A DNA stretch of 64,000 nt from contig NZ_LMUI01000047.1 in assembly GCF_009765995.1 (NCBI RefSeq), forward strand, positions 62,001-126,000. The letters run 5' to 3'. This DNA is from Methylocapsa sp. S129. GTDB taxonomy: Bacteria; Pseudomonadota; Alphaproteobacteria; Rhizobiales; Beijerinckiaceae. The notes under the pieces were generated by a model, which saw only the letters and a program-made list of their open reading frames with translations, made no database searches and was not told the DNA's origin. Shown piece by piece: positions 1-64,000 of the stretch. Numbering within the stretch: the stretch's first letter is position 1; every line of letters begins with the position of its first letter. Made by a program: the position numbers and the translations under genes.

Positions 1-122
1 GAACGCCGCCGCCCAATATATCGCTCCCTTTTGCAACATCGCGCATCGCCCTTAGCGCCATCTTTGGCGATGGTCGTTTCATTGGGCGCGAGTTTGCACC
101 CGGACCGAAGTGGCGACAACCC

Positions 123-590
123 TTAATTTGCTGGCTTCGAGGCCGATCCGCGCTGTTTCGCCCGCGCGCGCCAGCCATCGAGCGACCACGCGCCGGGCCC
201 CAAGGCGGCCAGCACGAGAAAGCCGCCGGCGATGGCGAGGTTCTTCTGAAAGTTTATGACCTGCCCAGCGTCGGCGGCGTCGCTATGAAAAATGAGCGCG
301 GTGAGAATGGCGAATCCGGCCAAGGCGATCGCCGCCCAGCGCGTCATCAGGCCGCTCAAGATCATCAGGCCGCCGCCGAGTTCCGTGAGGATGGCCAGCG
401 GCAATAGAAGCGATGTGACGCCGTGATCCAGCATATAGCCCGCGACGTCGGAATAATGGACGATTTTGCCATAGCCTTCGACGACAAAAATATAGGCCAT
501 CAGCGCCCGTCCAACGAAGACAATCGGGTCGACGAGTCCGTGCGGAACGCCAGCATTCCAGTCACGGCTCCGCCGTTCGCCAGTCGACAT
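123..590 (-). CDS. DoxX family membrane protein
   Basis: This 155-residue protein belongs to the DoxX/DoxD-like family of small four-helix inner-membrane proteins. Four hydrophobic stretches are visible, including LLLPLAILTELGGGLMILSGL and the final LAIAGGFLVLAALGPGAW. I start it at position 590 because AGGAAGG lies six bases upstream. A longer in-frame start at 623 has no ribosome site and would add only charged residues. It lies downstream of the TPR gene on the same strand (67-base gap), so the two may be co-transcribed. Family members are often linked to redox or sulfur metabolism, but the exact role here is unknown. Confidence 0.8.
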   Translation of the reverse strand: MSTGERRSRDWNAGVPHGLVDPIVFVGRALMAYIFVVEGYGKIVHYSDVAGYMLDHGVTSLLLPLAILTELGGGLMILSGLMTRWAAIALAGFAILTALIFHSDAADAGQVINFQKNLAIAGGFLVLAALGPGAWSLDGWRARAKQRGSASKPAN

Positions 591-657
591 GCGCAACCTT
601 CCTGTTTCAGCCCAATCGCGCATCGCGGGGCGAGCGGCGAAATCCGATCATTTCCAG

Positions 658-1284
658 TTACAGATTTTGCGCTTTGCCGATCGCTTCCGAGAGGTCCTCA
701 TATTCCTCGCATTCGGTCGAACCGCAGAGTTTTTGAATCGTCTGCAACTGCTCTTTCGCCAGATCGAGCTTGTTCTGGATGACATAGGCCTCGCCGAGAT
801 ATTCGCGCACTTGCGCATAGTTCGGATCGAGGGCGACCGATTTCAGATAATAGCCTATTCCCTCTTCGGTGCGGCCGAGTTTGCGGGTTGCATAGCCGCG
901 GTAGTTCCAGGCCCGCGGCGTATTGGAATCCTGCAATGTGTCCAGAATATCCAACGCCTCTTGATAGCGTTCCGCTTTGGCGAGGGCGTAGGCATATTCA
1001 GTCAACGCCGCGTCGGGCAGAACGCCGCTGTGTTTGGCGACGCATTTCTTGTTTTTCGCATCCCAGACCTTGCCCCTGTCGCAAGTCGTCAGGTCGGTCT
1101 GACTATTGCGCTGCCCGGACGGCGCCGCGCCCATCGCGCCGTCGCCCCCACCTCCGCCTCCTCCCCCGCCGCCGGCTCCTCCGCTCGCCAAAGCGCGTGG
1201 GGCGCTCACGAGCATGAGGCCCAGGACAAGCGCCATTGGCGCGGCGAGCAGACGAACGCGTCCGTGTGATAATGTCGGTGTCAT
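658..1284 (-). CDS. Exported TPR-repeat protein with poly-glycine linker
   Basis: The 208-residue product has a signal peptide (charged start, then LLAAPMALVLGLMLVSAPRALA) followed by a run of ten glycines. A short Cys-containing segment (TTCDRGKVWDAKNKKC) comes next, then about three tetratricopeptide repeats from residue 90 to 180 (ALAKAERYQEALDIL, NYRGYATRKLGRTEEGIGYY, YLGEAYVIQNKLDLAKEQL). It is predicted to be periplasmic and to act as a protein-interaction scaffold; the partner is unknown. The start has a strong AAGGAGG nine bases upstream. It is divergent from the ECF sigma gene, so the two may share control. Confidence 0.8.
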   Translation of the reverse strand: MTPTLSHGRVRLLAAPMALVLGLMLVSAPRALASGGAGGGGGGGGGGDGAMGAAPSGQRNSQTDLTTCDRGKVWDAKNKKCVAKHSGVLPDAALTEYAYALAKAERYQEALDILDTLQDSNTPRAWNYRGYATRKLGRTEEGIGYYLKSVALDPNYAQVREYLGEAYVIQNKLDLAKEQLQTIQKLCGSTECEEYEDLSEAIGKAQNL

Positions 1285-1427
1285 GACCTATGCCTCCTTG
1301 TCGACGAGCGAACAACAAACACGTCGGGGTCGCGAAATATTCATTCGCCTTCGCATGATTTTTCGCCGATCGGTTCCCGACGCCCGCGGCGCGCGGGGCG
1401 ACATAGGTCTGCAATGAAGGGCGCCCC

Positions 1428-1970
1428 ATGAAGGCGATCGGTCCGCAAGAGGTGAAGGCCGGTTTGGCGGCAAATCTCGCGCGTCTCTGGCGTTATGGCC
1501 TCGTGCTGTCCGGCGCCCGCGATGTGGCGGACGACCTCGTTCAGGCGACATGCGTGCGCGCCATCGAGCGGGCTGACCAATTTCAGCCGGGCACGCAGCT
1601 CGATCGGTGGCTGTTTTCGATTCTACGCTCCATCTGGCTCAATGAGTTACGCTCCCGACGCGTGCGCGAGGGCGGCGGCTTCGTTGACGCCAGCGAAGCG
1701 CTTGTCGTCGACGGCGGCCATCAAATCGAAACGAATATTTTCGCGGCTCAAGTGTTGAGAGAAGTTGGCGGACTTCCCGAAGCGCAACGGGAGGCCGTGC
1801 TGCTCGTCTATGTCGAGGGCTTGAGTTATCGCGAGGCGGCCGAAGTCCTCGCCGCTCCGATCGGCACGATCATGAGCCGGCTGGCGGCGGCGCGATTGAC
1901 GCTTGGGAAAATGGGGGCGGCGTCCGAACCTGATCAGGCGCGCCGCCCAGACGACGGCGGCTGGAGGTAG
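1428..1970 (+). CDS. ECF-type RNA polymerase sigma factor
   Basis: This 180-residue protein shows region 2 (DVADDLVQATCVRAIERADQF ... LDRWLFSILRSIWLNELRSR, residues about 30-80) and region 4 with its helix-turn-helix (LPEAQREAVLLVYVEGLSYREAAEVL, residues about 113-165). Nothing lies between them, as in extracytoplasmic-function sigma factors. The stop is 22 bases before a membrane anti-sigma gene, the usual pairing. The following YceI, cytochrome b561 and MsrA genes suggest an oxidative or envelope stress regulon. The ribosome site is weak (GAAGGG). The ECF subgroup cannot be assigned with certainty from sequence alone. Confidence 0.9.
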   Translation: MKAIGPQEVKAGLAANLARLWRYGLVLSGARDVADDLVQATCVRAIERADQFQPGTQLDRWLFSILRSIWLNELRSRRVREGGGFVDASEALVVDGGHQIETNIFAAQVLREVGGLPEAQREAVLLVYVEGLSYREAAEVLAAPIGTIMSRLAAARLTLGKMGAASEPDQARRPDDGGWR

Positions 1971-1992
1971 GCGATGAAAACAGGATGGCAAC

Positions 1993-2793
1993 ATGACTGG
2001 CGATGATGACGACGCCCGGCTCGTCGCCTTTATCGACGGGCGCCTCGACGAAAGCGCGCGCGGCGCCGTCGAGGCGCGCTTGGCGGGCGACGCCGATCTG
2101 CGCGAACGCTTAGCGAGGCTGCGGGACGGCGGCCGGCCATTCGCGCCGGCGTTCCAGAGCCTGCTCGATGAAGCGCCCGTCGAACGGCTGAACGCCTTCC
2201 TTGCCGCGCTCGACGGAGGGGAACACGAGAGCGCATCCTTCCGCGCGTTGTCGGCTTTTCGCGCAAATCGCTTCGCCGCCGCCGCGGCCATCATCCTGTT
2301 CTGCGCAGGCATCGCTGTCGGCCGCTTTGGTCCGTCTTGGTCGACCGCCTCTCCGGAAATAGCTGCGCCTGCAAGCGGCCAGCATGAAGACTGGCGACAG
2401 GCGGTCGCCGAATATATGAGCCTCTACACCCCTGACACTTTTGCCGCGAAGACGGCGTCGCAGCCAGACGAACTCAGCGCGCTTGGCGCGAAAATCGGCC
2501 TGGCTCTGACGCCCGAGCGGATTGCCTTGACGAGCCTGCAATTCAGGGGCGCGCAGATTTTCAGCTACGATGGCGCTCCGCTCGGTCAACTCGGCTATAT
2601 CGATCCGGCGACCGGGCCAGTGCTCTTCTGCATCATCCGCGATTCGGAACCGGACGCTGCGATGAAAGCAGAGAAGCGCGGGGGCTTCACGGTATCATCA
2701 TGGGCGCGCGCGGGCCATGGCTATATGTTGATCGGACGGCTGCCTGTCGATCAAATGGCCGAACTCGCGAACTCGCTTGAACGCCGGTTTTAA
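1993..2793 (+). CDS. Membrane-anchored anti-sigma factor
   Basis: The 266-residue product has an N-terminal acidic domain of anti-sigma type (ARLVAFIDGRLDESARGAVEARLAGDADLRERLARLR, residues 8-44). One membrane helix follows (about residues 93-112), then a periplasmic C-terminal domain of about 150 residues. This is the layout of FecR/RsiW-like transmembrane regulators that hold an ECF sigma factor at the membrane until a signal arrives. No zinc-binding HxxxCxxC (ZAS) motif is visible, so it is not the classical ChrR/RsrA type. It follows the sigma gene by 22 bases, and its partner is presumably that factor. Confidence 0.85.
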   Translation: MTGDDDDARLVAFIDGRLDESARGAVEARLAGDADLRERLARLRDGGRPFAPAFQSLLDEAPVERLNAFLAALDGGEHESASFRALSAFRANRFAAAAAIILFCAGIAVGRFGPSWSTASPEIAAPASGQHEDWRQAVAEYMSLYTPDTFAAKTASQPDELSALGAKIGLALTPERIALTSLQFRGAQIFSYDGAPLGQLGYIDPATGPVLFCIIRDSEPDAAMKAEKRGGFTVSSWARAGHGYMLIGRLPVDQMAELANSLERRF

Positions 2794-2933
2794 ACGCGCC
2801 TGTGTCGGCGCCTCGCATCTTCGGTCGTATAATTCCTCGTCTTGAGCTGTTTCCTTGATCCCAAGCCGAGCCGCCGCAATTGCGGCGACGCGTCTCACGC
2901 TGGAGCGCCAGCATTCAAGAAGGCCGAAACTCC

Positions 2934-3533
2934 ATGTTTTTACCCTTTGCGCCGAAAATCTATCGACATCCAGCTATTGTGGCGCTGGCGCTTACGGCCC
3001 TGACAATCGGGCAGGCCGGCGACGCGGCGGCGCGCTCCAACTGGGCGATCGATCCGGCGCGCACGCGCATATCCTTTTCCATCGACGCTGTCGGCTATCC
3101 CAAAACCGAAGGCGAATTCCACCAATTCGACGGCCGTATCAGCGTCGATTTCGACCATCCCGGACAGAGTCGCGTGAGTTTCCATGTCGAAGCTCAGTCG
3201 ATCGATGTCGGCTCCGCGTCGTTCAGCGACTATCTTCGCAGCGCGGCGTTTCTGAACGCCGCCCGCTTCAAAGAAATCGTCTTTACTTCCACAGCCGTGG
3301 AAAAAATCGACGAGCACGAAATCCGCGTCACCGGCGACCTGACGATGCTTGGGGTGACGATGCCCTTGACCGTCGATGTCGCGGTAAGCCGTCAGACAGG
3401 GCAATCGCGCGCGCGGCTCGGGTTTACGGCGCACGCGAAAATCGATCGACTCGCATTTGGCATGAATTCGGGTTTTCCCGTTATTTCACGCGATGTCGAC
3501 CTGCTGGTGGCGAGCGAAGCTATCGAGCAATGA
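2934..3533 (+). CDS. YceI-family periplasmic protein
   Basis: This 199-residue protein has a signal peptide (cleavage near residue 33, after GDAAA) and then the YceI lipocalin-like beta barrel. The barrel begins NWAIDPARTRISFSIDAVGYPKTEGEF and contains a typical DVGSASFSDYLRSAAFLNAARFKEIVF segment. YceI proteins bind polyisoprenoid or amide lipids in a hydrophobic pocket. I chose the start at 2934 because the signal peptide begins there; an upstream start at 2880 would put charged residues in front of it. The stop overlaps the start of the cytochrome b561 gene, a pairing common in Proteobacteria. Confidence 0.88.
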   Translation: MFLPFAPKIYRHPAIVALALTALTIGQAGDAAARSNWAIDPARTRISFSIDAVGYPKTEGEFHQFDGRISVDFDHPGQSRVSFHVEAQSIDVGSASFSDYLRSAAFLNAARFKEIVFTSTAVEKIDEHEIRVTGDLTMLGVTMPLTVDVAVSRQTGQSRARLGFTAHAKIDRLAFGMNSGFPVISRDVDLLVASEAIEQ

Positions 3534-4087
3534 GCATGGACGGGGGATCGGAGCAACGTTGGAGCGCGCCGACGATCGCGCTGCACTGGCTGTCGGCGGC
3601 TCTTATTCTTGTCCTGCTCGGGCTTGGCTGGTTCATGGTCCATGCCGACCTCGGGGCGGCGACGAAATTCGACCTCTACCAGCTTCATAAATCGCTTGGC
3701 TTCCTCAGCCTGGCCTTATTGCTGCTTCGGTTGGGCGCGCGCCTCGTCCAATCTTCTCCGCCGGCGCCCCCTACAATGCCGCATTGGGAGCGGCGTCTCG
3801 CCGGTCTGACGCATGCGACGTTCTACGTGCTGCTGCTGGTCGCGGTTTTGTCGGGCTGGCTGTTGGCCTCGGCCGCGATCATCGCCATCCCGACACGATT
3901 TTTCGATCTTTTCGTCATTCCCAATCTTGTCGACGCCGACGCGACGCTATCGGCCGAAATGACCTTTTTGCATTATATGGTCTCTCGGCTCCTGATGGGG
4001 CTGCTTGTTTTGCATATTGCCGCGGCTCTAAAGCACCATTTCCTCGACCGCGACGACGTTCTACGGCGCATGGTTCGGTTCCGATAA
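3530..4087 (+). CDS. Cytochrome b561
   Basis: This 185-residue integral membrane protein has four hydrophobic helices and the conserved histidines that bind two b hemes: HWLSAALIL in helix 1, LHKSLGF before helix 2, and FLHYMVSRLLMGLLVLHIAAALKHHF in helix 4. It probably moves electrons between the quinone pool and a periplasmic acceptor. The ATG overlaps the YceI stop by four bases (ATGA), indicating translational coupling; a second ATG lies two codons later. Members of this family often neighbour yceI, and the acceptor is generally not known. Confidence 0.88.
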   Translation: MSMDGGSEQRWSAPTIALHWLSAALILVLLGLGWFMVHADLGAATKFDLYQLHKSLGFLSLALLLLRLGARLVQSSPPAPPTMPHWERRLAGLTHATFYVLLLVAVLSGWLLASAAIIAIPTRFFDLFVIPNLVDADATLSAEMTFLHYMVSRLLMGLLVLHIAAALKHHFLDRDDVLRRMVRFR

Positions 4088-4125
4088 GGCTGAAATGATC
4101 AAATCGCCGTGAGACTCACCGTGTC

Positions 4126-4153
4126 TGTAACAAAACAGCGCCCGTTTCGTATG
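4126..4153 (+). promoter_or_regulatory. Candidate ECF-sigma promoter upstream of msrA
   Basis: TGTAAC at 4126-4131, a 16-base spacer and CGTATG at 4148-4153 match the general form of ECF promoters (AAC-containing -35, CGT-containing -10). The element ends 48 bases before the msrA start, in a short intergenic gap just downstream of the sigma/anti-sigma genes. This is a single pattern match, so support is weak. A second TGTAAC on the minus strand (662-657) upstream of doxX lacks a matching -10. Confidence 0.35.
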
Positions 4154-4201
4154 GGTTACAGGGATAGGTCGAGGCGCCTACGACCAGCAGAGGAGTGAGA
4201 C

Positions 4202-4948
4202 ATGACCGCACCGAAGAATGAATTTAGCGCTCCGCGCATAGCGCGGTTCGCGCGGCCGGGTTTTCTTGTCGCAACAGTTCTGGGCCTTGGCGCAAGCCTC
4301 CTGCTTTCCCGTCCGATGGCCGCCGAGCAGTCGCATCCCCTGCCCGCGCCGGTCGTCGATGAGCAATCCAGCGCGAGTTCGGAAGTCGCGGTCTTTGCGG
4401 GCGGCTGCTTTTGGGGCGTTCAAGGCGTGTTCCAGCACGTCAAGGGCGTGACCAATGCGCTCTCGGGCTATGCGGGCGGCGAAAAGAGCACGGCGCAATA
4501 CGAGACCGTCAGCACGGGATCGACCGGCCATGCGGAATCGGTGAAAATCACGTTCGATCCGCGGCAGGTGAGCTACGGCCGCCTGCTGCAAATCTATTTC
4601 GCGGTAGCTCATGACCCGACCGAACTCAACCGCCAGGGGCCGGACACCGGCACGCAATACCGCTCGGAGATTTTCGCCGGCAACGCCGATCAGGCCAGAA
4701 TCGCCAAGAGCTACATCGCGCAACTCGACAAGGCCGGAGCGTTCGGCGCGCCGATCGTCACCAAAATCGAGGCGCTGAGGGGATTCTATGCGGCCGAGAA
4801 TTATCATCAGGATTTTCTGACGCTCAACCCGAACTATCCCTATATCGCGATCAACGATTTGCCCAAGGTCGAGGCCCTGAAGCAATTGTTCCCCGATTCA
4901 TACCGGCAGGACCCGGTCCTCGTCAGTATGGCGCGATCGACGGAGTGA
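4202..4948 (+). CDS. msrA: Exported peptide methionine sulfoxide reductase A
   Basis: The 248-residue protein has an N-terminal membrane-targeting segment (FLVATVLGLGASLLLSRPMA, residues 21-40). The MsrA catalytic domain follows from about residue 60, with the GGCFWG motif and nucleophilic Cys69. Conserved STGSTGHAESV, FFAVAHDPT-like and YRSEIF segments follow. It reduces the S-form of methionine sulfoxide in proteins, here probably in the periplasm or at its membrane face. GAGGAG is close upstream. Placement after a sigma/anti-sigma pair, YceI and b561 supports a role in envelope oxidative damage repair. Confidence 0.93.
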   Translation: MTAPKNEFSAPRIARFARPGFLVATVLGLGASLLLSRPMAAEQSHPLPAPVVDEQSSASSEVAVFAGGCFWGVQGVFQHVKGVTNALSGYAGGEKSTAQYETVSTGSTGHAESVKITFDPRQVSYGRLLQIYFAVAHDPTELNRQGPDTGTQYRSEIFAGNADQARIAKSYIAQLDKAGAFGAPIVTKIEALRGFYAAENYHQDFLTLNPNYPYIAINDLPKVEALKQLFPDSYRQDPVLVSMARSTE

Positions 4949-5120
4949 CTGTCGGGGATATGGCAAGACCACTTGCGGCCCGATCGGTCCCCACCGCCTT
5001 GAATCCATCTGATTTGATGCGGACGTAGCGCCCTGGATCGCCGTTATCAATGACGATCCGCACGATGCCGCCGCGACGGATGACGCGTTCGCCGGGCAGG
5101 AGCGCCGCGCCCGGCCGCAC
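4923..5120 (-). CDS. Possible small protein of unknown function
   Basis: A 65-codon GTG-initiated frame sits in the 446-base gap between msrA and the GGDEF gene, antisense to the msrA tail. Its translation contains an ordered-looking stretch (GERVIRRGGIVRIVIDNGDPGRYVRIKSDGF). The frame stays open 12 codons upstream without a start, and no clear ribosome site is present. It may be a remnant of a larger gene or chance. I do not recognise it. Confidence 0.22.
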   Translation of the reverse strand: MRPGAALLPGERVIRRGGIVRIVIDNGDPGRYVRIKSDGFKAVGTDRAASGLAISPTVTPSIAPY

Positions 5121-5182
5121 GCCCTGAAAATGGGCGTGCCCAATTTGCGGGCGGACTTAAGCAGAAAGCTACGACGCCGAAA

Positions 5183-5210
5183 AAGGCCTTCCCCACGCCG
5201 GGAAGGCCTT
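5183..5210. terminator. Hairpin downstream of msrA
   Basis: AAGGCCTTCCC (5183-5193) and GGGAAGGCCTT (5200-5210) form a perfect 11-bp stem with a six-base loop. Read on the minus strand it is followed by TTTTTC; on the plus strand there is no T-run. No convincing minus-strand gene ends here, so it most likely marks the end of the msrA transcript or is a mobile palindrome. The rest of 4949-5394 holds only the possible small frame above and a weak 7-bp inverted repeat (CTAAATC ... GATTTAG, 5303-5323) before the GGDEF gene. Confidence 0.5.
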
Positions 5211-5394
5211 ATGCGGCTGTTGCGCGATCAATCGCCAGATTTCCCCAAACGCCCGAAGCGTCGGTCGCGGCGGAAATACCCCCATCAACATCTCCGATTC
5301 CGCTAAATCATTGATCGATTTAGGTCGCCTTGCTTAAGAGCGCTTTAACGGACCGCGTCTATTTTTCAGATGTACTAGGGAAAAGTCGCGCGCG

Positions 5395-8286
5395 ATGGCC
5401 AATATCATGACCGCATTGGATCGTCCGATCCGGCCCAATTGGCGGGGTTGGACGAGCACGCGCTGGGGTTCGCTACTCGGAACGATCCGGGGGCGCATCC
5501 TGATCGCGTTTCTCGCCATGAGCGTCATTACCGGCGCGCTGGGCGGATATGCCGCGCTCGGCATGAAGCACGCTGGCGCGCTCGTGGCCAAGACCTTTGA
5601 CGAATCCTTGATGTCGACCAACTACGCCCATGCGGCGGCGGCCGACTTTGCCGCGATGCAAGCCGCGTTCACGCGCCGTTCGATCGCTCAAGACGCGGGC
5701 TTGCGACGAAAGCTCGACGAGACCATCGATGGGCTCGGCCAGTCCCTGAACGAGGACCTGCAGATCGCCGCCGATCGATCGCATTCGGCTCGCGCTGCGC
5801 AAACCGTGCAAAATGCGCGGCGCGCGCTCGAAGCCTGGAGCGATCAGCGCGGCGCTTCGATCGACGCCAACGCGCCGGACGCCTCCTGGGGGACGCTCGA
5901 CCGCTATGCGGAAGCGGTCAATCAAGAGATCAATCTGCTGGTCAACGCGACGGCCGGCGACGGCTTCGCCAACCGCCAGCGCGCGCTGGCGAGCGTGGCG
6001 GCGGATCTGCGGCTCAATCTCTTCGGAACCACGCTCGCAATATTGCTTTCAGCCGTGGTCGCCTGGTTGCTGGCTCGGCGCATCATCGGACCGGTGGCCG
6101 CCGCCTCCGCGATCGCCGGACGCATCGCCCAGGGCAAGCTGGATGGCGCGATCCCAGAGGGCGGCGCGGACGAGCTGGGCGTGCTGCTCGCCGCGATGGG
6201 CGTCATGCGCGACCAGATCGGCACGATGATGGAGCGTGAGGTCGCCGAGCGCCGTTCAGCGCAGACGCGGCTCGCCGACGCCCTTGAGGGCTCGCGCGAA
6301 GGGGTGGTGGTCGTCGACGCCGAGGGCCGGATCGCTCTGGCCAATTCGCAGGCCGCCAATTTTCTCGGCGACGCCTCCGCTCTCCTGCATCAGGGCGCCG
6401 CAGTCGCAGAGCTTTCCTCCGCTTTGACCCATGCTGTGGGCCATGGCGCCCCGATGCTTCGGCTGGACGGCCGCCTGCCGGTTACCGGCGAGACGCATCT
6501 TCGGGACGGGCGTTGGCTGAGGATCAGTCAAAGCATGACTCGGGACGGCGGATCGGTCGCCGTCTGGAGCGACATCAGCGAATTGAAGGAACAGGAAGAG
6601 AAGGCCACAGCGACCAATCTGCGTCTCGACGCGGCGCTCGACAATATGTCGCAAGGCCTGTGCCTGTTCGACTCTGAGAACCGGCTCAAGGTCGTCAATC
6701 GGCGCTTTTGCGAAATCTATGAACTGTCGCCGGCCGCGGTCCGGACTGGGCTTACGTTCCGCGATATCCTCGAACTGAGAATCGCAGCCGGCGTCCATGA
6801 GGGCAAGAGCGCGTCCGATCTGATGGCGGAACAGACCGCGTTCGCCAGCCGACGCAAGGGCGGCGTCTACCACCAGGAGCTCAGCGGCGGCCGCGTCGTC
6901 GCGATCGTTCATCAGCCGATGGCCGATGGCGGCTGGGTTGCCACCTATGAGGATATCACCGAGCAGCGCCACTCCGAAGCGCGAATCGCGTTCATGGCGC
7001 GCCACGACGCGCTGACCGGCCTGCCCAACCGCGTGTTGTTTGGCGAAAAAGTCGAGGAAGCGATTGCCAATGCCGGGCGCGAGGGAGGCTTCGCCGTGCT
7101 CTCTTTCGACCTCGACCGCTTCAAGCAAGTGAACGATACGCTCGGTCATCATGTCGGCGACGAGTTGCTGCGTCTGGCGGCAAAACGTTTGCAGCATTGC
7201 GCGCGGGAAGCTGACACCGTCGCCCGGCTCGGCGGCGACGAATTCGCTATTGTGCAACGCAGGGTGGATCGTCCCGAGACGGCCGCGACTCTGGCTCATA
7301 GCGCCATTGAGGCGTTGAGCGCTCCTTACGATGTCGTGGGACATCGCATCACGATCGGCGCGAGCGTCGGCATTTCGCTGTCGCCGGGAGACGGCCTCAC
7401 CCGCGACAAGCTGCTCAAGAGCGCCGATGTCGCGCTCTATCGCGCCAAATCGGACGGCCGCGGCACCTGGCGGTTTTTCGAAGCGGAAATGGACACGCGG
7501 CTTCAGGCGCGACGCACGTTGGAGCTTGACCTACGCGATGCGCTCCAAAGGGACGAATTCGAACTCTATTATCAGCCGATCTACGATCTGACGCATGACC
7601 GGATTGGCGGTTTCGAGGCTTTGGTGCGATGGCGGCATCCGACCCGCGGCCTCATCATGCCGGGCGAGTTCATAACCCTGGCCGAGGAGATCGGACTGAT
7701 CGTTCCGCTTGGAGAATGGGTGTTGCGGCGCGCCTGCGCCGAGGCATGCGAGTGGCCAACTCATATCACGCTGGCGGTGAATGTTTCGGCAGTGCAATTC
7801 AAGGGCTCGTCCCTCGTCCAGACGGTGCAAGACGCGCTTGCCGCCGCCGGCCTGGCGCCGCGCCGGCTCGAATTGGAAATTACCGAATCCGTGCTGCTCG
7901 CCGATAATGTGGCGACGCTCGCCGTGCTTCATACGCTGCGCGGTTACGGCATCCGCATCGCGATGGACGATTTCGGCACGGGATATTCTTCGCTCAGCTA
8001 TCTCAGAGCTTTCCCATTCGACAAGATCAAGATCGATCAATCCTTTGTCCGGGATTTGGAGGCCGCCGACGGACCCGGCCCGATCGTGCGCGCCATTCGC
8101 ACCCTTGCTGATAGCCTTTCGATGCGCACAACAGCCGAGGGCGTGGAGACCTACGAGCAGTTCAAATGGCTGCGCGACGACGGCTGTCACGAGGCCCAAG
8201 GCTATTATTTCAGCCGGCCGGTCCCTGCCGCGAATATTCCCGAACTCATCGAGCGCGTGCGCGACGTTTCACTGGCGGCGGCATAG
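5395..8286 (+). CDS. GGDEF-EAL cyclic-di-GMP enzyme with HAMP and PAS domains
   Basis: This 963-residue inner-membrane sensor has two membrane helices (about 35-57 and 206-228) that bracket a periplasmic helical sensor. HAMP (about 229-282) follows, then two PAS-like domains (about 290-400 and 410-525, the second of the NMSQGLCLFDSENRL type), GGDEF and EAL. The cyclase motif is intact (RLGGDEF, residues 613-617) with an RxxD inhibitory site before it. The EAL half keeps EALVRWRHP (741), EITESVL, DDFGTGYSSLSYL and KIDQSF, so phosphodiesterase activity is plausible. It may be bifunctional. It appears to be a single-gene unit. Confidence 0.93.
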   Translation: MANIMTALDRPIRPNWRGWTSTRWGSLLGTIRGRILIAFLAMSVITGALGGYAALGMKHAGALVAKTFDESLMSTNYAHAAAADFAAMQAAFTRRSIAQDAGLRRKLDETIDGLGQSLNEDLQIAADRSHSARAAQTVQNARRALEAWSDQRGASIDANAPDASWGTLDRYAEAVNQEINLLVNATAGDGFANRQRALASVAADLRLNLFGTTLAILLSAVVAWLLARRIIGPVAAASAIAGRIAQGKLDGAIPEGGADELGVLLAAMGVMRDQIGTMMEREVAERRSAQTRLADALEGSREGVVVVDAEGRIALANSQAANFLGDASALLHQGAAVAELSSALTHAVGHGAPMLRLDGRLPVTGETHLRDGRWLRISQSMTRDGGSVAVWSDISELKEQEEKATATNLRLDAALDNMSQGLCLFDSENRLKVVNRRFCEIYELSPAAVRTGLTFRDILELRIAAGVHEGKSASDLMAEQTAFASRRKGGVYHQELSGGRVVAIVHQPMADGGWVATYEDITEQRHSEARIAFMARHDALTGLPNRVLFGEKVEEAIANAGREGGFAVLSFDLDRFKQVNDTLGHHVGDELLRLAAKRLQHCAREADTVARLGGDEFAIVQRRVDRPETAATLAHSAIEALSAPYDVVGHRITIGASVGISLSPGDGLTRDKLLKSADVALYRAKSDGRGTWRFFEAEMDTRLQARRTLELDLRDALQRDEFELYYQPIYDLTHDRIGGFEALVRWRHPTRGLIMPGEFITLAEEIGLIVPLGEWVLRRACAEACEWPTHITLAVNVSAVQFKGSSLVQTVQDALAAAGLAPRRLELEITESVLLADNVATLAVLHTLRGYGIRIAMDDFGTGYSSLSYLRAFPFDKIKIDQSFVRDLEAADGPGPIVRAIRTLADSLSMRTTAEGVETYEQFKWLRDDGCHEAQGYYFSRPVPAANIPELIERVRDVSLAAA

Positions 8287-8504
8287 GGCGCAGCGCCCTT
8301 CTTTAATAAACTCGCCTCTCCGCGCCCGTTTACGTGCGCCGGCTCGGTCGCGATCAATCAACAGTTCTCATTTTTGGCGTCCCTTGCATCCGAGCCGGGC
8401 CCGTCCAGGCCATGACGGAAGACGAACGTCTTGCCGCCGCAGTAAGAACCGGCAGCGATCGATGGGCTCGCTTGAAGTCAAATCAACTTCTGTGTCATGC
8501 TAGC

Positions 8505-8515
8505 TTGTCAGACTA
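8505..8515. promoter_or_regulatory. Possible GntR/FCD operator upstream of first ABC importer
   Basis: TTGTCAGACTA fits the loose TNGTNNNACNA pattern described for FCD-type GntR regulators. It lies 44 bases upstream of the binding-protein gene, between likely promoter and start. A GntR/FCD regulator is encoded 10 kb downstream (18376). The pattern is short and may occur by chance. Confidence 0.25.
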
Positions 8516-8558
8516 AAATATTGGCGAAAAGCGCCATGATAGCGGGAGGAAAAATACC

Positions 8559-9593
8559 ATGGATATCTCGAATCCGGAATCTCAAGCCCGGCGCAATCTG
8601 TTGCGCGGCGCCGCGACCGGCGCGGGCGCGGCCGCCTTGTTCGGCGGATTTGGCTTCAATCCCCTAATCGGCGCCGCCATGGCGAAGGAAGCGGGCAAGG
8701 CGACGCGGCCTTTGAAGGCGGCTTTCTCGAACGCCGGATTGCAGGCGACCTGGTGCGCGCAGGGCAAGCAGGCCGCCGAATATTGGGGCTCCCTCTTCAA
8801 CGTCGAGGTCACGTGGTTCGACGGCCAGCTCGACGCGGTCAAGCAGCGCTCGGCGATCGACAACATGGCCTCGCAGAAATGGGATTTCGTCGCGATCCAG
8901 GCGTTCGGCATCGGCACGCTGACCGCTCCGGTCAACAAGATGATCGACGCCGGGATTCCGGTGATCGACATGGACACGCTGATTGCACCGCTCGACACGA
9001 TCAACGTCCTGTCGCTGCTCGCGCCCAACAACGAATTCATGGGAGCGTCGGTGACGCAAGCGCTCGTCAACGCGATCAATGGCGATGGCACAATCGTCAT
9101 GACGCAGGGCGCGCTCGGCCATACCGGAGCTCAGGGCCGCGCCAAAGGTTTCCACTCCGTCCTCTCCAAGTTCCCCAAAATCCAGCTTCTCGACGAGCAA
9201 CCCGCCGATTGGGACGTCACCAAGGTTGCGCGCATCTGGGAAACGCTGCTGACCAAATATCCCAAGATCGACGCGGCCTTCTTCCACAATGACGATATGG
9301 CGCTCGCAGCCTCAAAGGTGATGCAGGCCAAGGGCCGCACGGAAACCAAGATCGGCGGCGTCGACGCCATGCCGCCCGCCATCAAGGCTGTGCAGGGGGG
9401 CCAGATGTTCGCCACCGTGCGCAACCCGTCGTGCCGTATCCACGGCGGCGCGATCATCGCCGGCGTCTCCGCGGCGATCAACGGCGCCAAGACAGGAACG
9501 GACATTCCAAAAAATATCGTCACCGACGGCCCGGTCGTCACCAAAGACAATGCCGACGGCATGCTCTGGATGGAAGAGCAGTTCCTGATCTGA
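8559..9593 (+). CDS. Sugar-type ABC transporter substrate-binding protein
   Basis: This 344-residue periplasmic protein is of the ribose/galactose (Peripla_BP_4) class, with NAGLQATWCAQGKQAAEYW and a ligand-domain segment FFHNDDMALAASKVMQA. The N-terminus carries twin arginines (ARRNLLRG, residues 10-17) before a hydrophobic Ala/Gly stretch, so Tat export is possible though not certain. GGGAGG precedes the ATG. It is the first gene of a four-gene run with an ATPase, a permease and mtnK. The ligand is not readable from sequence; context points to methylthioribose or another pentose. Confidence 0.88.
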   Translation: MDISNPESQARRNLLRGAATGAGAAALFGGFGFNPLIGAAMAKEAGKATRPLKAAFSNAGLQATWCAQGKQAAEYWGSLFNVEVTWFDGQLDAVKQRSAIDNMASQKWDFVAIQAFGIGTLTAPVNKMIDAGIPVIDMDTLIAPLDTINVLSLLAPNNEFMGASVTQALVNAINGDGTIVMTQGALGHTGAQGRAKGFHSVLSKFPKIQLLDEQPADWDVTKVARIWETLLTKYPKIDAAFFHNDDMALAASKVMQAKGRTETKIGGVDAMPPAIKAVQGGQMFATVRNPSCRIHGGAIIAGVSAAINGAKTGTDIPKNIVTDGPVVTKDNADGMLWMEEQFLI

Positions 9594-9616
9594 TCGACAC
9601 CGGCGGAAACGCGGCG

Positions 9617-11113
9617 ATGGCGTCCGCGCTGCTCGAACTGACCGGCGTCTCGAAGTCGTTTGGCGGCGTCCAAGCGCTTCGAGACGTCGACTTCACCCTG
9701 CTCGCTGGCGAGATTCACGGTCTTGCCGGCGAGAATGGCGCCGGCAAAAGCACGCTGATGAAAATCATCGCCGGCGCCCATGGCGCCGATGAAGGTCAAA
9801 TGAAGATCAACGGTCAGCCCGTTCGCTTCCGCTCGTCGCGCGACGCGCTGGCGGCCGGGATAGGCATGGTGCATCAGGAGCTCAGCGTCGCGCCGGAGCT
9901 CAGCGTCGCGGAAAATGTCTTCCTGGGCGCGCAACCGGTCAACCGCCTCGGAATTGTCGCGTGGCGCGATATGGCGCGCGCCGCGGCGGAGCAGTTGAAA
10001 AACCTCGGCCTCGACATCGATCCGCGCGCCCGCCTCGGCGATTTCCCGATCGGCGTGCAACAACTTGTCGAGCTTTCCCGCGTGCTCTTTTCCGGCGCGC
10101 GCATCATCATTCTTGACGAACCGACCTCAGCGCTCTCGCCCCCGGAAATCGAGCGCCTGTTCAGCGTTCTCTCGAAGGTCAAGGCGAGCGGCCGCAGCAT
10201 CGTCTTCATCTCGCACTTCCTCGATGACATCCTGAAAATATCTGACGAGATCACTATATTTCGCAACGGCCGCAAGGTTGCGACGACGCCAGTGACGGCG
10301 GCGATCGACAAGGCCTGGATCATCGAGCGCATGATCGGCCTTGGCCGCGAGGAGCTGGAAGAGAGTTATCTCGGCGAGATAAGGCTCGACAGCCGCCCCG
10401 AGGCGCCGGTCGTGCTTGCAACGAAGGGATTGACCCTGGCGCCGGCTTATCGCGAAGTCTCCTTCGAGGCGCGGGCTGGCGAAGTGCTCGGCGTCTACGG
10501 CTTCATGGGATGCGGCCAACTTGAACTCGCACGCACGTTGTTTGGCCGGCTGCGCGCCGATCATGGCGTCATGGAGATTGCGGGCCGGCCCATGACGCTC
10601 GCCAACACGACCGCCGGCAAGCGGGCCGGCATCGCCTATGTCGCGGAGAGCCGGCGCGCGATGCTGTTCAGCGAGGAGCCTGTTTTCAAGAACGTTTCGA
10701 TCGCCATCCTCGAACGGCTGTCGCGCTGGCTGCTCAAGCCCGATCGCGAACGTGTGATCGCCCAAGCGCAGGTGAAGAGCCTCGACATACGCCCCCCCCA
10801 CATCGAGGCGCGTCTCGGCGGTCTGTCCGGCGGCAATCAGCAAAAGGTCGCGCTCGCCAAATGGCTGACCCACCCGCCGCGCATCCTCCTGCTCGCCGAG
10901 CCGACGCGCGGCATGGACGTCGGCGCCAAGGAGGATGTCGTGAAAATCGTTCGCGCGCTGCGCGATCAGGGCATTGCGGTCATCGTTTTTTCGACCGAGC
11001 CCGAGACGGTTCTTTCGCTCGCCGATCGCGTTCTGGTGATGCGCAAGGGCGAGATCGCCCATGAATTCGCGAGCGAGGCGATCAGCAAAGACCGCCTGCT
11101 GGCGGCGGCTTGA
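9617..11113 (+). CDS. Sugar ABC transporter ATPase with two nucleotide-binding domains
   Basis: This 498-residue RbsA/MglA-type protein contains two ABC domains. The first has Walker A GENGAGKST (38-46), Walker B IIILDEPTSAL and the family's usual non-canonical signature. The second has a degenerate Walker A (GFMGCGQLE), an intact LSGGNQQKV signature and LLLAEPTRGMDVGAK, as is normal for this family. The start at 9617 follows the binding-protein stop by 23 bases; an open frame extends further upstream through the end of that gene. It powers import through the permease that follows. Confidence 0.9.
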   Translation: MASALLELTGVSKSFGGVQALRDVDFTLLAGEIHGLAGENGAGKSTLMKIIAGAHGADEGQMKINGQPVRFRSSRDALAAGIGMVHQELSVAPELSVAENVFLGAQPVNRLGIVAWRDMARAAAEQLKNLGLDIDPRARLGDFPIGVQQLVELSRVLFSGARIIILDEPTSALSPPEIERLFSVLSKVKASGRSIVFISHFLDDILKISDEITIFRNGRKVATTPVTAAIDKAWIIERMIGLGREELEESYLGEIRLDSRPEAPVVLATKGLTLAPAYREVSFEARAGEVLGVYGFMGCGQLELARTLFGRLRADHGVMEIAGRPMTLANTTAGKRAGIAYVAESRRAMLFSEEPVFKNVSIAILERLSRWLLKPDRERVIAQAQVKSLDIRPPHIEARLGGLSGGNQQKVALAKWLTHPPRILLLAEPTRGMDVGAKEDVVKIVRALRDQGIAVIVFSTEPETVLSLADRVLVMRKGEIAHEFASEAISKDRLLAAA

Positions 11114-11132
11114 CGATGGGGCTTTTAGATTG

Positions 11133-12173
11133 ATGGACACGCAAGGCGCAAATGCCAGCCCCCCTGCCCGCACGTTTCGCCTCGGCGACTTCCTGCGTGA
11201 TCAATTACGCAATATCGCGCCGTTCATCACGCTGCTGTTTCTCGTCATCTTCTTCAGCCTGGCGAGCCCCTCCTTCGCCACGCTCGACAATCTCGAGAAT
11301 ATTCTTCAGCAGGTGTCGGTGACGGCGATCATTGCAGTCGGGCTTACTTTCGTCATTCTGACCGCCGAAATCGACCTCAGCGTCGCGGCAGTCGCCAACG
11401 CCACCGCGATCGTGTTGACGTTCTTCACGCTGCAGCCCGATTATGTGAACATCGCGAACCTGCCGATGGCAGGGCCGATCGCCATTATCCTGACGCTCTT
11501 CGCCTGCTGCGGGCTCGGCCTGATCACCGCCTTCGGCGTCACGCGCATCGGCATTCCCTCGTTCATCATGACGCTGGCGATGATGCAGATCGGCGCGGGC
11601 ATTTCGGCGGTGCTGGTGCGCGGCCAGATCGCCTATTCCGTCCCGAGCCTGATCCTGACGCTCGGCTCGAAGTCGATCGGCGGCGTTCCCTGGATCATCA
11701 TCGTCGCGGCGATCTTCCTGCTTGTCGCCCATCTCGTGCTGACCTACACACGTTTTGGCCGCTATGTTTATATGGTCGGCGGCAACAGGGAGGCGGCGGA
11801 ATATTCAGGCGTCAACGTCCGCTTCATCGTCGGCGCGGTCATGGTGATTTCGGCGATGTGTTCGGGCGTCGCCGGCATGCTCGGCGTCGCCTATTTCGGC
11901 AGCGCGCAACAGAACGAATTCGACACGTTCCTGCTCGACGCGATCGCCGCCGTGGTGGTTGGCGGCACCAGCCTGTTCGGCGGGCGGGGCGGCATAGGCA
12001 ATACGATTGTTGGTCTGTTCGTTCTGGGCGTGCTGAACAACGGCCTCGACTATGTGAAGATCGATAGTTTCCTGAAAATTCTCATTCGCGGGGTCATCCT
12101 GCTCATCGCGCTGATCGTCAATATTTACGCCGAGCGATTGCGCACGGCGCGGACCGCCGGTAAAGGCGCGTGA
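11133..12173 (+). CDS. Sugar ABC transporter permease
   Basis: This 346-residue BPD_transp_2 (RbsC-like) permease has about eight to ten hydrophobic helices. The family motifs LTAEIDLSVAAVANATAIV, YMVGGNREAAEYSGVNV and VVGGTSLFGGRGGIGNTIVG are present. I place the start at the ATG at 11133, 19 bases after the ATPase stop; the frame upstream of it overlaps the ATPase gene. A single permease gene in this operon implies a homodimeric channel, unlike the second importer nearby, which has two. Confidence 0.9.
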   Translation: MDTQGANASPPARTFRLGDFLRDQLRNIAPFITLLFLVIFFSLASPSFATLDNLENILQQVSVTAIIAVGLTFVILTAEIDLSVAAVANATAIVLTFFTLQPDYVNIANLPMAGPIAIILTLFACCGLGLITAFGVTRIGIPSFIMTLAMMQIGAGISAVLVRGQIAYSVPSLILTLGSKSIGGVPWIIIVAAIFLLVAHLVLTYTRFGRYVYMVGGNREAAEYSGVNVRFIVGAVMVISAMCSGVAGMLGVAYFGSAQQNEFDTFLLDAIAAVVVGGTSLFGGRGGIGNTIVGLFVLGVLNNGLDYVKIDSFLKILIRGVILLIALIVNIYAERLRTARTAGKGA

Positions 12174-12207
12174 AGCGATTGCATAGAGCCTGAGAGGACC
12201 GTTCTGA

Positions 12208-13470
12208 ATGTCGCATGCGGTCTATGCGCCCGTCGACGGCGCCACGCTTGCCGCGACGCTGACGGCGCTTCCCGCAATCAGCGAAAGGCTGGGCGGCAAG
12301 GCGACGGACTGGCGCATTCGCGAGGTCGGCGACGGCAATCTCAACCTCGTCTTCATCGTCGAAGGCGAGGCGGGCGGAATCGTGGTGAAACAGGCCCTCC
12401 CCTATGTGCGGCTGGTCGGCGATTCCTGGCCTTTGCCGCTGGAACGCTCATGGTTCGAATATAATGCGCTGACCGAACAGGCCCGCTATGCGCCGCGTCT
12501 GACGCCGCAGGTTTTTCATTTCGATCGCGAACAGGCGATGATCGTCATGGAATATCTGCATCCGCATGTCATCATGCGCAAGGGCTTGATCCGCGGCGTC
12601 GAATACCCCCATTTCGCCGCCGATATCGCCGAATTCCTCGCTGCGACTTTGTTCAACACATCCGTGCTCGCCGGCTCGGCCGCCGAACACAAGGCGCGCG
12701 TCGCGCTATTTGCGCCCAATATTGCGCTCTGCAAGATCACCGAGGATCTCGTCTTCACCGACCCTTATCGCGAGGCGCCGCTCAATCGCTGGAACCGGCC
12801 CTGGCTCGACGCACAAAAGCAGGCTTTCGAGCGCGACGCCGCGTTGAAGGCGGCAGCGCAGGCTCGCAAATATCAATTCATGACCAGCGCTCAAGCGTTG
12901 ATCCATGGCGACCTGCACACCGGGTCGATCATGCTGACGTCGACGGACACGCGCGTCATCGATCCTGAATTCGCCTTCATTGGGCCGATCGGCTTCGATG
13001 TTGGCGCGGTGCTTGGCAATCTCCTCATCGCCTATTTTGCGCAGGAGGGTCATGAGGCCGCGCCGCGCCAGCGCGACAGCTATCGTGAATGGATATTCGA
13101 TCAGGTCAAAGCGGTGTGGACGGGATTTCATGACCGCTTCCTCGCGCTTTGGCGAGACGCGCGCGGCGGCGACGCCTATCCCGCGAGTCTCTTTACGTCC
13201 GTCGAGGATCGTTCGGCGATGGAGGCCGAGCGCCAACGGTTCATGCGCGTTATCTTTGAAGATTCGCTCGCCTTCGCCGGCGCCAAAATGATCCGCCGAA
13301 TCCTCGGCCTCGCCCATGTCGAGGATCTCGAAAGCATCGCGAACGCCGAGCGGCGCGCCAAGTGTGAAAGCAAAGCGCTTCAGCTTGGTCGCCAATTGCT
13401 GCTCGAGGCCAAGGCGTTTTCCGATATCGCCGAAGTCGTCGGCGCCGCGCGAGCCATTCACGGCGCTTAA
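12208..13470 (+). CDS. mtnK: S-methyl-5-thioribose kinase
   Basis: This 420-residue MtnK has the protein-kinase-like fold. The nucleotide loop is GDGNLN (41-46), Lys61 is in VVKQALPYVR, and LVGDSWPLPLERSWFEYNAL is characteristic of methylthioribose kinases. The catalytic HGD (233-235) is followed by the metal-binding DPEFAF (252-257). It phosphorylates 5-methylthioribose, the first committed step of sulfur salvage from methylthioadenosine in organisms using a nucleosidase route. It lies 34 bases after the permease gene and appears to be in the same operon. No other salvage gene (mtnA or aldolase) is in the window. Confidence 0.87.
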   Translation: MSHAVYAPVDGATLAATLTALPAISERLGGKATDWRIREVGDGNLNLVFIVEGEAGGIVVKQALPYVRLVGDSWPLPLERSWFEYNALTEQARYAPRLTPQVFHFDREQAMIVMEYLHPHVIMRKGLIRGVEYPHFAADIAEFLAATLFNTSVLAGSAAEHKARVALFAPNIALCKITEDLVFTDPYREAPLNRWNRPWLDAQKQAFERDAALKAAAQARKYQFMTSAQALIHGDLHTGSIMLTSTDTRVIDPEFAFIGPIGFDVGAVLGNLLIAYFAQEGHEAAPRQRDSYREWIFDQVKAVWTGFHDRFLALWRDARGGDAYPASLFTSVEDRSAMEAERQRFMRVIFEDSLAFAGAKMIRRILGLAHVEDLESIANAERRAKCESKALQLGRQLLLEAKAFSDIAEVVGAARAIHGA

Positions 13471-13509
13471 GCGTGGCTACGCCTCGGCACAGCGTGCGGC
13501 CTGGACGCC

Positions 13510-14487
13510 TTACCGCGCGACCTTCTCCCGCCCGTAGAGCAGCAGCATCGCGATAATGACCGCGCCATAGATCACCTGGCGCCCTGCTTCCTCGATCTGC
13601 ACGACGGACAGGATCGATTGCAGCAGCGTGATCAGGATGACGCCGGCGATCGTGCCGATATAACTGCCGCGCCCGCCAAGGATCGAGGCGCCGCCGAGCA
13701 CGACGGCGGCGATCGAGGGAAGCAGGTAGGCGTCGCCCATCGCCTGGGCCGCCTTGCTCGCATAGCCCGCCAATAATACGCCGCCAAAGGCGGACAGGCC
13801 GCCGGCGATCGCAAAGGTGAGCAGCACGACGCGTTGGGTTCTGATTCCTGAGAGATAGGCGGCGCGCTCGCGGTTGCCGATGCCGTAGATGGCGCGCCCG
13901 AATGTCGTGCGCGAAAGCAGGAAGACCGTCGCGCCGCCGACGACCGCCCAGACAAGCAGCGCATTGGGGACGCCCAGCAGCGTATGCCCGGTCGCGATGA
14001 AGCGCATAGCCGCCGAAGACGAATCCTGCGGCGAGAAACCGCCGGTATGCACCACCATCAGCCCCTGCGCGACCGCATTCACCGCCAGCGTGATGATCAT
14101 CGAGGGAATGCGCAGATACGCGACGCCGAAACCGTTGGCGAAGCCAAGCGCGACGCCGCACAGAATGCCGAACGGGATCGCAAACGCCTCGCCGGTGGGA
14201 CCCCATCCCGTCGCCGCCGTCGACATCATGCCGCCGACCGCGACGACCCAGGGCACCGACAGATCGATCTGGCCGAGCAGGATCACCAGCATCATGCCGG
14301 TGGCGATCACCCCGAGGAAGGAGGCGACCTTCAATTGCTGCAGCAGATATTCGGGCGACAGGAAGCTTGAGGAATAGAGGCTCCCCAGAAACAAGAGAAG
14401 GACGATGCAGCCAAAGGCGGTGGCTACCGCGGGATCGACCTTTCGCCACAGGGCGCCGGCGCGCGTATTCATCGAAGCGGGCCTCAT
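13510..14487 (-). CDS. Sugar ABC transporter permease (second importer, subunit 2)
   Basis: This 325-residue RbsC-like permease carries LLGQIDLSVPWVVAVGGMM, YGIGNRERAAYLSGIRTQ and VLGGASILGGRGSYIGT. The start at 14487 overlaps the stop of the preceding permease gene as ATGA, which argues for translational coupling; a longer frame reaches 14583 inside that gene. It is convergent with mtnK with a 39-base gap. Two dissimilar permeases in one operon resemble YtfT-YjfF-type heterodimeric importers. Confidence 0.9.
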   Translation of the reverse strand: MRPASMNTRAGALWRKVDPAVATAFGCIVLLLFLGSLYSSSFLSPEYLLQQLKVASFLGVIATGMMLVILLGQIDLSVPWVVAVGGMMSTAATGWGPTGEAFAIPFGILCGVALGFANGFGVAYLRIPSMIITLAVNAVAQGLMVVHTGGFSPQDSSSAAMRFIATGHTLLGVPNALLVWAVVGGATVFLLSRTTFGRAIYGIGNRERAAYLSGIRTQRVVLLTFAIAGGLSAFGGVLLAGYASKAAQAMGDAYLLPSIAAVVLGGASILGGRGSYIGTIAGVILITLLQSILSVVQIEEAGRQVIYGAVIIAMLLLYGREKVAR

Positions 14488-15464
14488 TCGAACAGGTCGA
14501 GACGGTTGCGGATCTGGAACAGCCGGACCGACCCCAGGCACACCGCCGCCAGGAGAACGACGCCCTGGAACAAAGGCTGCCATAGGGGGTCGAGATCGAA
14601 AACGAACAAGAGATCGCCGATGGTGCGAAACATCAGCGCGCCGAAAATGGCGCCGATCGCGCTACCCGATCCGCCGAACAAGGAGACGCCGCCCAGAACG
14701 ACGGCGGCGATCGAATAGAGCGTATAGGATCCTCCGTTCGCCGCCGAAGCCTCTCCCGAAGCCGTGATGAAGGTGAGGAAGAGGCCCGCCATCGAAGCGA
14801 TCAGACCGGACAGGACATAGGCGAAGAATTTGGCGGCCTGCACTGGCACGCCGGACATATAGGCGGCGACTTCGGACGAGCCGACCGCGTAAGTGGCGCG
14901 TCCGATCGCCGAGCGCCGGAAGGGAACCCAGATCACGAGGACAACCACGAAAAGCGCAATGAGGCTGACCGGAAGCACACCAAACAGACGGCCGGTGAGG
15001 GCGTCGGAAAGGTCCGAATCGACATCGCCGCCGGGAACCGGCCGCATCGCCAGCGCGATGCCAAAGTAGACGGCGCCGGTGGCGATCGTCGTCACGATCG
15101 GCTGCAGGCGTCCATAGATGACGATCGCGCCATTGATCGCGCCGCAGATCAGGCCCGTCAGAAGAACGCCGACGATCCCGAGGCCGACCATCGCTGGCGA
15201 GCCGACTACGATCGCCGAGGCGAGGCAATTGGTCAGGACGAACACCATGCCGACGGAAAGGTCGATGCCGGCGGTCAGAACGACGAAAGTTTGCGCCACC
15301 GCGACAAGCGCGAGCAGCACGCCCTTGTTGGCCGCCGTCTGAACGACATTGGCCGTGAAGCCGGCGGGATGGTTGCTGGCGTAAATGACGAACATGAGGA
15401 TGAAAAAGACGAAGGCGAGCAGCGTCCCCCTATGCTCGCTCAATCGATAGCGCCAGTCCTTCAC
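14484..15464 (-). CDS. Sugar ABC transporter permease (second importer, subunit 1)
   Basis: This 326-residue RbsC-like permease carries LTAGIDLSVGMVFVLTNCLA, YAVGSSEVAAYMSGVPVQA and VLGGVSLFGGSGSAIGA. It overlaps the ATPase gene upstream and the second permease gene downstream by four bases each. The three are therefore probably made in fixed proportion. The substrate is unknown. The YtfT resemblance hints at a furanose sugar, which is inference only. Confidence 0.9.
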   Translation of the reverse strand: MKDWRYRLSEHRGTLLAFVFFILMFVIYASNHPAGFTANVVQTAANKGVLLALVAVAQTFVVLTAGIDLSVGMVFVLTNCLASAIVVGSPAMVGLGIVGVLLTGLICGAINGAIVIYGRLQPIVTTIATGAVYFGIALAMRPVPGGDVDSDLSDALTGRLFGVLPVSLIALFVVVLVIWVPFRRSAIGRATYAVGSSEVAAYMSGVPVQAAKFFAYVLSGLIASMAGLFLTFITASGEASAANGGSYTLYSIAAVVLGGVSLFGGSGSAIGAIFGALMFRTIGDLLFVFDLDPLWQPLFQGVVLLAAVCLGSVRLFQIRNRLDLFE

Positions 15465-17017
15465 GCTGATGTCGCCGACGCCATGTCAGCCCCCTCGCTC
15501 TGCGCCGACATGTTGAGCGCGCTGCTGATCAGCGCCCGCTCGGTGATTTCATCGCCGACAAGAACGCGTTTGACGGCGCCGTCATAGAGAACGAGCACGC
15601 GGTCGCAGCAGCCGATCAATTCGTCATAGTCGGTCGAATAGAAGATGATCGCGGCGCCGGTCGCGGCGAGCTTGCGCAGGAGCTGATAAATCTCAGCCTT
15701 GGTGCCGACATCAATGCCGCGAGTGGGATCGTTGAGTAGGATGATGCGCGGCTTCACCATCAGCCATTTGGCGATGACGACCTTCTGCTGGTTGCCGCCG
15801 GAGAGCGATCCGACGGGAATGTCGGTCCCCGCGGTGCGGATGGCGAGCAGCTCGATCATCTCGTCGATCAATTGGCGCTCTTTGGCGCGGTCGACGATGC
15901 CGCCGCTGGAAATGCGATCGAGCGCGGCGAAGGATAGATTGACGCTGACCGACATCGGCAACATCAGGCCTTCGGTCTTTCGGTCCTCGGGGATAAGCGC
16001 CATGCCGATTTTTTTGGCCTTGGCGGCGCTCGGGCTCGACACCGACGCCCGCTCTCCATCGATCAAGATCTCGCCGGAGACGCCGCGCAGCACGCCAAAC
16101 AGCGCCAGCAGAAGCTCCCGCTGCCCCTGCCCGTCCAGGCCGCCCAGACCCACCACCTCGCCGGCGCGAACGCTGAGCGAAATGTCCTTGAGCCGATCGA
16201 GCCAGGAGAGATGGCGAACTTCCAACACGGGCGGCTTGGCGCTCGGCGCCAGCGCCTGTTTGGGCGGAAAGACATGGCTGTATTCGCGCCCGATCATCAA
16301 TTCCACGACTTCATCATCGCTCTTCGTTCCCGCCCGATAGGTCGCGACATTGCGGCCGTTGCGGAAAACCGTGCATTGGTCCGCCAGTTCGGCGATCTCA
16401 TGCATGCGGTGCGAGATGTAGAGCAGCGCCAGGCCCTCGGCGCGCAGCCGTTTGAGCACCACGAACACTTTGGCGACATCGGCGGCGGTCAGCGCCGAAG
16501 TCGCCTCGTCGAGAATAAGGACGCGCGGATTGCGCGCCAGCGCCTTGGCGATTTCGACCATCTGGCGGCGCGACAGCGGCAGATCCTTGACCGGCGCCAT
16601 CGGGTGAATGTCCTGCGCGCCGGCCCTGGCGAGCGCTTCTTCCGCTATTCGTCGCTGCGCGCGCCTGTCGATCAGACCGAAACGCTTAGGCGGATTGCTG
16701 ATGCAAATATTGTCGGCGACCGACAGATCGGGAACCAATGACAGTTCTTGAAAGATGCAGACGATGCCCGCCTGATTGGCCGCCGCGGGAGAAGCGAATT
16801 GGATCTCGCGGCCGTCAAGCAACATCCGCCCTTCGTCAGGGGCGACGACGCCGGACATGATCTTGATCAGCGTGGACTTCCCGGCGCCGTTCTCGCCCAG
16901 AATGGCGTGAATCTGCGCCGCCTCCACGGTCAGATTCGCCTTTTCCAGCGCTTTGACGCCGCCATACCGCTTGGAGACGCCATCCATGCTGAACAATGGG
17001 ACCGCGGGCGACGCCAT
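15461..17017 (-). CDS. Sugar ABC transporter ATPase (second importer)
   Basis: This 518-residue protein has two ABC domains. The first has Walker A GENGAGKST, Walker B VLILDEATSAL and SHRMHEIAELAD. The second has a degenerate Walker A (GGLDGQGQRE) with LSGGNQQKV and LNDPTRGIDVGTK. The start at 17017 is set by GAGGAG nine to fourteen bases upstream. A TTG at 17038 would place the ribosome site inside the gene. It follows the binding-protein gene by 68 bases and serves the two permeases downstream. Confidence 0.9.
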   Translation of the reverse strand: MASPAVPLFSMDGVSKRYGGVKALEKANLTVEAAQIHAILGENGAGKSTLIKIMSGVVAPDEGRMLLDGREIQFASPAAANQAGIVCIFQELSLVPDLSVADNICISNPPKRFGLIDRRAQRRIAEEALARAGAQDIHPMAPVKDLPLSRRQMVEIAKALARNPRVLILDEATSALTAADVAKVFVVLKRLRAEGLALLYISHRMHEIAELADQCTVFRNGRNVATYRAGTKSDDEVVELMIGREYSHVFPPKQALAPSAKPPVLEVRHLSWLDRLKDISLSVRAGEVVGLGGLDGQGQRELLLALFGVLRGVSGEILIDGERASVSSPSAAKAKKIGMALIPEDRKTEGLMLPMSVSVNLSFAALDRISSGGIVDRAKERQLIDEMIELLAIRTAGTDIPVGSLSGGNQQKVVIAKWLMVKPRIILLNDPTRGIDVGTKAEIYQLLRKLAATGAAIIFYSTDYDELIGCCDRVLVLYDGAVKRVLVGDEITERALISSALNMSAQSEGADMASATSA

Positions 17018-17085
17018 CCTCTTCTCCTCAAAAAACAAGCGCCGCGGGACATATTCTCCCGCGGCGCCGACTTGCCCTGATCTCG

Positions 17086-18228
17086 TTATTTGTTGTCTTT
17101 GGTCTGGCCCATGATTTCCTGGGCGGTGAAGTTGATGTGGCAGGTCGGGAAGGAATTGCCGACGAAGAAATTATCGGATTGCTTGGAATAGTAGTTCTCG
17201 TCGTCCTTGAAGTTCGGATCCTCGACCTCGGCCAGCGGCAGCTTGATGGACTGCGGCAGGATACCGCCCTCGAGCGCCACGATTGCGGTGTGGATGGCGA
17301 CCGCGACCTGCGCCGGCCCCGTGCCGCCCGAAGCGCATTTCAGGCCGTCGCCCGAAAATTTCGCGCAGAACTTGCGGAACCCGTTCTCCGTCTCGCCGCC
17401 GAAGGGAACCATCGGATGCTTGGCGTCGAGCATGGCCTGCACTACGCCGGTATCGCCGCCCTGCGCAGTGAACGCGTCGAAATGCTTCTGCACCGCGATG
17501 GCGTCGGCGGTCGCCTTCTGCGCGGTCGGATCGTCCCATTTGCCGACGACTTCGACGACGTCCCATTTCTTGCCCGACTTATCGAGCGTCTCATGGATGC
17601 CGTTGTGGCGATCGGTGTCGACGGACGTGCCCGCCACGCCGCGGATTTCCAAGACCTTGCCGCCGTTCGGCACATTCTTGATCAGCCAGTCGGCCCAATA
17701 GACGCCGAGGCCTTTTTGATCGACGTTGACGTTGATCGTATCTTCGGTGTCGAGAATATTGTCGAAGGCGATGAGAACGACGCCCGCGTCATTGGCGCGT
17801 TTGATCACCTGCTTGAACGCCGCGGGGTTCTGGGCGTCGGTGACGATCGCATCATAGCCCGAATCGATGAAATTATTGATCGCCGCGATCTGAGCGGCGA
17901 CGTCCTCACCCGTGGAGACAACCTTGAATTCCTTCAGCTTGGCGGCGATTTCGGGCTGCGCGGCATAGGCTTTGGCGGTCTGGATCATCTGGATGCGCCA
18001 GGTGTTGGCGACGAAGCCATTGGCGAGCGCGATGCGATACGGCCCCTTCTTGGTGGGATATTGGAAGAATTTCGTCTGCGCGGTCCACGGGACAAAACAC
18101 TCGGGATCGGCGGACGGGCCGGCTACAACTTTGGGGCCAGCGAACGAAGGCGCGACATTCAGGATGCAGGCGCCGGCGAGCAGCGCTGCGACAGCAGCGC
18201 CGCGACAGAGATAGCGATTGTGATTCAC
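17086..18228 (-). CDS. Sugar-type ABC transporter substrate-binding protein (second importer)
   Basis: This 380-residue periplasmic binding protein starts with GTG, preceded by GGGAGGAAG. Its signal peptide (AAVAALLAGACILNVAPSFA) is of Sec type. The mature protein has a Peripla_BP_4 layout (YRIALANGFVANTWRIQM, VTDAQNPAAFKQVIKRANDAGV, IAFDNI). It is longer than typical ribose-binding proteins, with an extra N-terminal segment (PECFVPWTAQTKFF) and several cysteines. It is first in the second importer operon and divergent from the GntR regulator. Confidence 0.88.
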   Translation of the reverse strand: MNHNRYLCRGAAVAALLAGACILNVAPSFAGPKVVAGPSADPECFVPWTAQTKFFQYPTKKGPYRIALANGFVANTWRIQMIQTAKAYAAQPEIAAKLKEFKVVSTGEDVAAQIAAINNFIDSGYDAIVTDAQNPAAFKQVIKRANDAGVVLIAFDNILDTEDTINVNVDQKGLGVYWADWLIKNVPNGGKVLEIRGVAGTSVDTDRHNGIHETLDKSGKKWDVVEVVGKWDDPTAQKATADAIAVQKHFDAFTAQGGDTGVVQAMLDAKHPMVPFGGETENGFRKFCAKFSGDGLKCASGGTGPAQVAVAIHTAIVALEGGILPQSIKLPLAEVEDPNFKDDENYYSKQSDNFFVGNSFPTCHINFTAQEIMGQTKDNK

Positions 18229-18319
18229 GGTCTTCCTCCCTCTTGCTTTGTTTCTTTTTCGTTGGTCGAACGACAGAAACTTCTACACCCTAAATTGATC
18301 TAGGATGACGCGGATATAG

Positions 18320-18329
18320 TGGTATACCG
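18320..18329. promoter_or_regulatory. Candidate GntR operator in divergent promoter
   Basis: GGTATACC (18321-18328) is a perfect 8-bp palindrome within TGGTATACCG, a form typical of GntR-family operators. It lies between the start of the second importer operon (18228, minus) and the regulator gene (18376, plus), so occupancy could control both. Confidence 0.45.
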
Positions 18330-18375
18330 GTTCAAAATCCGGCGCAAGAAGTATGATGAATGGGGAGCTGGGCGA

Positions 18376-19107
18376 ATGGGGACGGCGCGCAATGTCCTGT
18401 CGATCGTCGGAAGGAAGAAGAACGCGGCGGTCGCGATCGATCGAGGGCGCAGCGTCCCACCGCAGGTCTATGAGGTGCTGCGCGAGAAGATTCTCACCGT
18501 TCAGCTAAAGCCCGGCGAGTCGATCAATGAGCGCTGGCTGGCCGATTGGCTCGGCGTATCGCGCACGCCCATCCGCGAAGCGATCAACCGGCTCTCCGCT
18601 AATGGCCTGATCGCCATCATCCCCAATGTCGGGACCTCCGTTTCGCTGATCAATGTCGCGAGGGTGAAGGAATTCAACCTGATCCGGACGAGCCTCGAGT
18701 CGATGATCGTCCGGCTCGCGGCCGAAAGGTTCGATGATTCCGCCGCCGTTATGTTGAGCGATCTCATCGACCGGCAGATCGCCACGCTGGAAGTCCCAGA
18801 CCTCATCGAAAACATTGTCGTCGACAGTCAGTTTCATCGCGCAATCGCCGAGATCAGCGGCCTCAATGCGACCTGGGCCATTCTGCAGCATGCGATGGAT
18901 GAAATCCTGCGCGTGCGCCACCTGTCGGTTCGTCTGCCGCGCCCGCTCAGAGAGCCGATCGACGAGCATCTCGCCATTCTCGACGCCCTCAGGACTAGAG
19001 ATCCCGATCTATGCGAGCGGGCGATGAAGACGCACCTCGATTCTTCCTACAAACATGTCGTCAGCGCGTTGGAGCAACACCCGGAATATTTGGAAAATCA
19101 GCCGTGA
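18376..19107 (+). CDS. GntR-family transcriptional regulator, FCD type
   Basis: This 243-residue regulator has an N-terminal winged helix (LREKILTVQLKPGESINERWLADWLGVSRTPIREAINRLSANGLI) followed by an all-helical FCD ligand domain. The latter holds the scattered metal or ligand residues (DSQFHRAI, EHLAILDAL, H near the C-terminus). I prefer the ATG at 18376 (GGGGAG upstream). A GTG at 18319 in the same frame overlaps the palindromic operator and is less likely. It is divergent from the second importer operon and probably controls it, perhaps together with the mtnK operon. Confidence 0.88.
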   Translation: MGTARNVLSIVGRKKNAAVAIDRGRSVPPQVYEVLREKILTVQLKPGESINERWLADWLGVSRTPIREAINRLSANGLIAIIPNVGTSVSLINVARVKEFNLIRTSLESMIVRLAAERFDDSAAVMLSDLIDRQIATLEVPDLIENIVVDSQFHRAIAEISGLNATWAILQHAMDEILRVRHLSVRLPRPLREPIDEHLAILDALRTRDPDLCERAMKTHLDSSYKHVVSALEQHPEYLENQP

Positions 19108-19404
19108 GAGCGCCACCAGGTCGTCCACGCCTACGAGTTCGGGATGCAAATCAATAACTAATAAATTGAACCCATTCGCTTATTTCAGTCAGCCGATGGC
19201 TGCGGCGAGGCAGAAAACTGAAGTTATGAGCCGCTGAGCGCATCGCCACGGCTGTCACCTGCCTGCAACAGTGGCGCAGCGAAACGCTCCGCGCGCCAAA
19301 TTCCCGCAGCCGCGTCCGCCAAACTCGTTTATACGCGAAAGCAGATTTGCGGATGAATGATTCCTGCGAATCAAGTTGGGTATCGGCAGCGCAAGGAGGA
19401 GTGG
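19108..19404. other. Non-coding gap after the GntR gene
   Basis: No convincing gene is seen here. It is locally AT-richer (around 19145-19190) than its neighbours and has no clear terminator. The small frame and hairpins at 19405-19563 follow it. Confidence 0.5.
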
Positions 19405-19506
19405 ATGAAGCGAATTCAACGAACCGCCATCCGGTCCGTTTCGCTCGCCGTCCTCCCGCTCAGCCTCATGGGCCGCGCATCCAGGATGAACCCGTTTTCG
19501 GGTTGA
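19405..19506 (+). CDS. Possible 33-residue leader peptide
   Basis: A short frame with a strong ribosome site (AAGGAGG, spacing five) encodes a basic and then mildly hydrophobic peptide (MKRIQRTAIRSVSLAVLPLS and onward to PFSG). The stop lies just after a 6-bp hairpin and upstream of two more, all ahead of the ABC exporter gene at 19671. It could be a regulatory leader or a small membrane peptide. No codon bias typical of amino-acid attenuators is obvious. Confidence 0.35.
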   Translation: MKRIQRTAIRSVSLAVLPLSLMGRASRMNPFSG

Positions 19507-19563
19507 GCGTATTCTGACCAGACCCGACCCGGTCTGAACGGCGCGTTCTCGGCGCCGCGTTTT
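19489..19563 (+). promoter_or_regulatory. Three tandem stem-loops, last one terminator-like
   Basis: AACCCG-TTTT-CGGGTT (19489-19504), CAGACC-N6-GGTCTG (19519-19536) and CGGCGC-N7-GCGCCG followed by CGTTTT (19539-19563) occur in succession. The last has the form of a weak intrinsic terminator and stands 107 bases before the exporter gene. Together with the small ORF this resembles an attenuation leader; alternatively it is the 3' end of an unrecognised small RNA. Confidence 0.35.
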
Positions 19564-19670
19564 CCTCATCGCGTTTCGGCTTTCCACGTTCGCGTCGCTC
19601 TTCGCCAGAGCTGTCGCGGCGCACGCTGCAAAAGCGGGCGCCGGCCGCGAGCCCGACTGGACATTGAATC

Positions 19671-21506
19671 ATGTTCCGCTTCTTCGAGACCCGCATCGAT
19701 CCTTTCCGGGCGCATGACGAATCCATGCCACCCGCCGATCTTCTCGGCTTCTACTGGCGCTATTGCCGGCAGGTGTGGCCTTTCCTCGCCTGCCTGATGG
19801 CGATCGGCCTGATTGTTTCGCTGATCGAGGTGTCGATCCTGCGCTTCATCGGTTCGCTCGTCGACATGTTGCGCGCGACAAGCCCGGACCAGGTTCTGCA
19901 CGATTACGGCGCGACTTTTGTGTCGATGGGCTTGCTGATCCTGCTGGCGCGGCCGCTTGCCAATCTCGCGCATGATCTGCTCACCCAGCAAGCGATCGCG
20001 CCCGGCCTGACCAATCTGATCCGCTGGCAGGCGCATCGTTTCGTGTTGCGCCAGTCGCTGAATTATTTCGCCAATGATTTTGCCGGCCGCATCGCCTCCA
20101 ACGTGGTGCAGACCGGACCGTCCTTGCGCGAATCCGTCGTGCAGATCATAGACGCGCTATGGTTCGTCGCGATCTTCTCGGTGAGCGCGCTCGTCATCTT
20201 CGCGCAGGCCGATTGGCGCCTCGCCTGTCCGCTGGCGCTTTGGATACTCGGTTATGTCGGCGCCCTGGCTTATTTTGTGCCCGAGATCCGCCGGCGATCC
20301 GAGCAGATCGCGCATCGGCGCGCCATCGTCACGGGCCGCATGGTGGACAGCTATGCGAACATTCAGACGGTGAAGCTGTTCGCTCACATCGAGCGCGAAG
20401 ATGCGCATGCCCGCGACGCGCTCGCCGACCACACCGCGACGTTTCAATACGAGACGCGGCTGATCACCCTGATGAACAGCACCGTGTCGGTTCTCAACAG
20501 CGTCCTCATCATGAGCACGGGCAGCTTGGCCATATGGCTATGGATGAGGGGCGCGGTGACGCTCGGCGATATCGCCATCGGCGCCGGCCTCGCCATCCGC
20601 ATCACCAATATGTCGGGTTGGGTCATGTGGGTGTCGATCGGCATTTTCGAGAATATCGGAACGGTGCAGGAAGGCATGCGCACGATCGCGCGGCCGCACG
20701 CGCTGGTCGATCGCTCCGCCGCGCCTGCGCTGCTGGCTTCGCGCGGCGCCATCCGCTTCGAGAATGTGCGGTTCCATTATGGCAAGGCAGGAGGCGTGAT
20801 CGACAATCTGTCGCTCGCCATCAGTCCTGGCGAGAAGGTCGGGCTTGTCGGACGCTCAGGCGCCGGCAAATCGACGCTCGCACATCTTCTGTTGCGCTTC
20901 TACGACGTCGAGAGCGGCCGCATCCTGATCGACGGGCAAGACATCGCGGCGGTCAGCCAGGACAGCCTGCGCCAACAGATCGGCATGGTCACGCAGGACA
21001 CATCGCTGCTGCACCGCTCGGTGGCGGACAATATTCTCTACGGTCGGCCGGAGGCGACGATGGAGGCCGTCATCGCGGCGGCGCGCCAAGCGCATGCGCA
21101 TGATTTCGTGCAGAGCCTGGCGGACCCGCTGGGGCGCAGCGGCTATGACGCGCAGGTGGGGGAGCGAGGCGTGAAGCTGTCCGGCGGCCAGCGCCAACGC
21201 ATCGCGATCGCGCGCGTCTTGCTGAAGAACGCGCCGATCCTCGTCCTCGACGAGGCGACCTCTGCCCTCGATTCCGAGGTCGAAGCCGCGATCCAGGAGA
21301 GCCTCTACGCCCTGATGGAAGGCAAGACTGTGATCGCTATCGCCCACCGGCTCTCCACCATCGCGGCGATGGACCGGCTGATCGTGCTCGACGGAGGCGC
21401 CATCGTGGAAACTGGCACGCATGGCGAACTTCTGGCGCGCGATGGGATCTACGCGTCGCTGTGGCGGCGCCAGTCGGGCGGGTTTCTTAAATTGGACGCG
21501 GCTTGA
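19671..21506 (+). CDS. ABC exporter, fused permease-ATPase (half-transporter)
   Basis: The 611-residue product has an N-terminal membrane domain with about six helices (residues 35-340) and a C-terminal ABC domain. The ATPase motifs are canonical: GRSGAGKST Walker A, LSGGQRQRIAIARVLL signature, ILVLDEATSALDSE Walker B and AIAHRLSTI switch. It resembles the MsbA/MDR-like group of homodimeric lipid or drug exporters. No ribosome site is visible at 19671, so the start could be the Met at 19725. Upstream lie a small ORF and hairpins. The cargo is unknown. Confidence 0.88.
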   Translation: MFRFFETRIDPFRAHDESMPPADLLGFYWRYCRQVWPFLACLMAIGLIVSLIEVSILRFIGSLVDMLRATSPDQVLHDYGATFVSMGLLILLARPLANLAHDLLTQQAIAPGLTNLIRWQAHRFVLRQSLNYFANDFAGRIASNVVQTGPSLRESVVQIIDALWFVAIFSVSALVIFAQADWRLACPLALWILGYVGALAYFVPEIRRRSEQIAHRRAIVTGRMVDSYANIQTVKLFAHIEREDAHARDALADHTATFQYETRLITLMNSTVSVLNSVLIMSTGSLAIWLWMRGAVTLGDIAIGAGLAIRITNMSGWVMWVSIGIFENIGTVQEGMRTIARPHALVDRSAAPALLASRGAIRFENVRFHYGKAGGVIDNLSLAISPGEKVGLVGRSGAGKSTLAHLLLRFYDVESGRILIDGQDIAAVSQDSLRQQIGMVTQDTSLLHRSVADNILYGRPEATMEAVIAAARQAHAHDFVQSLADPLGRSGYDAQVGERGVKLSGGQRQRIAIARVLLKNAPILVLDEATSALDSEVEAAIQESLYALMEGKTVIAIAHRLSTIAAMDRLIVLDGGAIVETGTHGELLARDGIYASLWRRQSGGFLKLDAA

Positions 21507-21530
21507 GGCGATCGCGCGATCGCCTCAAGC
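21501..21530. terminator. Perfect 30-base palindrome between convergent genes
   Basis: GCTTGAGGCGATCGC and its exact reverse complement abut at 21515/21516. The element contains the stop codon of the exporter gene and two GCGATCGC octamers. It lies 15 bases from the convergent carbonic anhydrase gene. No T-run flanks it, so it may act as a bidirectional terminator or as a protein-binding palindrome. Confidence 0.5.
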
Positions 21531-21545
21531 TTCGCCGCGCCGAGG

Positions 21546-22160
21546 TCAGCTCGTCCGCTCAAGCTCTTCCGGCCTGCTCACCGTCACGTTGAGGTCGGTG
21601 ATCAGGCCGGTAGCAAGCGAATAGACCCAGCCATGGACGCTGATAGGCTGCCCGCGCGCCCAGGCGTCCTGCACGAAAACATCGGACGCGACATTGCGCA
21701 CCTGCCGGATGACGTTGAGTTCGCACAGGCGGTTGAGACGGGCCCGTTCCTCAGGAATCGCATCGAGTTCGTGGCGATGCTCGTAGCAGACCTCGCGGAT
21801 CGGATGCAGCCAATGGTCCACCAGACCCCGCCGCTTGCCGTCCACCGCCGCGGCGACGCCGCCACAGCCGTAATGGCCGACCACCATAATGTGCTTGACC
21901 TTGATGACGTCGACAGCGAACTGCAGGACCGAGAGGTAATTGGCGTCCTGCGGCGGCGCGAGATTGGCGACATTGCGATGCACGAACAGCTCGCCGGGGT
22001 CGAGATCGACGATTTCATTGGCGGGCACGCGGCTGTCGGAGCAGCCGATCCACAGATATTCCGGCGCCTGCTGGCGTGAAAGCCGCGTAAAGAAATCTGC
22101 GTCGGCGGAGACCTTCCGCTTCGCCCAGGCGCGGTTCTTCGCCTTCAGGTGATCCAGCAT
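21546..22160 (-). CDS. Beta-class carbonic anhydrase
   Basis: The 204-residue enzyme interconverts CO2 and bicarbonate. The zinc ligands are visible as Cys40 (CSDSR, with Asp42 and Arg44 as the catalytic dyad), His96 and Cys99 (HYGCGG). It aligns along its whole length with the E. coli Can type (ELFVHRNVAN, LCELNV, HGWVY). I start at 22160, where family similarity begins (MLDHLKAKNRAWA). An ATG at 22172 is an alternative, and neither has a clear ribosome site. It is convergent with the ABC exporter. Confidence 0.92.
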   Translation of the reverse strand: MLDHLKAKNRAWAKRKVSADADFFTRLSRQQAPEYLWIGCSDSRVPANEIVDLDPGELFVHRNVANLAPPQDANYLSVLQFAVDVIKVKHIMVVGHYGCGGVAAAVDGKRRGLVDHWLHPIREVCYEHRHELDAIPEERARLNRLCELNVIRQVRNVASDVFVQDAWARGQPISVHGWVYSLATGLITDLNVTVSRPEELERTS

Positions 22161-22215
22161 AGAGACGTGCATAGCGCCAATTGCTGCAGCGCACAAGACG
22201 CTGCGCCGTCGCAGG

Positions 22216-23307
22216 TCACGCCGCTCTATCGGGCCGCGGACCTACATAGCGCGATTGCGGACGGATCAGGCGCCCGTACAGAGCCTGCTCGCGGGCATGC
22301 CCGATCCAGCCTCCGACCCTGCCCATCGCGAAGACGCTGGTGAAGCTTTCGCGCGGAAAGCCCAAGGCTTCCAGAAGCACCGCCGTATAGAATTCCACAT
22401 TCGTCTTCAACGACCGATCCGGCTTGCGCCGGGCGAGGATTCGTATCGCCGCCGCTTCAACGCTCTCAGCCAGCGAAAAACGGCCGGCATTGTCGCGCCT
22501 CGCGGCCGCCAGGTTTCGTACAGCGCCCATGAGTGCATCCGCGCGTGGGTCGCGCACTTTATAGATGCGATGTCCGAAACCCATCAGCCGATCGCCTCGA
22601 TCGAGGGCCCCGTCGAGCCAGGCCTCAGCGTCCTCTGGGTGGCCGATCGCATCCAGCATATCAAGCACGGGCCCGGGCGCGCCACCATGCAGCGGCCCTT
22701 TGAGGGCGCAGAGACCTGCGATGACGGCGGAGGTGAGGCCGGCCTGGGTGGAAGCGACGACGCGCGCCGCAAAAGTGGAAGCGTTGAGGCCGTGATCGCT
22801 GACCGTGACAAGATAGGCGTCAAGAGCGGCAGCCTCTTCGTCGCGGCTCTCCTTCCCGTGCAGCATGCGCAGCACGTCTTTCGCATGGCCCGCGGACGGG
22901 TCCGGCGCAATCGGGGCGTGGCCCTGCTTCAGCCGCACAAGGGCCGGCGTGAATACGGCTGGCGCGGCAATCAGGTTCAAGGCCGTCGCGAGATCGTCGC
23001 CATCTTCGATCAGCGCCAGAAGGGCCCGCATCGCCTCGGTGACAGGCAATCGCAGCAGGCGCTCATCTTGTGCGGCGAGCCGCGAGAACACGCGCTGACG
23101 GGCGCTTCCGAGGTCGGCGCCGAGCCTGTCGGGACGAGGAAGGTCGCTGAAGAACCCCGACAGCAGCAATGCAAGAACGTCTTCGTAACGAGCGAGGCCA
23201 GCCAGTTCGTCGAGCGAGCGGCCGCGGATGATCAAGGCGCCAGCCGCCCCATCGACATCGGACAGCACAGTTTCAGTCGCCAGCACGTCGTCAAGACCAT
23301 TGTTCAT
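22216..23307 (-). CDS. Citrate synthase family protein (catalytic Asp replaced by Glu)
   Basis: This 363-residue citrate/2-methylcitrate synthase homologue retains both catalytic histidine regions (SDHGLNASTFAARVVAST; GFGHRIYKVRDPRAD). Where most family members have Asp in NVDFY it has Glu305 (NVEFYTAVLLEALG), a change also known in some actinobacterial homologues. The C-terminus (VGGWIGHAREQ, RLIRPQSRYVGP) is typical. The start at 23307 has GGAG eight bases upstream. It is divergent from an HTH-citrate synthase fusion, with two palindromes in the shared promoter. Confidence 0.88.
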   Translation of the reverse strand: MNNGLDDVLATETVLSDVDGAAGALIIRGRSLDELAGLARYEDVLALLLSGFFSDLPRPDRLGADLGSARQRVFSRLAAQDERLLRLPVTEAMRALLALIEDGDDLATALNLIAAPAVFTPALVRLKQGHAPIAPDPSAGHAKDVLRMLHGKESRDEEAAALDAYLVTVSDHGLNASTFAARVVASTQAGLTSAVIAGLCALKGPLHGGAPGPVLDMLDAIGHPEDAEAWLDGALDRGDRLMGFGHRIYKVRDPRADALMGAVRNLAAARRDNAGRFSLAESVEAAAIRILARRKPDRSLKTNVEFYTAVLLEALGFPRESFTSVFAMGRVGGWIGHAREQALYGRLIRPQSRYVGPRPDRAA

Positions 23308-23347
23308 GGGTATCTCCAGGCTATTTGCATGGAGGATCGACCAAGGT

Positions 23348-23365
23348 AAGATTGACGTCAATCTT
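23348..23365. promoter_or_regulatory. 18-bp perfect palindrome between divergent citrate synthase genes
   Basis: AAGATTGACGTCAATCTT is fully self-complementary and sits 41 bases upstream of the minus-strand start and 27 bases upstream of the plus-strand start. Its inner ATTGA...TCAAT is repeated in the second palindrome nearby. It is a strong operator candidate. The obvious regulator is the HTH domain encoded by the adjacent gene, which is inference. Confidence 0.6.
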
Positions 23366-23370
23366 GATGT

Positions 23371-23382
23371 TATTGATCAATA
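23371..23382. promoter_or_regulatory. Second palindrome TATTGATCAATA
   Basis: This 12-bp perfect palindrome ends nine bases before the ATG of the HTH-citrate synthase gene, overlapping its ribosome-binding region. It shares ATTGA/TCAAT half-sites with the 18-bp palindrome six bases upstream. Binding here could repress the fusion gene itself. Confidence 0.45.
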
Positions 23383-23391
23383 TGAGGCGAC

Positions 23392-24561
23392 ATGGCCTGG
23401 CTGACCGCGGCGCAAGCGCTCGCCACACTCGAAGTTCAGCGCCAGACGCTTTACGCGAACGTGAGCCGCGGGCGCATTCGGGCCAAGCCCGATCCGAAAG
23501 ATCCGCGCCGCAGCCTCTACAACGGCGATGACGTCGCGCGCTTGGCGGGTCGGCATGCCGGGCGGCGGACCGTCGCCGCGGTCGCCGCGGAAACGCTCGA
23601 ATGGGGCGATCCGGTGCTGGCCTCGGGCGTCTCCACGGTCATGGAGGGCCGCCTCTGGTATTGTGGGGAAGATGCGGCTGCGCTCTCCGACACTGCGACA
23701 CTGGAGCAAATCGCCGCGCTGTTATGGCAGGCCGACGGCGTTCGCATCGGCGCCGTGCGAAGCAAACAGGGCGACGCCGAACGCCTTCCCGCCTCGCCCC
23801 TTGAAGCGGCGCTGTTGGTTCTTGCAAAGCGCGCGGATAAGGACCCGCCGTCGCATGGTCGCTCGCGCCCTGTTCTGATCCATGAGGCGTGCGAGCTCAT
23901 CGACGATATCGCCACCGCCATGCTTGGCTCGGCTAAGCCCGTTGGCGCGCCCTTGCATCGCCGCATGGCTGTCGTCTGGCGCGCGCTCTCCGCCGAGGAC
24001 ATTCTTCGACGGGCGCTGGTGCTTCTAGCGGACCATGAGCTCAACGCCTCTACTTTCGCCGCGCGCGTCGCCGCTTCAACCGGCACGCCTTTGTCCGCCA
24101 GTCTTCTGGCCGGATTAGCGACCCTTGCGGGCCCTCTCCATGGCAGCGCCTCAACGGGCGTGCGATCCTTGACGACAGCCGCTCTGCGCACGGGCGCAAC
24201 GGCGGCTGTTCGCGACATTCTCGCGCAAGGACATCGCCCGCCGGGTTTCGGCCACCCGCTCTATCCCGATGGCGATCCGCGCGCGATCGCGTTGTTCGGG
24301 CATTTCGCGCCGACGAAACCCTTTGTCGAAATGCGCGCGGCCGTCGAGGATTTGACGGGGGAGCGGCCCAATATCGACTTCGCCATCGCCGCCATGGCCG
24401 ACGCTTTTGACTTGCCGCCCGCGGCGCCGTTCGTGATCTTTGCGATCGCGCGTTCGGTGGGATGGATCGCGCATGTGCTGGAGCAGACGACGACGGGGCG
24501 CCTCATTCGTCCCCGCGCCCGCTATGTCGGGCCGCCGCCGCGCGAGACGCGGCCGCGTTAG
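23392..24561 (+). CDS. Helix-turn-helix / citrate synthase fusion protein
   Basis: The 389-residue protein begins with a MerR/excisionase-like winged helix-turn-helix (LTAAQALATLEVQRQTLYANVSRGRI ... RRSLYNGDDVARLA, residues 4-52). A citrate synthase domain of about 310 residues follows. It keeps the catalytic residues: His215 (ADHELNAS), His288 (GFGHPLYPDGDPRA) and Asp329 (NIDF). It could be an active enzyme, a regulator that senses oxaloacetate or acyl-CoA, or both. It is divergent from a second homologue across an 84-base promoter containing two palindromes. No function for such fusions is claimed here. Confidence 0.88.
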   Translation: MAWLTAAQALATLEVQRQTLYANVSRGRIRAKPDPKDPRRSLYNGDDVARLAGRHAGRRTVAAVAAETLEWGDPVLASGVSTVMEGRLWYCGEDAAALSDTATLEQIAALLWQADGVRIGAVRSKQGDAERLPASPLEAALLVLAKRADKDPPSHGRSRPVLIHEACELIDDIATAMLGSAKPVGAPLHRRMAVVWRALSAEDILRRALVLLADHELNASTFAARVAASTGTPLSASLLAGLATLAGPLHGSASTGVRSLTTAALRTGATAAVRDILAQGHRPPGFGHPLYPDGDPRAIALFGHFAPTKPFVEMRAAVEDLTGERPNIDFAIAAMADAFDLPPAAPFVIFAIARSVGWIAHVLEQTTTGRLIRPRARYVGPPPRETRPR

Positions 24562-24673
24562 GGCGACGCGCTATGGATGCGCATCCCGGGCGAACGCGCA
24601 ACGTCAGCGTCCGGCGTTGCGCACACCGGTGGGCTGAGATACCGCTTCCGAAGCGCTACGGAGGCCGCTCGTC

Positions 24674-25450
24674 ATGAAGAATTTAGTGAAGCGCCACTTC
24701 GTGGCTCGTCTTTTAGCGGCCGCCCTCGCGTGCGGCGCCCCCTGCGCCGCGCGCGCGCTCGATGTCGGGCCCAAGAACCTGCCTCTGACTGTCGGCGGCG
24801 TGCCTGTGCAAATTCCCGTGGCCGGTTCGATCGACGTGCATACGGACGCTGACGCCATCACGCTCAAAGCGTCGGCGACCGGTGACCTCAGGTCGATCCA
24901 GGACCACGCCCTCGCCATCGCGCGCGGCCTGAAACTGCCGCGCGACCCCTGCGCCCATAAGAACGTCAATATCGTCGTCGACAGCATCGACGCCGCGACG
25001 ATCACGCCGCACGACGAGAGCGCGGTCGTCGATCTCTCCGGCCACGTCACCGTCTGGCTGTGCAAGAAGATCCTCGGAACGGTTCTCAAAACTCAGATCG
25101 CTTCCGACAATGTCAGCATTTCGGCGCCGGTGGAATTGTATGTGCCAAATCCGCAGGCGGTCGCGCTGCGGCTCACGGGGCCGGCGACGCTGAAGACGAG
25201 CGATCCGGCGATAACGGAGGCGGCGAGCCCGTTCCTCGGCGACGTGAACGGCGCATTGACGGCGCAATTGAGCAAGCTGCTCGACACCGCCCGCGCCCGC
25301 GCCGCCGTGCCGCCGATGCCGGGGCTCGAAGTGACGATCGAAAACGCGACATTCGCGCAGGACGGGCCAAAACTGATCGTGCGCGCGAATGGTCGCGCGA
25401 CGATGACCAGCGCGGCCTTCGCCAGCCTTCTGGGCTTCCTGGGGCGTTAG
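24674..25450 (+). CDS. Exported protein of unknown function
   Basis: This 258-residue protein has a signal peptide (FVARLLAAALACGAPCAARA) and two cysteines in the mature part (PCAHKNVN; VWLCKKIL). The rest is rich in beta-strand-like alternation (VDLSGHVTVWLCKKI, LYVPNPQAVALRLTGPATL, PGLEVTIENATFAQDGPKLIVRANG). The repeated strand pattern recalls lipid-binding or membrane-associated beta sandwiches, but I recognise no family. It starts 112 bases after the citrate synthase fusion; between them is an 8-bp hairpin (24596-24622). It is convergent with mce. Periplasmic location is inferred. Confidence 0.7.
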   Translation: MKNLVKRHFVARLLAAALACGAPCAARALDVGPKNLPLTVGGVPVQIPVAGSIDVHTDADAITLKASATGDLRSIQDHALAIARGLKLPRDPCAHKNVNIVVDSIDAATITPHDESAVVDLSGHVTVWLCKKILGTVLKTQIASDNVSISAPVELYVPNPQAVALRLTGPATLKTSDPAITEAASPFLGDVNGALTAQLSKLLDTARARAAVPPMPGLEVTIENATFAQDGPKLIVRANGRATMTSAAFASLLGFLGR

Positions 25451-25456
25451 ACGTTC

Positions 25457-25861
25457 CTACGCCTGCTCCAACTCCACCAGCGTCCCGCTGAAATCCTTGG
25501 GATGGAGGAACAGCACGGGCTTGCCATGCGCGCCGATTTTGGGCGCGCCGTCGCCGAGGATGCGTGCGCCCGCCGCGATCAGCCGATCGCGCGCCGACAG
25601 GATGTCGTCGACCTCGTAGCAAAGGTGATGCATGCCCCCGTCCGGGTTCTTTTCGAGAAACCTTGCGATCGGCGAATCCGCGCCGAGCGGCTCGAGCAGT
25701 TCGATCTTCGTATTGGGCAATTCCACAAAGGCGACGGTGACTCCATGCTCCGGCAGGGACGAAGGCGACGAGACTTCGGCGCCAAGCCGATCGCGATAAT
25801 GGGCGCTCGCCGCAGCGACGTCCTTCACCGCGATCGCGACATGGTTCAGGCGTCCGATCAC
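25457..25861 (-). CDS. mce: Methylmalonyl-CoA epimerase
   Basis: The 134-residue enzyme of the vicinal-oxygen-chelate fold converts (S)- to (R)-methylmalonyl-CoA in propionate metabolism. The metal ligand pattern is visible: RLNHVAIAV near the start, FVELPNTKIELLEP, MHHLCYEVDD and the final GTLVELEQ. Length is normal. It lies 12 bases after rnj, in the conserved alphaproteobacterial order nuoN-birA-rnj-mce, so it is probably read from the same long transcript. Confidence 0.9.
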   Translation of the reverse strand: MIGRLNHVAIAVKDVAAASAHYRDRLGAEVSSPSSLPEHGVTVAFVELPNTKIELLEPLGADSPIARFLEKNPDGGMHHLCYEVDDILSARDRLIAAGARILGDGAPKIGAHGKPVLFLHPKDFSGTLVELEQA

Positions 25862-25873
25862 CAGCTTTCTCCC

Positions 25874-27541
25874 CTAGACCTCGACGACGAGCACATGCAC
25901 CGCCGGCTTCTTGCCCCAGGCGGCATTGACCGCATTGCGCACCGCCTTTTCGATCGCATTGGAAACCGCATCGGCGTCGCGACGCTTACCGCGGGGCAGG
26001 CTCTCGAACGTCTCGAAAATCGCGGCGTCGATGACTTCATCCATGCCGGCGCCCTGGCGCGTGCGATTGGGCAGGCCCGCGATCAGGACATCGGGGTCGC
26101 CCGCCAGATCGCCTTTGGCCGACAACCCGAGCGCGATGGTGACGATTCCGGTGAACGACAGTTTGCGGCGCTGGGCGACGCAATCATCGCCCGCCGCCAG
26201 CAGGATGTCGCCATCCTTATAGAGCCGCCCATGATCGACCTGCCCGATAATTCCCGCCTGGCCGGCGGCCAGCAAGACGATGTCGCCGTTCAACGCGCGC
26301 ACGACCTCGGAGACGCCCTGGGCGCGGGCGAAAGTCGCATGTTCGGACAGATGCACCGCCTCGCCATGCGCGGGAACAGCGATTTTGGGCCGCAGCCACG
26401 CATACATTTTCGCCAGTTCGGCGCGGCGCGGATGGCCCGACACATGGACGAGCTGGGTGCGGTCGGTGACGACCTCGATGCCTTGCGCGACAAGGCCGTT
26501 GACGATGGCGCCGACCGCCTTTTCATTGCCCGGAATCGTGCGCGAAGAGAAGACGACGATGTCGCCCGGCGCCAAAGTGGCGGTGGGGTGCTCGTCCTCG
26601 GCGATGCGCGCCAACGCGGCGCGCGGCTCGCCCTGGCTGCCCGTCGCCAAAGCGAGGACCTGGCTGCGCGGAATGCGGTCGAAATGATCCTGGCCCAGGA
26701 ACGCCGGCAGACCGTCGAGATAGCCGCATTCGCGCGCCACCGCGAGCACGCGCTCCATCGCGCGACCGATCACCATGACCTGCTTGCCATTGGCGAGCCC
26801 CGCTTCCGCCGCGGCGCGAAGGCGCGCGACATTCGAGGCGAAGGTGGTGATCACTACACGGCCCGACGCTTTGCCAACCAACGCCGACAGGTTGCGCGCG
26901 ACATCCGCCTCAGAAGGGCTTTCGCCTTCGCGCAGCACATTGGTCGAATCGCAGATCAACGCGAGGACACCTTCGTCGCCCAGAGCCCTGAGGCGCGCCT
27001 CGTCGGTCGGCTTGCCGACCAGCGGCGTCGCGTCGATCTTCCAGTCGCCGGTATGTACGATCAGCCCGGCCGGCGTGCGGATCGCGAGAGCGCAGCTCTC
27101 GGGAATCGAATGGGCGACGGCGATGAACTCCACATCGAAGGGGCCGATCGTCGCGTGGCCGCCCTGGGCGACGATTTCGAGCGGAATCTTCGGCGCGCCG
27201 GGCTCGTTCAGGCGCCGCGCCTCCAGCAATCCGGCGGCAAAGCGCGTCGCGTAGACCTTGACGCCAAGACGCGGCCAAAGCTCAGCCAAAGCGCCGATAT
27301 GATCCTCATGCGCATGGGTGATGATGATGCCGACGAGGTCCTTCTTGATCTTTTCGACGAATCTCACATCGGGCAAGATGAGGTCGACGCCGGGCAGGTC
27401 GTCACCCGCAAAGGCGACGCCGACATCGACGAGCAGCCATTTGCGCTTTTTGGCCGGCCCGAAGCCGTAGAGGGCGCAATTCATGCCGATCTCGCCAAGA
27501 CCGCCAAGCGGGGCGAAGACCAGTTCGTTCTGTTCAGTCAT
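25874..27541 (-). CDS. rnj: Ribonuclease J
   Basis: This 555-residue metallo-beta-lactamase/beta-CASP nuclease carries the HAHEDH metal motif at 76-81, PLGGLGEIGMNC at the N-terminus, and SGHPRRAELAKMYAWLRPKIAVPAHGE in the beta-CASP part. It has combined 5'-3' exo- and endoribonuclease activity in RNA maturation and decay. Length matches RNase J. It sits between birA (95-base gap) and mce. Confidence 0.93.
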   Translation of the reverse strand: MTEQNELVFAPLGGLGEIGMNCALYGFGPAKKRKWLLVDVGVAFAGDDLPGVDLILPDVRFVEKIKKDLVGIIITHAHEDHIGALAELWPRLGVKVYATRFAAGLLEARRLNEPGAPKIPLEIVAQGGHATIGPFDVEFIAVAHSIPESCALAIRTPAGLIVHTGDWKIDATPLVGKPTDEARLRALGDEGVLALICDSTNVLREGESPSEADVARNLSALVGKASGRVVITTFASNVARLRAAAEAGLANGKQVMVIGRAMERVLAVARECGYLDGLPAFLGQDHFDRIPRSQVLALATGSQGEPRAALARIAEDEHPTATLAPGDIVVFSSRTIPGNEKAVGAIVNGLVAQGIEVVTDRTQLVHVSGHPRRAELAKMYAWLRPKIAVPAHGEAVHLSEHATFARAQGVSEVVRALNGDIVLLAAGQAGIIGQVDHGRLYKDGDILLAAGDDCVAQRRKLSFTGIVTIALGLSAKGDLAGDPDVLIAGLPNRTRQGAGMDEVIDAAIFETFESLPRGKRRDADAVSNAIEKAVRNAVNAAWGKKPAVHVLVVEV

Positions 27542-27636
27542 TAATCCGATGCTTTCTTAAAATGATTTGGATCGTCGTATGTGTTGGTGTGCTGGCGCGA
27601 ACCCGCGCCCGTTTCGCCGGAAAAAGCAACCGCTTT

Positions 27637-28425
27637 CTAACCGCCGGCGCCTTCCTTGATCAGGAATAGATCGCCGGCCTCGACAGCCTCAAGGCCGTTT
27701 GCGCCGCGCAGGACGAGGCGGCCCTGTTCGTCCAAGGTCTCGAACGCGCCTTCACGCGAGCCTTGCGCGCCCGCGATGCGGATGGGGCCGCCAAGACCGG
27801 CGGCATGCGTCAGCCATTGCGCGCGGATCGCAGCAAAACCCGCGCCGCAGCGCCATAGGGCCAAGGCTTCAACAAAGCAAGGCGCGAGGCGCGCGAACAG
27901 ATTTTCGGCGGAGATTGCACGGCCAAGAGCGTTGGAGAGATGGTCGGTGGCATAGGCCAGGCCCGTTGGCGCGCTCGTGCAATTGACGCCGATTCCGACG
28001 ATGCAGGCGAGCCTTCCGTCGCCAAGCGCGACGCCCTCGACGAGAAGACCGGCGAGCTTGGCGCCGCGCCAGACAAGGTCATTGGGCCATTTCAGCCTGA
28101 CTTCGTCGCCGGCTCCGAGTTCATCGAGCGCGCGACGCAATGCGACCCCTGCGACAAAACCGATCTGCGCGGCGATCGCGACCGGCGAGGGATCGATCAG
28201 CAAGGCGCTCGCATAGAGATTGCCGGGCGGCGACGTCCAGACGCGCCCGCGGCGGCCCCTGCCCTGCGTCTGTTCGCGCGCGATAATCCACAAGCGCCCG
28301 GCATCGCCATCCAGCGCGCGCCGCCGCGCTTCGTCATTAGTCGAGCCTGTGCTCGCCAGGCGCTCGACGCGCCAGTCTGATGCGAGATTCTGCGTCGTTT
28401 CGTCCAATGCGTCGCTGTCTCTCAA
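27637..28425 (-). CDS. birA: Biotin--[acetyl-CoA-carboxylase] ligase
   Basis: The 262-residue enzyme attaches biotin to carboxylases through biotinyl-AMP. Motifs are [13 protein letters not shown], the adenylate loop [19 protein letters not shown] and [19 protein letters not shown]. There is no N-terminal HTH, so it is the non-regulatory type. The frame begins with TTG overlapping the nuoN stop (TTGA), implying coupling to the nuo operon; I see no alternative ATG. Confidence 0.9.
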
Positions 28426-29855
28426 AACAGCGACTTGGCCGCAGCCATGGCGGCGTCGGTCAGCGGAGCCGGCGCTATGGCGTAGAAAATAATCAGCGCC
28501 GTCGACAGCGCGAGCACCACGCGCGCCGCGATTCCGGCCTGATCAAACGCCTTGGCCGGCTCGTCGAAATACATGATCTTGACGATGCGCAAATAGTAGA
28601 AGGCGCCAACCACGCTGCACAGCACGCCGATCACGGCGAGCGCGAAAAGATTGGCCTCGATCGCCGCGGCAAAGACATAGAATTTGGCGAAGAATCCGGC
28701 GAGCGGCGGAATGCCGGCCAGCGAGAACATCATGGCGCCGAGGAAAAACGCCATCGGCCCGTTGGTGCGGGCAAGCCCCGCCAGATCGGCGATATTCTCG
28801 ACATAATGGCCGTCGCGCTGCATCGACAGGATGGCGGCGAAAGTTCCCAGCGTCATCAGGAGATAGATGGACATGTAGATGATCACGCCATGCACGCCAT
28901 CGGTGGTGCCCGCCGCCAGCCCAACCAAAGCAAAACCCATATGGCCGATCGACGAATAGGCCATCAGACGCTTGATATTGGTCTGGCCGATGGCGGCGAA
29001 AGAGCCCAACGCCATCGAGGCGATGGAGATGAATACGATCACCTGGCGCCACTCGCCTTCAACGCCGGGGAACGCTGTCGTGACGACGCGCACCAGCACC
29101 GCCATCGCGGCCATTTTCGGGGCCGAAGCGAAAAAGGCGGTGACCGGCGTCGGCGCGCCCTCATAGACGTCAGGCGTCCACATATGGAACGGCACGGCCG
29201 AAATCTTAAAGGCGAGGCCGGCCAGCAGAAAGACCAGGCCGAAGATGACGCCAAGGCTCGCCTGGCCATGAATCGCGACCGCGACGCCAGCGAACGAGAC
29301 CGTGCCGGCAAAGCCATAGATCAGCGATGCGCCATAGAGCAGCATGCCGGAGGACAAGGCGCCGAGCACGAAATATTTGAGGCCGGCTTCGGAAGCCCGC
29401 GCATCGTCGCGGTGGTAGGCGGCCACGACATAAAGCGAAAGGCTCATCAATTCGAGGCCGAGATAGAGCGCGATGAAATCGCTGGCCGAGATCAGCATCA
29501 TCATGCCGAGCGTCGCCAGAAGAATGAGGATCGGGAACTCGAAACCAGCGATCTTTTCCTTGCGCATGAAATCGACCGACAGCACGAGCGTGACGAGCGA
29601 GCCGATCAGCGCGAGCGCCTTCATGAACCGGCTGAACGCGTCATCCGTGAAGGCGCCGTAGAAAGTGACGCCTTTCGATCCGTGATTGGCGATGAGCACG
29701 ATCAGCACGACGCCGAGCAAGGCCACGGCGATTTCGGTCACCATCCAGACCGAACGCTCGCCGCGCAGCGCGCCCAACAACACAAGCGCCAATATGCCGC
29801 CCGCCAGAATAAATTCCGGCAGAACCGTCGGCAGAGACAAGGCCGTCACATTCAT
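28422..29855 (-). CDS. nuoN: NADH-quinone oxidoreductase subunit N
   Basis: This 477-residue antiporter-like subunit of complex I is in the proton-pumping membrane arm. It is highly hydrophobic throughout, with the family motifs [32 protein letters not shown] and [17 protein letters not shown]. The last gene of the nuo set, it follows nuoM by 11 bases and overlaps birA. A large open frame exists on the opposite strand but is a coding shadow. Confidence 0.97.
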
Positions 29856-29866
29856 ATCCAGAACCC

Positions 29867-31369
29867 CTAGAGCCCGGCTGTTTTGGTCAAAGCAAGCGCC
29901 TGATCGAAGCCCTTGATCAGAGCTTCGGCGGAAGCGGCGCTGGCGTCGATGATCGGTTGCGGATGCACACCGTAATAAAGCGTCAGCACGACGAGTGGCG
30001 CCAGAATGACGATCTCGCGCATCGACAGATCGGCGATACCGGTCAGATTGGGCTTGTCGATGACGCCAAAGATGATGCGCCGATAGAGATAGAGCGCATA
30101 GGCCGCCGACAGGATGACGCCTGTCGTCGCCAGCAGCGCGACCCAGCTATTGACCTGGAAAGTCCCGATCAGGGTCAGGAATTCGCCGACAAAACCCGAA
30201 GTGCCCGGCAGGCCGACATTGGCCAAGGTGAAGATCATCAGCGCGACGGCGTAGCGCGGCATGCGCTGCACGAGCCCGCCATAGGCCGAGATTTCGCGCG
30301 TATGCATCCGGTCGTAGACGACGCCGACGCAAAGGAACAAAGCGCCCGACACCAGACCATGCGAGACCATCTGGAAGACCGCGCCCTCCACCCCCTGCGC
30401 CGTCATGGCGAACAGCCCCATCGTCACGAAGCCCATATGGGCGACGGAGGAATAGGCGATCAGCTTCTTCATGTCGGTCTGAACAAGGGCGACCAGCGAG
30501 GTGTAGATGATCGCGACGATCGAAAGGGCGAAGACCAGCGGCGCGAAATATTGCGAGGCGTCCGGAAACATCGGCAGCGAGAAGCGGATGAAACCGTAGC
30601 CGCCCATCTTCAGGAGAATGCCCGCCAGGATCACCGAGCCGGCGGTCGGCGCCTCGACATGCGCGTCCGGCAACCAGGTATGGACCGGCCACATCGGCAT
30701 TTTGACCGCGAAGGACGCAAAGAACGCGAGCCACAGATATTTCTGCATGCCCAGCGGGAAATCGGTGTGCAGGAGGACGGTGATGTCGGTCGTCTTGGCG
30801 TACCAATACATCGCCATGATCGCCAGCAGCATCAGCAGCGAGCCGAGCAAGGTGTAGAGGAAGAATTTGAACGCGGCATAGACGCGCCGCTTGCCGCCCC
30901 AGATGCCGATGATGAGGAACATCGGGATCAGGCCGCCCTCGAAGAACAGATAGAACAGCAGGAGATCGAGCGCCTCGAAGACGCCGATCATCAGCGTCTC
31001 CAGCACGAGGAAGGCGATCATATATTCCTTGACGCGGGTCGTGATCGACAGCCACGAAGCGCCGATGCAGAACGGCATCAGGAAGGTCGTCAGCAGCACG
31101 AAGGGCATCGACAGGCCGTCGACGCCGAGCTTGTAGGTGATCGCCTGGCTAAACCAGGCGCGCTGCTCGACAAGCTGGAAGCCCGCCACGCTGGTGTTGA
31201 AGTCCGCCCAGGCCCACAGCGACAGCAGGAAGGTTACGATCGTCGTCCACAGCGCGATCCAACGCGCGTTGTTGTTCGTCGCCTCGTCATCGCCGCGCAG
31301 CAGCAGCAGGCAGACGACGCCGACGATCGGCAGGATCAACAGGCCGGAGAGGATTCCAAAGCCGAACAT
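29867..31369 (-). CDS. nuoM: NADH-quinone oxidoreductase subunit M
   Basis: This 500-residue antiporter-like membrane subunit carries FFIGASW-like and [37 protein letters not shown] and [19 protein letters not shown] segments. The start is at 31369, where the ATG shares one base with the nuoL stop (TGATG). An upstream in-frame start at 31396 would run into nuoL and add polar residues before the first membrane helix. It contributes one proton channel of complex I. Confidence 0.96.
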
Positions 31370-33390
31370 CAGCGGATTCCCCCGATCAGAAACCACGTGA
31401 CGAAGGCCGCGCCGCCGATCAGCATTGCAAAGGCGTAGTGATAGATGTAGCCGCTCTGCAGCTTCACCACATTGCGCGCGCCGTCGAGGACGCGCGCTGA
31501 AACGCCGTCAGGCCCGAGCCCGTCGATGATGAAGCCGTCGCCGCCCTTCCAGAACAGGTTGCCGATCCAGAAGGCCGGGCGCACGAACAGGAAGTCGTAG
31601 AACTCGTCGAAATACCATTTGTTGAGCAGGAAGCGGTAGAGGATCGGATTGGCCGCGGCCAAAGCGCGCGGCGCGGCGGGTTGGACGATATACATGAAAT
31701 AGGCGAGCCCAAAGCCGCCCAGCATCATCAGCGTCGGCAGCAGCGACACCAGCCAGGGCGCGGTTTCCATCTCTTCCAAGATTTTATTGTCGGGCCCGAG
31801 GAACAAAGCACCCTTCCAGAAGCCTTCGAAGCCGCCGCCGATGAAGACATGGCGGAAGGCAAGGCCGGCAATGACGGCGCCGAGCGCCAACACCGCCAAC
31901 GGAACGAGCATCACCTGCGGCGATTCATGCGGCGTATGGTCGTGGCCGTGATCGTCGTGGGCATGGTCGTCGGCCGCGGCATGGCCATGATCGTCGGCCC
32001 CATGCGCGTCGCTCATCGAGCGGCGCTCACCAAAGAACGTCATGAAAATCAAACGCCAGGAATAGAACGAGGTGAAACCCGCCGCGATGACGACACAGAG
32101 GAAAGCATAAACGGCGCCGGGGCGCTGCGAGGCATAGGCCGCCTCGATGATCGCATCCTTCGAGACGAAGCCGGCAAAGCCGATCGAGGTGAAGGGGATG
32201 CCGACGCCGGTCAGCGCCAGCGTGCCGATCAGCATCATCCAATAGGTGAAGGGGATGTCTTTGCGCAGGCCGCCCATATTGCGCATGTCCTGCTCGTGAT
32301 GCATCGCATGGATGACCGAACCGGCGCCAAGGAACAGCAAGGCTTTGAAGAAGGCGTGGGTGAACAGGTGGAATATGCCGAGGCTGTAGCCGCCGACGCC
32401 GAGGCCGACGAACATATAGCCGAGCTGCGAGCAGGTGGAATAGGCGATGACGCGCTTGATGTCGTTCTGCACGAGGCCGACGGTCGCCGCAAAAAACGCC
32501 GTCGTTCCCCCGACAATGGTCACGACGCTGAGCGCCACCGGCGCCAGATCGAATAGAGGCGACAGACGCGCCACCATGAACACGCCGGCCGTCACCATGG
32601 TAGCGGCGTGGATGAGCGCGGAAACGGGCGTCGGGCCCTCCATCGCGTCCGGCAGCCAGGTGTGCAGCAGGAACTGCGCCGACTTGCCCATCGCGCCCAT
32701 GAACAGCAGCAGGCAGGTGATGGTCAGCGCATCGAAATCCGCGCCGAAAACATGGATCGTCTTGCCGGCGATAGCGGGCGCGGCGCCGAACACCGCGTCG
32801 AACGTCACCGAGCCGGTCAGCGTGAAGACAAGGAATATGCCGAGCGCGAAGCCAAAATCGCCGACGCGGTTGACGATGAACGCCTTGATCGCCGCGGCAT
32901 TGGCGGAAGGCCTGTCATACCAGAAGCCGATCAGCAGATAGGAGGCGAGACCGACGCCTTCCCAGCCGAAGAACATCTGGACGAGATTATCGGCCGTCAC
33001 CAGCATCAGCATGGCGAAGGTGAATAGCGAGAGATAGGCGAAGAAGCGCGGCCGCGCCGGATCCTCCGCCATATAGCCGATCGAATAGACATGGACGAGG
33101 AACGAAACGGTCGTCACCACGACGAGCATGACGACGGTCAGCGTATCCACCCGCAAAGCCCATGCGACCGCGAGCTTGCCCGAGGTCATCCAGTTGGCGA
33201 TATCGATGACCTGCGCATGATCGTCATGGCCGAACACGCCGACCATGAAAAAGGCGATCCAGGAGAGAAACGCGCAAAGTCCGAGCGGAATCGTCGTGAC
33301 GAGTTCGGCATTGCGGTCGCCAATCTGGCGGCCGAACAGGCCGGCGATCAGAAAGCCGAGAAGGGGAAGAAAGACGATCAGATGATACAT
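31369..33390 (-). CDS. nuoL: NADH-quinone oxidoreductase subunit L
   Basis: This 673-residue subunit is the most distal antiporter-like part of the membrane arm, with the long lateral helix at its C-terminus. Motifs include [49 protein letters not shown] and [18 protein letters not shown]. It is about 60 residues longer than the E. coli protein. Part of that is a His/Asp-rich loop of about 30 residues (458-489, nucleotides 31925-32016). It follows nuoK by seven bases. Confidence 0.97.
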
Positions 33391-33397
33391 GCTCGTC

Positions 33398-33706
33398 TCA
33401 ACCCTTCAGCGCGTTGATGTCTTCAACCGCGATCGAGCCGCGATTGCGGTAATAGGCGACCAGGATCGCCAGGCCGATCGCCGCCTCCGCCGCCGCCACC
33501 GTCAGGATGAACAGCGCGAACACCTGCCCCGTCAGATCGCCGAAGCTCGTGGAGAAGGCGACGAGATTGATATTGACCGACAGCAGGATCAATTCGACCG
33601 ACATCAGAATGATAATGATGTTCTTGCGATTGAGAATGATGCCGGCGACGCCGATCGTGAACAGGATCGCCGCGAGCGTCAGATAATGCGAAAGGCCGAT
33701 GATCAT
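33398..33706 (-). CDS. nuoK: NADH-quinone oxidoreductase subunit K
   Basis: This 102-residue subunit has three membrane helices ([64 protein letters not shown]). The conserved glutamates in SVELIL and AAAEAAIG form part of the proton path. Length is standard. It lies between nuoJ and nuoL with very short gaps. Confidence 0.97.
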
Positions 33707-33717
33707 GGGACCGCTCT

Positions 33718-34320
33718 CTAGATGCCGACGCGGGAAGGAACTTTGCGCACTTCGACGGCGGTGGCCGGATTGCGCGCGACCTGGATCGAAATATCCTGGC
33801 GCTTGACGCCGACGCGGTGGCGCAAGGTCAGAACGATCGCGCCGATCATCGCCGTCAGCAGGATCATCCCCGCCGCCTGGAAGAAGTAGAAATATTGGGT
33901 GTAGAGCACACGCCCGAGCGCCGTCGTATTGGCGATGGCGCCGGCCGGCGAAGCGGCGGCGGCCGCCGCCGTCGAGCGCGTCCAGCCGACCGCGACATAG
34001 CCAAGCTCGAACGCCACGAAGAGGGCGATCAGCGCGCCGATCGGCAGATATTGCAGGAAACCCTGTTTGAGTTCGGCGAAATCGACATCAAGCATCATGA
34101 CGACGAACAGGAACAAGACGGCGACGGCGCCGACATAGACGACTATCAGGATCATGCCGAGAAATTCGGCGCCCATCAGCAGGAACAGACCTGACGCGGC
34201 GACGAAGGAAAGGATCAGGAACAAGACGGAATGAACGGGATTACGGGCGAGAATCACCGCCAACGCCGAGACGATCAGCGTCGCGGAGAAAACCCAGAAG
34301 AATATCGCGTCGCCGTACAT
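33718..34320 (-). CDS. nuoJ: NADH-quinone oxidoreductase subunit J
   Basis: This 200-residue membrane subunit has about five helices, including the conserved [28 protein letters not shown] segment that contains the pi-bulge helix in homologues. AGGAG lies seven bases before the ATG. It is separated from nuoI by 173 bases filled by a palindromic repeat block, the largest gap in the operon apart from the S23 insert. Confidence 0.96.
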
Positions 34321-34337
34321 TTCAATCTCCTATTGTC

Positions 34338-34487
34338 CCTTCTCCCGTGAAACGGGAGAAGGTGGCGCCTTAGCCCGTCCTTCAGACGGGCGTCTCTCGA
34401 CGCCCTATGGCGCCGGATGAGGGCCTCTCCATGTTCGCGCCTTCCAGATAGGCCCTCACCCTACCCTCTCCCGCAAGCGGGAGAGGG
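34338..34487. repeat. Palindromic intergenic repeat block between nuoI and nuoJ
   Basis: Several perfect stems are packed in 150 bases: CCTTCTCCCGT/ACGGGAGAAGG (34338-34362), GCCCGTC/GACGGGC (34373-34391), overlapping GGGCGTC/GACGCCC, and CCCTCTCCCGC/GCGGGAGAGGG (34464-34487). The outer stems are variants of one unit. Such blocks are common between rhizobial genes; here it lies inside an operon and would be transcribed as a strongly folded RNA. Confidence 0.7.
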
Positions 34488-34493
34488 GCTCAT

Positions 34494-34988
34494 TCACCGA
34501 TAAGGCGCGTCCATCGCTATGTTGCGCGCGATCTCGCGCTCCCAGCGCGCGCCATTCTCCAAAAGCCGGTTCTTGTCGTAGAACAATTCCTCTCGCGTCT
34601 CGACCGCGAATTCGAAATTCGGCCCTTCGACGATCGCATCCACCGGGCACGCCTCCTGGCACATGCCGCAATAGATGCATTTGACCATATCGATGTCGTA
34701 GCGCGTCGTGCGCCTGGTGCCGTCGTTGCGCCGCGGCCCTGCTTCGATCGTAATCGCCTGAGCCGGGCAGATCGCCTCGCAGAGTTTGCAGGCGATGCAG
34801 CGCTCTTCGCCATTGGGATAGCGGCGCAAGGCGTGCTCGCCGCGGAACCGGGGCGACAGCGGCCCTTTCTCATGGGGATAGTTCAGCGTCGCCTTAGGCT
34901 TGAACATATAGCGCAAGGACAGCGCCAATGCCGAGACGAACTCCCCCAGAAAGAGCGATCGCGCGGCCTGATCCAGTTTCATCGCCAT
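34494..34988 (-). CDS. nuoI: NADH-quinone oxidoreductase subunit I
   Basis: This 164-residue ferredoxin-like subunit holds the two [4Fe-4S] clusters N6a and N6b. Both motifs are complete: [12 protein letters not shown] and [12 protein letters not shown]. An N-terminal amphipathic segment contacts the membrane arm. AGGA lies seven bases before the first ATG, favouring it over the Met two codons later. It follows nuoH by nine bases. Confidence 0.97.
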
Positions 34989-34997
34989 CTGATCTTC

Positions 34998-36020
34998 CTA
35001 GTGGTGAACGCCCCAGCCGGTCGCCTCCAGCACGCCGGCGACCAGAACGACCATGAACAGCGAAATCGGCAGGAAGACTTTCCAGCCGAGCCGCATCAAT
35101 TGGTCGTAGCGGTAACGCGGCACGAAGGCTTTGACCATCGCGAACATGAAAACGACGAAGGATACTTTCAGCACGAACCAGATCGCGCCCGGAATCCAGG
35201 TGAAGGGCGCGAACGGAATGGGCGACAGCCAGCCGCCCAGGAACAGCACGGTCGTCATCGCGCACATCGTCAGGATCGCGATATATTCGCCGAGGAAAAA
35301 CAAGAGGAACGGCGTCGCTGAATATTCCACGGCATAGCCGGCGACCAGTTCCGACTCCGCCTCGACGAGATCGAAGGGCGGCCGGTTGGTTTCGGCGAGC
35401 GCCGAAACGAAGAAAATGATGAACATCGGGAACAAGGGCAGCCAATACCAGCCGAAAATGCCCAGCCTGGTGTCCTGCGCGTTGACGATGTCGGTCAGGT
35501 TCAGCGATCCCGCGCAAAGCAAAACCGTGATGATGACAAAACCGATCGAGACTTCATAGGACACCATCTGAGCGGCCGAACGCAAAGCCGCCAGGAACGG
35601 ATATTTCGAATTCGACGACCAGCCGGCCATGATGATGCCGTAGACGCCGAGCGAGGAGATCGCGAAGAGATAGAGGACGCCGACATTGATATTGCCGATC
35701 GCCCAACCCGAACTGATCGGAATCACCGCCCAGGCCGACAGTGCGAGAACGGCGGTGACCAAAGGCGCCAGCAGAAACACGCCCTTGTTGGCGCCGGCCG
35801 GAATGATCGGCTCCTTCAGCACGAATTTGAGGAGATCGGCGAAGCTCTGCAGCAGTCCCCAAGGCCCGACCACATTGGGCCCGCGACGCAATTGCACCGA
35901 CGCCCAGATCTTGCGCTCGGCATAGAGCACATAGGCGGTGTAGATCAGCAGGACGACGAGCAACACGACGCTTTTCAGCGCGGAAACCAAGATCGGCCAT
36001 AGCCAGCCAGCATCCAACAT
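34998..36020 (-). CDS. nuoH: NADH-quinone oxidoreductase subunit H
   Basis: This 340-residue membrane subunit joins the membrane and peripheral arms and forms the quinone chamber. Family motifs are [55 protein letters not shown] and [12 protein letters not shown]. It lies three bases after nuoG. Confidence 0.97.
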
Positions 36021-36023
36021 CGG

Positions 36024-38084
36024 CTACTCCGCGGCCTGAAGATGACGCGCCTGAGCCAAGGCCGAACATTCGGCCATGGTCTTGGAGGCGCGCGCAATGG
36101 GGTTGGTCAGATAGAAATCGGCGATCGTCGTGACCAGCGGCGCCTTGTCGAGCGCACCGCCGATCGCCGCCAGCGCCGCGAAATCAGCCTGCGCCGGCTC
36201 GATCTCGTCGAGCTTGGCCAGATGCGGGTGGGCGGCGTTGAGCGCGGCGCGAAGCTGGCTCAAGGAGTCGAAGGGCAGTTTGGCGCCGAGCGCATCGGAC
36301 AGAGCGCGCAGGATCGCCCAATCCTCGCGCGCATCGCCGGGCGGGAAAGTCGCGCGCTCGGCAAATTGCGGACGCCCCTCGGTATTGACGTAGACGCCGG
36401 TCTTTTCGGGATAGGCGGCGCCGGGCAGGATCACATCGGCGCGATGCGCGCCGCGATCGCCATGCGTGCCGATATAGACGACGAAGGCGCCGGACGCGAT
36501 GTCGATCTCGTCGGCGCCCAGATTGAAGAGCAGGTCGAGGCCGCCCGCCTTGGCCATCGCCGAGACGTCGAGACCGCCCTGCCCCGGCGTGAAGCCAAGA
36601 TCGAGGCCGCCGACGCGGGAAGCCGCGCTATGCAGGATGTTGAAGCCGTTCCAGCCGTCCTTGACGACGCCGAGCGACAAAGCCGCCTTGGCGGCGAGCG
36701 ACAGAACCGCCTCGCCATCGGGCCGCGCAAAGGCGCCGGCGCCCAGGATGAACATCGGCTTGGCCTTGTCGGCGGGTGGATGATCGGCGAAGGCGGCGAG
36801 CGATTCCGGCCCGGCGCCGAGGTAATTATACGGGTAGGTGAGATCGAGTTTCTGGCCGACGACGCCGATCAGGCAATTGCCCTTCAGCCAGCGCTTGCGG
36901 ATGCGCGCGTTGAGCACCGGCGCCTCGATGCGCGGATTGGCGCCGATGATCATGATCGCATCGGCCTCGTCGATGCCGGCGATCGTCGAATTGAAGAGAT
37001 AGGAGGCGCGGCCGAACTTCGGATCGAGCCTGGAGCCGTCCTGCCGGCAGTCGATATTGGCGACGCCCAGCTTATCCATCAGCGCTTTCAGCGCGAACAT
37101 TTCCTCGACGCTCGCCAGATCGCCCGCGATCGCCCCGATGCGCGCGGCGCTTGTCGCCTTGGCCTTGGCGGCGATCGCGGCGAAGACCTGCGGCCAGGTC
37201 GAGGGCGTCAGCTTGCCGTCGACGCGCAGGTAGGGACGATCGAGACGCTGCGTCTTGAGGCCGTCGGCGACATGGCGCGTCTTGTCGGAAATCCATTCCT
37301 CGTTGATCGCTTCGTTGATGCGCGGCAGGATGCGCACGACCTCGCGCCCGCGTGAATCGATGCGAATGGCCGAACCCAGGGCGTCCATCACATCGACGGA
37401 TTCGGTCTTGGACAATTCCCAGGGCCGGGCGTGAAATTCGTAGGGTTTGGCGGTCAAAGCGCCGACCGGACAGAGGTCGACGACATTGCCCTGCAGCTCG
37501 GACGTCATCGCCTTTTCGAGATAGGTGGTGATCTCCATATCCTCGCCGCGGCCGATCGCGCCAAGCTCGGAAACGCCGGCGACTTCCGTGGTGAAGCGCA
37601 CACAGCGCGTGCAATGGATGCAGCGGTTCATCGAAGTCTTGACCAGCGCGCCGATATATTTGTTTTCGACCGCGCGCTTGTTCTCGTGATAGCGCGAGGT
37701 GTCGACGCCATAGGCCATCGCCTGGTCCTGCAGATCGCATTCGCCGCCCTGGTCGCAGATCGGGCAGTCGAGCGGATGATTGATCAGCAGGAATTCCATC
37801 ACGCCTTCGCGCGCCTTGCGCGCCATCGGCGAATTGGTCTCGACCACCGGCGGCTCGCCCTTGGGACCGGGCCGCAAGTCGCGCACCGCCATCGCGCAAG
37901 ACGCGGTCGGCTTGGGCGGGCCGCCTTTCACCTCGACGAGGCACATGCGGCAATTGCCGGCGATCGATAGGCGCTCGTGGAAGCAGAAGCGCGGGATTTC
38001 GGCGCCCGCCGCCTCGCAAGCCTGCAGCAGCGTGTATTCCGCGGGGACGTCGAGCTCTTTGCCGTCGATGATGATCTTGGTCAT
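36024..38084 (-). CDS. nuoG: NADH-quinone oxidoreductase subunit G
   Basis: This 686-residue iron-sulfur subunit of the peripheral arm has an N-terminal [2Fe-2S] domain ([15 protein letters not shown]). The His/Cys-ligated and four-Cys [4Fe-4S] sites follow ([37 protein letters not shown]). The C-terminal molybdopterin-oxidoreductase-like domain is shorter than in E. coli, as is usual in alphaproteobacteria and mitochondria. It is separated from nuoF by an unrelated membrane-protein gene. Confidence 0.97.
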
Positions 38085-38154
38085 TTGGCCTCTTCGAGCC
38101 TTGCTGCAACGACTTGCGTCGCTCGACGCGCCGCGGCGCTGGAAACGCCGATCG

Positions 38155-38562
38155 CTACGGATGCGCCAATACGAACTCCGCCGCCATCGCGGTCCAAAAA
38201 CAAACCGGCCAACCGGCGATCAGAATAAACGCATTGACGAGACCGCGAACGCTTCGCTGCGCGCGCAGTCTTCGCGTTATCCATGCGAACAAGACGACCA
38301 GGATGGCGAACCAGATTCCGCCGGGGAAGCCGAGGCTCTTCAAATAGATCACAAATAGGCCGAGCGGCGAGTGGCTTGGCTCGAGCTCGCCCCCTGAGAT
38401 GATCGGGTTCGGTAGCAACTGCGATCGCCCTTGAGAGAGCGCCGACAAGAAAGCGATCGGCAACGAGGTGAGAATCATGATCGCATCGGCTGCCCATTCG
38501 CCAACGACCGGAACCCAAACGGCCGTCATCAACGCCGCCATGACCCAAGCCGCCCAAGGCAT
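38155..38562 (-). CDS. Unrecognised four-helix membrane protein inside the nuo operon
   Basis: This 135-residue hydrophobic protein lies between nuoF and nuoG on the same strand. Four likely membrane helices are visible: [48 protein letters not shown] and [20 protein letters not shown] start it at 38562 because GGAGG lies seven bases upstream; longer frames extend back to 38622. No complex I subunit or assembly factor known to me has this form. It may be an accessory or assembly protein, or an unrelated insert that does not disturb reading of nuoG. Confidence 0.65.
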
Positions 38563-38630
38563 CGGACACCTCCAAGCGCGATCCGCGCATCGCGCGAGCC
38601 ACCGACTGGCGACTGATTGCAAACATCGCC

Positions 38631-39935
38631 CTACTCCGCCGCGATCCGCACCGGATCGCTATGCGGGTTGCCCGCATATTGGTCGATGCGTTTTTCGATT
38701 TCGGGACGGAAATGGGCGATGAGGCCCTGGATCGGCCACGCGGCGGCGTCCCCCAAAGCGCAGATCGTATGGCCCTCGACCTGCTTGGTGACGTCAAGCA
38801 GCATGTCAATCTCTTTCTTCTGCGCCCTGCCCTCCGCCATGCGCGTCATCACGCGCCACATCCAGCCGGTGCCTTCGCGGCACGGCGTGCACTGGCCGCA
38901 GCTCTCGTGCTTGTAAAAGTAAGAGAGCCTGGCGATCGCGCGGATGATGTCGGTCGACTTGTCCATCACGATGACCGCCGCCGTGCCGAGCCCCGAGCGC
39001 AGCTTGCTCAGCGAATCGAAATCCATCGGGCAATCGATGATCTGATCGGCCGGCAGCAGGCGCACCGAGGCGCCGCCGGGAATGACGGCGAGCAGATTGT
39101 CGAAGCCGCCGCGCACGCCGCCGCAATGGCGCTCGATCAATTCGCGGAACGGGATCGACATTTCTTCTTCGACATTGCACGGCTTATTCACATGGCCGGA
39201 GACGCAGAAGAGCTTGGTGCCGAGATTGTTCGGCTTGCCAAAGCCCGCGAACCAGGCCGCGCCGCGCCGCAAGATCGTCGGCGCCACCGCGATCGACTCG
39301 ACATTATTGACCGTCGTCGGGCAGCCATAGAGACCCATATTGGCCGGGAATGGCGGTTTCATCCGCGGCATGCCCTTCTTGCCTTCGAGCGATTCCAGCA
39401 GCGCCGTCTCTTCGCCGCAGATATAGGCGCCGGCGCCATGATAGACATAGAGGTCGAACGGCCAGCCGTGGATATTGTCCTTGCCGATCAGCTTGGCTTC
39501 ATAGGCCTGATCGACCGCCGCCTGCAGGCGCTCACGTTCGAGGATATATTCGCCGCGCACATAGATGTAGCAGGCGTTGGCGCCCATTGCGAAAGAGGCG
39601 ATCAGGCAGCCTTCTACGAGCGTATGCGGATCATTGCGCAGGATTTCGCGATCCTTGCAGGTGCCCGGCTCCGATTCGTCGGCGTTGACGACGAGATAGG
39701 ACGGGCGCGCCGGATCTGGAACCTTGGGCATGAACGACCATTTGAGGCCGGTCGGGAAACCCGCCCCGCCCCGCCCGCGCAGGCCTGAGGCCTTCATCTC
39801 GTTGATGACCCAGTCGCGCCCCTTGTCGATCAGCGCCTTGGTGTTGTCCCAGCCGCCGCGCGCGCGCGCGCCGGCGAGCCCGAAATCGCCAAGGCCATAG
39901 AGATTGGTGAAGATGCGGTCCTTATCCTGCAACAT
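38631..39935 (-). CDS. nuoF: NADH-quinone oxidoreductase subunit F
   Basis: This 434-residue NADH-binding flavoprotein carries the NAD/FMN glycine-rich site [16 protein letters not shown] and a second binding segment [16 protein letters not shown]. The N3 [4Fe-4S] cluster ligands are [12 protein letters not shown] with a later Cys in [13 protein letters not shown] is oxidised here. Its start overlaps the nuoE end by 14 bases. Confidence 0.97.
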
Positions 39936-40998
39936 CGCCCGCCCCTGTCTTCACGCCAGAAACAGGCGATGAATCATGCGTTTTCAACCCCGGGCCGCCC
40001 GCCGCCAGCGAGGCCGCCTGACTGACCCATTGTTCCCTGTCGATGCGACCCGGGAATGAAAGGTAAGTCCCAACCCATCTGATCTCGGGCCGCGTCCAGG
40101 CCGCGATCTGATCGAAATGGAAGATACCCAATTCGTGCAACCGCCGCTCATTGACCGGGCCGATGCCCTTGATGCGCTGGAGGTCGTCGGCCTTGTCGGC
40201 GCGGGCGCCGCTCAAACCTGCAGGCCGCGCGCCGACGGAATCGGCCTTCATTTCCGGCGTCGCGTCTTTGGGCAAAGTGGCGAGCTTAGCCTTGATATCG
40301 GCCTCTTCGGCGGCGGCATGCGCCTCGATATCGGCGGCAATCGGCTCCGCGGCCACGGGCGCGGACGCTTGGGCCGGTGGCGCGCCGCGCCCGTCGACGC
40401 CATAGAGCGAGGTCAGCGACGTCAGCCCGCCGACCGGCTCGGAACTGACGCGCCCGGTCTGCGATCCCTTGACCACCGGCCGCCCTGCGACCAGATCGTC
40501 GAGCAGTTTCGTGAAATTCTGCGGGTCGAGGTCTTCGTAATAATCGTTGTTGATCTGCACCATCGGCGCGTTGCAACAGGCGCCCAGACACTCAACCTCG
40601 ACCCATGAAAGCGCGCCGTCGGCGGTGACATGGTTCTGATGGCCGATCTTTTGTTCGCAAACCTTCTTCAGGTCCTCGGAGCCACGCAACATACAGGGCG
40701 TCGTGCCGCAGAGCTGGACGTGATGGCGCCCGACCGGCGAGAGATTGAACATGGAATAGAAGGTCGCCACTTCGAGCGCGCGCATCGGCGGCATGTCGAG
40801 CATCGCCGCGACGGTCTCGATCGCCGCTTTGGGCAGCCAATAAGCGTTCTGCTCCTGCGCGCGCCAAAGCAAAGGCAGGATCGCCGACGCCTGCCGGCCC
40901 GGCGGAAATTTGGCGATTTCCTTTTGCGCCCAGGCTTCGTTCTCCGCCGTAAAGGCGAAAGAGGCCGGCTGAATCTCGGCGAGGCGGCGGACGGTCAT
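39922..40998 (-). CDS. nuoE: NADH-quinone oxidoreductase subunit E with C-terminal helix-hairpin-helix tail
   Basis: The 358-residue protein starts with the thioredoxin-like [2Fe-2S] domain (residues 1-160), whose ligands lie in CGTTPC and CLGACCNAP. An Ala-rich linker follows, then a helix-hairpin-helix-like tail ([32 protein letters not shown]). This extension is common in alphaproteobacterial NuoE. GAGGG precedes the ATG at 40998; the frame runs open to 41115 only because it passes through a palindromic repeat. Confidence 0.95.
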
Positions 40999-41031
40999 TC
41001 TTCCCTCAAACTTTGCAATGGCGCTCTGGCA

Positions 41032-41066
41032 GCCGTCATGGCCGGGACAAGCCCGGCCATGACGGC
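41032..41066. repeat. REP-like palindrome between nuoD and nuoE
   Basis: GCCGTCATGGCCGGG and its exact reverse complement flank a five-base loop (ACAAG). The 15-bp stem is of a type widespread between genes of Rhizobiales. It lies in the 97-base nuoD-nuoE gap, within the operon, and could act as an mRNA processing or stabilising hairpin. Confidence 0.75.
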
Positions 41067-41095
41067 GAGGGTAGAGGAGTTCCCCTGCTCCGCGA

Positions 41096-42286
41096 TCACC
41101 GGTCCACCTCGCCAAACACGATATCCAGCGAGCCTAAAATCGCCGAGACGTCGGCCAGCAGATGTTTCCTGCACATGAAGTCCATCGCCGACAGGTGGGT
41201 GAAACCCGGCGCGCGGATCTTGCAGCGATACGGCTTGTTGGTGCCGTCGGCCACGAGATAGACGCCGAACTCGCCCTTGGGCGCCTCGACCGCCGCGTAG
41301 ACCTCGCCGGCGGGCACGTGATAGCCCTCGGTATAGAGCTTGAAATGATGGATCAGAGCTTCCATCGAGCGCTTCATCTTGTCGCGCTTGGGCGGCACGA
41401 TCTTGCCTTCGTCGGATGAGACCGGGCCGCCGCCCGTGGCGCTGCGCAGCTTGTCGCAGCATTGCTTCATGATGCTGGCGGACTGGCGCATCTCCTCCAT
41501 GCGGATGAGATAGCGATCGTAGCAATCGCCATTCTTGCCGACGGGAATGTCGAAATCCATTTCCTCGTAGCATTCGTAAGGCTGCGATTTGCGCAAATCC
41601 CAGGCCGCGCCGGAACCGCGCACCATCACGCCCGAAAAGCCCCAGGCCCAGCATTCGGCAAGCGAAACGACGCCGATATCGACATTGCGCTGCTTGAAGA
41701 TGCGGTTGCCGGTCAGCAAGGTCTCAAGATCGTCGCAGACCTTCAGAAACGGATCGCAAAAATCATAGATGTCGTCGACAAGCTTGGCGGGAAGATCCTG
41801 ATGAACGCCGCCCGGGCGGAAATAGGCCGCATGCATGCGCGATCCGCTGGCGCGCTCGTAGAAAACCATCAGCTTTTCGCGCTCTTCGAAACCCCATAGC
41901 GGCGGGGTCAGCGCGCCGACGTCCATCGCCTGCGTCGTCACGTTGAGCAGATGCGAAAGAAGGCGGCCGATCTCGCAATACAGCACGCGGATCAATTGCC
42001 CGCGCCGCGGCACGGTGATGCCGAGCAGGCGCTCGACCGCCAGCGCATAAGCATGCTCCTGGTTCATCGGCGCGACATAATCGAGCCGATCGAAATAGGG
42101 CACGTTCTGCAGATAGGTCCGCGCCTCCATCAGCTTCTCGGTGCCGCGATGCAAAAGGCCGATATGCGGATCGACGCGCTCGACAACTTCGCCGTCGAGT
42201 TCGAGCACCAGACGAAGAACGCCATGCGCGGCCGGATGCTGCGGGCCAAAGTTAATCGAGAAGTTGCGAAGATTGTGTTCGTTCAT
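41096..42286 (-). CDS. nuoD: NADH-quinone oxidoreductase subunit D
   Basis: This 396-residue 49-kDa-type subunit forms the quinone-binding cleft with NuoB. Family segments are [41 protein letters not shown] and the C-terminal [10 protein letters not shown] choose the ATG at 42286, where similarity begins, although longer in-frame starts exist (42295, 42346). Upstream in the transcript lies the S23 insert rather than nuoC directly. Confidence 0.96.
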
Positions 42287-42335
42287 GGGCGGCATCCCAG
42301 GCGCACGGTTCCGCGGGACCGCGCAAAGGCAGTCG

Positions 42336-42776
42336 GGCTTAGGCAATAGGCAGTGGGTTGGAAGTTCGCCATCATCTTATCGTTCGTTCGAGGTTTGGAG
42401 GCTCCGCACCAGCGCGCGCAACATCCGCCCGATCCTGTCCGCTTGACCAAGCAATTGTTCGGCAATGTCGAAGCTCCCAAGTTTTAGGCGCTGCGACAAT
42501 ATCAAGTGGGTCTCCAGCTCTTTGAGTGACCCCTGCGCGACTTTGAGAAATTGGACGTACGAACCCGTGCTGTCGCGACCATAGCCCTCGGCGATATTCG
42601 CCGGCACGGAAACCGAAGCTCTACGAATTTGCGACGTCAAGCCGTACATCTCATCTCTCGGGAAAATCTTGGTGAATAAATAGCAACCTTCTACAAGCGT
42701 CATCGCGTCCAGCCAAATTTTCAGATCGCGATAAGACTTGATCTCACTCACATCCGCACTGCCTATTGCCTAATGC
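42336..42776. mobile_element. S23-type insertion framed by inverted repeats, between nuoC and nuoD
   Basis: Left arm TTAGGCAATAGGCAGTG (42339-42355) and right arm CACTGCCTATTGCCTAA (42757-42773) are perfect reverse complements. Outside them GGGC/TGCCC continues the match with one extra base. The 440-bp unit contains one gene, a four-helix-bundle protein, on the operon strand. The right arm contains the nuoC stop codon. The layout resembles the intervening sequences of 23S rRNA that encode S23 proteins between complementary ends. Mobility is inferred, not shown. Confidence 0.65.
42377..42751 (-). CDS. Four-helix-bundle protein (23S rRNA intervening-sequence / S23 family)
   Basis: The 124-residue protein matches the S23/TIGR02436-type family: SYRDLKIWLDAMTLVEGCYLFTKIFPRDEMYGLTSQIRRASVSVPANIAEGYGR, then a helical second half (YVQFLKVAQGSLKELETHLILSQRL). 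Members form pentameric helical bundles and resemble the Avd protein of diversity-generating retroelements. Their function is not established. It starts with GTG six bases after the right inverted repeat, without an obvious ribosome site, and lies on the nuo strand between nuoC and nuoD. It is complete. Confidence 0.9.
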   Translation of the reverse strand: MSEIKSYRDLKIWLDAMTLVEGCYLFTKIFPRDEMYGLTSQIRRASVSVPANIAEGYGRDSTGSYVQFLKVAQGSLKELETHLILSQRLKLGSFDIAEQLLGQADRIGRMLRALVRSLQTSNER

Positions 42777-43369
42777 CCACCTGCCTTCTCGTCGCCGGGC
42801 AACGGAGCCCCTTCCCAAGGGCTCATGAAATCGAACTGACGGAATTCCTGATTGAGGCGCACCGGTTCATAGACGACGCGCTTCTCTTCATCGTCGTAGC
42901 GCACTTCGACGAAGCCGGTCATCGGGAAATCCTTGCGTAGCGGATGACCTTCGAAACCGTAGTCGGTGAGAATGCGGCGCAGGTCGGGATGGCCGTCGAA
43001 GAGAACGCCGAACAGATCGTAAGTCTCGCGCTCGCACCAATCGGCGGCTGGAAAAACCGGGATGGCGGAGGGGACCGGCGTTGCTTCATCGGTCTCGATC
43101 TTGACGCGCACGCGCAGGTTCAGTTTCGGCGACAGCAGTTGGTAGACAACGTCGAAGCGCTTTTCGCGCTCGGGATAATCGGCGCCGCAAATATCGGTGA
43201 AGCAGATGAACTGGCAGGAGGGGTCGTCGCGCAGGAAAGTGAGGACTTCGATGATGCGCGCGGCCTCAGCCAGAAGCGTCAATTCGCCAAAAGCGGATTG
43301 AACGCCCGTGACCGCGCCCGGCAGAGCCGCGGCGATCTTGTCGCCGATCGTTTTCAACGCCTCGTCCAT
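42770..43369 (-). CDS. nuoC: NADH-quinone oxidoreductase subunit C
   Basis: This 199-residue 30-kDa-type subunit of the peripheral arm carries [24 protein letters not shown] and the signature [37 protein letters not shown]. The last codons and the TAG stop lie in the right inverted repeat of the S23 insert. The C-terminal residues after EGAPLPGDE may therefore have been set by the insertion. Confidence 0.96.
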
Positions 43370-43426
43370 CTCGCCCCGTTCCCAATCCGCGTCGTCCGCG
43401 CCCCCTCCCGCACGTGGGAGAAACGT

Positions 43427-44017
43427 TCAGCGTTCGATCGTCCCCGTGCGCCGGATTTTCTTCTGCAGCATCAGCACGCCATAGAGCAGCGCCTCGGCGG
43501 TCGGCGGGCATCCCGGCACGTAGATATCCACCGGCACGATGCGGTCGCAGCCGCGCACCACCGCGTAGGAATAATGATAATAGCCGCCGCCATTGGCGCA
43601 GGAGCCCATCGAGATGACGTAGCGCGGCTCCGGCATCTGGTCGTAGACCTTGCGCAGGGCCGGCGCCATTTTGTTCGTCAGCGTGCCCGCCACGATCATC
43701 ACGTCGGACTGGCGCGGGCTCGCGCGGGGCGCGAAACCGAATCTCTCGACATCATAGCGCGGCATCGAGAGCTGCATCATTTCGACGGCGCAGCAGGCAA
43801 GCCCGAAGGTCATCCACATCAGCGAACCGGTGCGCGCCCATTGGATAAGGTCGTCCGTCGTCGTAACGATGAAACCCTTGTCGGCGAGTTGATCGTTCAA
43901 TGCGCCGAAATAGGGATCGTCGGCGCCGATCGGCTTGCCGGTGGCCGGATCGATGATCCCGCGCGGGGCCGGCGCGACAGCCGTCGACGGAACAAGCGGA
44001 TTGGCGATCAATCCCAT
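43427..44017 (-). CDS. nuoB: NADH-quinone oxidoreductase subunit B
   Basis: This 196-residue PSST-type subunit carries cluster N2, the last electron carrier before quinone. Ligands lie in [24 protein letters not shown] and [16 protein letters not shown]-type segments. I start it at 44017 because AAGGGAG lies seven bases upstream; this overlaps nuoA by ten bases. A Met at 44038 has no ribosome site. Confidence 0.96.
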
Positions 44018-44373
44018 TCCAGCGCTCCCTTGTTCCATTCGTAGACGAAGCCGATGGTCAGGACGCCAAGGAACAGAATCATCGACCAGAATCCGAAGGC
44101 GCCGATGTCATGAAAAGCCAGCGCCCACGGAAACAGAAACGCGATTTCAAGATCGAAAATGATGAACAGCAGGGAGACGAGATAGAAGCGCACGTCGAAT
44201 TTCATGCGCGCATCGTCGAACGGGTTGAAACCGCACTCATAGGCCGAGACTTTTTCAGGATCCGGCTTCTTATAGGCCACGATGAATGGCGCGACGAGCA
44301 AGACGCCGCCAATGACCGCCGCTATGGCGATAAAAACAACGAGCGGCAGGTAGTCCGATATGAGACTCGGCAT
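44008..44373 (-). CDS. nuoA: NADH-quinone oxidoreductase subunit A
   Basis: This 121-residue membrane subunit has three helices ([64 protein letters not shown]) and the conserved loop [21 protein letters not shown]. It is the first gene of the operon. GGAG lies eight bases upstream. The promoter should lie in 44374-44598, in which I see no clear consensus. Confidence 0.97.
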
Positions 44374-44598
44374 GCGGTCTCCGAGGCGTTCGGTTGGCGG
44401 GAGCGGAGCGCGGGCCCCGCCTGCGGCAGCTTGAAATGATTATAACCTCAAGCCAGAAATCGTTGATGGCGAAGGCGTATCGCAGCGCAGCGAACCATGC
44501 AAGACGAAAGGCGCTTCTGCGGCGAAATCTCACGTGATTGAGATGCCGCGCGGCCTGGACCGCGTGCGGGAGATGGGTTCAAGATTTCAGGGGAAGAA

Positions 44599-44675
<77 letters not shown>

Positions 44676-44741
44676 GTATGGGAGGAGTGCCGGATAGGGC
44701 ACGCCCCCTTCTAAGTCAAGCGTGACGAGGTCCGCTTTCCC

Positions 44742-45437
44742 TTAAAACTTTGGCGAGGCCAACCGCCAGCGTCGCAATTCGGCGGGGCTCACAATGTGGA
44801 TTTCCTCTGGCGGAATGCGCTCGGCCACACGGATGACCGTCGGGCTGACGCCCATCTGGGCGGCATAGCCGGCCAAAGCGTCAACCATGTCAGGAGAGGC
44901 GTAGGACGGCGTGGCGGCCGCAAACAGGCGGCCCAGACTGGCGCTATTGTCCTTGCTCGACATCCGGTGGATTCCGAGCCGGCTCTGAGGCGGCACAATC
45001 CGCCTGGCGCCGCCCATCAGCGCATAAACGCAGGCGGACATGCATTGGCCGGCGCTCGGGAAATCGAGATCGTCGTCCTTGTCAAAACGCGCGACGACGA
45101 CGGCAGCCCGCAGCTTGCGCAGCGCCGCGCCCAGGCGCATCGAAGCCACGACGCGCCCGCCGGGCGAATTGAGGACGATGACGTCGCGCAAGTTGGGCGC
45201 GTCGGCGACCGATTTCAGGAAATCGACGAACGCCTCAGGCGTGTCCTCCTCGATGATTCCTTCCGCGACGATGACGCGCGGACATCGCGCCCCGCAGGCG
45301 CGTCCCTCGAGTTTGGCCAGACGGAAACTCATCGCCGAGCTCTGCGCCGTCGCGGGCTCCAAATGGGCGAAGAACCCCGCGCCGCCAAAAACCAGTGCAA
45401 AAAGGAAGAGGATCGCCTGACTTCGCGTCTTCGCCAT
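44742..45437 (-). CDS. Exported ClpP-fold protein (COG3904-like)
   Basis: The 231-residue protein has a signal peptide (AILFLFALVFGGAGFFAHLEPATA) and a ClpP/crotonase-like domain. NSPGGRVVASMRLGAALRK resembles the oxyanion strand, CMSACVYALMGGARR places a Ser in the nucleophile position, and LGIHRMSS places a His where ClpP has its catalytic His. It may be a periplasmic serine peptidase, though activity is not certain. The start at 45437 follows tRNA-Val; the longer open frame runs through the tRNA and is not real. It sits between two tRNA genes. Confidence 0.75.
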   Translation of the reverse strand: MAKTRSQAILFLFALVFGGAGFFAHLEPATAQSSAMSFRLAKLEGRACGARCPRVIVAEGIIEEDTPEAFVDFLKSVADAPNLRDVIVLNSPGGRVVASMRLGAALRKLRAAVVVARFDKDDDLDFPSAGQCMSACVYALMGGARRIVPPQSRLGIHRMSSKDNSASLGRLFAAATPSYASPDMVDALAGYAAQMGVSPTVIRVAERIPPEEIHIVSPAELRRWRLASPKF

Positions 45438-45454
45438 GCGTCCAATCTTCCAAA

Positions 45455-45530
45455 TGGTGGGCGGTGACGGGCTCGAACCGCCGACCCTCTCGGTGTAAAC
45501 GAGATGCTCTACCAACTGAGCTAACCGCCC
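45455..45530 (-). tRNA. tRNA-Val (TAC)
   Basis: The 76-base cloverleaf on the minus strand has acceptor GGGCGGT/ACCGCCC, D-arm GCTCAGTTGGTAGAGC, anticodon loop TTTACAC (TAC), T-loop TTCGAGC, discriminator A and encoded CCA (45455-45457). Confidence 0.95.
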
Positions 45531-45623
45531 TGGCGCAAATCCGTTCCGCGCGACGCGAAAGCCTATACAGGCGCGAGGGCCGCGCAAGCAATATCGCCCG
45601 ATCAATATCGCCAATGTCCGGGC

Positions 45624-45651
45624 AAAAAGAGGGCGGCCGCCAGGGCCGCCC
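45624..45651 (-). terminator. Intrinsic terminator after hup
   Basis: GGGCGGCC/GGCCGCCC type stem of 8 bp (45631-45638 with 45644-45651), five-base loop. Read on the minus strand it is followed by TCTTTTT. It lies 72 bases after the hup stop. Confidence 0.8.
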
Positions 45652-45722
45652 AATTTCTTATGCAAATCAAGCGCTGAATCGGCGGCCAGCCGGCCGCCAT
45701 CGGCGACTAATTCATTTGGGGA

Positions 45723-46016
45723 TTATTTCTTCGCCGGTTTGGCTTTGTTGAGACTGGCCTTGAGAGCGGCGCCAGCTTTGAAACGGGCGTTCTTCGAGGC
45801 GGGAATCTTGATTTCCTTACCGGTAGCGGGATTGCGCCCTTTGCCGGCGGCGCGCTCGCGAACGGAAAATGTGCCAAATCCCACAAGGCGCACTTCGTCG
45901 CCCTTCTTCAGCGATTTGCCGATGCCGTCCAGAATGGCGTCGAGAGCGGCTGCCGCGCTCGCCTTGGACAATTCGGCTTCTTTGGCGACATGTTCGACGA
46001 GTTCAAGTTTATTCAT
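45723..46016 (-). CDS. hup: DNA-binding protein HU
   Basis: The 97-residue histone-like protein bends DNA non-specifically. It matches HU along its length: MNKLELVEHVAKEAELSKASAAAALDAIL, VRLVGFGTFSVRERAAGKGRNPATGKEIKIPA with the DNA-intercalating arm, and a Lys/Ala-rich end. AAGGAGAGG lies upstream of 46016; longer open frames to 46235 are spurious. It has its own terminator and follows lon after 281 bases containing the lon terminator. Confidence 0.96.
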   Translation of the reverse strand: MNKLELVEHVAKEAELSKASAAAALDAILDGIGKSLKKGDEVRLVGFGTFSVRERAAGKGRNPATGKEIKIPASKNARFKAGAALKASLNKAKPAKK

Positions 46017-46221
46017 TTGGCCTCTCCTTTTTGACCTGACGTGGTGCGCGACGCCTGACGCGTTCCTCTCGTCGTCCTCGCAGCCTGCAAACCGTGCTTC
46101 GCGCGAATCGACGCCTGGATACGCTCCATAGCTCCTCAAAATCTCGCGCAAACGCAAGGGATACCGACCAAGACTCGTCAAAAAAGATAAGTTTTCCGCG
46201 CGTTTTGCATCGCCGCATCGC

Positions 46222-46255
46222 AAAAAGGGCCGCAAACCCGGAAGATTTGCGGCCC
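46222..46255 (-). terminator. Intrinsic terminator after lon
   Basis: A perfect 10-bp stem GGGCCGCAAA/TTTGCGGCCC (46227-46236 with 46246-46255) is followed on the minus strand by TTTTT (46226-46222). It lies 43 bases after the lon stop, a textbook rho-independent terminator. Confidence 0.88.
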
Positions 46256-46297
46256 AGCACTGGATAATTTGACCGGAAGAAGGCTCCTGCGCCTCCT

Positions 46298-48718
46298 TTA
46301 GTGCGCGACGACTCCAGCGATGTCCTCATCGCCTGCGCGCGCCTTTGTCGCGGCTTTCACGTCCTCTTCCCAGACAATCGCGCGAGGCTGGCGCACCAAA
46401 GCATGCTTCAGCACTTCCTCCATCCGCGACACCGGCACAATTTCCAGGCCGTTCTTCACGGAATCGGGGATCTCGGCGAGATCCTTGGCGTTGTCCTCAG
46501 GAATCAGGACTTTCTTGATGCCGCCGCGCAGCGCGGCGAGCAGCTTCTCCTTGAGGCCGCCGATCGGCAGAACGCGGCCGCGCAACGTGACTTCGCCGGT
46601 CATGGCGATATCGTGACGCACCGGTATGCCCGTCAGCATCGAGACGATGACCGTCGCCATGCCCACGCCCGCCGACGGCCCATCCTTGGGGGTCGCGCCT
46701 TCGGGAACGTGGACGTGGATGTCGCGCCGGTCGAACAGAGGCGGTTCGATGCCAAAATCCACCGCGCGCGAACGCACGTAGGAAGCAGCCGCCGAAATCG
46801 ACTCTTTCATCACGTCCTTCAGATTGCCGGTCACCGTCATGCGCCCCTTGCCGGGCATCATCACGCCTTCGATCGTCAGCAATTCGCCGCCAACTTCCGT
46901 CCAGGCCAAGCCTGTGACCAGACCGACCTGATCGTCGCTTTCAATCTCGCCGTAACGATATTTCGGCACGCCGAGAAATTCGGAAACATTGGCGCCCGAG
47001 ACGACGATCTTCTTCTTCTTGGTCGTCAGCAGTTCCTTGACCGCCTTGCGCGCAAGGTTGGATATTTCGCGCTCAAGGCTGCGCACGCCGGCTTCGCGCG
47101 TATAGCGACGCACCAGTTCCAGCAACGCGCTGTCCTCGACGACCCATTCCTTCGCGTCGAGGCCATGCTTGGTCGTCGCGTTGGGAAGGAGATGCTTCTT
47201 GGCGATCTCGACCTTCTCGTCTTCGGTGTATCCGGCAATGCGGATGATCTCCATCCGGTCCATCAGGGCCGGCGGGATGTTCAGCGTATTGGCCGTGGTG
47301 ACGAACATCACATGCGAGAGGTCGAAGTCGACTTCGAGATAATGGTCGTTGAAGGTCGAGTTCTGCTCGGGGTCCAGCACTTCGAGCAAAGCCGAGGACG
47401 GATCGCCGCGGAAATCCATACCCATCTTGTCGATCTCATCGAGCAGGAACAGCGGATTTGACGACTTGGCCTTACGCATCGACTGGATGACCTTGCCGGG
47501 CATCGAACCGATATAGGTGCGCCGATGGCCGCGGATCTCCGCTTCGTCGCGCACGCCGCCGAGCGACATGCGTACGAATTCGCGTCCCGTCGCCTTGGCG
47601 ATGGACTTGCCGAGCGAAGTCTTGCCGACGCCGGGAGGCCCCACGAGGCAGAGAATCGGCCCCGTCAGCTTGTTGGCGCGCTGCTGCACGGCGAGATATT
47701 CGACGATGCGCTCCTTGACCTTATCGAGGCCGAAATGATCGGCGTCGAGGATCGTTTGAGCCGCGCCGAGATCCTTCTTGACCTTGGTGCGCTTCTGCCA
47801 CGGGATCGACAACAGCCAGTCGAGATAATTGCGCACGACGGTAGCCTCAGCCGACATCGGCGACATCTGGCGCAGCTTCTTGAGCTCGCCGGTCGCCTTG
47901 TCGCGCGCCTCCTTAGAGAGCTTGGTCTTCTTGATGCGCGCTTCGAGCTCGGACATTTCGTCCTTGCCGTCCTCGTCGCCCAGCTCCTTCTGGATCGCCT
48001 TCATCTGCTCGTTGAGGTAATATTCGCGCTGCGTCTTCTCCATCTGGCGCTTGACGCGCGTGCGGATGCGCTTCTCAACCTGCAGCACCGAGATTTCGCT
48101 CTCCATCAAGGCGAGACATTTCTCGAAGCGCTTGGCGACGGAATTGATTTCGAGAATGGCCTGCTTGTCGGCGAGCTTGACCGCCAGATGCGAAGCGATC
48201 GTATCGGCGAGCTTGCCGTAATCGTTGATCTGGCCGACGGCCGCGACGACCTCGGGCGAAATCTTCTTGTTGAGTTTGACGTAGCTCTCGAATTCCGAAA
48301 CGACGGAGCGCGACAACGCCTCCGCTTCGACCTTGTCGAGCGCCTCGTCGCCGATCGCCTCAGCTCTCGCTTCGAAATAGCCTTCGGTCGGCAGATATTC
48401 CTGCACATGAGCGCGCGAAGCGCCCTCGACCAGCACCTTGACGGTGCCGTCGGGCAGCTTGAGCAATTGCAGAACGGTGGCGAGCGTGCCGGTCGTGAAG
48501 ATGGCGTCGGTCGCCGGATCATCGTCCGCCGCATTCATCTGCGTGGCGAGCAAGATCGGCTTGTCAGCCTTCATCACCTCTTCAAGCGCGCGGATCGACT
48601 TTTCGCGGCCAACGAAGAGCGGCACGATCATGTGGGGAAATACAACGATATCGCGGAGCGGCAGAACCGGGTAAACGTCGACAAAGCCGGGTGCGATAGG
48701 CTTGCGATTGCTGGTCAT
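46298..48718 (-). CDS. lon: ATP-dependent protease Lon
   Basis: This 806-residue Lon has an N-terminal substrate domain ([23 protein letters not shown]), an AAA+ domain with Walker [14 protein letters not shown] and Walker [10 protein letters not shown], and a C-terminal protease domain with Ser in [11 protein letters not shown] and Lys in [14 protein letters not shown]. It degrades damaged and regulatory proteins. AGGA precedes the start at 48718. It forms a quality-control block with clpX and clpP. Confidence 0.97.
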
Positions 48719-49071
48719 GGAAGTTCCTGTTTCGTGACGACCCGGGCATGGGCAGCTCCCATCTCGGGCTTGAAGCGTCAATGAACCGGTCGATCCCAAC
48801 CTCCGAAGAGCCTTAGGCTTGACCGTCGCTCGCGTCCCCTCCTGCAATCATGCGCTCAGGCCTCACGCGACTCAACGCTTAATCGAATCAACGCAAGAAA
48901 TTACGCCAAAACGATCCTCACCAAGATGGCGGTGGACGGCTAGCGTTTCAAGGACTCTCCCGAGCGTGTCCTCAGGATTAAGGCGGTTCAAACGAATACG
49001 ACGCAGGTTCCTGTGCAGAACCTGCGTCGCATGAAAGAGCGGAAGCGCCATCTCTTGGGTTTTGGGCCGGT
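48719..49071. other. lon-clpX intergenic region with hairpin
   Basis: This 353-base gap has no gene. A perfect 12-bp stem, CGACGCAGGTTC/GAACCTGCGTCG (48999-49010 with 49018-49029), lies about 43 bases beyond the clpX stop and may end that transcript, though it has no T-run. The lon promoter should lie in 48719-48990; I see no clear heat-shock consensus. Confidence 0.5.
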
Positions 49072-50325
49072 TTAGCCGGCTTTTTCGGCGCGTTCGGAAT
49101 AGATGTAGAGCGGACGCGCCTTGCCATCGACCACTTCGGGGCCGATCACCACCTGCTCGACGCTGTCGAGGCCCGGCAGGTCAAACATGGTGTCGAGCAG
49201 GATGCCCTCCATGATCGAGCGCAGGCCGCGCGCGCCGGTGCGCCGTTCGATCGCCTTTTTGGCGACGACGTTCAGCGCCTCGTCCTGGAACGTCAAATCG
49301 GTGTTCTCCATTTCGAACAGCCGCTGATATTGTTTGACCAAAGCGTTTTTCGGCTCGGTCAGAATCTTCTTGAGCGCCTCTTCGTCGAGATCCTCGAGCG
49401 TGGCGATCACCGGCAAGCGGCCGACGAACTCGGGAATCAGACCGAACTTGAGCAGATCTTCAGGCTCGACATGCCGGAAAACCTCGCCGGTGCGCCGATC
49501 GTCGGGCGATTGCACCTTGGCGCTAAAGCCGATCGACGTGCCTTTGCCGCGCGCCGAAATGATGCGCTCCAACCCTGCGAAGGCGCCGCCGCAGATGAAC
49601 AGAATATTGGTGGTGTCGACCTGCAGGAATTCCTGCTGCGGATGCTTGCGTCCGCCCTGCGGGGGAACGCTGGCGACCGTGCCTTCCATGATTTTCAATA
49701 GGGCCTGCTGGACGCCCTCGCCCGATACGTCGCGTGTGATCGACGGATTGTCGGACTTGCGGCTGATCTTGTCGATTTCGTCGATATAGACAATGCCGCG
49801 TTGCGCGCGCTCGACATTATAGTCGGACGCCTGCAGCAGTTTGAGAATGATGTTCTCGACATCCTCGCCGACATAGCCCGCTTCCGTGAGCGTCGTCGCA
49901 TCGGCCATCGTGAAGGGCACGTCGAGGATGCGCGCCAGCGTCTGCGCGAGCAAAGTCTTGCCCGAACCAGTCGGACCGATCAGCAGGATGTTCGACTTGG
50001 CCAGCTCCACATCGCTGTGCTTGGTGGCGTGATTGAGGCGCTTGTAATGGTTGTGGACCGCGACCGAAAGCACCCGCTTGGCTTGCGGCTGGCCGATGAC
50101 ATAGTCGTCGAGCACCTTGCAGATCTCGCGCGGCGTCGGGATGCCGTCCTTGCTCTTGACGAGGGAGGTCTTGCTCTCCTCGCGGATGATGTCCATGCAT
50201 AGTTCGACGCATTCGTCGCAGATGAACACCGTCGGCCCGGCGATGAGCTTGCGCACCTCATGCTGGCTCTTGCCGCAGAATGAGCAATAGAGTGTGTTCT
50301 TGGCGTCGCCTTCGGCCTTGGCCAT
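49072..50325 (-). CDS. clpX: ATP-dependent Clp protease ATP-binding subunit ClpX
   Basis: This 417-residue AAA+ unfoldase has an N-terminal zinc finger ([30 protein letters not shown]), Walker A GPTGSGKT, Walker [10 protein letters not shown], and the pore and IGF-type loops that contact ClpP. I start at 50325 (GGAG six bases upstream) rather than the Met four codons earlier, where GGAGGT would touch the ATG. It lies about 310 bases after clpP and probably has its own promoter. Confidence 0.96.
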
Positions 50326-50635
50326 TTTCTTCTCCATACCTCCGCTTATGTCTTACGGTTCAGCGGACGCCCAATATGACAATTTAAATGCAGCATCCTA
50401 ACAAAGCGTAGCGATCGAGTTCTTCCCGCGACGATGTCGGCGCTTATTCTCTCCGCGACGCATGGCGCGAATAAGGATGCAACCACGATAAGCACAAGCA
50501 AATCAAGTGCTGCGCCGCAACAGCGCCGCGCCGGTTCTCAACGCCGGGCGCAACAGTGGCGCAAACCACACGAACGCCCGACGCAGAACACTTAATGCAA
50601 CACTCAAAGACCTGTATCTAATCTATTGATTAAGG
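50326..50635. other. clpP-clpX intergenic region
   Basis: There is no gene, RNA or clear terminator in these 310 bases. The part near the clpP stop is AT-rich (50590-50635). The clpX promoter is expected here. Confidence 0.5.
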
Positions 50636-51271
50636 CTAAGTTTTAGCCTCTTCAACTTCGTCGGACCGCTTCGTCACGACCTGATCGACGATGCCAAAGG
50701 ACTTGGCTTCCTCCGCCGACATAAAATGATCGCGATCCAGGGTCTTGTCGATCGTGTCGTAATCGCGCCCGGTGTGATTGACATAGATTTCATTCAGCCG
50801 GCGCTTGATTTTGAGGATGTCCTCGGCATGGCGCTGGATGTCGGACGCCTGTCCCTGGAAGCCGCCCGAGGGCTGGTGGACCATGATTCGGGCGTTGGGC
50901 AAGGAATAACGCATGCCTTTCTCGCCGGCGCATAGCAAGAGCGAGCCCATCGACGCCGCCTGGCCGATGCACATCGTCGACACCTTCGGGCGAATGAATT
51001 GCATCGTGTCGTAGATCGACAGGCCCGAGGTGACGACGCCGCCCGGCGAATTGATATAGAGCGCGATCTCCTTCTTGGGATTGTCCGCTTCGAGAAACAG
51101 CAATTGCGCGACAACCAGCGAGGCAGAACCGTCGTCGACCGGCCCGACCATGAAGATGATCCGCTCGCGCAGCAGGCGTGAGAAAATATCGAACGACCGT
51201 TCGCCGCGAGCCGATTGCTCAATGACGATCGGCACCAGATTGTTGGTATAGTAATCGACCAGGTCGCGCAT
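50636..51271 (-). CDS. clpP: ATP-dependent Clp protease proteolytic subunit ClpP
   Basis: The 211-residue peptidase has the catalytic triad visible as Ser107 (GQAASMGS), His132 (MVHQPSGG) and Asp181 (LDRDHFMS). It assembles into tetradecamers with ClpX. The C-terminal extension ([13 protein letters not shown]) is slightly longer than in E. coli. It follows tig after 241 bases, in the order tig-clpP-clpX-lon conserved in Proteobacteria. Confidence 0.97.
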
Positions 51272-51512
51272 GGATCTCGCTTTCAGGGGGAATCAGGCGT
51301 CGCCGCCGAACGCAACATAGTGGCGATGCGAGACTTGTTAAAGGGCCAAGGCGGCGACGTGTTGCGGGCCGAGGCGACCAACGTGCGCTGCGTCAGTCGC
51401 GCCGCGAAGGGTCGCCGGCGGGCACGATTTCAAGCAGGAGGGTGCGAGGCGCCATCGCGCCGCGCGCTTTGTTCGCCAGCCGCGAACCGATCATCGACGC
51501 CGACAGGTTCGC

Positions 51513-52877
51513 TCACTTGGCCGGGAGCGTCTCGTCGTCATCGGCCTTCATCAGCTCTTCGCGCGTCATCTTGCGCTCGCCCACTTTGGCCAGCGTCAGA
51601 ATATGGTCGACGACCTTTTCCTCGTAGATCGGCGCGCGCAATTCAGCCAGGGCCTGCGCATTCTTGCGGTAATAGTCCCAGATCTGCTTTTCCTGGCCGG
51701 GATAGGCGCGCGCCCTGGCGATCAGCGCGCTGGTGACTTCCTCATCCGTGACTTTAACTTCCGCCTTGGAGCCGACTTCCGCCAGCAGCAGCCCGAGGCG
51801 CACGCGCCGCTCGGCGATGCGGCGGTAATCCGCCCGCGCCGCTTCTTCGGTCGTATTCTCATCGGCGAAACCGCGGCCGGACGCCTTCTGCTCCTGCTCG
51901 ACCTGGCGCCAGATCGAGTCGAATTCCTGTGAGACGAGCCCTTCGGGAAGCTCGAAGGAATAGCGATTATCCAGATTGTCAAGCAACTGGCGCTTGAGCT
52001 TTTCGCGCGAAGCCTTTGAATATTCGTTGCTAATATTCTCCCGGATCATTTCTTTGAGCTTGTCGAGGCTCTCGAAATTCAGGCTCTTGGCGAATTCGTC
52101 GTCGATCGTAAAAGCCTCGGGCGCGGCGATCGCTTTGACCGTCACGTCGAAAGCGGCCTTCTGGCCCGCCAGCGCGCGATTGACATAGGCTTCGGGGAAA
52201 GTGGCCTCGACGGCGCGCCGTTCGCCGGCGGCGACCCCGACGAGCTGTTCTTCAAAGCCGGGAATGAAGGTGTTGGAGCCGAGAATCACCTCGATATTCT
52301 CGCTCGTCCCGCCTTCGAACGCCTCGCCCGCGATTGTGCCAACGAAATCGACCGTGACGCGGTCGCCGTTTTCGGCCTTGGCGCCTTCGGGCCTATCGGC
52401 ATAGGTGCGGCGATTGTCGGCGAAGCGCTCCAGCGCCTGGTCGACATCCGATTCCTGCACCTCGACCACCGGACGCTCGAGCGAGACGTCGTCGAACGCG
52501 CCGACGTCGAACTTCGGCAGCACTTCCAGCGCGACCGTGAAATTGAGATCGCCGCGCGCTTCCAGCGCCGCCTCGATGGACGCCTGATCGGTCGGCAATT
52601 CCACCTTCGGCTCCTGGGCGAGGCGCAGACCATTGTCGTCGACGATCTGCTTGTTGGCCTCGGTGATCGCCTCCTGCACGACATCGGCCATCACGGAGCG
52701 ACCGTAGACGCGCTTCAGATGCGCCACGGGAACCTTGCCCGGACGGAAGCCATTGATCTTGATCTTGTTTTTCATGTCGGCAAGCTGGCCGTCAAGGCGC
52801 GCGGCAAGGTCGGTCGCCGACAAATTGATGCTGTATTCGCGCTTAAGCCCCTGCGAAAGCGTCTCGGTCACTTGCAT
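51513..52877 (-). CDS. tig: Trigger factor
   Basis: This 454-residue ribosome-associated chaperone and peptidyl-prolyl isomerase has the ribosome-binding motif GFRPGKVP in the N-terminal domain. A central FKBP-like domain follows (NGDRVTVDFVGTIAGEAFEGG, IPGFEEQLVGVAAGE), then a helical C-terminal domain. The start at 52877 (MQVTETLSQGLKREY) matches the family; the frame runs open 22 codons further without support. It lies just downstream of tRNA-Leu. Confidence 0.96.
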   Translation of the reverse strand: MQVTETLSQGLKREYSINLSATDLAARLDGQLADMKNKIKINGFRPGKVPVAHLKRVYGRSVMADVVQEAITEANKQIVDDNGLRLAQEPKVELPTDQASIEAALEARGDLNFTVALEVLPKFDVGAFDDVSLERPVVEVQESDVDQALERFADNRRTYADRPEGAKAENGDRVTVDFVGTIAGEAFEGGTSENIEVILGSNTFIPGFEEQLVGVAAGERRAVEATFPEAYVNRALAGQKAAFDVTVKAIAAPEAFTIDDEFAKSLNFESLDKLKEMIRENISNEYSKASREKLKRQLLDNLDNRYSFELPEGLVSQEFDSIWRQVEQEQKASGRGFADENTTEEAARADYRRIAERRVRLGLLLAEVGSKAEVKVTDEEVTSALIARARAYPGQEKQIWDYYRKNAQALAELRAPIYEEKVVDHILTLAKVGERKMTREELMKADDDETLPAK

Positions 52878-52989
52878 GTCAAACCCGCCCTGTAAAAAAC
52901 CAAAAACCTTCGACTTCCCGCAGCGCGGGCGGCCGAAGCCCAAAAACCCAATCGGCGCCGACGGACGGCCGAAAGCCTCGCATCGATTA

Positions 52990-53074
52990 TGGTGCGGGCG
53001 GAGGGACTCGAACCCCCACGACTTTCATCACCGGAACCTAAATCCGGCGCGTCTACCAATTCCGCCACGCCCGC
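52990..53074 (-). tRNA. tRNA-Leu (TAG)
   Basis: This 85-base class II tRNA on the minus strand has acceptor GCGGGCG/CGCCCGC, anticodon loop with TAG between CGGAT and TCCG stems, a long variable arm, T-loop TTCGAGT, discriminator A and encoded CCA (52990-52992). Confidence 0.94.
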
Positions 53075-53192
53075 ATCAAGGCGCCTCGCGTGGGAGAACC
53101 CGCCGCTTTGGGCGCCGTCTATAGCATCTTGGGCCGCCCGCGCCAGAAAAAAACGAAGGAAGCGGCCGGCTTGGATTTGCGGCGGAAACCGG

Positions 53193-53357
53193 CTAGTCCC
53201 GGATCAGCACGGCGATCGCGACGGTGAACAATCCGCCCGCCATCAGAATCGCAGGCGCCGCCTCATGGGACTGAGCCATCAGGGATCGCCACGGCCCGAA
53301 CCATAGATAAAGGGCCAGCCCCGCGGCGAAGCATGCGAAAGCGACGATCTTGCTCAC
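53193..53357 (-). CDS. Two-helix membrane micro-protein
   Basis: This 54-residue protein starts with GTG (GGAGAGG five bases upstream). Two membrane helices are predicted: KIVAFACFAAGLALYLWFG and PAILMAGGLFTVAIAVLI, joined by a short polar loop. Both strand order and ribosome site support translation. I do not recognise it. It is divergent from the cupredoxin-like gene at 53502. Confidence 0.55.
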   Translation of the reverse strand: MSKIVAFACFAAGLALYLWFGPWRSLMAQSHEAAPAILMAGGLFTVAIAVLIRD

Positions 53358-53501
53358 AAACGCCTCTCCAACGCGCCACCTTCGCTTCGGACGCCGACGC
53401 GACAGGGGCCCTGACGCGACGCAAGGTCCGCGCCGCGTGAAGTGGATCGAAATGGGACAGAGCGGTGGCGGGATCGGCGCGCCGCGACGGAGGGACGAGC
53501 C

Positions 53502-54887
53502 GTGAATCGCGACCGCCGTCTGATATTGCGCACGGGCGTTTCGGCGGCGCTTTGGGCGGCGTTCGGCGAGGGCGCCCCCGCGCAGCCTGCCCCCGCGCGC
53601 GTCGCGGCGGACGGCTTCCGGCTCCTTGAGGCGGGGCCGGCGCATGCGCAGCTTCTCGCCGCCCCCGCCCCGGCCGTCCCCGCGCTCGGTTATGACAGCG
53701 CGACGCCCGGGCCGCTGCTGCGGCTGCGCAAGGGCGAGGAACTGAAAGTCAGACTGACCAACAAACTCGCCGAGCCGACCAGCCTCTGCTGGCCCGGCCT
53801 GCGGATCGCCAATGCGATGGCCGGCATAGGCGGCCTGACGCAACCCGCCGTGTCACCCGGCGCCAGTTTCGATTATCGCTTCACGCCGCCCGATTCCGGC
53901 TTCAACCTCTATCGCCCGCACGCCGGCGCGGCGACGGCGGGCCAGATCGGGCGCGGGCTCTATGGGCCGCTCATCGTCGATGAGGTTGCGCCGCCGGCGC
54001 GTGATCTTGAAGCGATCGTCGCCCTCGCGGACTGGAGCCTCGATGCGCAGGGTCAGGCGCGCGACGATTTCTCCGATCCCGTCGCGGCGCATGGCGCGGG
54101 CCATCTGGGCGCCCTGCTCGCCGCCAATAATGGCGCGACGCCGCTCACGCTGAATGCGGCGCCGGGCGCCCGCATGCGTCTGCGCCTCGCCAATGCGGCC
54201 AATGCGCGGATCATGGTCATCGGCGTCGAGGGTGTGAAGCCGCTCATTATCGCGCTCGACGGCCAACCGGCCGAAGCCTTCGAGCCCTTGCACAACAATT
54301 TCCCGATCGGGCCGGGGGCGCGCTTCGACATGATGTTCGACATGCCGCGCGACGGGAAGCCGGTGCGTTTCGTGCTGCTGGGCGGCGGCGCGGCGGCGAT
54401 CGCCGGCGAGACCGATCGTCCGCTGATCGTCTTCACGGCGACCGGCGATCCTCTCGCGCAGCGCCCGCCCCTCGCAGGCCTCGACGCCAATCCCCTATTG
54501 CCCATCGAAATCGACCTGCAGCGCGCCAAGCGGGTCGACATGACAATCGCCGGCGGCGGGAGCGTTCCCTTTTCGCTCAATGGCGCGACGGCGCGCGATT
54601 GGCCCGCCAAACCATTATTCTCGGTGGCGCGCGGCGCGCCCGTCACGCTGGGGATCGTCAACAACACCGCCGTCACGCAGGCCATTCGCGTCTACGATCA
54701 TTTCATGCGCCTGCTGCATGGGATGGACGACGGCTGGGAGCCTTATTGGCGCGACAGCGTGCTGATCGCGCCTGGCAAGACGAGCCATGTCGCCTTTGTC
54801 GCCGACAATCCCGGCCATTGGCCCATCGAATCGGCGATCCCCGAACATCAGGCGGCGGGAGTGATGACGATGTTCGCGGTGGGTTAG
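53502..54887 (+). CDS. Multicopper-oxidase-fold protein lacking copper ligands
   Basis: This 461-residue protein follows the three-cupredoxin layout of multicopper oxidases. The start region RDRRLILRTG looks like a Tat signal. GLYGPLIV, WRDSVLIAPGKTSHVAFVADNPGHW and EHQAAGVMTMFAV are family segments. The copper positions are largely changed: CWPGLR in place of HWHGLR, YRPHAG in place of the HxH, and PIESAIPEHQ in place of HCHxxxH. It is probably a copper-free member, comparable to FtsP/SufI, acting in the periplasm. GTG start with GGAGGG seven bases upstream. Confidence 0.8.
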   Translation: MNRDRRLILRTGVSAALWAAFGEGAPAQPAPARVAADGFRLLEAGPAHAQLLAAPAPAVPALGYDSATPGPLLRLRKGEELKVRLTNKLAEPTSLCWPGLRIANAMAGIGGLTQPAVSPGASFDYRFTPPDSGFNLYRPHAGAATAGQIGRGLYGPLIVDEVAPPARDLEAIVALADWSLDAQGQARDDFSDPVAAHGAGHLGALLAANNGATPLTLNAAPGARMRLRLANAANARIMVIGVEGVKPLIIALDGQPAEAFEPLHNNFPIGPGARFDMMFDMPRDGKPVRFVLLGGGAAAIAGETDRPLIVFTATGDPLAQRPPLAGLDANPLLPIEIDLQRAKRVDMTIAGGGSVPFSLNGATARDWPAKPLFSVARGAPVTLGIVNNTAVTQAIRVYDHFMRLLHGMDDGWEPYWRDSVLIAPGKTSHVAFVADNPGHWPIESAIPEHQAAGVMTMFAVG

Positions 54888-54903
54888 GTAGGACGGGCAG
54901 CGC

Positions 54904-55003
54904 ACCGCCCCACCCCTGGCCCCTCCCCGTAAGAACGGGGAGGGGAAATCTGGGCGCCTCCCCTCCCCGCGTTTGCGGGGAGGGGCCGGGGGTGGGGCGG
55001 CGG
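54904..55003. repeat. Palindromic repeat, copy 1
   Basis: This roughly 100-base unit is made of two GC-rich hairpins: CCCCTCCCCGT with ACGGGGAGGGG, and CCCCTCCCCGC-GTTT-GCGGGGAGGGG. Outer arms CCGCCCCACCCC and GGGGTGGGGCGG-like are also complementary. A second copy in the same orientation begins at 55450, on the other side of the DUF559 gene. Confidence 0.8.
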
Positions 55004-55007
55004 CGCC

Positions 55008-55373
55008 TTACAGCTTTCCCTCGATCGCCGCCCGGATCGTCTCCAGCGCCTCATCGTCATCGCGCATCACTTGTGCGTTCGAGAAGCGCAGGACGCGCCA
55101 GCCCGCAGCTTGCAAAGACGCCGTTCGTTGCGCGTCATAGGCGAGCGCGCGGTCGGCGCCGTGCTGGTTCCCATCGACTTCGACGATCGTCTTGCTGGCG
55201 ACGCAGGCGAAATCGACAATCGCTCGGCCGATGACGACTTGCCGTCGAAAGTGCGTTCCGCTGAGCGCCAGCCGATGACGCAGCGCCCACCACAATCGAC
55301 GCTCCGGCTCCGTCATCTCCCGCCGCATCGCTTTGGCGCGCGCGCGCAATCGCGGATCTTCGTCTTCGCGCAT
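55008..55373 (-). CDS. DUF559 endonuclease-like protein
   Basis: This 121-residue protein of the DUF559 family is related in fold to Vsr/restriction-type endonucleases: RRLWWALRHRLALSGTHFRRQVVIG, AIVDFACVASKTIVEVDGNQH with the Asp/Glu-x-Asp metal pattern, and GWRVLRFSNAQVM. AGGA lies eight bases before 55373; a longer open frame to 55955 is an artefact of the flanking repeat. It is bracketed by two direct copies of a palindromic repeat, so the gene and repeats may have arrived together. Its role is unknown. Confidence 0.85.
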   Translation of the reverse strand: MREDEDPRLRARAKAMRREMTEPERRLWWALRHRLALSGTHFRRQVVIGRAIVDFACVASKTIVEVDGNQHGADRALAYDAQRTASLQAAGWRVLRFSNAQVMRDDDEALETIRAAIEGKL

Positions 55374-55449
55374 GGATCGTTCCTGCCTGGACGGGGATAA
55401 TATCGCGCTCGGCTTGCGCTCGAAAGCGCCCCACCCTTGGCCCCTCCAA

Positions 55450-55543
55450 ACCGCCCCACCCCTGGCCCCTCCCCGTTGCACGGGGAGGGGAAATCTTGGC
55501 GCCTCCCCTCCCCGCGTTTGCGGGGAGGGGCAGGGGGTGGGGG
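55450..55543. repeat. Palindromic repeat, copy 2
   Basis: Near-identical to the unit at 54904-55003 (same order of hairpins, few substitutions in the loops, for example TTGC for AAGA). A partial third copy (GCCCCACCCTTGGCCCCTCC, 55428-55447) abuts it. Confidence 0.8.
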
Positions 55544-55583
55544 CCGCGCATTTGGCGCGCGGCGGCTCGGTTGCTATAAGCTG

Positions 55584-56291
55584 ATGAGATCGACACCGAA
55601 GCCAGCGCTCATCGCGAGCCTCGCCGTCAGGGAGCATCGTTTGACCTATTGCGATTTTGAAGCGCTGGAGCAGACGCCGCTCCAACGCGATCCCTTTGAA
55701 TTCCTCGTCGTGCCCGATTTCATCAAGGCCGAAAAATTCGCCTCCGTCATCGCTGATTATCCCACCGTGCCGGGCCCAGGCTCGCATCCGCCCGCCGAGC
55801 TCGACATTCACGGCAAGTTCGAGGAGCTGATGGGCGAATTGCTCGGGCCAGAGTTCCGCGCCGCCGTCGAGCGCAAATTCGCCATCGATCTTGCGGGCCG
55901 CCCGACCATGTACACCGTGCGCGGCTTCGTGCGCGAGAAGGACGGCTCGATCCATACCGACTCGACCACCAAGATCATCACCGTGCTGCTCTATATGAAT
56001 GAGCGCTGGCAGGAGGACGCCGGGCGTCTGCGTCTGCTGCGCGGCCCCGACAATCTCGACGATTACGTCGCCGAAGTGCCGCCCTATGGCGGGACTTTGC
56101 TGATCTTTCGCCGCGCCGACAATTCATGGCACGGCCATAAGCCGACTTCGGGCCCCAGGCGCGCCATCCAGCTCAACTGGGTCACCACCCAGGACGTGGT
56201 CGACAGCGAGCAGCGCCGCCACCAGTTCTCCACCAAATTCAAGAAGTTCACGCGAATGTTCATTCCCGGTTCAGCAGCGGCGGGGCATTAA
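55584..56291 (+). CDS. 2-oxoglutarate/Fe(II)-dependent oxygenase family protein
   Basis: This 235-residue protein has a double-stranded beta-helix. The iron ligands are visible as His124 and Asp126 (SIHTDSTTK) and His183 (NSWHGHKP), and a likely 2-oxoglutarate-binding Arg is in GPRRAIQLNWV. It resembles small 2OG oxygenases of the 2OG-FeII_Oxy_3 group. The substrate is unknown. The start at 55584 directly follows repeat copy 2 and has no clear ribosome site, so the true start could be internal. Confidence 0.75.
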   Translation: MRSTPKPALIASLAVREHRLTYCDFEALEQTPLQRDPFEFLVVPDFIKAEKFASVIADYPTVPGPGSHPPAELDIHGKFEELMGELLGPEFRAAVERKFAIDLAGRPTMYTVRGFVREKDGSIHTDSTTKIITVLLYMNERWQEDAGRLRLLRGPDNLDDYVAEVPPYGGTLLIFRRADNSWHGHKPTSGPRRAIQLNWVTTQDVVDSEQRRHQFSTKFKKFTRMFIPGSAAAGH

Positions 56292-56375
56292 CGACTTCAC
56301 TGCGTACAATCGCGGCGGAGAATAGTGGCTCTAGCGCCGGCGGCGCCGAGCAAGGTAAACGTGGAGGGATTGGCT

Positions 56376-56927
56376 ATGTTGAATAGAACCATAGGGATTG
56401 CATTTTCGGTCGCCATTCTGGCCGGCGCTTTCGGCTTTGCGTCAACCAGCGCCGCCAACGCTGAAAGCGTGATGAAGATCTGTGGCGAACAATGGAAAGC
56501 CGCGAAGGCCGCGGGCACCACCGGCGGCAAGACCTGGCCTGAATTCCTCGCTCAATGCCGCACCGAACAGAAGAGCGGCGCGGCCCCGGCCGCAGCGCCG
56601 GCCCCCGCCGCGGCTCCTGCACCCGCTCCCGCCGCCGCGGCTCCCGCGCCGGCGCCCGCAGCCGCGGCTCCCGCCGCCGAAGCGGCGCCGATGAAGAAAA
56701 CCACCAGAGCCAAAGGCATGGCCGCCGCGCCGGGACAGTTTACGACCGATACGGAAGCCAAGGCCAAGTGCCCGTCCGACACCGTCGTCTGGGTGAACAC
56801 CAAGTCGAAGAAATATCATTACGCTAACGCCGCCGATTACGGGAAGACGAAGAGAGGCGCTTATATGTGCGAGGCCGACGCGACCGCCGCCGGAGCCGTC
56901 GCCGCCAAGAACGAGAAGCGTCCTTGA
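56376..56927 (+). CDS. Exported Ala/Pro-rich protein of unknown function
   Basis: The 183-residue protein has a signal peptide (IGIAFSVAILAGAFGFASTSAANA). A short PsiF-like segment follows (VMKICGEQWKAAKAAGTTGGKTWPEFLAQC), then an Ala/Pro repeat of about 40 residues and a C-terminal domain with two Cys (KCPSDTVVWVNTKSKKYHYANA ... AYMCEADA). GGAGGG precedes the ATG at 56376. The repeat is encoded by GCC/CCC-rich codons and produces long false frames on other strands. It is probably periplasmic or cell-surface linked. Confidence 0.75.
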   Translation: MLNRTIGIAFSVAILAGAFGFASTSAANAESVMKICGEQWKAAKAAGTTGGKTWPEFLAQCRTEQKSGAAPAAAPAPAAAPAPAPAAAAPAPAPAAAAPAAEAAPMKKTTRAKGMAAAPGQFTTDTEAKAKCPSDTVVWVNTKSKKYHYANAADYGKTKRGAYMCEADATAAGAVAAKNEKRP

Positions 56928-57027
56928 GACTGACCGGCGGCTGACGGCCTCAGCCGCCGCCGACCATGCGCCGCTCCATGGTTTGCAGGAGCGGCGCTCT
57001 CGCTACGCGTGATTATTGGGAGGATTC

Positions 57028-57687
57028 ATGCCTGCCAATTGCTGTCACCCCGTCGGCGCGCATAAGCGCCTGCGCCTGCCCGACACCTACGTGTCGAGCC
57101 TCATGCTCGACCGCGCGCTCAACGCCATCGCCCGCCGCGCCGGCGCGATCGACCGCAATCACGACATTCCCTATCTCGCCGGCTACAGCACGGACGGCAA
57201 GCGGATCTATATCGACCGTCATTTGCCGCCGAGCTTCCTCTACAAGGGCCGCAAGATCGAGGTCGACCGCTATCTCCTGCTGCATGAGGAGGTCGAAAAG
57301 ACGCTGATCGACCAGCTCGACCTGCATTATCAGCACGCCCACCAGATCGCGACGCGCGCCGAAGAGGCCGCCGTGCGCGCCGACGGCGTTTCATGGCGCG
57401 CCTACGACCGTTTCATGCAGCAATATGTCAAGGAAATGGGCGACGAGCGCCTGACCAAATTGCCTGGCGATCTCGACCTCAAGCCCTATCGCGACGAGCA
57501 TGATTACGACCTCATGCGCCGCATGAAGGGGGCGACCGAGGATATGGGCCATCCCCTATCGAAAGAAACCGCCCTCTCCCGCCGCCTCGCCAAAGCGCTG
57601 GGCACGCGCGCCGCGATCCTTGAAGCGGCGAAAGCGGCGAAGCCTGTTTCGGGGCGAGCGGGCAAGACGGGCGCTGGGCTGGTTTGA
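57028..57687 (+). CDS. Conserved-looking protein of unknown function
   Basis: The 219-residue soluble protein has GGAGG five bases before the ATG at 57028. Ordered segments include DTYVSSLMLDRALNAIARRAG, IPYLAGYSTDGKRIYIDRHLP, YLLLHEEVEKTLIDQLDLHYQHAHQIATRAEEAAV and a helical C-terminus (ALSRRLAKALGTRAAILEAAK). The HEEVE segment resembles a metal-binding helix but is not enough to call a peptidase. I do not recognise the family. Confidence 0.6.
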   Translation: MPANCCHPVGAHKRLRLPDTYVSSLMLDRALNAIARRAGAIDRNHDIPYLAGYSTDGKRIYIDRHLPPSFLYKGRKIEVDRYLLLHEEVEKTLIDQLDLHYQHAHQIATRAEEAAVRADGVSWRAYDRFMQQYVKEMGDERLTKLPGDLDLKPYRDEHDYDLMRRMKGATEDMGHPLSKETALSRRLAKALGTRAAILEAAKAAKPVSGRAGKTGAGLV

Positions 57688-57860
57688 GGCGGCGCGGCGC
57701 GCGCGGCGGCCGAGAACGGCCAAGGCAACATATTGAGGGCTTCTCACCGCTCATCAAGCGCCGCATGGTCGGAACATTCCGCAAACTGGTTCCAGGCGAA
57801 CCACCCTGATGGAGATGTAGCAGAATAGCGACCAACGGCGCCGCGTTCGAAAGGTGTATT

Positions 57861-59786
57861 GTGCAAGAAAAATTGGGGCTGAAAGGACCGACAGCGAGCA
57901 CGATCAAGCGGCTTTTCGCGCTCTCAAGCAATCGCTGCGCCTTCCGGCATTGCACATGCCCGCTAATTGTCGGGGAGACAGTTGTCGGAGAGGTCTGCCA
58001 CATCAAAGCGGCCAGCCGAGGCGGCCCTCGCTATGATAATCAACAAACGGCCGACGACCGGCACGGGTTCGCGAATCTCATTCTCATGTGCGGGCCGCAT
58101 CACACGATCGTTGATGACAATGAGGAAGCTTTTACCGTCGAGTTTCTTACAAGACGTAAGACCGAACACGAGAGCAACCCTGCCCGCTTGGACGAACAAA
58201 TTGTCGACAAAGCGATGTATCTTTTTCTCAATCAGACAGTATCATCAACGAATCAATCGGGCGGGATAACCGCAAATACTGTCAATACCGAAGCGATACA
58301 TTTCAATTCCCTTTCGGTAGCCGCGCCAATAGCCGGCACTCCAGACTGGACGATTCAGGATCTGTTTTTGTATCTCCGGTCGAAGCTTGATCCTGCCGGA
58401 CCGACAGCGCTTTGGGACGAGGCGGCCGAGGAGGTCTTAGACAAGCTTTCCTCGGGCCAACTGCAGGCTTGGGGGCGAGAGATAAGTCGTGGCGTGACGA
58501 CGAGTTTCAGAAGCCTTGCGGCCATCGACGCCACCTATTGGCGAGCAGCGCGGTTCACATTTGTTTTCCTTTTAGATGGGCATGAACGGGACGTGCATGT
58601 GAACCAAATCGCACGGTCAGCCCTGCGAGACTACTCCGATCTGCATGTAAATCGTGAAAAGGCTCTTGAGCTCTGGCCGCATCCGCAACTCGGCAGTTGG
58701 AGCGTTCAAAACATCACACTCGCCGCTCACTACCTCAATAAAACATCGGACCAACTAACCATCCCGTGCAAGACCATCACTCTGTTTGATGCTCATATTG
58801 AGACGATCAAAGACGCAGGTGGAGCTGCATCATACCGCCGCTTCGTCGCCCCCGCCTATCTGCTTGCAACGGGCATTGATTCCTCCGCCGCCCATTCTCT
58901 CCAATGGGCAGCGCGACAACTCTCGTTCATCGATCTCAAAACGAATTCCAAGAAGATTTTTTATTTGGGAGGATTAGCGGAGGCGCCTGTCCAAAGCCGA
59001 CGAGTGAAATTTTTGCTCGAACCCCAGGAAGGAGTGACGCCACAGCCCGTCTCACCGGACACCCTTGCGCGTGCGGCAGAGTTCTTTGCCGGGCGAGCGG
59101 CTCACATGAACGCCGGAATAGACGTTCCGGCCGTACTACGACGAGGTCCCAAGCTGGTGTTGAGGGTTGTGCCTTTGTCGGGGCTCGAAGGTGGCCGTGA
59201 CATTGAGCACGCTGCACCGAGACTGCTCGGTCACCTCCTTTCTCCCGATGGATTTGAAAAATACGAGGATCGGACGCGCAAGGAGGGCTGGACCTGGCGT
59301 GACCCGCCGACACCGATTGGCCTCCCCAACCCGGTTTCCTGGTGGCACAGTCGTTTAGACTGGAATGGCTATGTTGAGGTCGCGCAGACGCTTTTTGAGG
59401 AAACTGAAGAGCGGCGCGCCGGCGTTATTCGAGGGCATCCACTCGAACGAGCAATTGTATGCACTCTAGATGCTGTCTGCGATGCGTACCAAAAGCTGCA
59501 ATTGCGATCGCCTGCCTTCGTCCAGGTGGAACTGATAGGTGTCCTCGGTCTCAGGATCGCCAAGTCGACGGCCGGCCACACAAAAGGTTTCGATCGGCCG
59601 TTTATTTCGACAGAGGTGCTTGACCTCATCCAGATGGCGCGGCCATTAGGCGTCGTGCTTCGTTCAACGTTGGATACGATCTGGCGCGCTGCGGGTTGGC
59701 CGGAGGGCTCGCCCTCCTTTTCGCGAAGTGATTGGGAGGGATACGCCAATCCCCACCCCTATCAATTGGATATCGCTTTGAATTAG
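57861..59786 (+). CDS. HNH nuclease with large unknown C-terminal region (possible defence effector)
   Basis: The 641-residue protein starts with GTG (AAAGGTG upstream). Residues 15-103 form an HNH endonuclease: NRCAFRHC (Cys26, Cys31), GEVCHIKAASRGGPRYD (His47), HGFANLILMCGPHH (Asn72, Cys77, His80/81) and a closing TRRKTEHE. This variant often heads defence proteins such as HNH-SAVED effectors. A low-complexity linker (NQSGGITANTVN, 131-142) follows, then about 490 residues I cannot assign; no SAVED motif is evident. The gene stands alone, looks lower in GC than its neighbours, and is followed by an AT-richer gap with a fold-back repeat, suggesting horizontal transfer. Confidence 0.8.
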   Translation: MQEKLGLKGPTASTIKRLFALSSNRCAFRHCTCPLIVGETVVGEVCHIKAASRGGPRYDNQQTADDRHGFANLILMCGPHHTIVDDNEEAFTVEFLTRRKTEHESNPARLDEQIVDKAMYLFLNQTVSSTNQSGGITANTVNTEAIHFNSLSVAAPIAGTPDWTIQDLFLYLRSKLDPAGPTALWDEAAEEVLDKLSSGQLQAWGREISRGVTTSFRSLAAIDATYWRAARFTFVFLLDGHERDVHVNQIARSALRDYSDLHVNREKALELWPHPQLGSWSVQNITLAAHYLNKTSDQLTIPCKTITLFDAHIETIKDAGGAASYRRFVAPAYLLATGIDSSAAHSLQWAARQLSFIDLKTNSKKIFYLGGLAEAPVQSRRVKFLLEPQEGVTPQPVSPDTLARAAEFFAGRAAHMNAGIDVPAVLRRGPKLVLRVVPLSGLEGGRDIEHAAPRLLGHLLSPDGFEKYEDRTRKEGWTWRDPPTPIGLPNPVSWWHSRLDWNGYVEVAQTLFEETEERRAGVIRGHPLERAIVCTLDAVCDAYQKLQLRSPAFVQVELIGVLGLRIAKSTAGHTKGFDRPFISTEVLDLIQMARPLGVVLRSTLDTIWRAAGWPEGSPSFSRSDWEGYANPHPYQLDIALN

Positions 59787-60495
59787 AGCCTGATGATTTT
59801 TGATCGAAACGGTCGAGGGTGATCCATCGTTTCGCATGGCGGAGCGTGTTTCACCTCAGAAGGTTCGTCAAGTGCGCGCCCAAAGGCGCGCCGCCTCCGG
59901 CGGTCGCCTGAAAGGCGACACTTGACGAACCTTCTGAGGTGAAAAAAATGCCTCCATGCGAACAATGGCTCAATAACGAAGCTGCCGCCGATGGCCGTTC
60001 GATTCAATCAATTCTCATCTCGCTCTGTCTATGATTTTTGAAACAACAGCTAACGCCATAAGAGCCAAAAAGTTATTTCTGAAAATTAGAATCAATGGTA
60101 GTCTTCGAGGGCTCGTTTTCTAAAGCCTGTCCGCAAAGAGTTTCGCCTTGAACGCTCCCCGTTTTCTTCGCCTGAACGCCGGGTCATCGCGCGCCGCAAG
60201 CCGCGTTTCACGCCCGAAATTTCGAAAGGGAAGGCCGAATGGGTTTAAGCCCTTGATATCGCTCGTTTCGCGGATAGAACCACGCTTCCGCGCCCGTGAG
60301 AATCAAGGACTTAGCGGCGGTTTTGACGTTCCGAGTCGGTTCCTTCCAGGGCCTCGGCTATTCCGCGGCCCTTCCCGCTCCACTCTCCGCACCCGTGCGC
60401 GCGGCGCCACGTTTGGCGCGCCCTATCGCGCGTGGCATCATCGGCGCGAAGGGCGCGCCCCGCTGCAAAGCCGCACCGCAAGTTGAGGAGAAAAC
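59787..60495. other. AT-richer gap after the HNH gene
   Basis: There are no convincing genes in 709 bases. The first half is clearly lower in GC (for example 60030-60120) and contains a 26-bp inverted repeat at 59849-59944. The second half is GC-rich and has open frames without ribosome sites or family features, which I do not call. It may be the edge of a transferred segment. Confidence 0.55.
59849..59944. repeat. 26-bp perfect inverted repeat (fold-back element)
   Basis: Arms at 59849-59874 (TTTCACCTCAGAAGG...) and 59919-59944 are exact reverse complements. The 44-base centre holds further short stems (GGCGCGCC, CCGCC/GGCGG). The right arm is followed by AAAA. It resembles a small fold-back or MITE-like element; no transposase gene is present. 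Confidence 0.75.
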
Positions 60496-62040
60496 ATGAC
60501 CCTGTCCGACTCGCGCGCGAAGCCTCTTCGGATCGAGGGCGGAGAGATCGCCGATCGGGCGGGGGACGCCTCGGGGATTCGCGTCTTCAAGGGCATTCCC
60601 TATGCCGCGCCGCCCGTCGGGGAATTGCGCTGGAGGAAGCCTGAGCCGGTCAAGCCATGGGACGGCGTGTTGAAGGCCGACGACTGGGGCCCGCGCGGCA
60701 TGCAGGGCGACCGCCTTGGCGACATCGACCCGCTCAACAAGCGCATGAGCGAGGATTGCCTCTATTTGAACATCTGGACGCCGGCGCAGTCGGCGATCGA
60801 CCAATTGCCGGTCCTGTTCTGGATCCATGGCGGCAGCAACAATACCGGCGCCGGATCGCAACCGGAATATGACGGCGGCGCCCTCGCCCGCAGGGGCGTG
60901 GTGGTGGTCACGATCAATTATCGGCTCGATGTGTTCGGCTTCCTCGCGCATCCCGATTTGACCAGGGAGTCCGGCGTCGGCGCCTCGGGAAATTATGGGC
61001 TGCTGGATCAAATCGCCGCGCTGCAATGGGTGCAAAACAACATTGCCGCTTTCGGCGGCGATCCCGGAGCAGTCACGGTGTTTGGCGAATCCGCCGGCGC
61101 CATGAACATCAGCCTGCTGATGGTCTCGCCTTTGACCAAGGGCCTGTTTGCGCGCGCGATCGGGCAAAGCGGCGGCGCGCTGAAGCCCGCCGCTGTCTTC
61201 GGACCCAAGCCGTTACGGACCGGCGAAGAAGACGGACTGAAGTTCGCGCGAGGCTTGGGGGCGGATTCCATCGCCGAGCTTCGCGCCAGGCCGGCGCAAG
61301 ACGTGCTGAAGGCGGCGCTCGCGAGCCCGATCGCCTATGGATTTGGCGTTGTCGACGGCTATGTCGTGCCCGACCATCCCGCCAAAATCTATGCCGAGGG
61401 CAAGCAGCACGCCGTTCCGCTGCTCGTCGGCTGGAATGCGGATGAGGGAACGTTGTTCGCCGCCCGCATGGTCGCCTGGGGGCCCGACCTGCCCTCTTAC
61501 GCCGAGCGCATTCGCACGCAGTATAAAGACCATGCGCAGGGGGTTCTCTCGCTTTACCCGCCCGGCGCCACGCTCGAAGACGACAAGGCTTCGTTCGCCG
61601 CGCTGTTTGGCGACGAGATCATTTCCTATGGCGGATGGGCCTGGGCCGAACGTACGGCCGCGACGGGCGCGGCGCCGGTCTACCGCTATTATTTCAACCG
61701 CCGGCCGCCAGGGGCGCCCGAACTGTCGATCTACCCGCTGACGGCGCCGGGCTCCTATCACAGCGCTGAAATCTGTTACGTCTGGGACTGCCTTCAGATC
61801 AGAGATTGGCCATGGGAAGCCGCTGACCGCCGGCTCGCCGACGCCATGGCGTCTTATTGGGTCAATTTCGCCAAGACCGGCAATCCCAACGGCGACGGGC
61901 TGCCGCCATGGCCCACCTACGAACCGGGCGGCGCGGGGCGGGTGATGGAACTCGGCAAAGACATTGGTGTCCAGGGCGAATGGCGCCGCGATCGCTATGA
62001 ATTTCTTGACGACTATTATCGGAAGGCCGCTTCGCGATAG
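60496..62040 (+). CDS. Type-B carboxylesterase
   Basis: The 514-residue alpha/beta hydrolase of the carboxylesterase/cholinesterase family has the nucleophile elbow FGESAGA (Ser199), the SEDCLYLNIWTP signature, oxyanion-hole segment WIHGGSNNTG and His422 in SYHSAEICYVWD. The N-terminus (FKGIPYAAPPVGELRWRKPEP) is typical. No signal peptide is visible, so it is probably cytoplasmic. GGAG precedes the ATG. The ester substrate is unknown. It is convergent with btaB. Confidence 0.92.
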   Translation: MTLSDSRAKPLRIEGGEIADRAGDASGIRVFKGIPYAAPPVGELRWRKPEPVKPWDGVLKADDWGPRGMQGDRLGDIDPLNKRMSEDCLYLNIWTPAQSAIDQLPVLFWIHGGSNNTGAGSQPEYDGGALARRGVVVVTINYRLDVFGFLAHPDLTRESGVGASGNYGLLDQIAALQWVQNNIAAFGGDPGAVTVFGESAGAMNISLLMVSPLTKGLFARAIGQSGGALKPAAVFGPKPLRTGEEDGLKFARGLGADSIAELRARPAQDVLKAALASPIAYGFGVVDGYVVPDHPAKIYAEGKQHAVPLLVGWNADEGTLFAARMVAWGPDLPSYAERIRTQYKDHAQGVLSLYPPGATLEDDKASFAALFGDEIISYGGWAWAERTAATGAAPVYRYYFNRRPPGAPELSIYPLTAPGSYHSAEICYVWDCLQIRDWPWEAADRRLADAMASYWVNFAKTGNPNGDGLPPWPTYEPGGAGRVMELGKDIGVQGEWRRDRYEFLDDYYRKAASR

Positions 62041-62056
62041 CCGAGGCGCCGGCAGA

Positions 62057-62734
62057 TCAGGAAGCTCTCGCGCCTGCCTCCAGCGTCGCCAGAAAGGCAT
62101 AGCGGCGGAAGCGCGCGCTGAAACGGCAGCGCATATTTCGCGCGGCGGCGAATTGCGACAGCTCGGCCTCGAGGGTCAGGCAGGGATGGACGGAAAATAG
62201 CGCCAGCCAGCGCGCCAGCGCCGACCGGAACGGCGCGGGAAGTCCGGCCTGATCGCCAAAATCCACGATGTGCAAAGAGCCGCCCGGCGCCAGACAATCG
62301 CAGGCGCGCGCCAGCGCCTCTTTCCACGCCGGGATCATCGAGAGGGCATAGGAGATGAAAATCCTGTCGAAGGTCGCGACGCCGAACAGAGCTTGCGGAT
62401 CGAGCAATGTCGCGTCGGCCTGCGCCGTTGCGATGCGCCCATCGAGATGGGCCGCGGCGACGGAACGACGCGCGGTCGCCAGCATTTCCGCCGAGACGTC
62501 GATTCCATACGCCTGGATCGAAGGCCAGGCTCTGGCGGCGCGCACAAGGTTGCGCCCAGTGCCGCAACCGATTTCGAGCACGCGGCCGCCCGTCGGCGGA
62601 TGGAGATCGGCGATGAGCTGGTCGCGGCCGAGCAGGTAGAATTTGCGGGTCGCATCGTAAAAGTGCCGCTGATGGCGATACATCCGATCCATCAAGCGGG
62701 CGGCGTCATCCCGTTCGGCGAAAGCTTCCGTCAA
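62057..62734 (-). CDS. btaB: Diacylglyceryl-homoserine N-methyltransferase
   Basis: This 225-residue class I methyltransferase has the SAM-binding motif VLEIGCGTGRNL and a following acidic strand (AYGIDVSAEML). MYRHQRHFYDATRKFYLLGRDQLI is typical of BtaB. It trimethylates diacylglyceryl-homoserine to the betaine lipid DGTS, used in place of phospholipids in phosphate-poor conditions. The frame can begin with TTG at 62734, overlapping the btaA stop (TTGA); ATG at 62692 is an alternative. Confidence 0.85.
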   Translation of the reverse strand: MTEAFAERDDAARLMDRMYRHQRHFYDATRKFYLLGRDQLIADLHPPTGGRVLEIGCGTGRNLVRAARAWPSIQAYGIDVSAEMLATARRSVAAAHLDGRIATAQADATLLDPQALFGVATFDRIFISYALSMIPAWKEALARACDCLAPGGSLHIVDFGDQAGLPAPFRSALARWLALFSVHPCLTLEAELSQFAAARNMRCRFSARFRRYAFLATLEAGARAS

Positions 62735-63981
62735 TGCCGGTCCGCCAGCGTGTAGAGATGGAAGCCGCCATAGATGGAGGAGCGATCCTTGCGGCCCAGC
62801 GTCCGGCACAGATCCGCGTCATAGACGAAGGCGCCGAGAATGTCCTGCGGCACGCGTCCCGGCAGCAGCCGCTCATCGGCCGCCGTGCGGAAAATCACGC
62901 GCGCGCCGGGACGCGCGGTGCGCAGGATCTGCGTCCATAAAGCCGTCAGGTCGGCGTCGCTCATCCAATCCTGCGCATCGAGCAGGACGTAGCAATCGAG
63001 GCTTTCGGCCGGGCTCTCGGCGAGGAACGTGGTCATGGAGCCGTGATGGGGCCGAACGCGATCGGCGCGCGCGCGCACGGCGTCGAAATTGTCGCGCTGG
63101 AGGTAGGGCGGCAGAGACGCGTTCGCATCCGGCGCGTAGCGCCGCCCGAACGCCTGCCAGGCGAAATAATTGTCACCGATCGGAAAGCCGCAAGCAAGGC
63201 GCTCGACGCGCTGTTTCAGGACGGCGGCGATGCCGTCGGGCGAATCGCCGCTCAGAGCGCGATATTGGGAAGGCGGAATGCCGAGGCCGTAAAGCGTGGC
63301 CGGCTGGCGCGCGAGCCAGCGCACGAAGCGCTTGTCAACGACAGGCGCGAGCTGCTTGTCGAAGACGGCGCGCTGCTCCTCGATGGTCCGCGCTTTGAGG
63401 ATGGCGCCGAGGTCGACGCCATAGAGACGCGCGAGCCAATGGCCGGCGCCGATGAAGCGGCCAAGCAGGCCGTGGCGATAGAAATTATCGGCGAATCCAT
63501 GGATGCGGCGCCGCACGCCGATGCCGCGTCCATCCCAATAGGCGCGCGTGTCGGGATCGAGCAAAGCGCGCAATTGCGTCTGATAGGCCGAGACATTGGC
63601 CGGATTGTTTGCGCGACCGAAGAAGCTGAAAAAGGCCTCGTAGTCAGGCAGGTTCTTCAGGGCGCACAGTTTCAGCCGGTTCAGCGCGATATGCGCGCCG
63701 TTCAGATCGACGGCGGTGATGCGCGCGGGGTCGGCCGTGAGATAGGACAGGACATTGCAGCCGCCCGAAGCGATCGCGACCATGCGATCGTCGGACCGGA
63801 TGCGCAAAGCCTCCATATCGACCAGCGGATCTTCCCAGATCTGGGGATAGACCAGATGCTGAAAGGCGAAGGTGAACAGGCGCTCCAGGACGCCTGTCTT
63901 CGACAGGGCCTTGTTCTGATGGACAGCCGCGCTCAATCCCTCATTGGTCGCGCGCCGAATCACCCGCGTCGAATTTGCCAC
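62731..63981 (-). CDS. btaA: SAM:diacylglycerol 3-amino-3-carboxypropyltransferase
   Basis: This 416-residue DUF3419/BtaA-type protein transfers the aminocarboxypropyl group of SAM to diacylglycerol, the first step of betaine-lipid synthesis. Visible features are FTFAFQHLVYPQIWEDPLVDMEAL, the SAM-site region IASGGCNVLSYL ... VDLNGAHIALNRLKL, and SLDCYVLLDAQDWMSD near the C-terminus. It starts with GTG near the window edge, and the upstream promoter is outside. It overlaps btaB, so the two form a coupled pair. Confidence 0.88.
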   Translation of the reverse strand: MANSTRVIRRATNEGLSAAVHQNKALSKTGVLERLFTFAFQHLVYPQIWEDPLVDMEALRIRSDDRMVAIASGGCNVLSYLTADPARITAVDLNGAHIALNRLKLCALKNLPDYEAFFSFFGRANNPANVSAYQTQLRALLDPDTRAYWDGRGIGVRRRIHGFADNFYRHGLLGRFIGAGHWLARLYGVDLGAILKARTIEEQRAVFDKQLAPVVDKRFVRWLARQPATLYGLGIPPSQYRALSGDSPDGIAAVLKQRVERLACGFPIGDNYFAWQAFGRRYAPDANASLPPYLQRDNFDAVRARADRVRPHHGSMTTFLAESPAESLDCYVLLDAQDWMSDADLTALWTQILRTARPGARVIFRTAADERLLPGRVPQDILGAFVYDADLCRTLGRKDRSSIYGGFHLYTLADRH

Positions 63982-64000
63982 ATGATTCTCTGAAGCCGGA

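Follow-up and report, generated by a model that had tools for sequence, protein, structure and literature searches.

A Methylocapsa S23 gene between inverted tandem-heptamer arms in the complex I operon and its possible relation to dispersed heptamer hairpins

S23, or 23S_rRNA_IVP, is a protein family that takes its name from its occurrence, which is rare, inside ribosomal RNA genes. To our knowledge, the family is widespread and its structure is solved, with no known function, and accounts of heptamer repeats in bacteria are scattered and name no partner gene. The 23S rRNA intervening sequence (IVS) of Coxiella is reported in PMC4990558 as 428 nt long, with heptameric repeats upstream of an S23 open reading frame that was judged expendable; the same source describes excision of the IVS by RNase III. 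A 2024 paper places 23S_rRNA_IVP open reading frames in insertions of the 16S and 23S genes of CPR bacteria.

REPIN/RAYT systems consist of short inverted doublets that form hairpins across a genome and are tied to a gene with copies of these repeats on its flanks. The RAYT phylogeny is largely congruent with that of the species (PMC3116915). Heptamer repeats are described in Xanthomonas, where GGGAATC forms 70 and 75 convergent inverted pairs in two genomes and the repeats are generally not associated with mobile elements (PMC4692102), and in Beggiatoaceae, where nearly all TAACTGA sets are direct repeats (PMC4679880). Both share a period of 7 with the arms of S23 genes described below, and one S23 gene (L085) has arms of the GGGATTC type, which resembles the Xanthomonas unit. 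The terms "S23" and "four helix" are absent from the main texts of PMC4679880 and PMC4692102, and in the open-access literature searched, no paper was found that links S23 either with dispersed hairpins or with heptamer arms away from rRNA.

The window is a stretch of 64,000 nucleotides from Methylocapsa sp. S129. It contains an S23 four-helix-bundle gene (42377..42751, minus strand; 124 aa, GTG start) between its upstream neighbor nuoC (complex I 30 kDa, PF00329; 42770..43369, minus strand) and its downstream neighbor nuoD (complex I 49 kDa, PF00346; 41096..42286, minus strand), with nuoB (PF01058) further upstream of nuoC. The gene is co-oriented with the nuo genes. Its protein belongs to the family by PF05635 (118.3 bits, cut-off 33.8) and TIGR02436 (112.7 bits, cut-off 24) and also passes NF008911 (166.4 bits, cut-off 137); together with the neighbor profiles, these matches confirm the position between nuoC and nuoD given in the original prediction.

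The exact 17-bp inverted arms of that prediction are also present, and their pairing extends to 24 nt (42332-42355 and 42757-42780; 88% complementary, 17 exact pairs). In gene sense, the 5′ arm is GTGGGCATTAGGCAATAGGCAGTG (42757..42780, minus strand), made of the heptamers GGCATTA GGCAATA GGCAGTG, and the 3′ arm found by the inverted-pair search is its inverted copy, GTCGGGCTTAGGCAATAGGCAGTG on the plus strand (42332..42355). The nuoC stop codon TAG (42770-42772) lies within the 5′ arm, as predicted, whereas the heptamer make-up of the arms is a point absent from the original prediction. A 15-base arm core, with at most three mismatches allowed, matches three times in the 64 kb, each time inside the two arms, against 0.48 matches expected by chance and three matches reached in 0/100 shuffles. 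In a degenerate-unit scan, these imperfect tandem heptamers are the sole arrays of their type in the window; a stricter lag-7 screen (13 of 14) of the window returned zero arrays, S23 arms included.

The architecture was surveyed in S23 genes from the window's phylum, where 58/398 genomes have one over the cut-off, and from other phyla, which contributed the best 80 of 559 confirmed stretches. The 191 loci gave 195 S23 rows, which the survey filter (profile start at most 10, end at least 100, and enough flank) and removal of identical proteins reduced to 149, and a limit of no more than 90% identity to 142. The arm score measures the inverted match of the 250 nt preceding the S23 domain with the 300 nt following it, with a threshold of 12. 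In this set, with the best 80 of 559 from other phyla, scores of at least 12 are reached by 113/142 S23 genes, 13/426 swapped pairs, and 11/142 random places in the same loci; at a score of at least 16, the counts are 80/142, 5/426, and 0/142. The remaining 29/142 genes score below 12, several of them at chance level.

Period 7 dominates the flanks of the same set (best 80 of 559 included), with 39 upstream and 61 downstream flanks passing at lag 7 (12 of 14), at most 6 passing at each of the other lags from 3 to 13 except lag 8, and 0-2 in shuffles. A period of 8 replaces 7 in some flanks, 12 upstream and 12 downstream ones passing at lag 8. The 5′ arm is polar, with G exceeding C in 90/96 and the reverse in 3, again in the set with the best 80 of 559. 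The heptamer unit differs between genomes and agrees between the two arms of one element, and unit likeness falls with protein divergence, from 5.1 of 7 positions shared at 70-90% identity to 3.6 below 30%. The architecture itself is nearly certain, inverted tandem-heptamer arms are a rule for S23 genes, and the expectation that such arms would be found with S23 genes other than that of the window is borne out. One surveyed contig (L036 and L112) carries a Bacteroidota-like S23 gene in an alphaproteobacterial genome bin, with Salinarimonas in the title of L112; it reflects either contamination or transfer.

In the genus, S23 exceeds the cut-off in 3/11 genomes. Nine nuoC-nuoD junctions are readable: three are filled (G000, G001, G003), three are clean and empty (G006, G008, G009), two hold arm-like remnants without S23 (G002, G010), and one holds another gene. 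In two of the empty junctions (G008, G009), nuoC runs into nuoD, its stop codon overlapping the start of nuoD. The other gene, in G004 (L013), is a different small gene preceded by a single GGGCAATAG remnant. S23 at this site in all relatives would have counted against the IVS-like element of the original prediction; the three clean empty junctions among the nine are the opposite outcome. Comparison of filled with empty nuo junctions for a target-site duplication gave no clear direct repeat.

Across the family, 17/149 genomes have S23 over the cut-off, and the gene sits at nuoC-nuoD in 14 of the 17. Another family of the same order adds six more nuoC-nuoD loci, and in L073 the gene stands in front of nuoC rather than between nuoC and nuoD. 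The S23 tree is built on few alignment columns, leaves many of its forks open, and has a nuo label that covers 21 loci, of which 20 are at nuoC-nuoD and one, L073, was mislabelled in the tree as run. On this tree, the nuo label changes 2 times (2-4 in bootstraps) versus 19.4 in shuffles, so vertical descent is the simpler account; repeated homing into nuoC-nuoD was set aside on the same count. The nuo-labelled genes form nearly one clade and thus say little on recent mobility. Nested within this clade is L099, which occupies a non-nuo place in a genome that also holds a nuo copy. S23 at nuo is accordingly old and mostly inherited vertically rather than a recent insertion. The original prediction is partly supported, for an IVS-like element in a protein operon and not for RNA-level excision.

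The heptamer at the nuo locus varies by genome (GGCAGTA, GGCAGTC, GCGAATA, GCGAATG, GTGAGTA). The two arms, about 400 bp apart, carry the same heptamer, and the unit changes in both together. Among the nuo-locus genes of the 142-gene set (with the best 80 of 559), 15/17 have an arm score of at least 12, and L025 and L050 score 11. This joint switching of the unit, the arm-core shuffles, and the swapped and random arm controls all argue against a chance inverted repeat next to an ordinary operon gene, an explanation that has nothing beyond bare possibility on its side and whose probability is negligible.

The S23 gene itself is under purifying selection. Its dN/dS is 0.045-0.21 in 11/14 pairs, two of which include the window gene; the other three pairs are saturated and give no value, and since dS exceeds 1 in most of the 11, the ratios are rough.

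Location inside 23S rRNA is the exception among S23 genes. Two of the 142 surveyed genes lie within 23S rRNA and 140 lie outside it, in the set with the best 80 of 559. Among the loci collected, blastn with the L037 flanks finds 23S-matching loci only in L037/38/40, which come from a single genome within the window's family, and in L100/101, and Rfam, run on 31 loci, places both groups inside LSU rRNA. The two 23S members have inverted heptamer arms with scores of 23.5 and 23.0, and their proteins group together in the tree (100/98). The term S23 hairpin is used here for an S23 gene that occupies the loop between two inverted tandem-heptamer arms, and 23S rRNA IVSs with S23 are the rRNA-resident members of this class. 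The same architecture inside 23S rRNA and, far more often, outside it upholds the proposal that protein operons can harbor an IVS-like element.

The window element has the IVS traits of terminal inverted repeats predicted to form a stem and an S23 open reading frame, and it is similar to IVSs in size, its 449 bp comparing with 423 bp for the element at plasmid site T described below and with the 428 nt reported for Coxiella (PMC4990558). It differs in lying between the protein genes nuoC and nuoD rather than in 23S rRNA, and in that S23 arms belong to a type of repeat that occurs genome-wide in the tested families. Purifying selection on S23 here also differs from the expendable status given to the Coxiella open reading frame in that source (PMC4990558).

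The arms were also proposed to pair in the mRNA, and the predicted fold of the nuo transcript agrees, closing arm on arm over the whole element, arms included (42332..42780, minus strand, 449 bp; MFE −191.3 kcal/mol, z −4.92, 0/100 shuffles as low). Under an IVS-like RNA model, RNase III would cut this stem in the nuo mRNA, release the S23 message, and part nuoC from nuoD. The predicted fold, the identical architecture in 23S rRNA, and the RNase III excision published for the Coxiella IVS (PMC4990558) are consistent with such a model, as is the finding that both neighbors lie on the S23 strand in 91/129 elements. This count, from the set with the best 80 of 559, omits 13/142 genes with one neighbor found, and the other 38/129 elements, which are not co-directional with both neighbors, argue against the model. 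Any inverted repeat gives a predicted stem, and a cut without religation would presumably sever the message of a respiratory-chain operon.

In the arms scoring at least 12 (best 80 of 559 included), sense-strand wobble pairs do not exceed mirror mismatches (94 versus 90), nor do they at the stricter scores of 14 (78 versus 81), 16 (68 versus 69), and 20 (37 versus 35) in that set. Without a sense-strand bias, no mark of selection for RNA pairing can be seen in the arms, and such pairing does not visibly maintain their likeness. Selection on RNA pairing was accordingly dropped as the main reading, and the IVS-like RNA model is kept as a rival that is unlikely but carries more weight than the other alternatives.

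Heptamer arrays of the S23-arm type also occur away from S23. In the window's family, three array types were counted after removal of matches inside the S23 locus; the patterns were derived from S23 arms, which favors S23-positive genomes and misses other units. Arrays of a genome's own arm type occur elsewhere in 13/14 nuo-S23 genomes (the exception is G018), compared with 9/28 genome-type cells for other types (p 2e-4, in a two-by-two test that assumes independence of genomes and array types, an assumption that does not hold). At least one of the three types occurs elsewhere in 14/17 S23-positive versus 31/132 S23-negative genomes (p 3e-6, with no tree control; 31/132 is a hand-made union of the three counts). 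The window's own genome has three array matches outside the S23 locus. On its contig C42 (L003/L004), heptamer hairpins of the window-arm type lie between genes that look phage-tail-like by eye, the L003 hairpin being short.

The family of G427, with S23 arms of GGGATTC, served as a replicate. S23 is present in 53/119 of its genomes, and the S23 loci read there have arms in 29/30, compared with 33/120 swapped pairs, a high count because the unit is common to the family. The median number of array matches, for a pattern likewise derived from S23 arms, is 72 in S23-positive versus 0 in S23-negative genomes (p 1e-10), and at least 10 matches occur in 34/53 versus 8/66. A species tree enters into neither of the family tests; the second includes a within-genus comparison, in which S23-positive genomes are higher in 12 genera, lower in 2, and equal in 2 (p 0.013).

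Y1 transposases include the RAYTs. If the hairpins were REPINs moved by a Y1/RAYT transposase, S23 would be a hitch-hiker, and the scattered inverted doublets do resemble REPINs; in the second family, Y1-positive genomes also have somewhat more arrays overall (p 0.01). Within the S23-positive or S23-negative genomes of that family, however, Y1 has no significant effect (p 0.10 and 0.25), whereas the S23 effect is present in both Y1 strata (p 3e-8 and 0.004), which makes this explanation very improbable. The Y1 search covered Y1 transposases of every kind, in the second family only. At the family level, dispersed inverted doublets occur together with a partner gene flanked by the same repeat, as in REPIN systems. 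The S23 system differs from REPIN/RAYT in using heptamer arrays rather than REP 16-mers and in having S23, not a Y1 transposase, as the partner. Mostly vertical descent of the partner gene is a further likeness, given the species-congruent RAYT phylogeny (PMC3116915).

Forty array loci were read, 20 from the S23-negative genomes G134 and G098 and 20 from the S23-positive genomes G087 and G122. An array is followed by its inverse in 29/40 of them (14 in S23-negative and 15 in S23-positive genomes), and in a scripted check the order is "><" in 29/29 neighboring opposite-strand array pairs and "<>" in 0. Dispersed arrays are thus hairpins, and the S23 element is the same hairpin with a gene in its loop. 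Among the matches listed, 24/24 pairs picked by eye are convergent as well. The loops of the dispersed hairpins are 4-231 nt long and look unlike one another, so the hairpins are not simply copies of a single element. A search of the 40 loci for S23 gave no match. Arrays in S23-negative genomes (31/132 in the window's family, 8/66 with at least 10 matches in the second, and hairpins at 14/20 loci read) indicate that S23 is not needed for their upkeep.

Plasmids provide further filled and empty sites. With the window protein as query, S23 was found in 35/72,556 plasmid records, mostly cyanobacterial; as a single query, the same protein gave no S23 match in 50,697 phage records. Site T is filled in Trichormus and Scytonema and empty in Aulosira, Tolypothrix, and Nostoc carneum, with flanks 97-98% identical. 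GTAAT borders the 423-bp element on either side and is single in the empty allele. Variants of the site have a truncated S23 in one plasmid and an arms-only hairpin in another, and the element recurs elsewhere at 78-83% identity in other surroundings, with the match ending about at the arms. Four more sites (N, C, D, and A2) likewise exist in a filled and an empty state, but with no clear duplication, their junctions being rearranged or too diverged. A clear 5-bp direct repeat is thus present at 1/5 plasmid sites only (site T), and target-site duplication was not adopted as a rule. Read from the alignments, the filled and empty alleles at the plasmid sites and at nuo record gain and loss.

On a plasmid of Nostoc 'Peltigera' N6 (L220), a heptamer hairpin without S23, of the same type as the site-T element, interrupts an S23 gene that is intact in the close copy L218; comparison of the two gave no clear duplication. 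On Nostoc plasmids, the close copies L202 and L203 have 3′ arms that are one heptamer apart in length, and the close copies L204 and L205 have 5′ arms that are 14 nt apart, which indicates that unit number changes quickly.

Such a change of one unit between close plasmids would also fit S23 as passenger DNA in hairpins made by replication slippage and template switching, as would the unrelated look of the dispersed loops and the presence of arrays without S23. The passenger explanation is nevertheless improbable, though less so than a Y1-driven origin. It conflicts with the arms of most S23 genes examined across phyla (113/142, with the best 80 of 559), with arrays that track S23 in both families and, in the second, also do so inside genera and at constant Y1 status, and with purifying selection on S23.

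The preferred reading is that S23 is the trans-acting partner of heptamer hairpins in an IVS-related, REPIN/RAYT-like system, and taken as a whole it is somewhat more probable than its negation. It builds on the observed architecture, its period of 7 and polarity, the agreement of the two arms, the S23-array link in two families, and the presence or absence of the element at several sites. S23 hairpins form a class present in many bacterial phyla, with S23-less hairpins scattered in the four genomes read, two S23-positive and two S23-negative. The S23 protein may bind heptamer hairpins, either in single-stranded DNA or in RNA, and may promote their spread and homogenization by acting in trans with host enzymes, as the association suggests. 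This role would be like the one proposed for RAYT on REPINs, although S23 is no known transposase. The nuo copy has become a resident of its operon that is passed on mostly by vertical descent, lies in the orientation of the nuo genes, and gives nuoC its stop through one arm; pairing of its arms in the nuo mRNA is a prediction.

The S23 family and heptamer repeats are now tied together, which offers a reason why some 23S IVSs carry an S23 open reading frame and makes the function of S23 testable. If the preferred reading is true, bacteria have a repeat-plus-protein system comparable to REPIN/RAYT, with an unrelated protein. A broader version can be put forward tentatively, at somewhat less than even chances: S23 proteins would be the trans partners of phylum-spanning heptamer hairpins, spread and homogenized without a known transposase and perhaps through an Avd-like, nucleic-acid-templated step. 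The 23S IVSs would then be a minor, rRNA-resident branch, and the xanthomonad repeats, possibly with the cyanobacterial and Beggiatoaceae ones, would be products of the system.

The S23 protein resembles the solved protein 2gsc, a homopentamer built of four-helix bundles according to PMC4990558. PMC10053308 states that 2GSC is homologous to an Avd structure, a likeness to the Avd of diversity-generating retroelements to which S23 adds a weak profile match. The window protein matches the bAvd profile PF22296 at 21.1 bits (E 4.5e-4) and two cyanobacterial S23 proteins match it at 27-28 bits (E 4e-6 to 7e-6), all under the curated cut-off of 40 bits. S23 differs from Avd in that its neighbors here are complex I genes; no reverse transcriptase adjoins the window gene, which sets the locus apart from diversity-generating retroelements. 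At L002 on contig C59 of the window's own genome, where no GGCAATAGG- or GGCAGTAGG-type match was found, a weak second S23-like protein (23.6 bits, below the cut-off) is perhaps an Avd-like relative.
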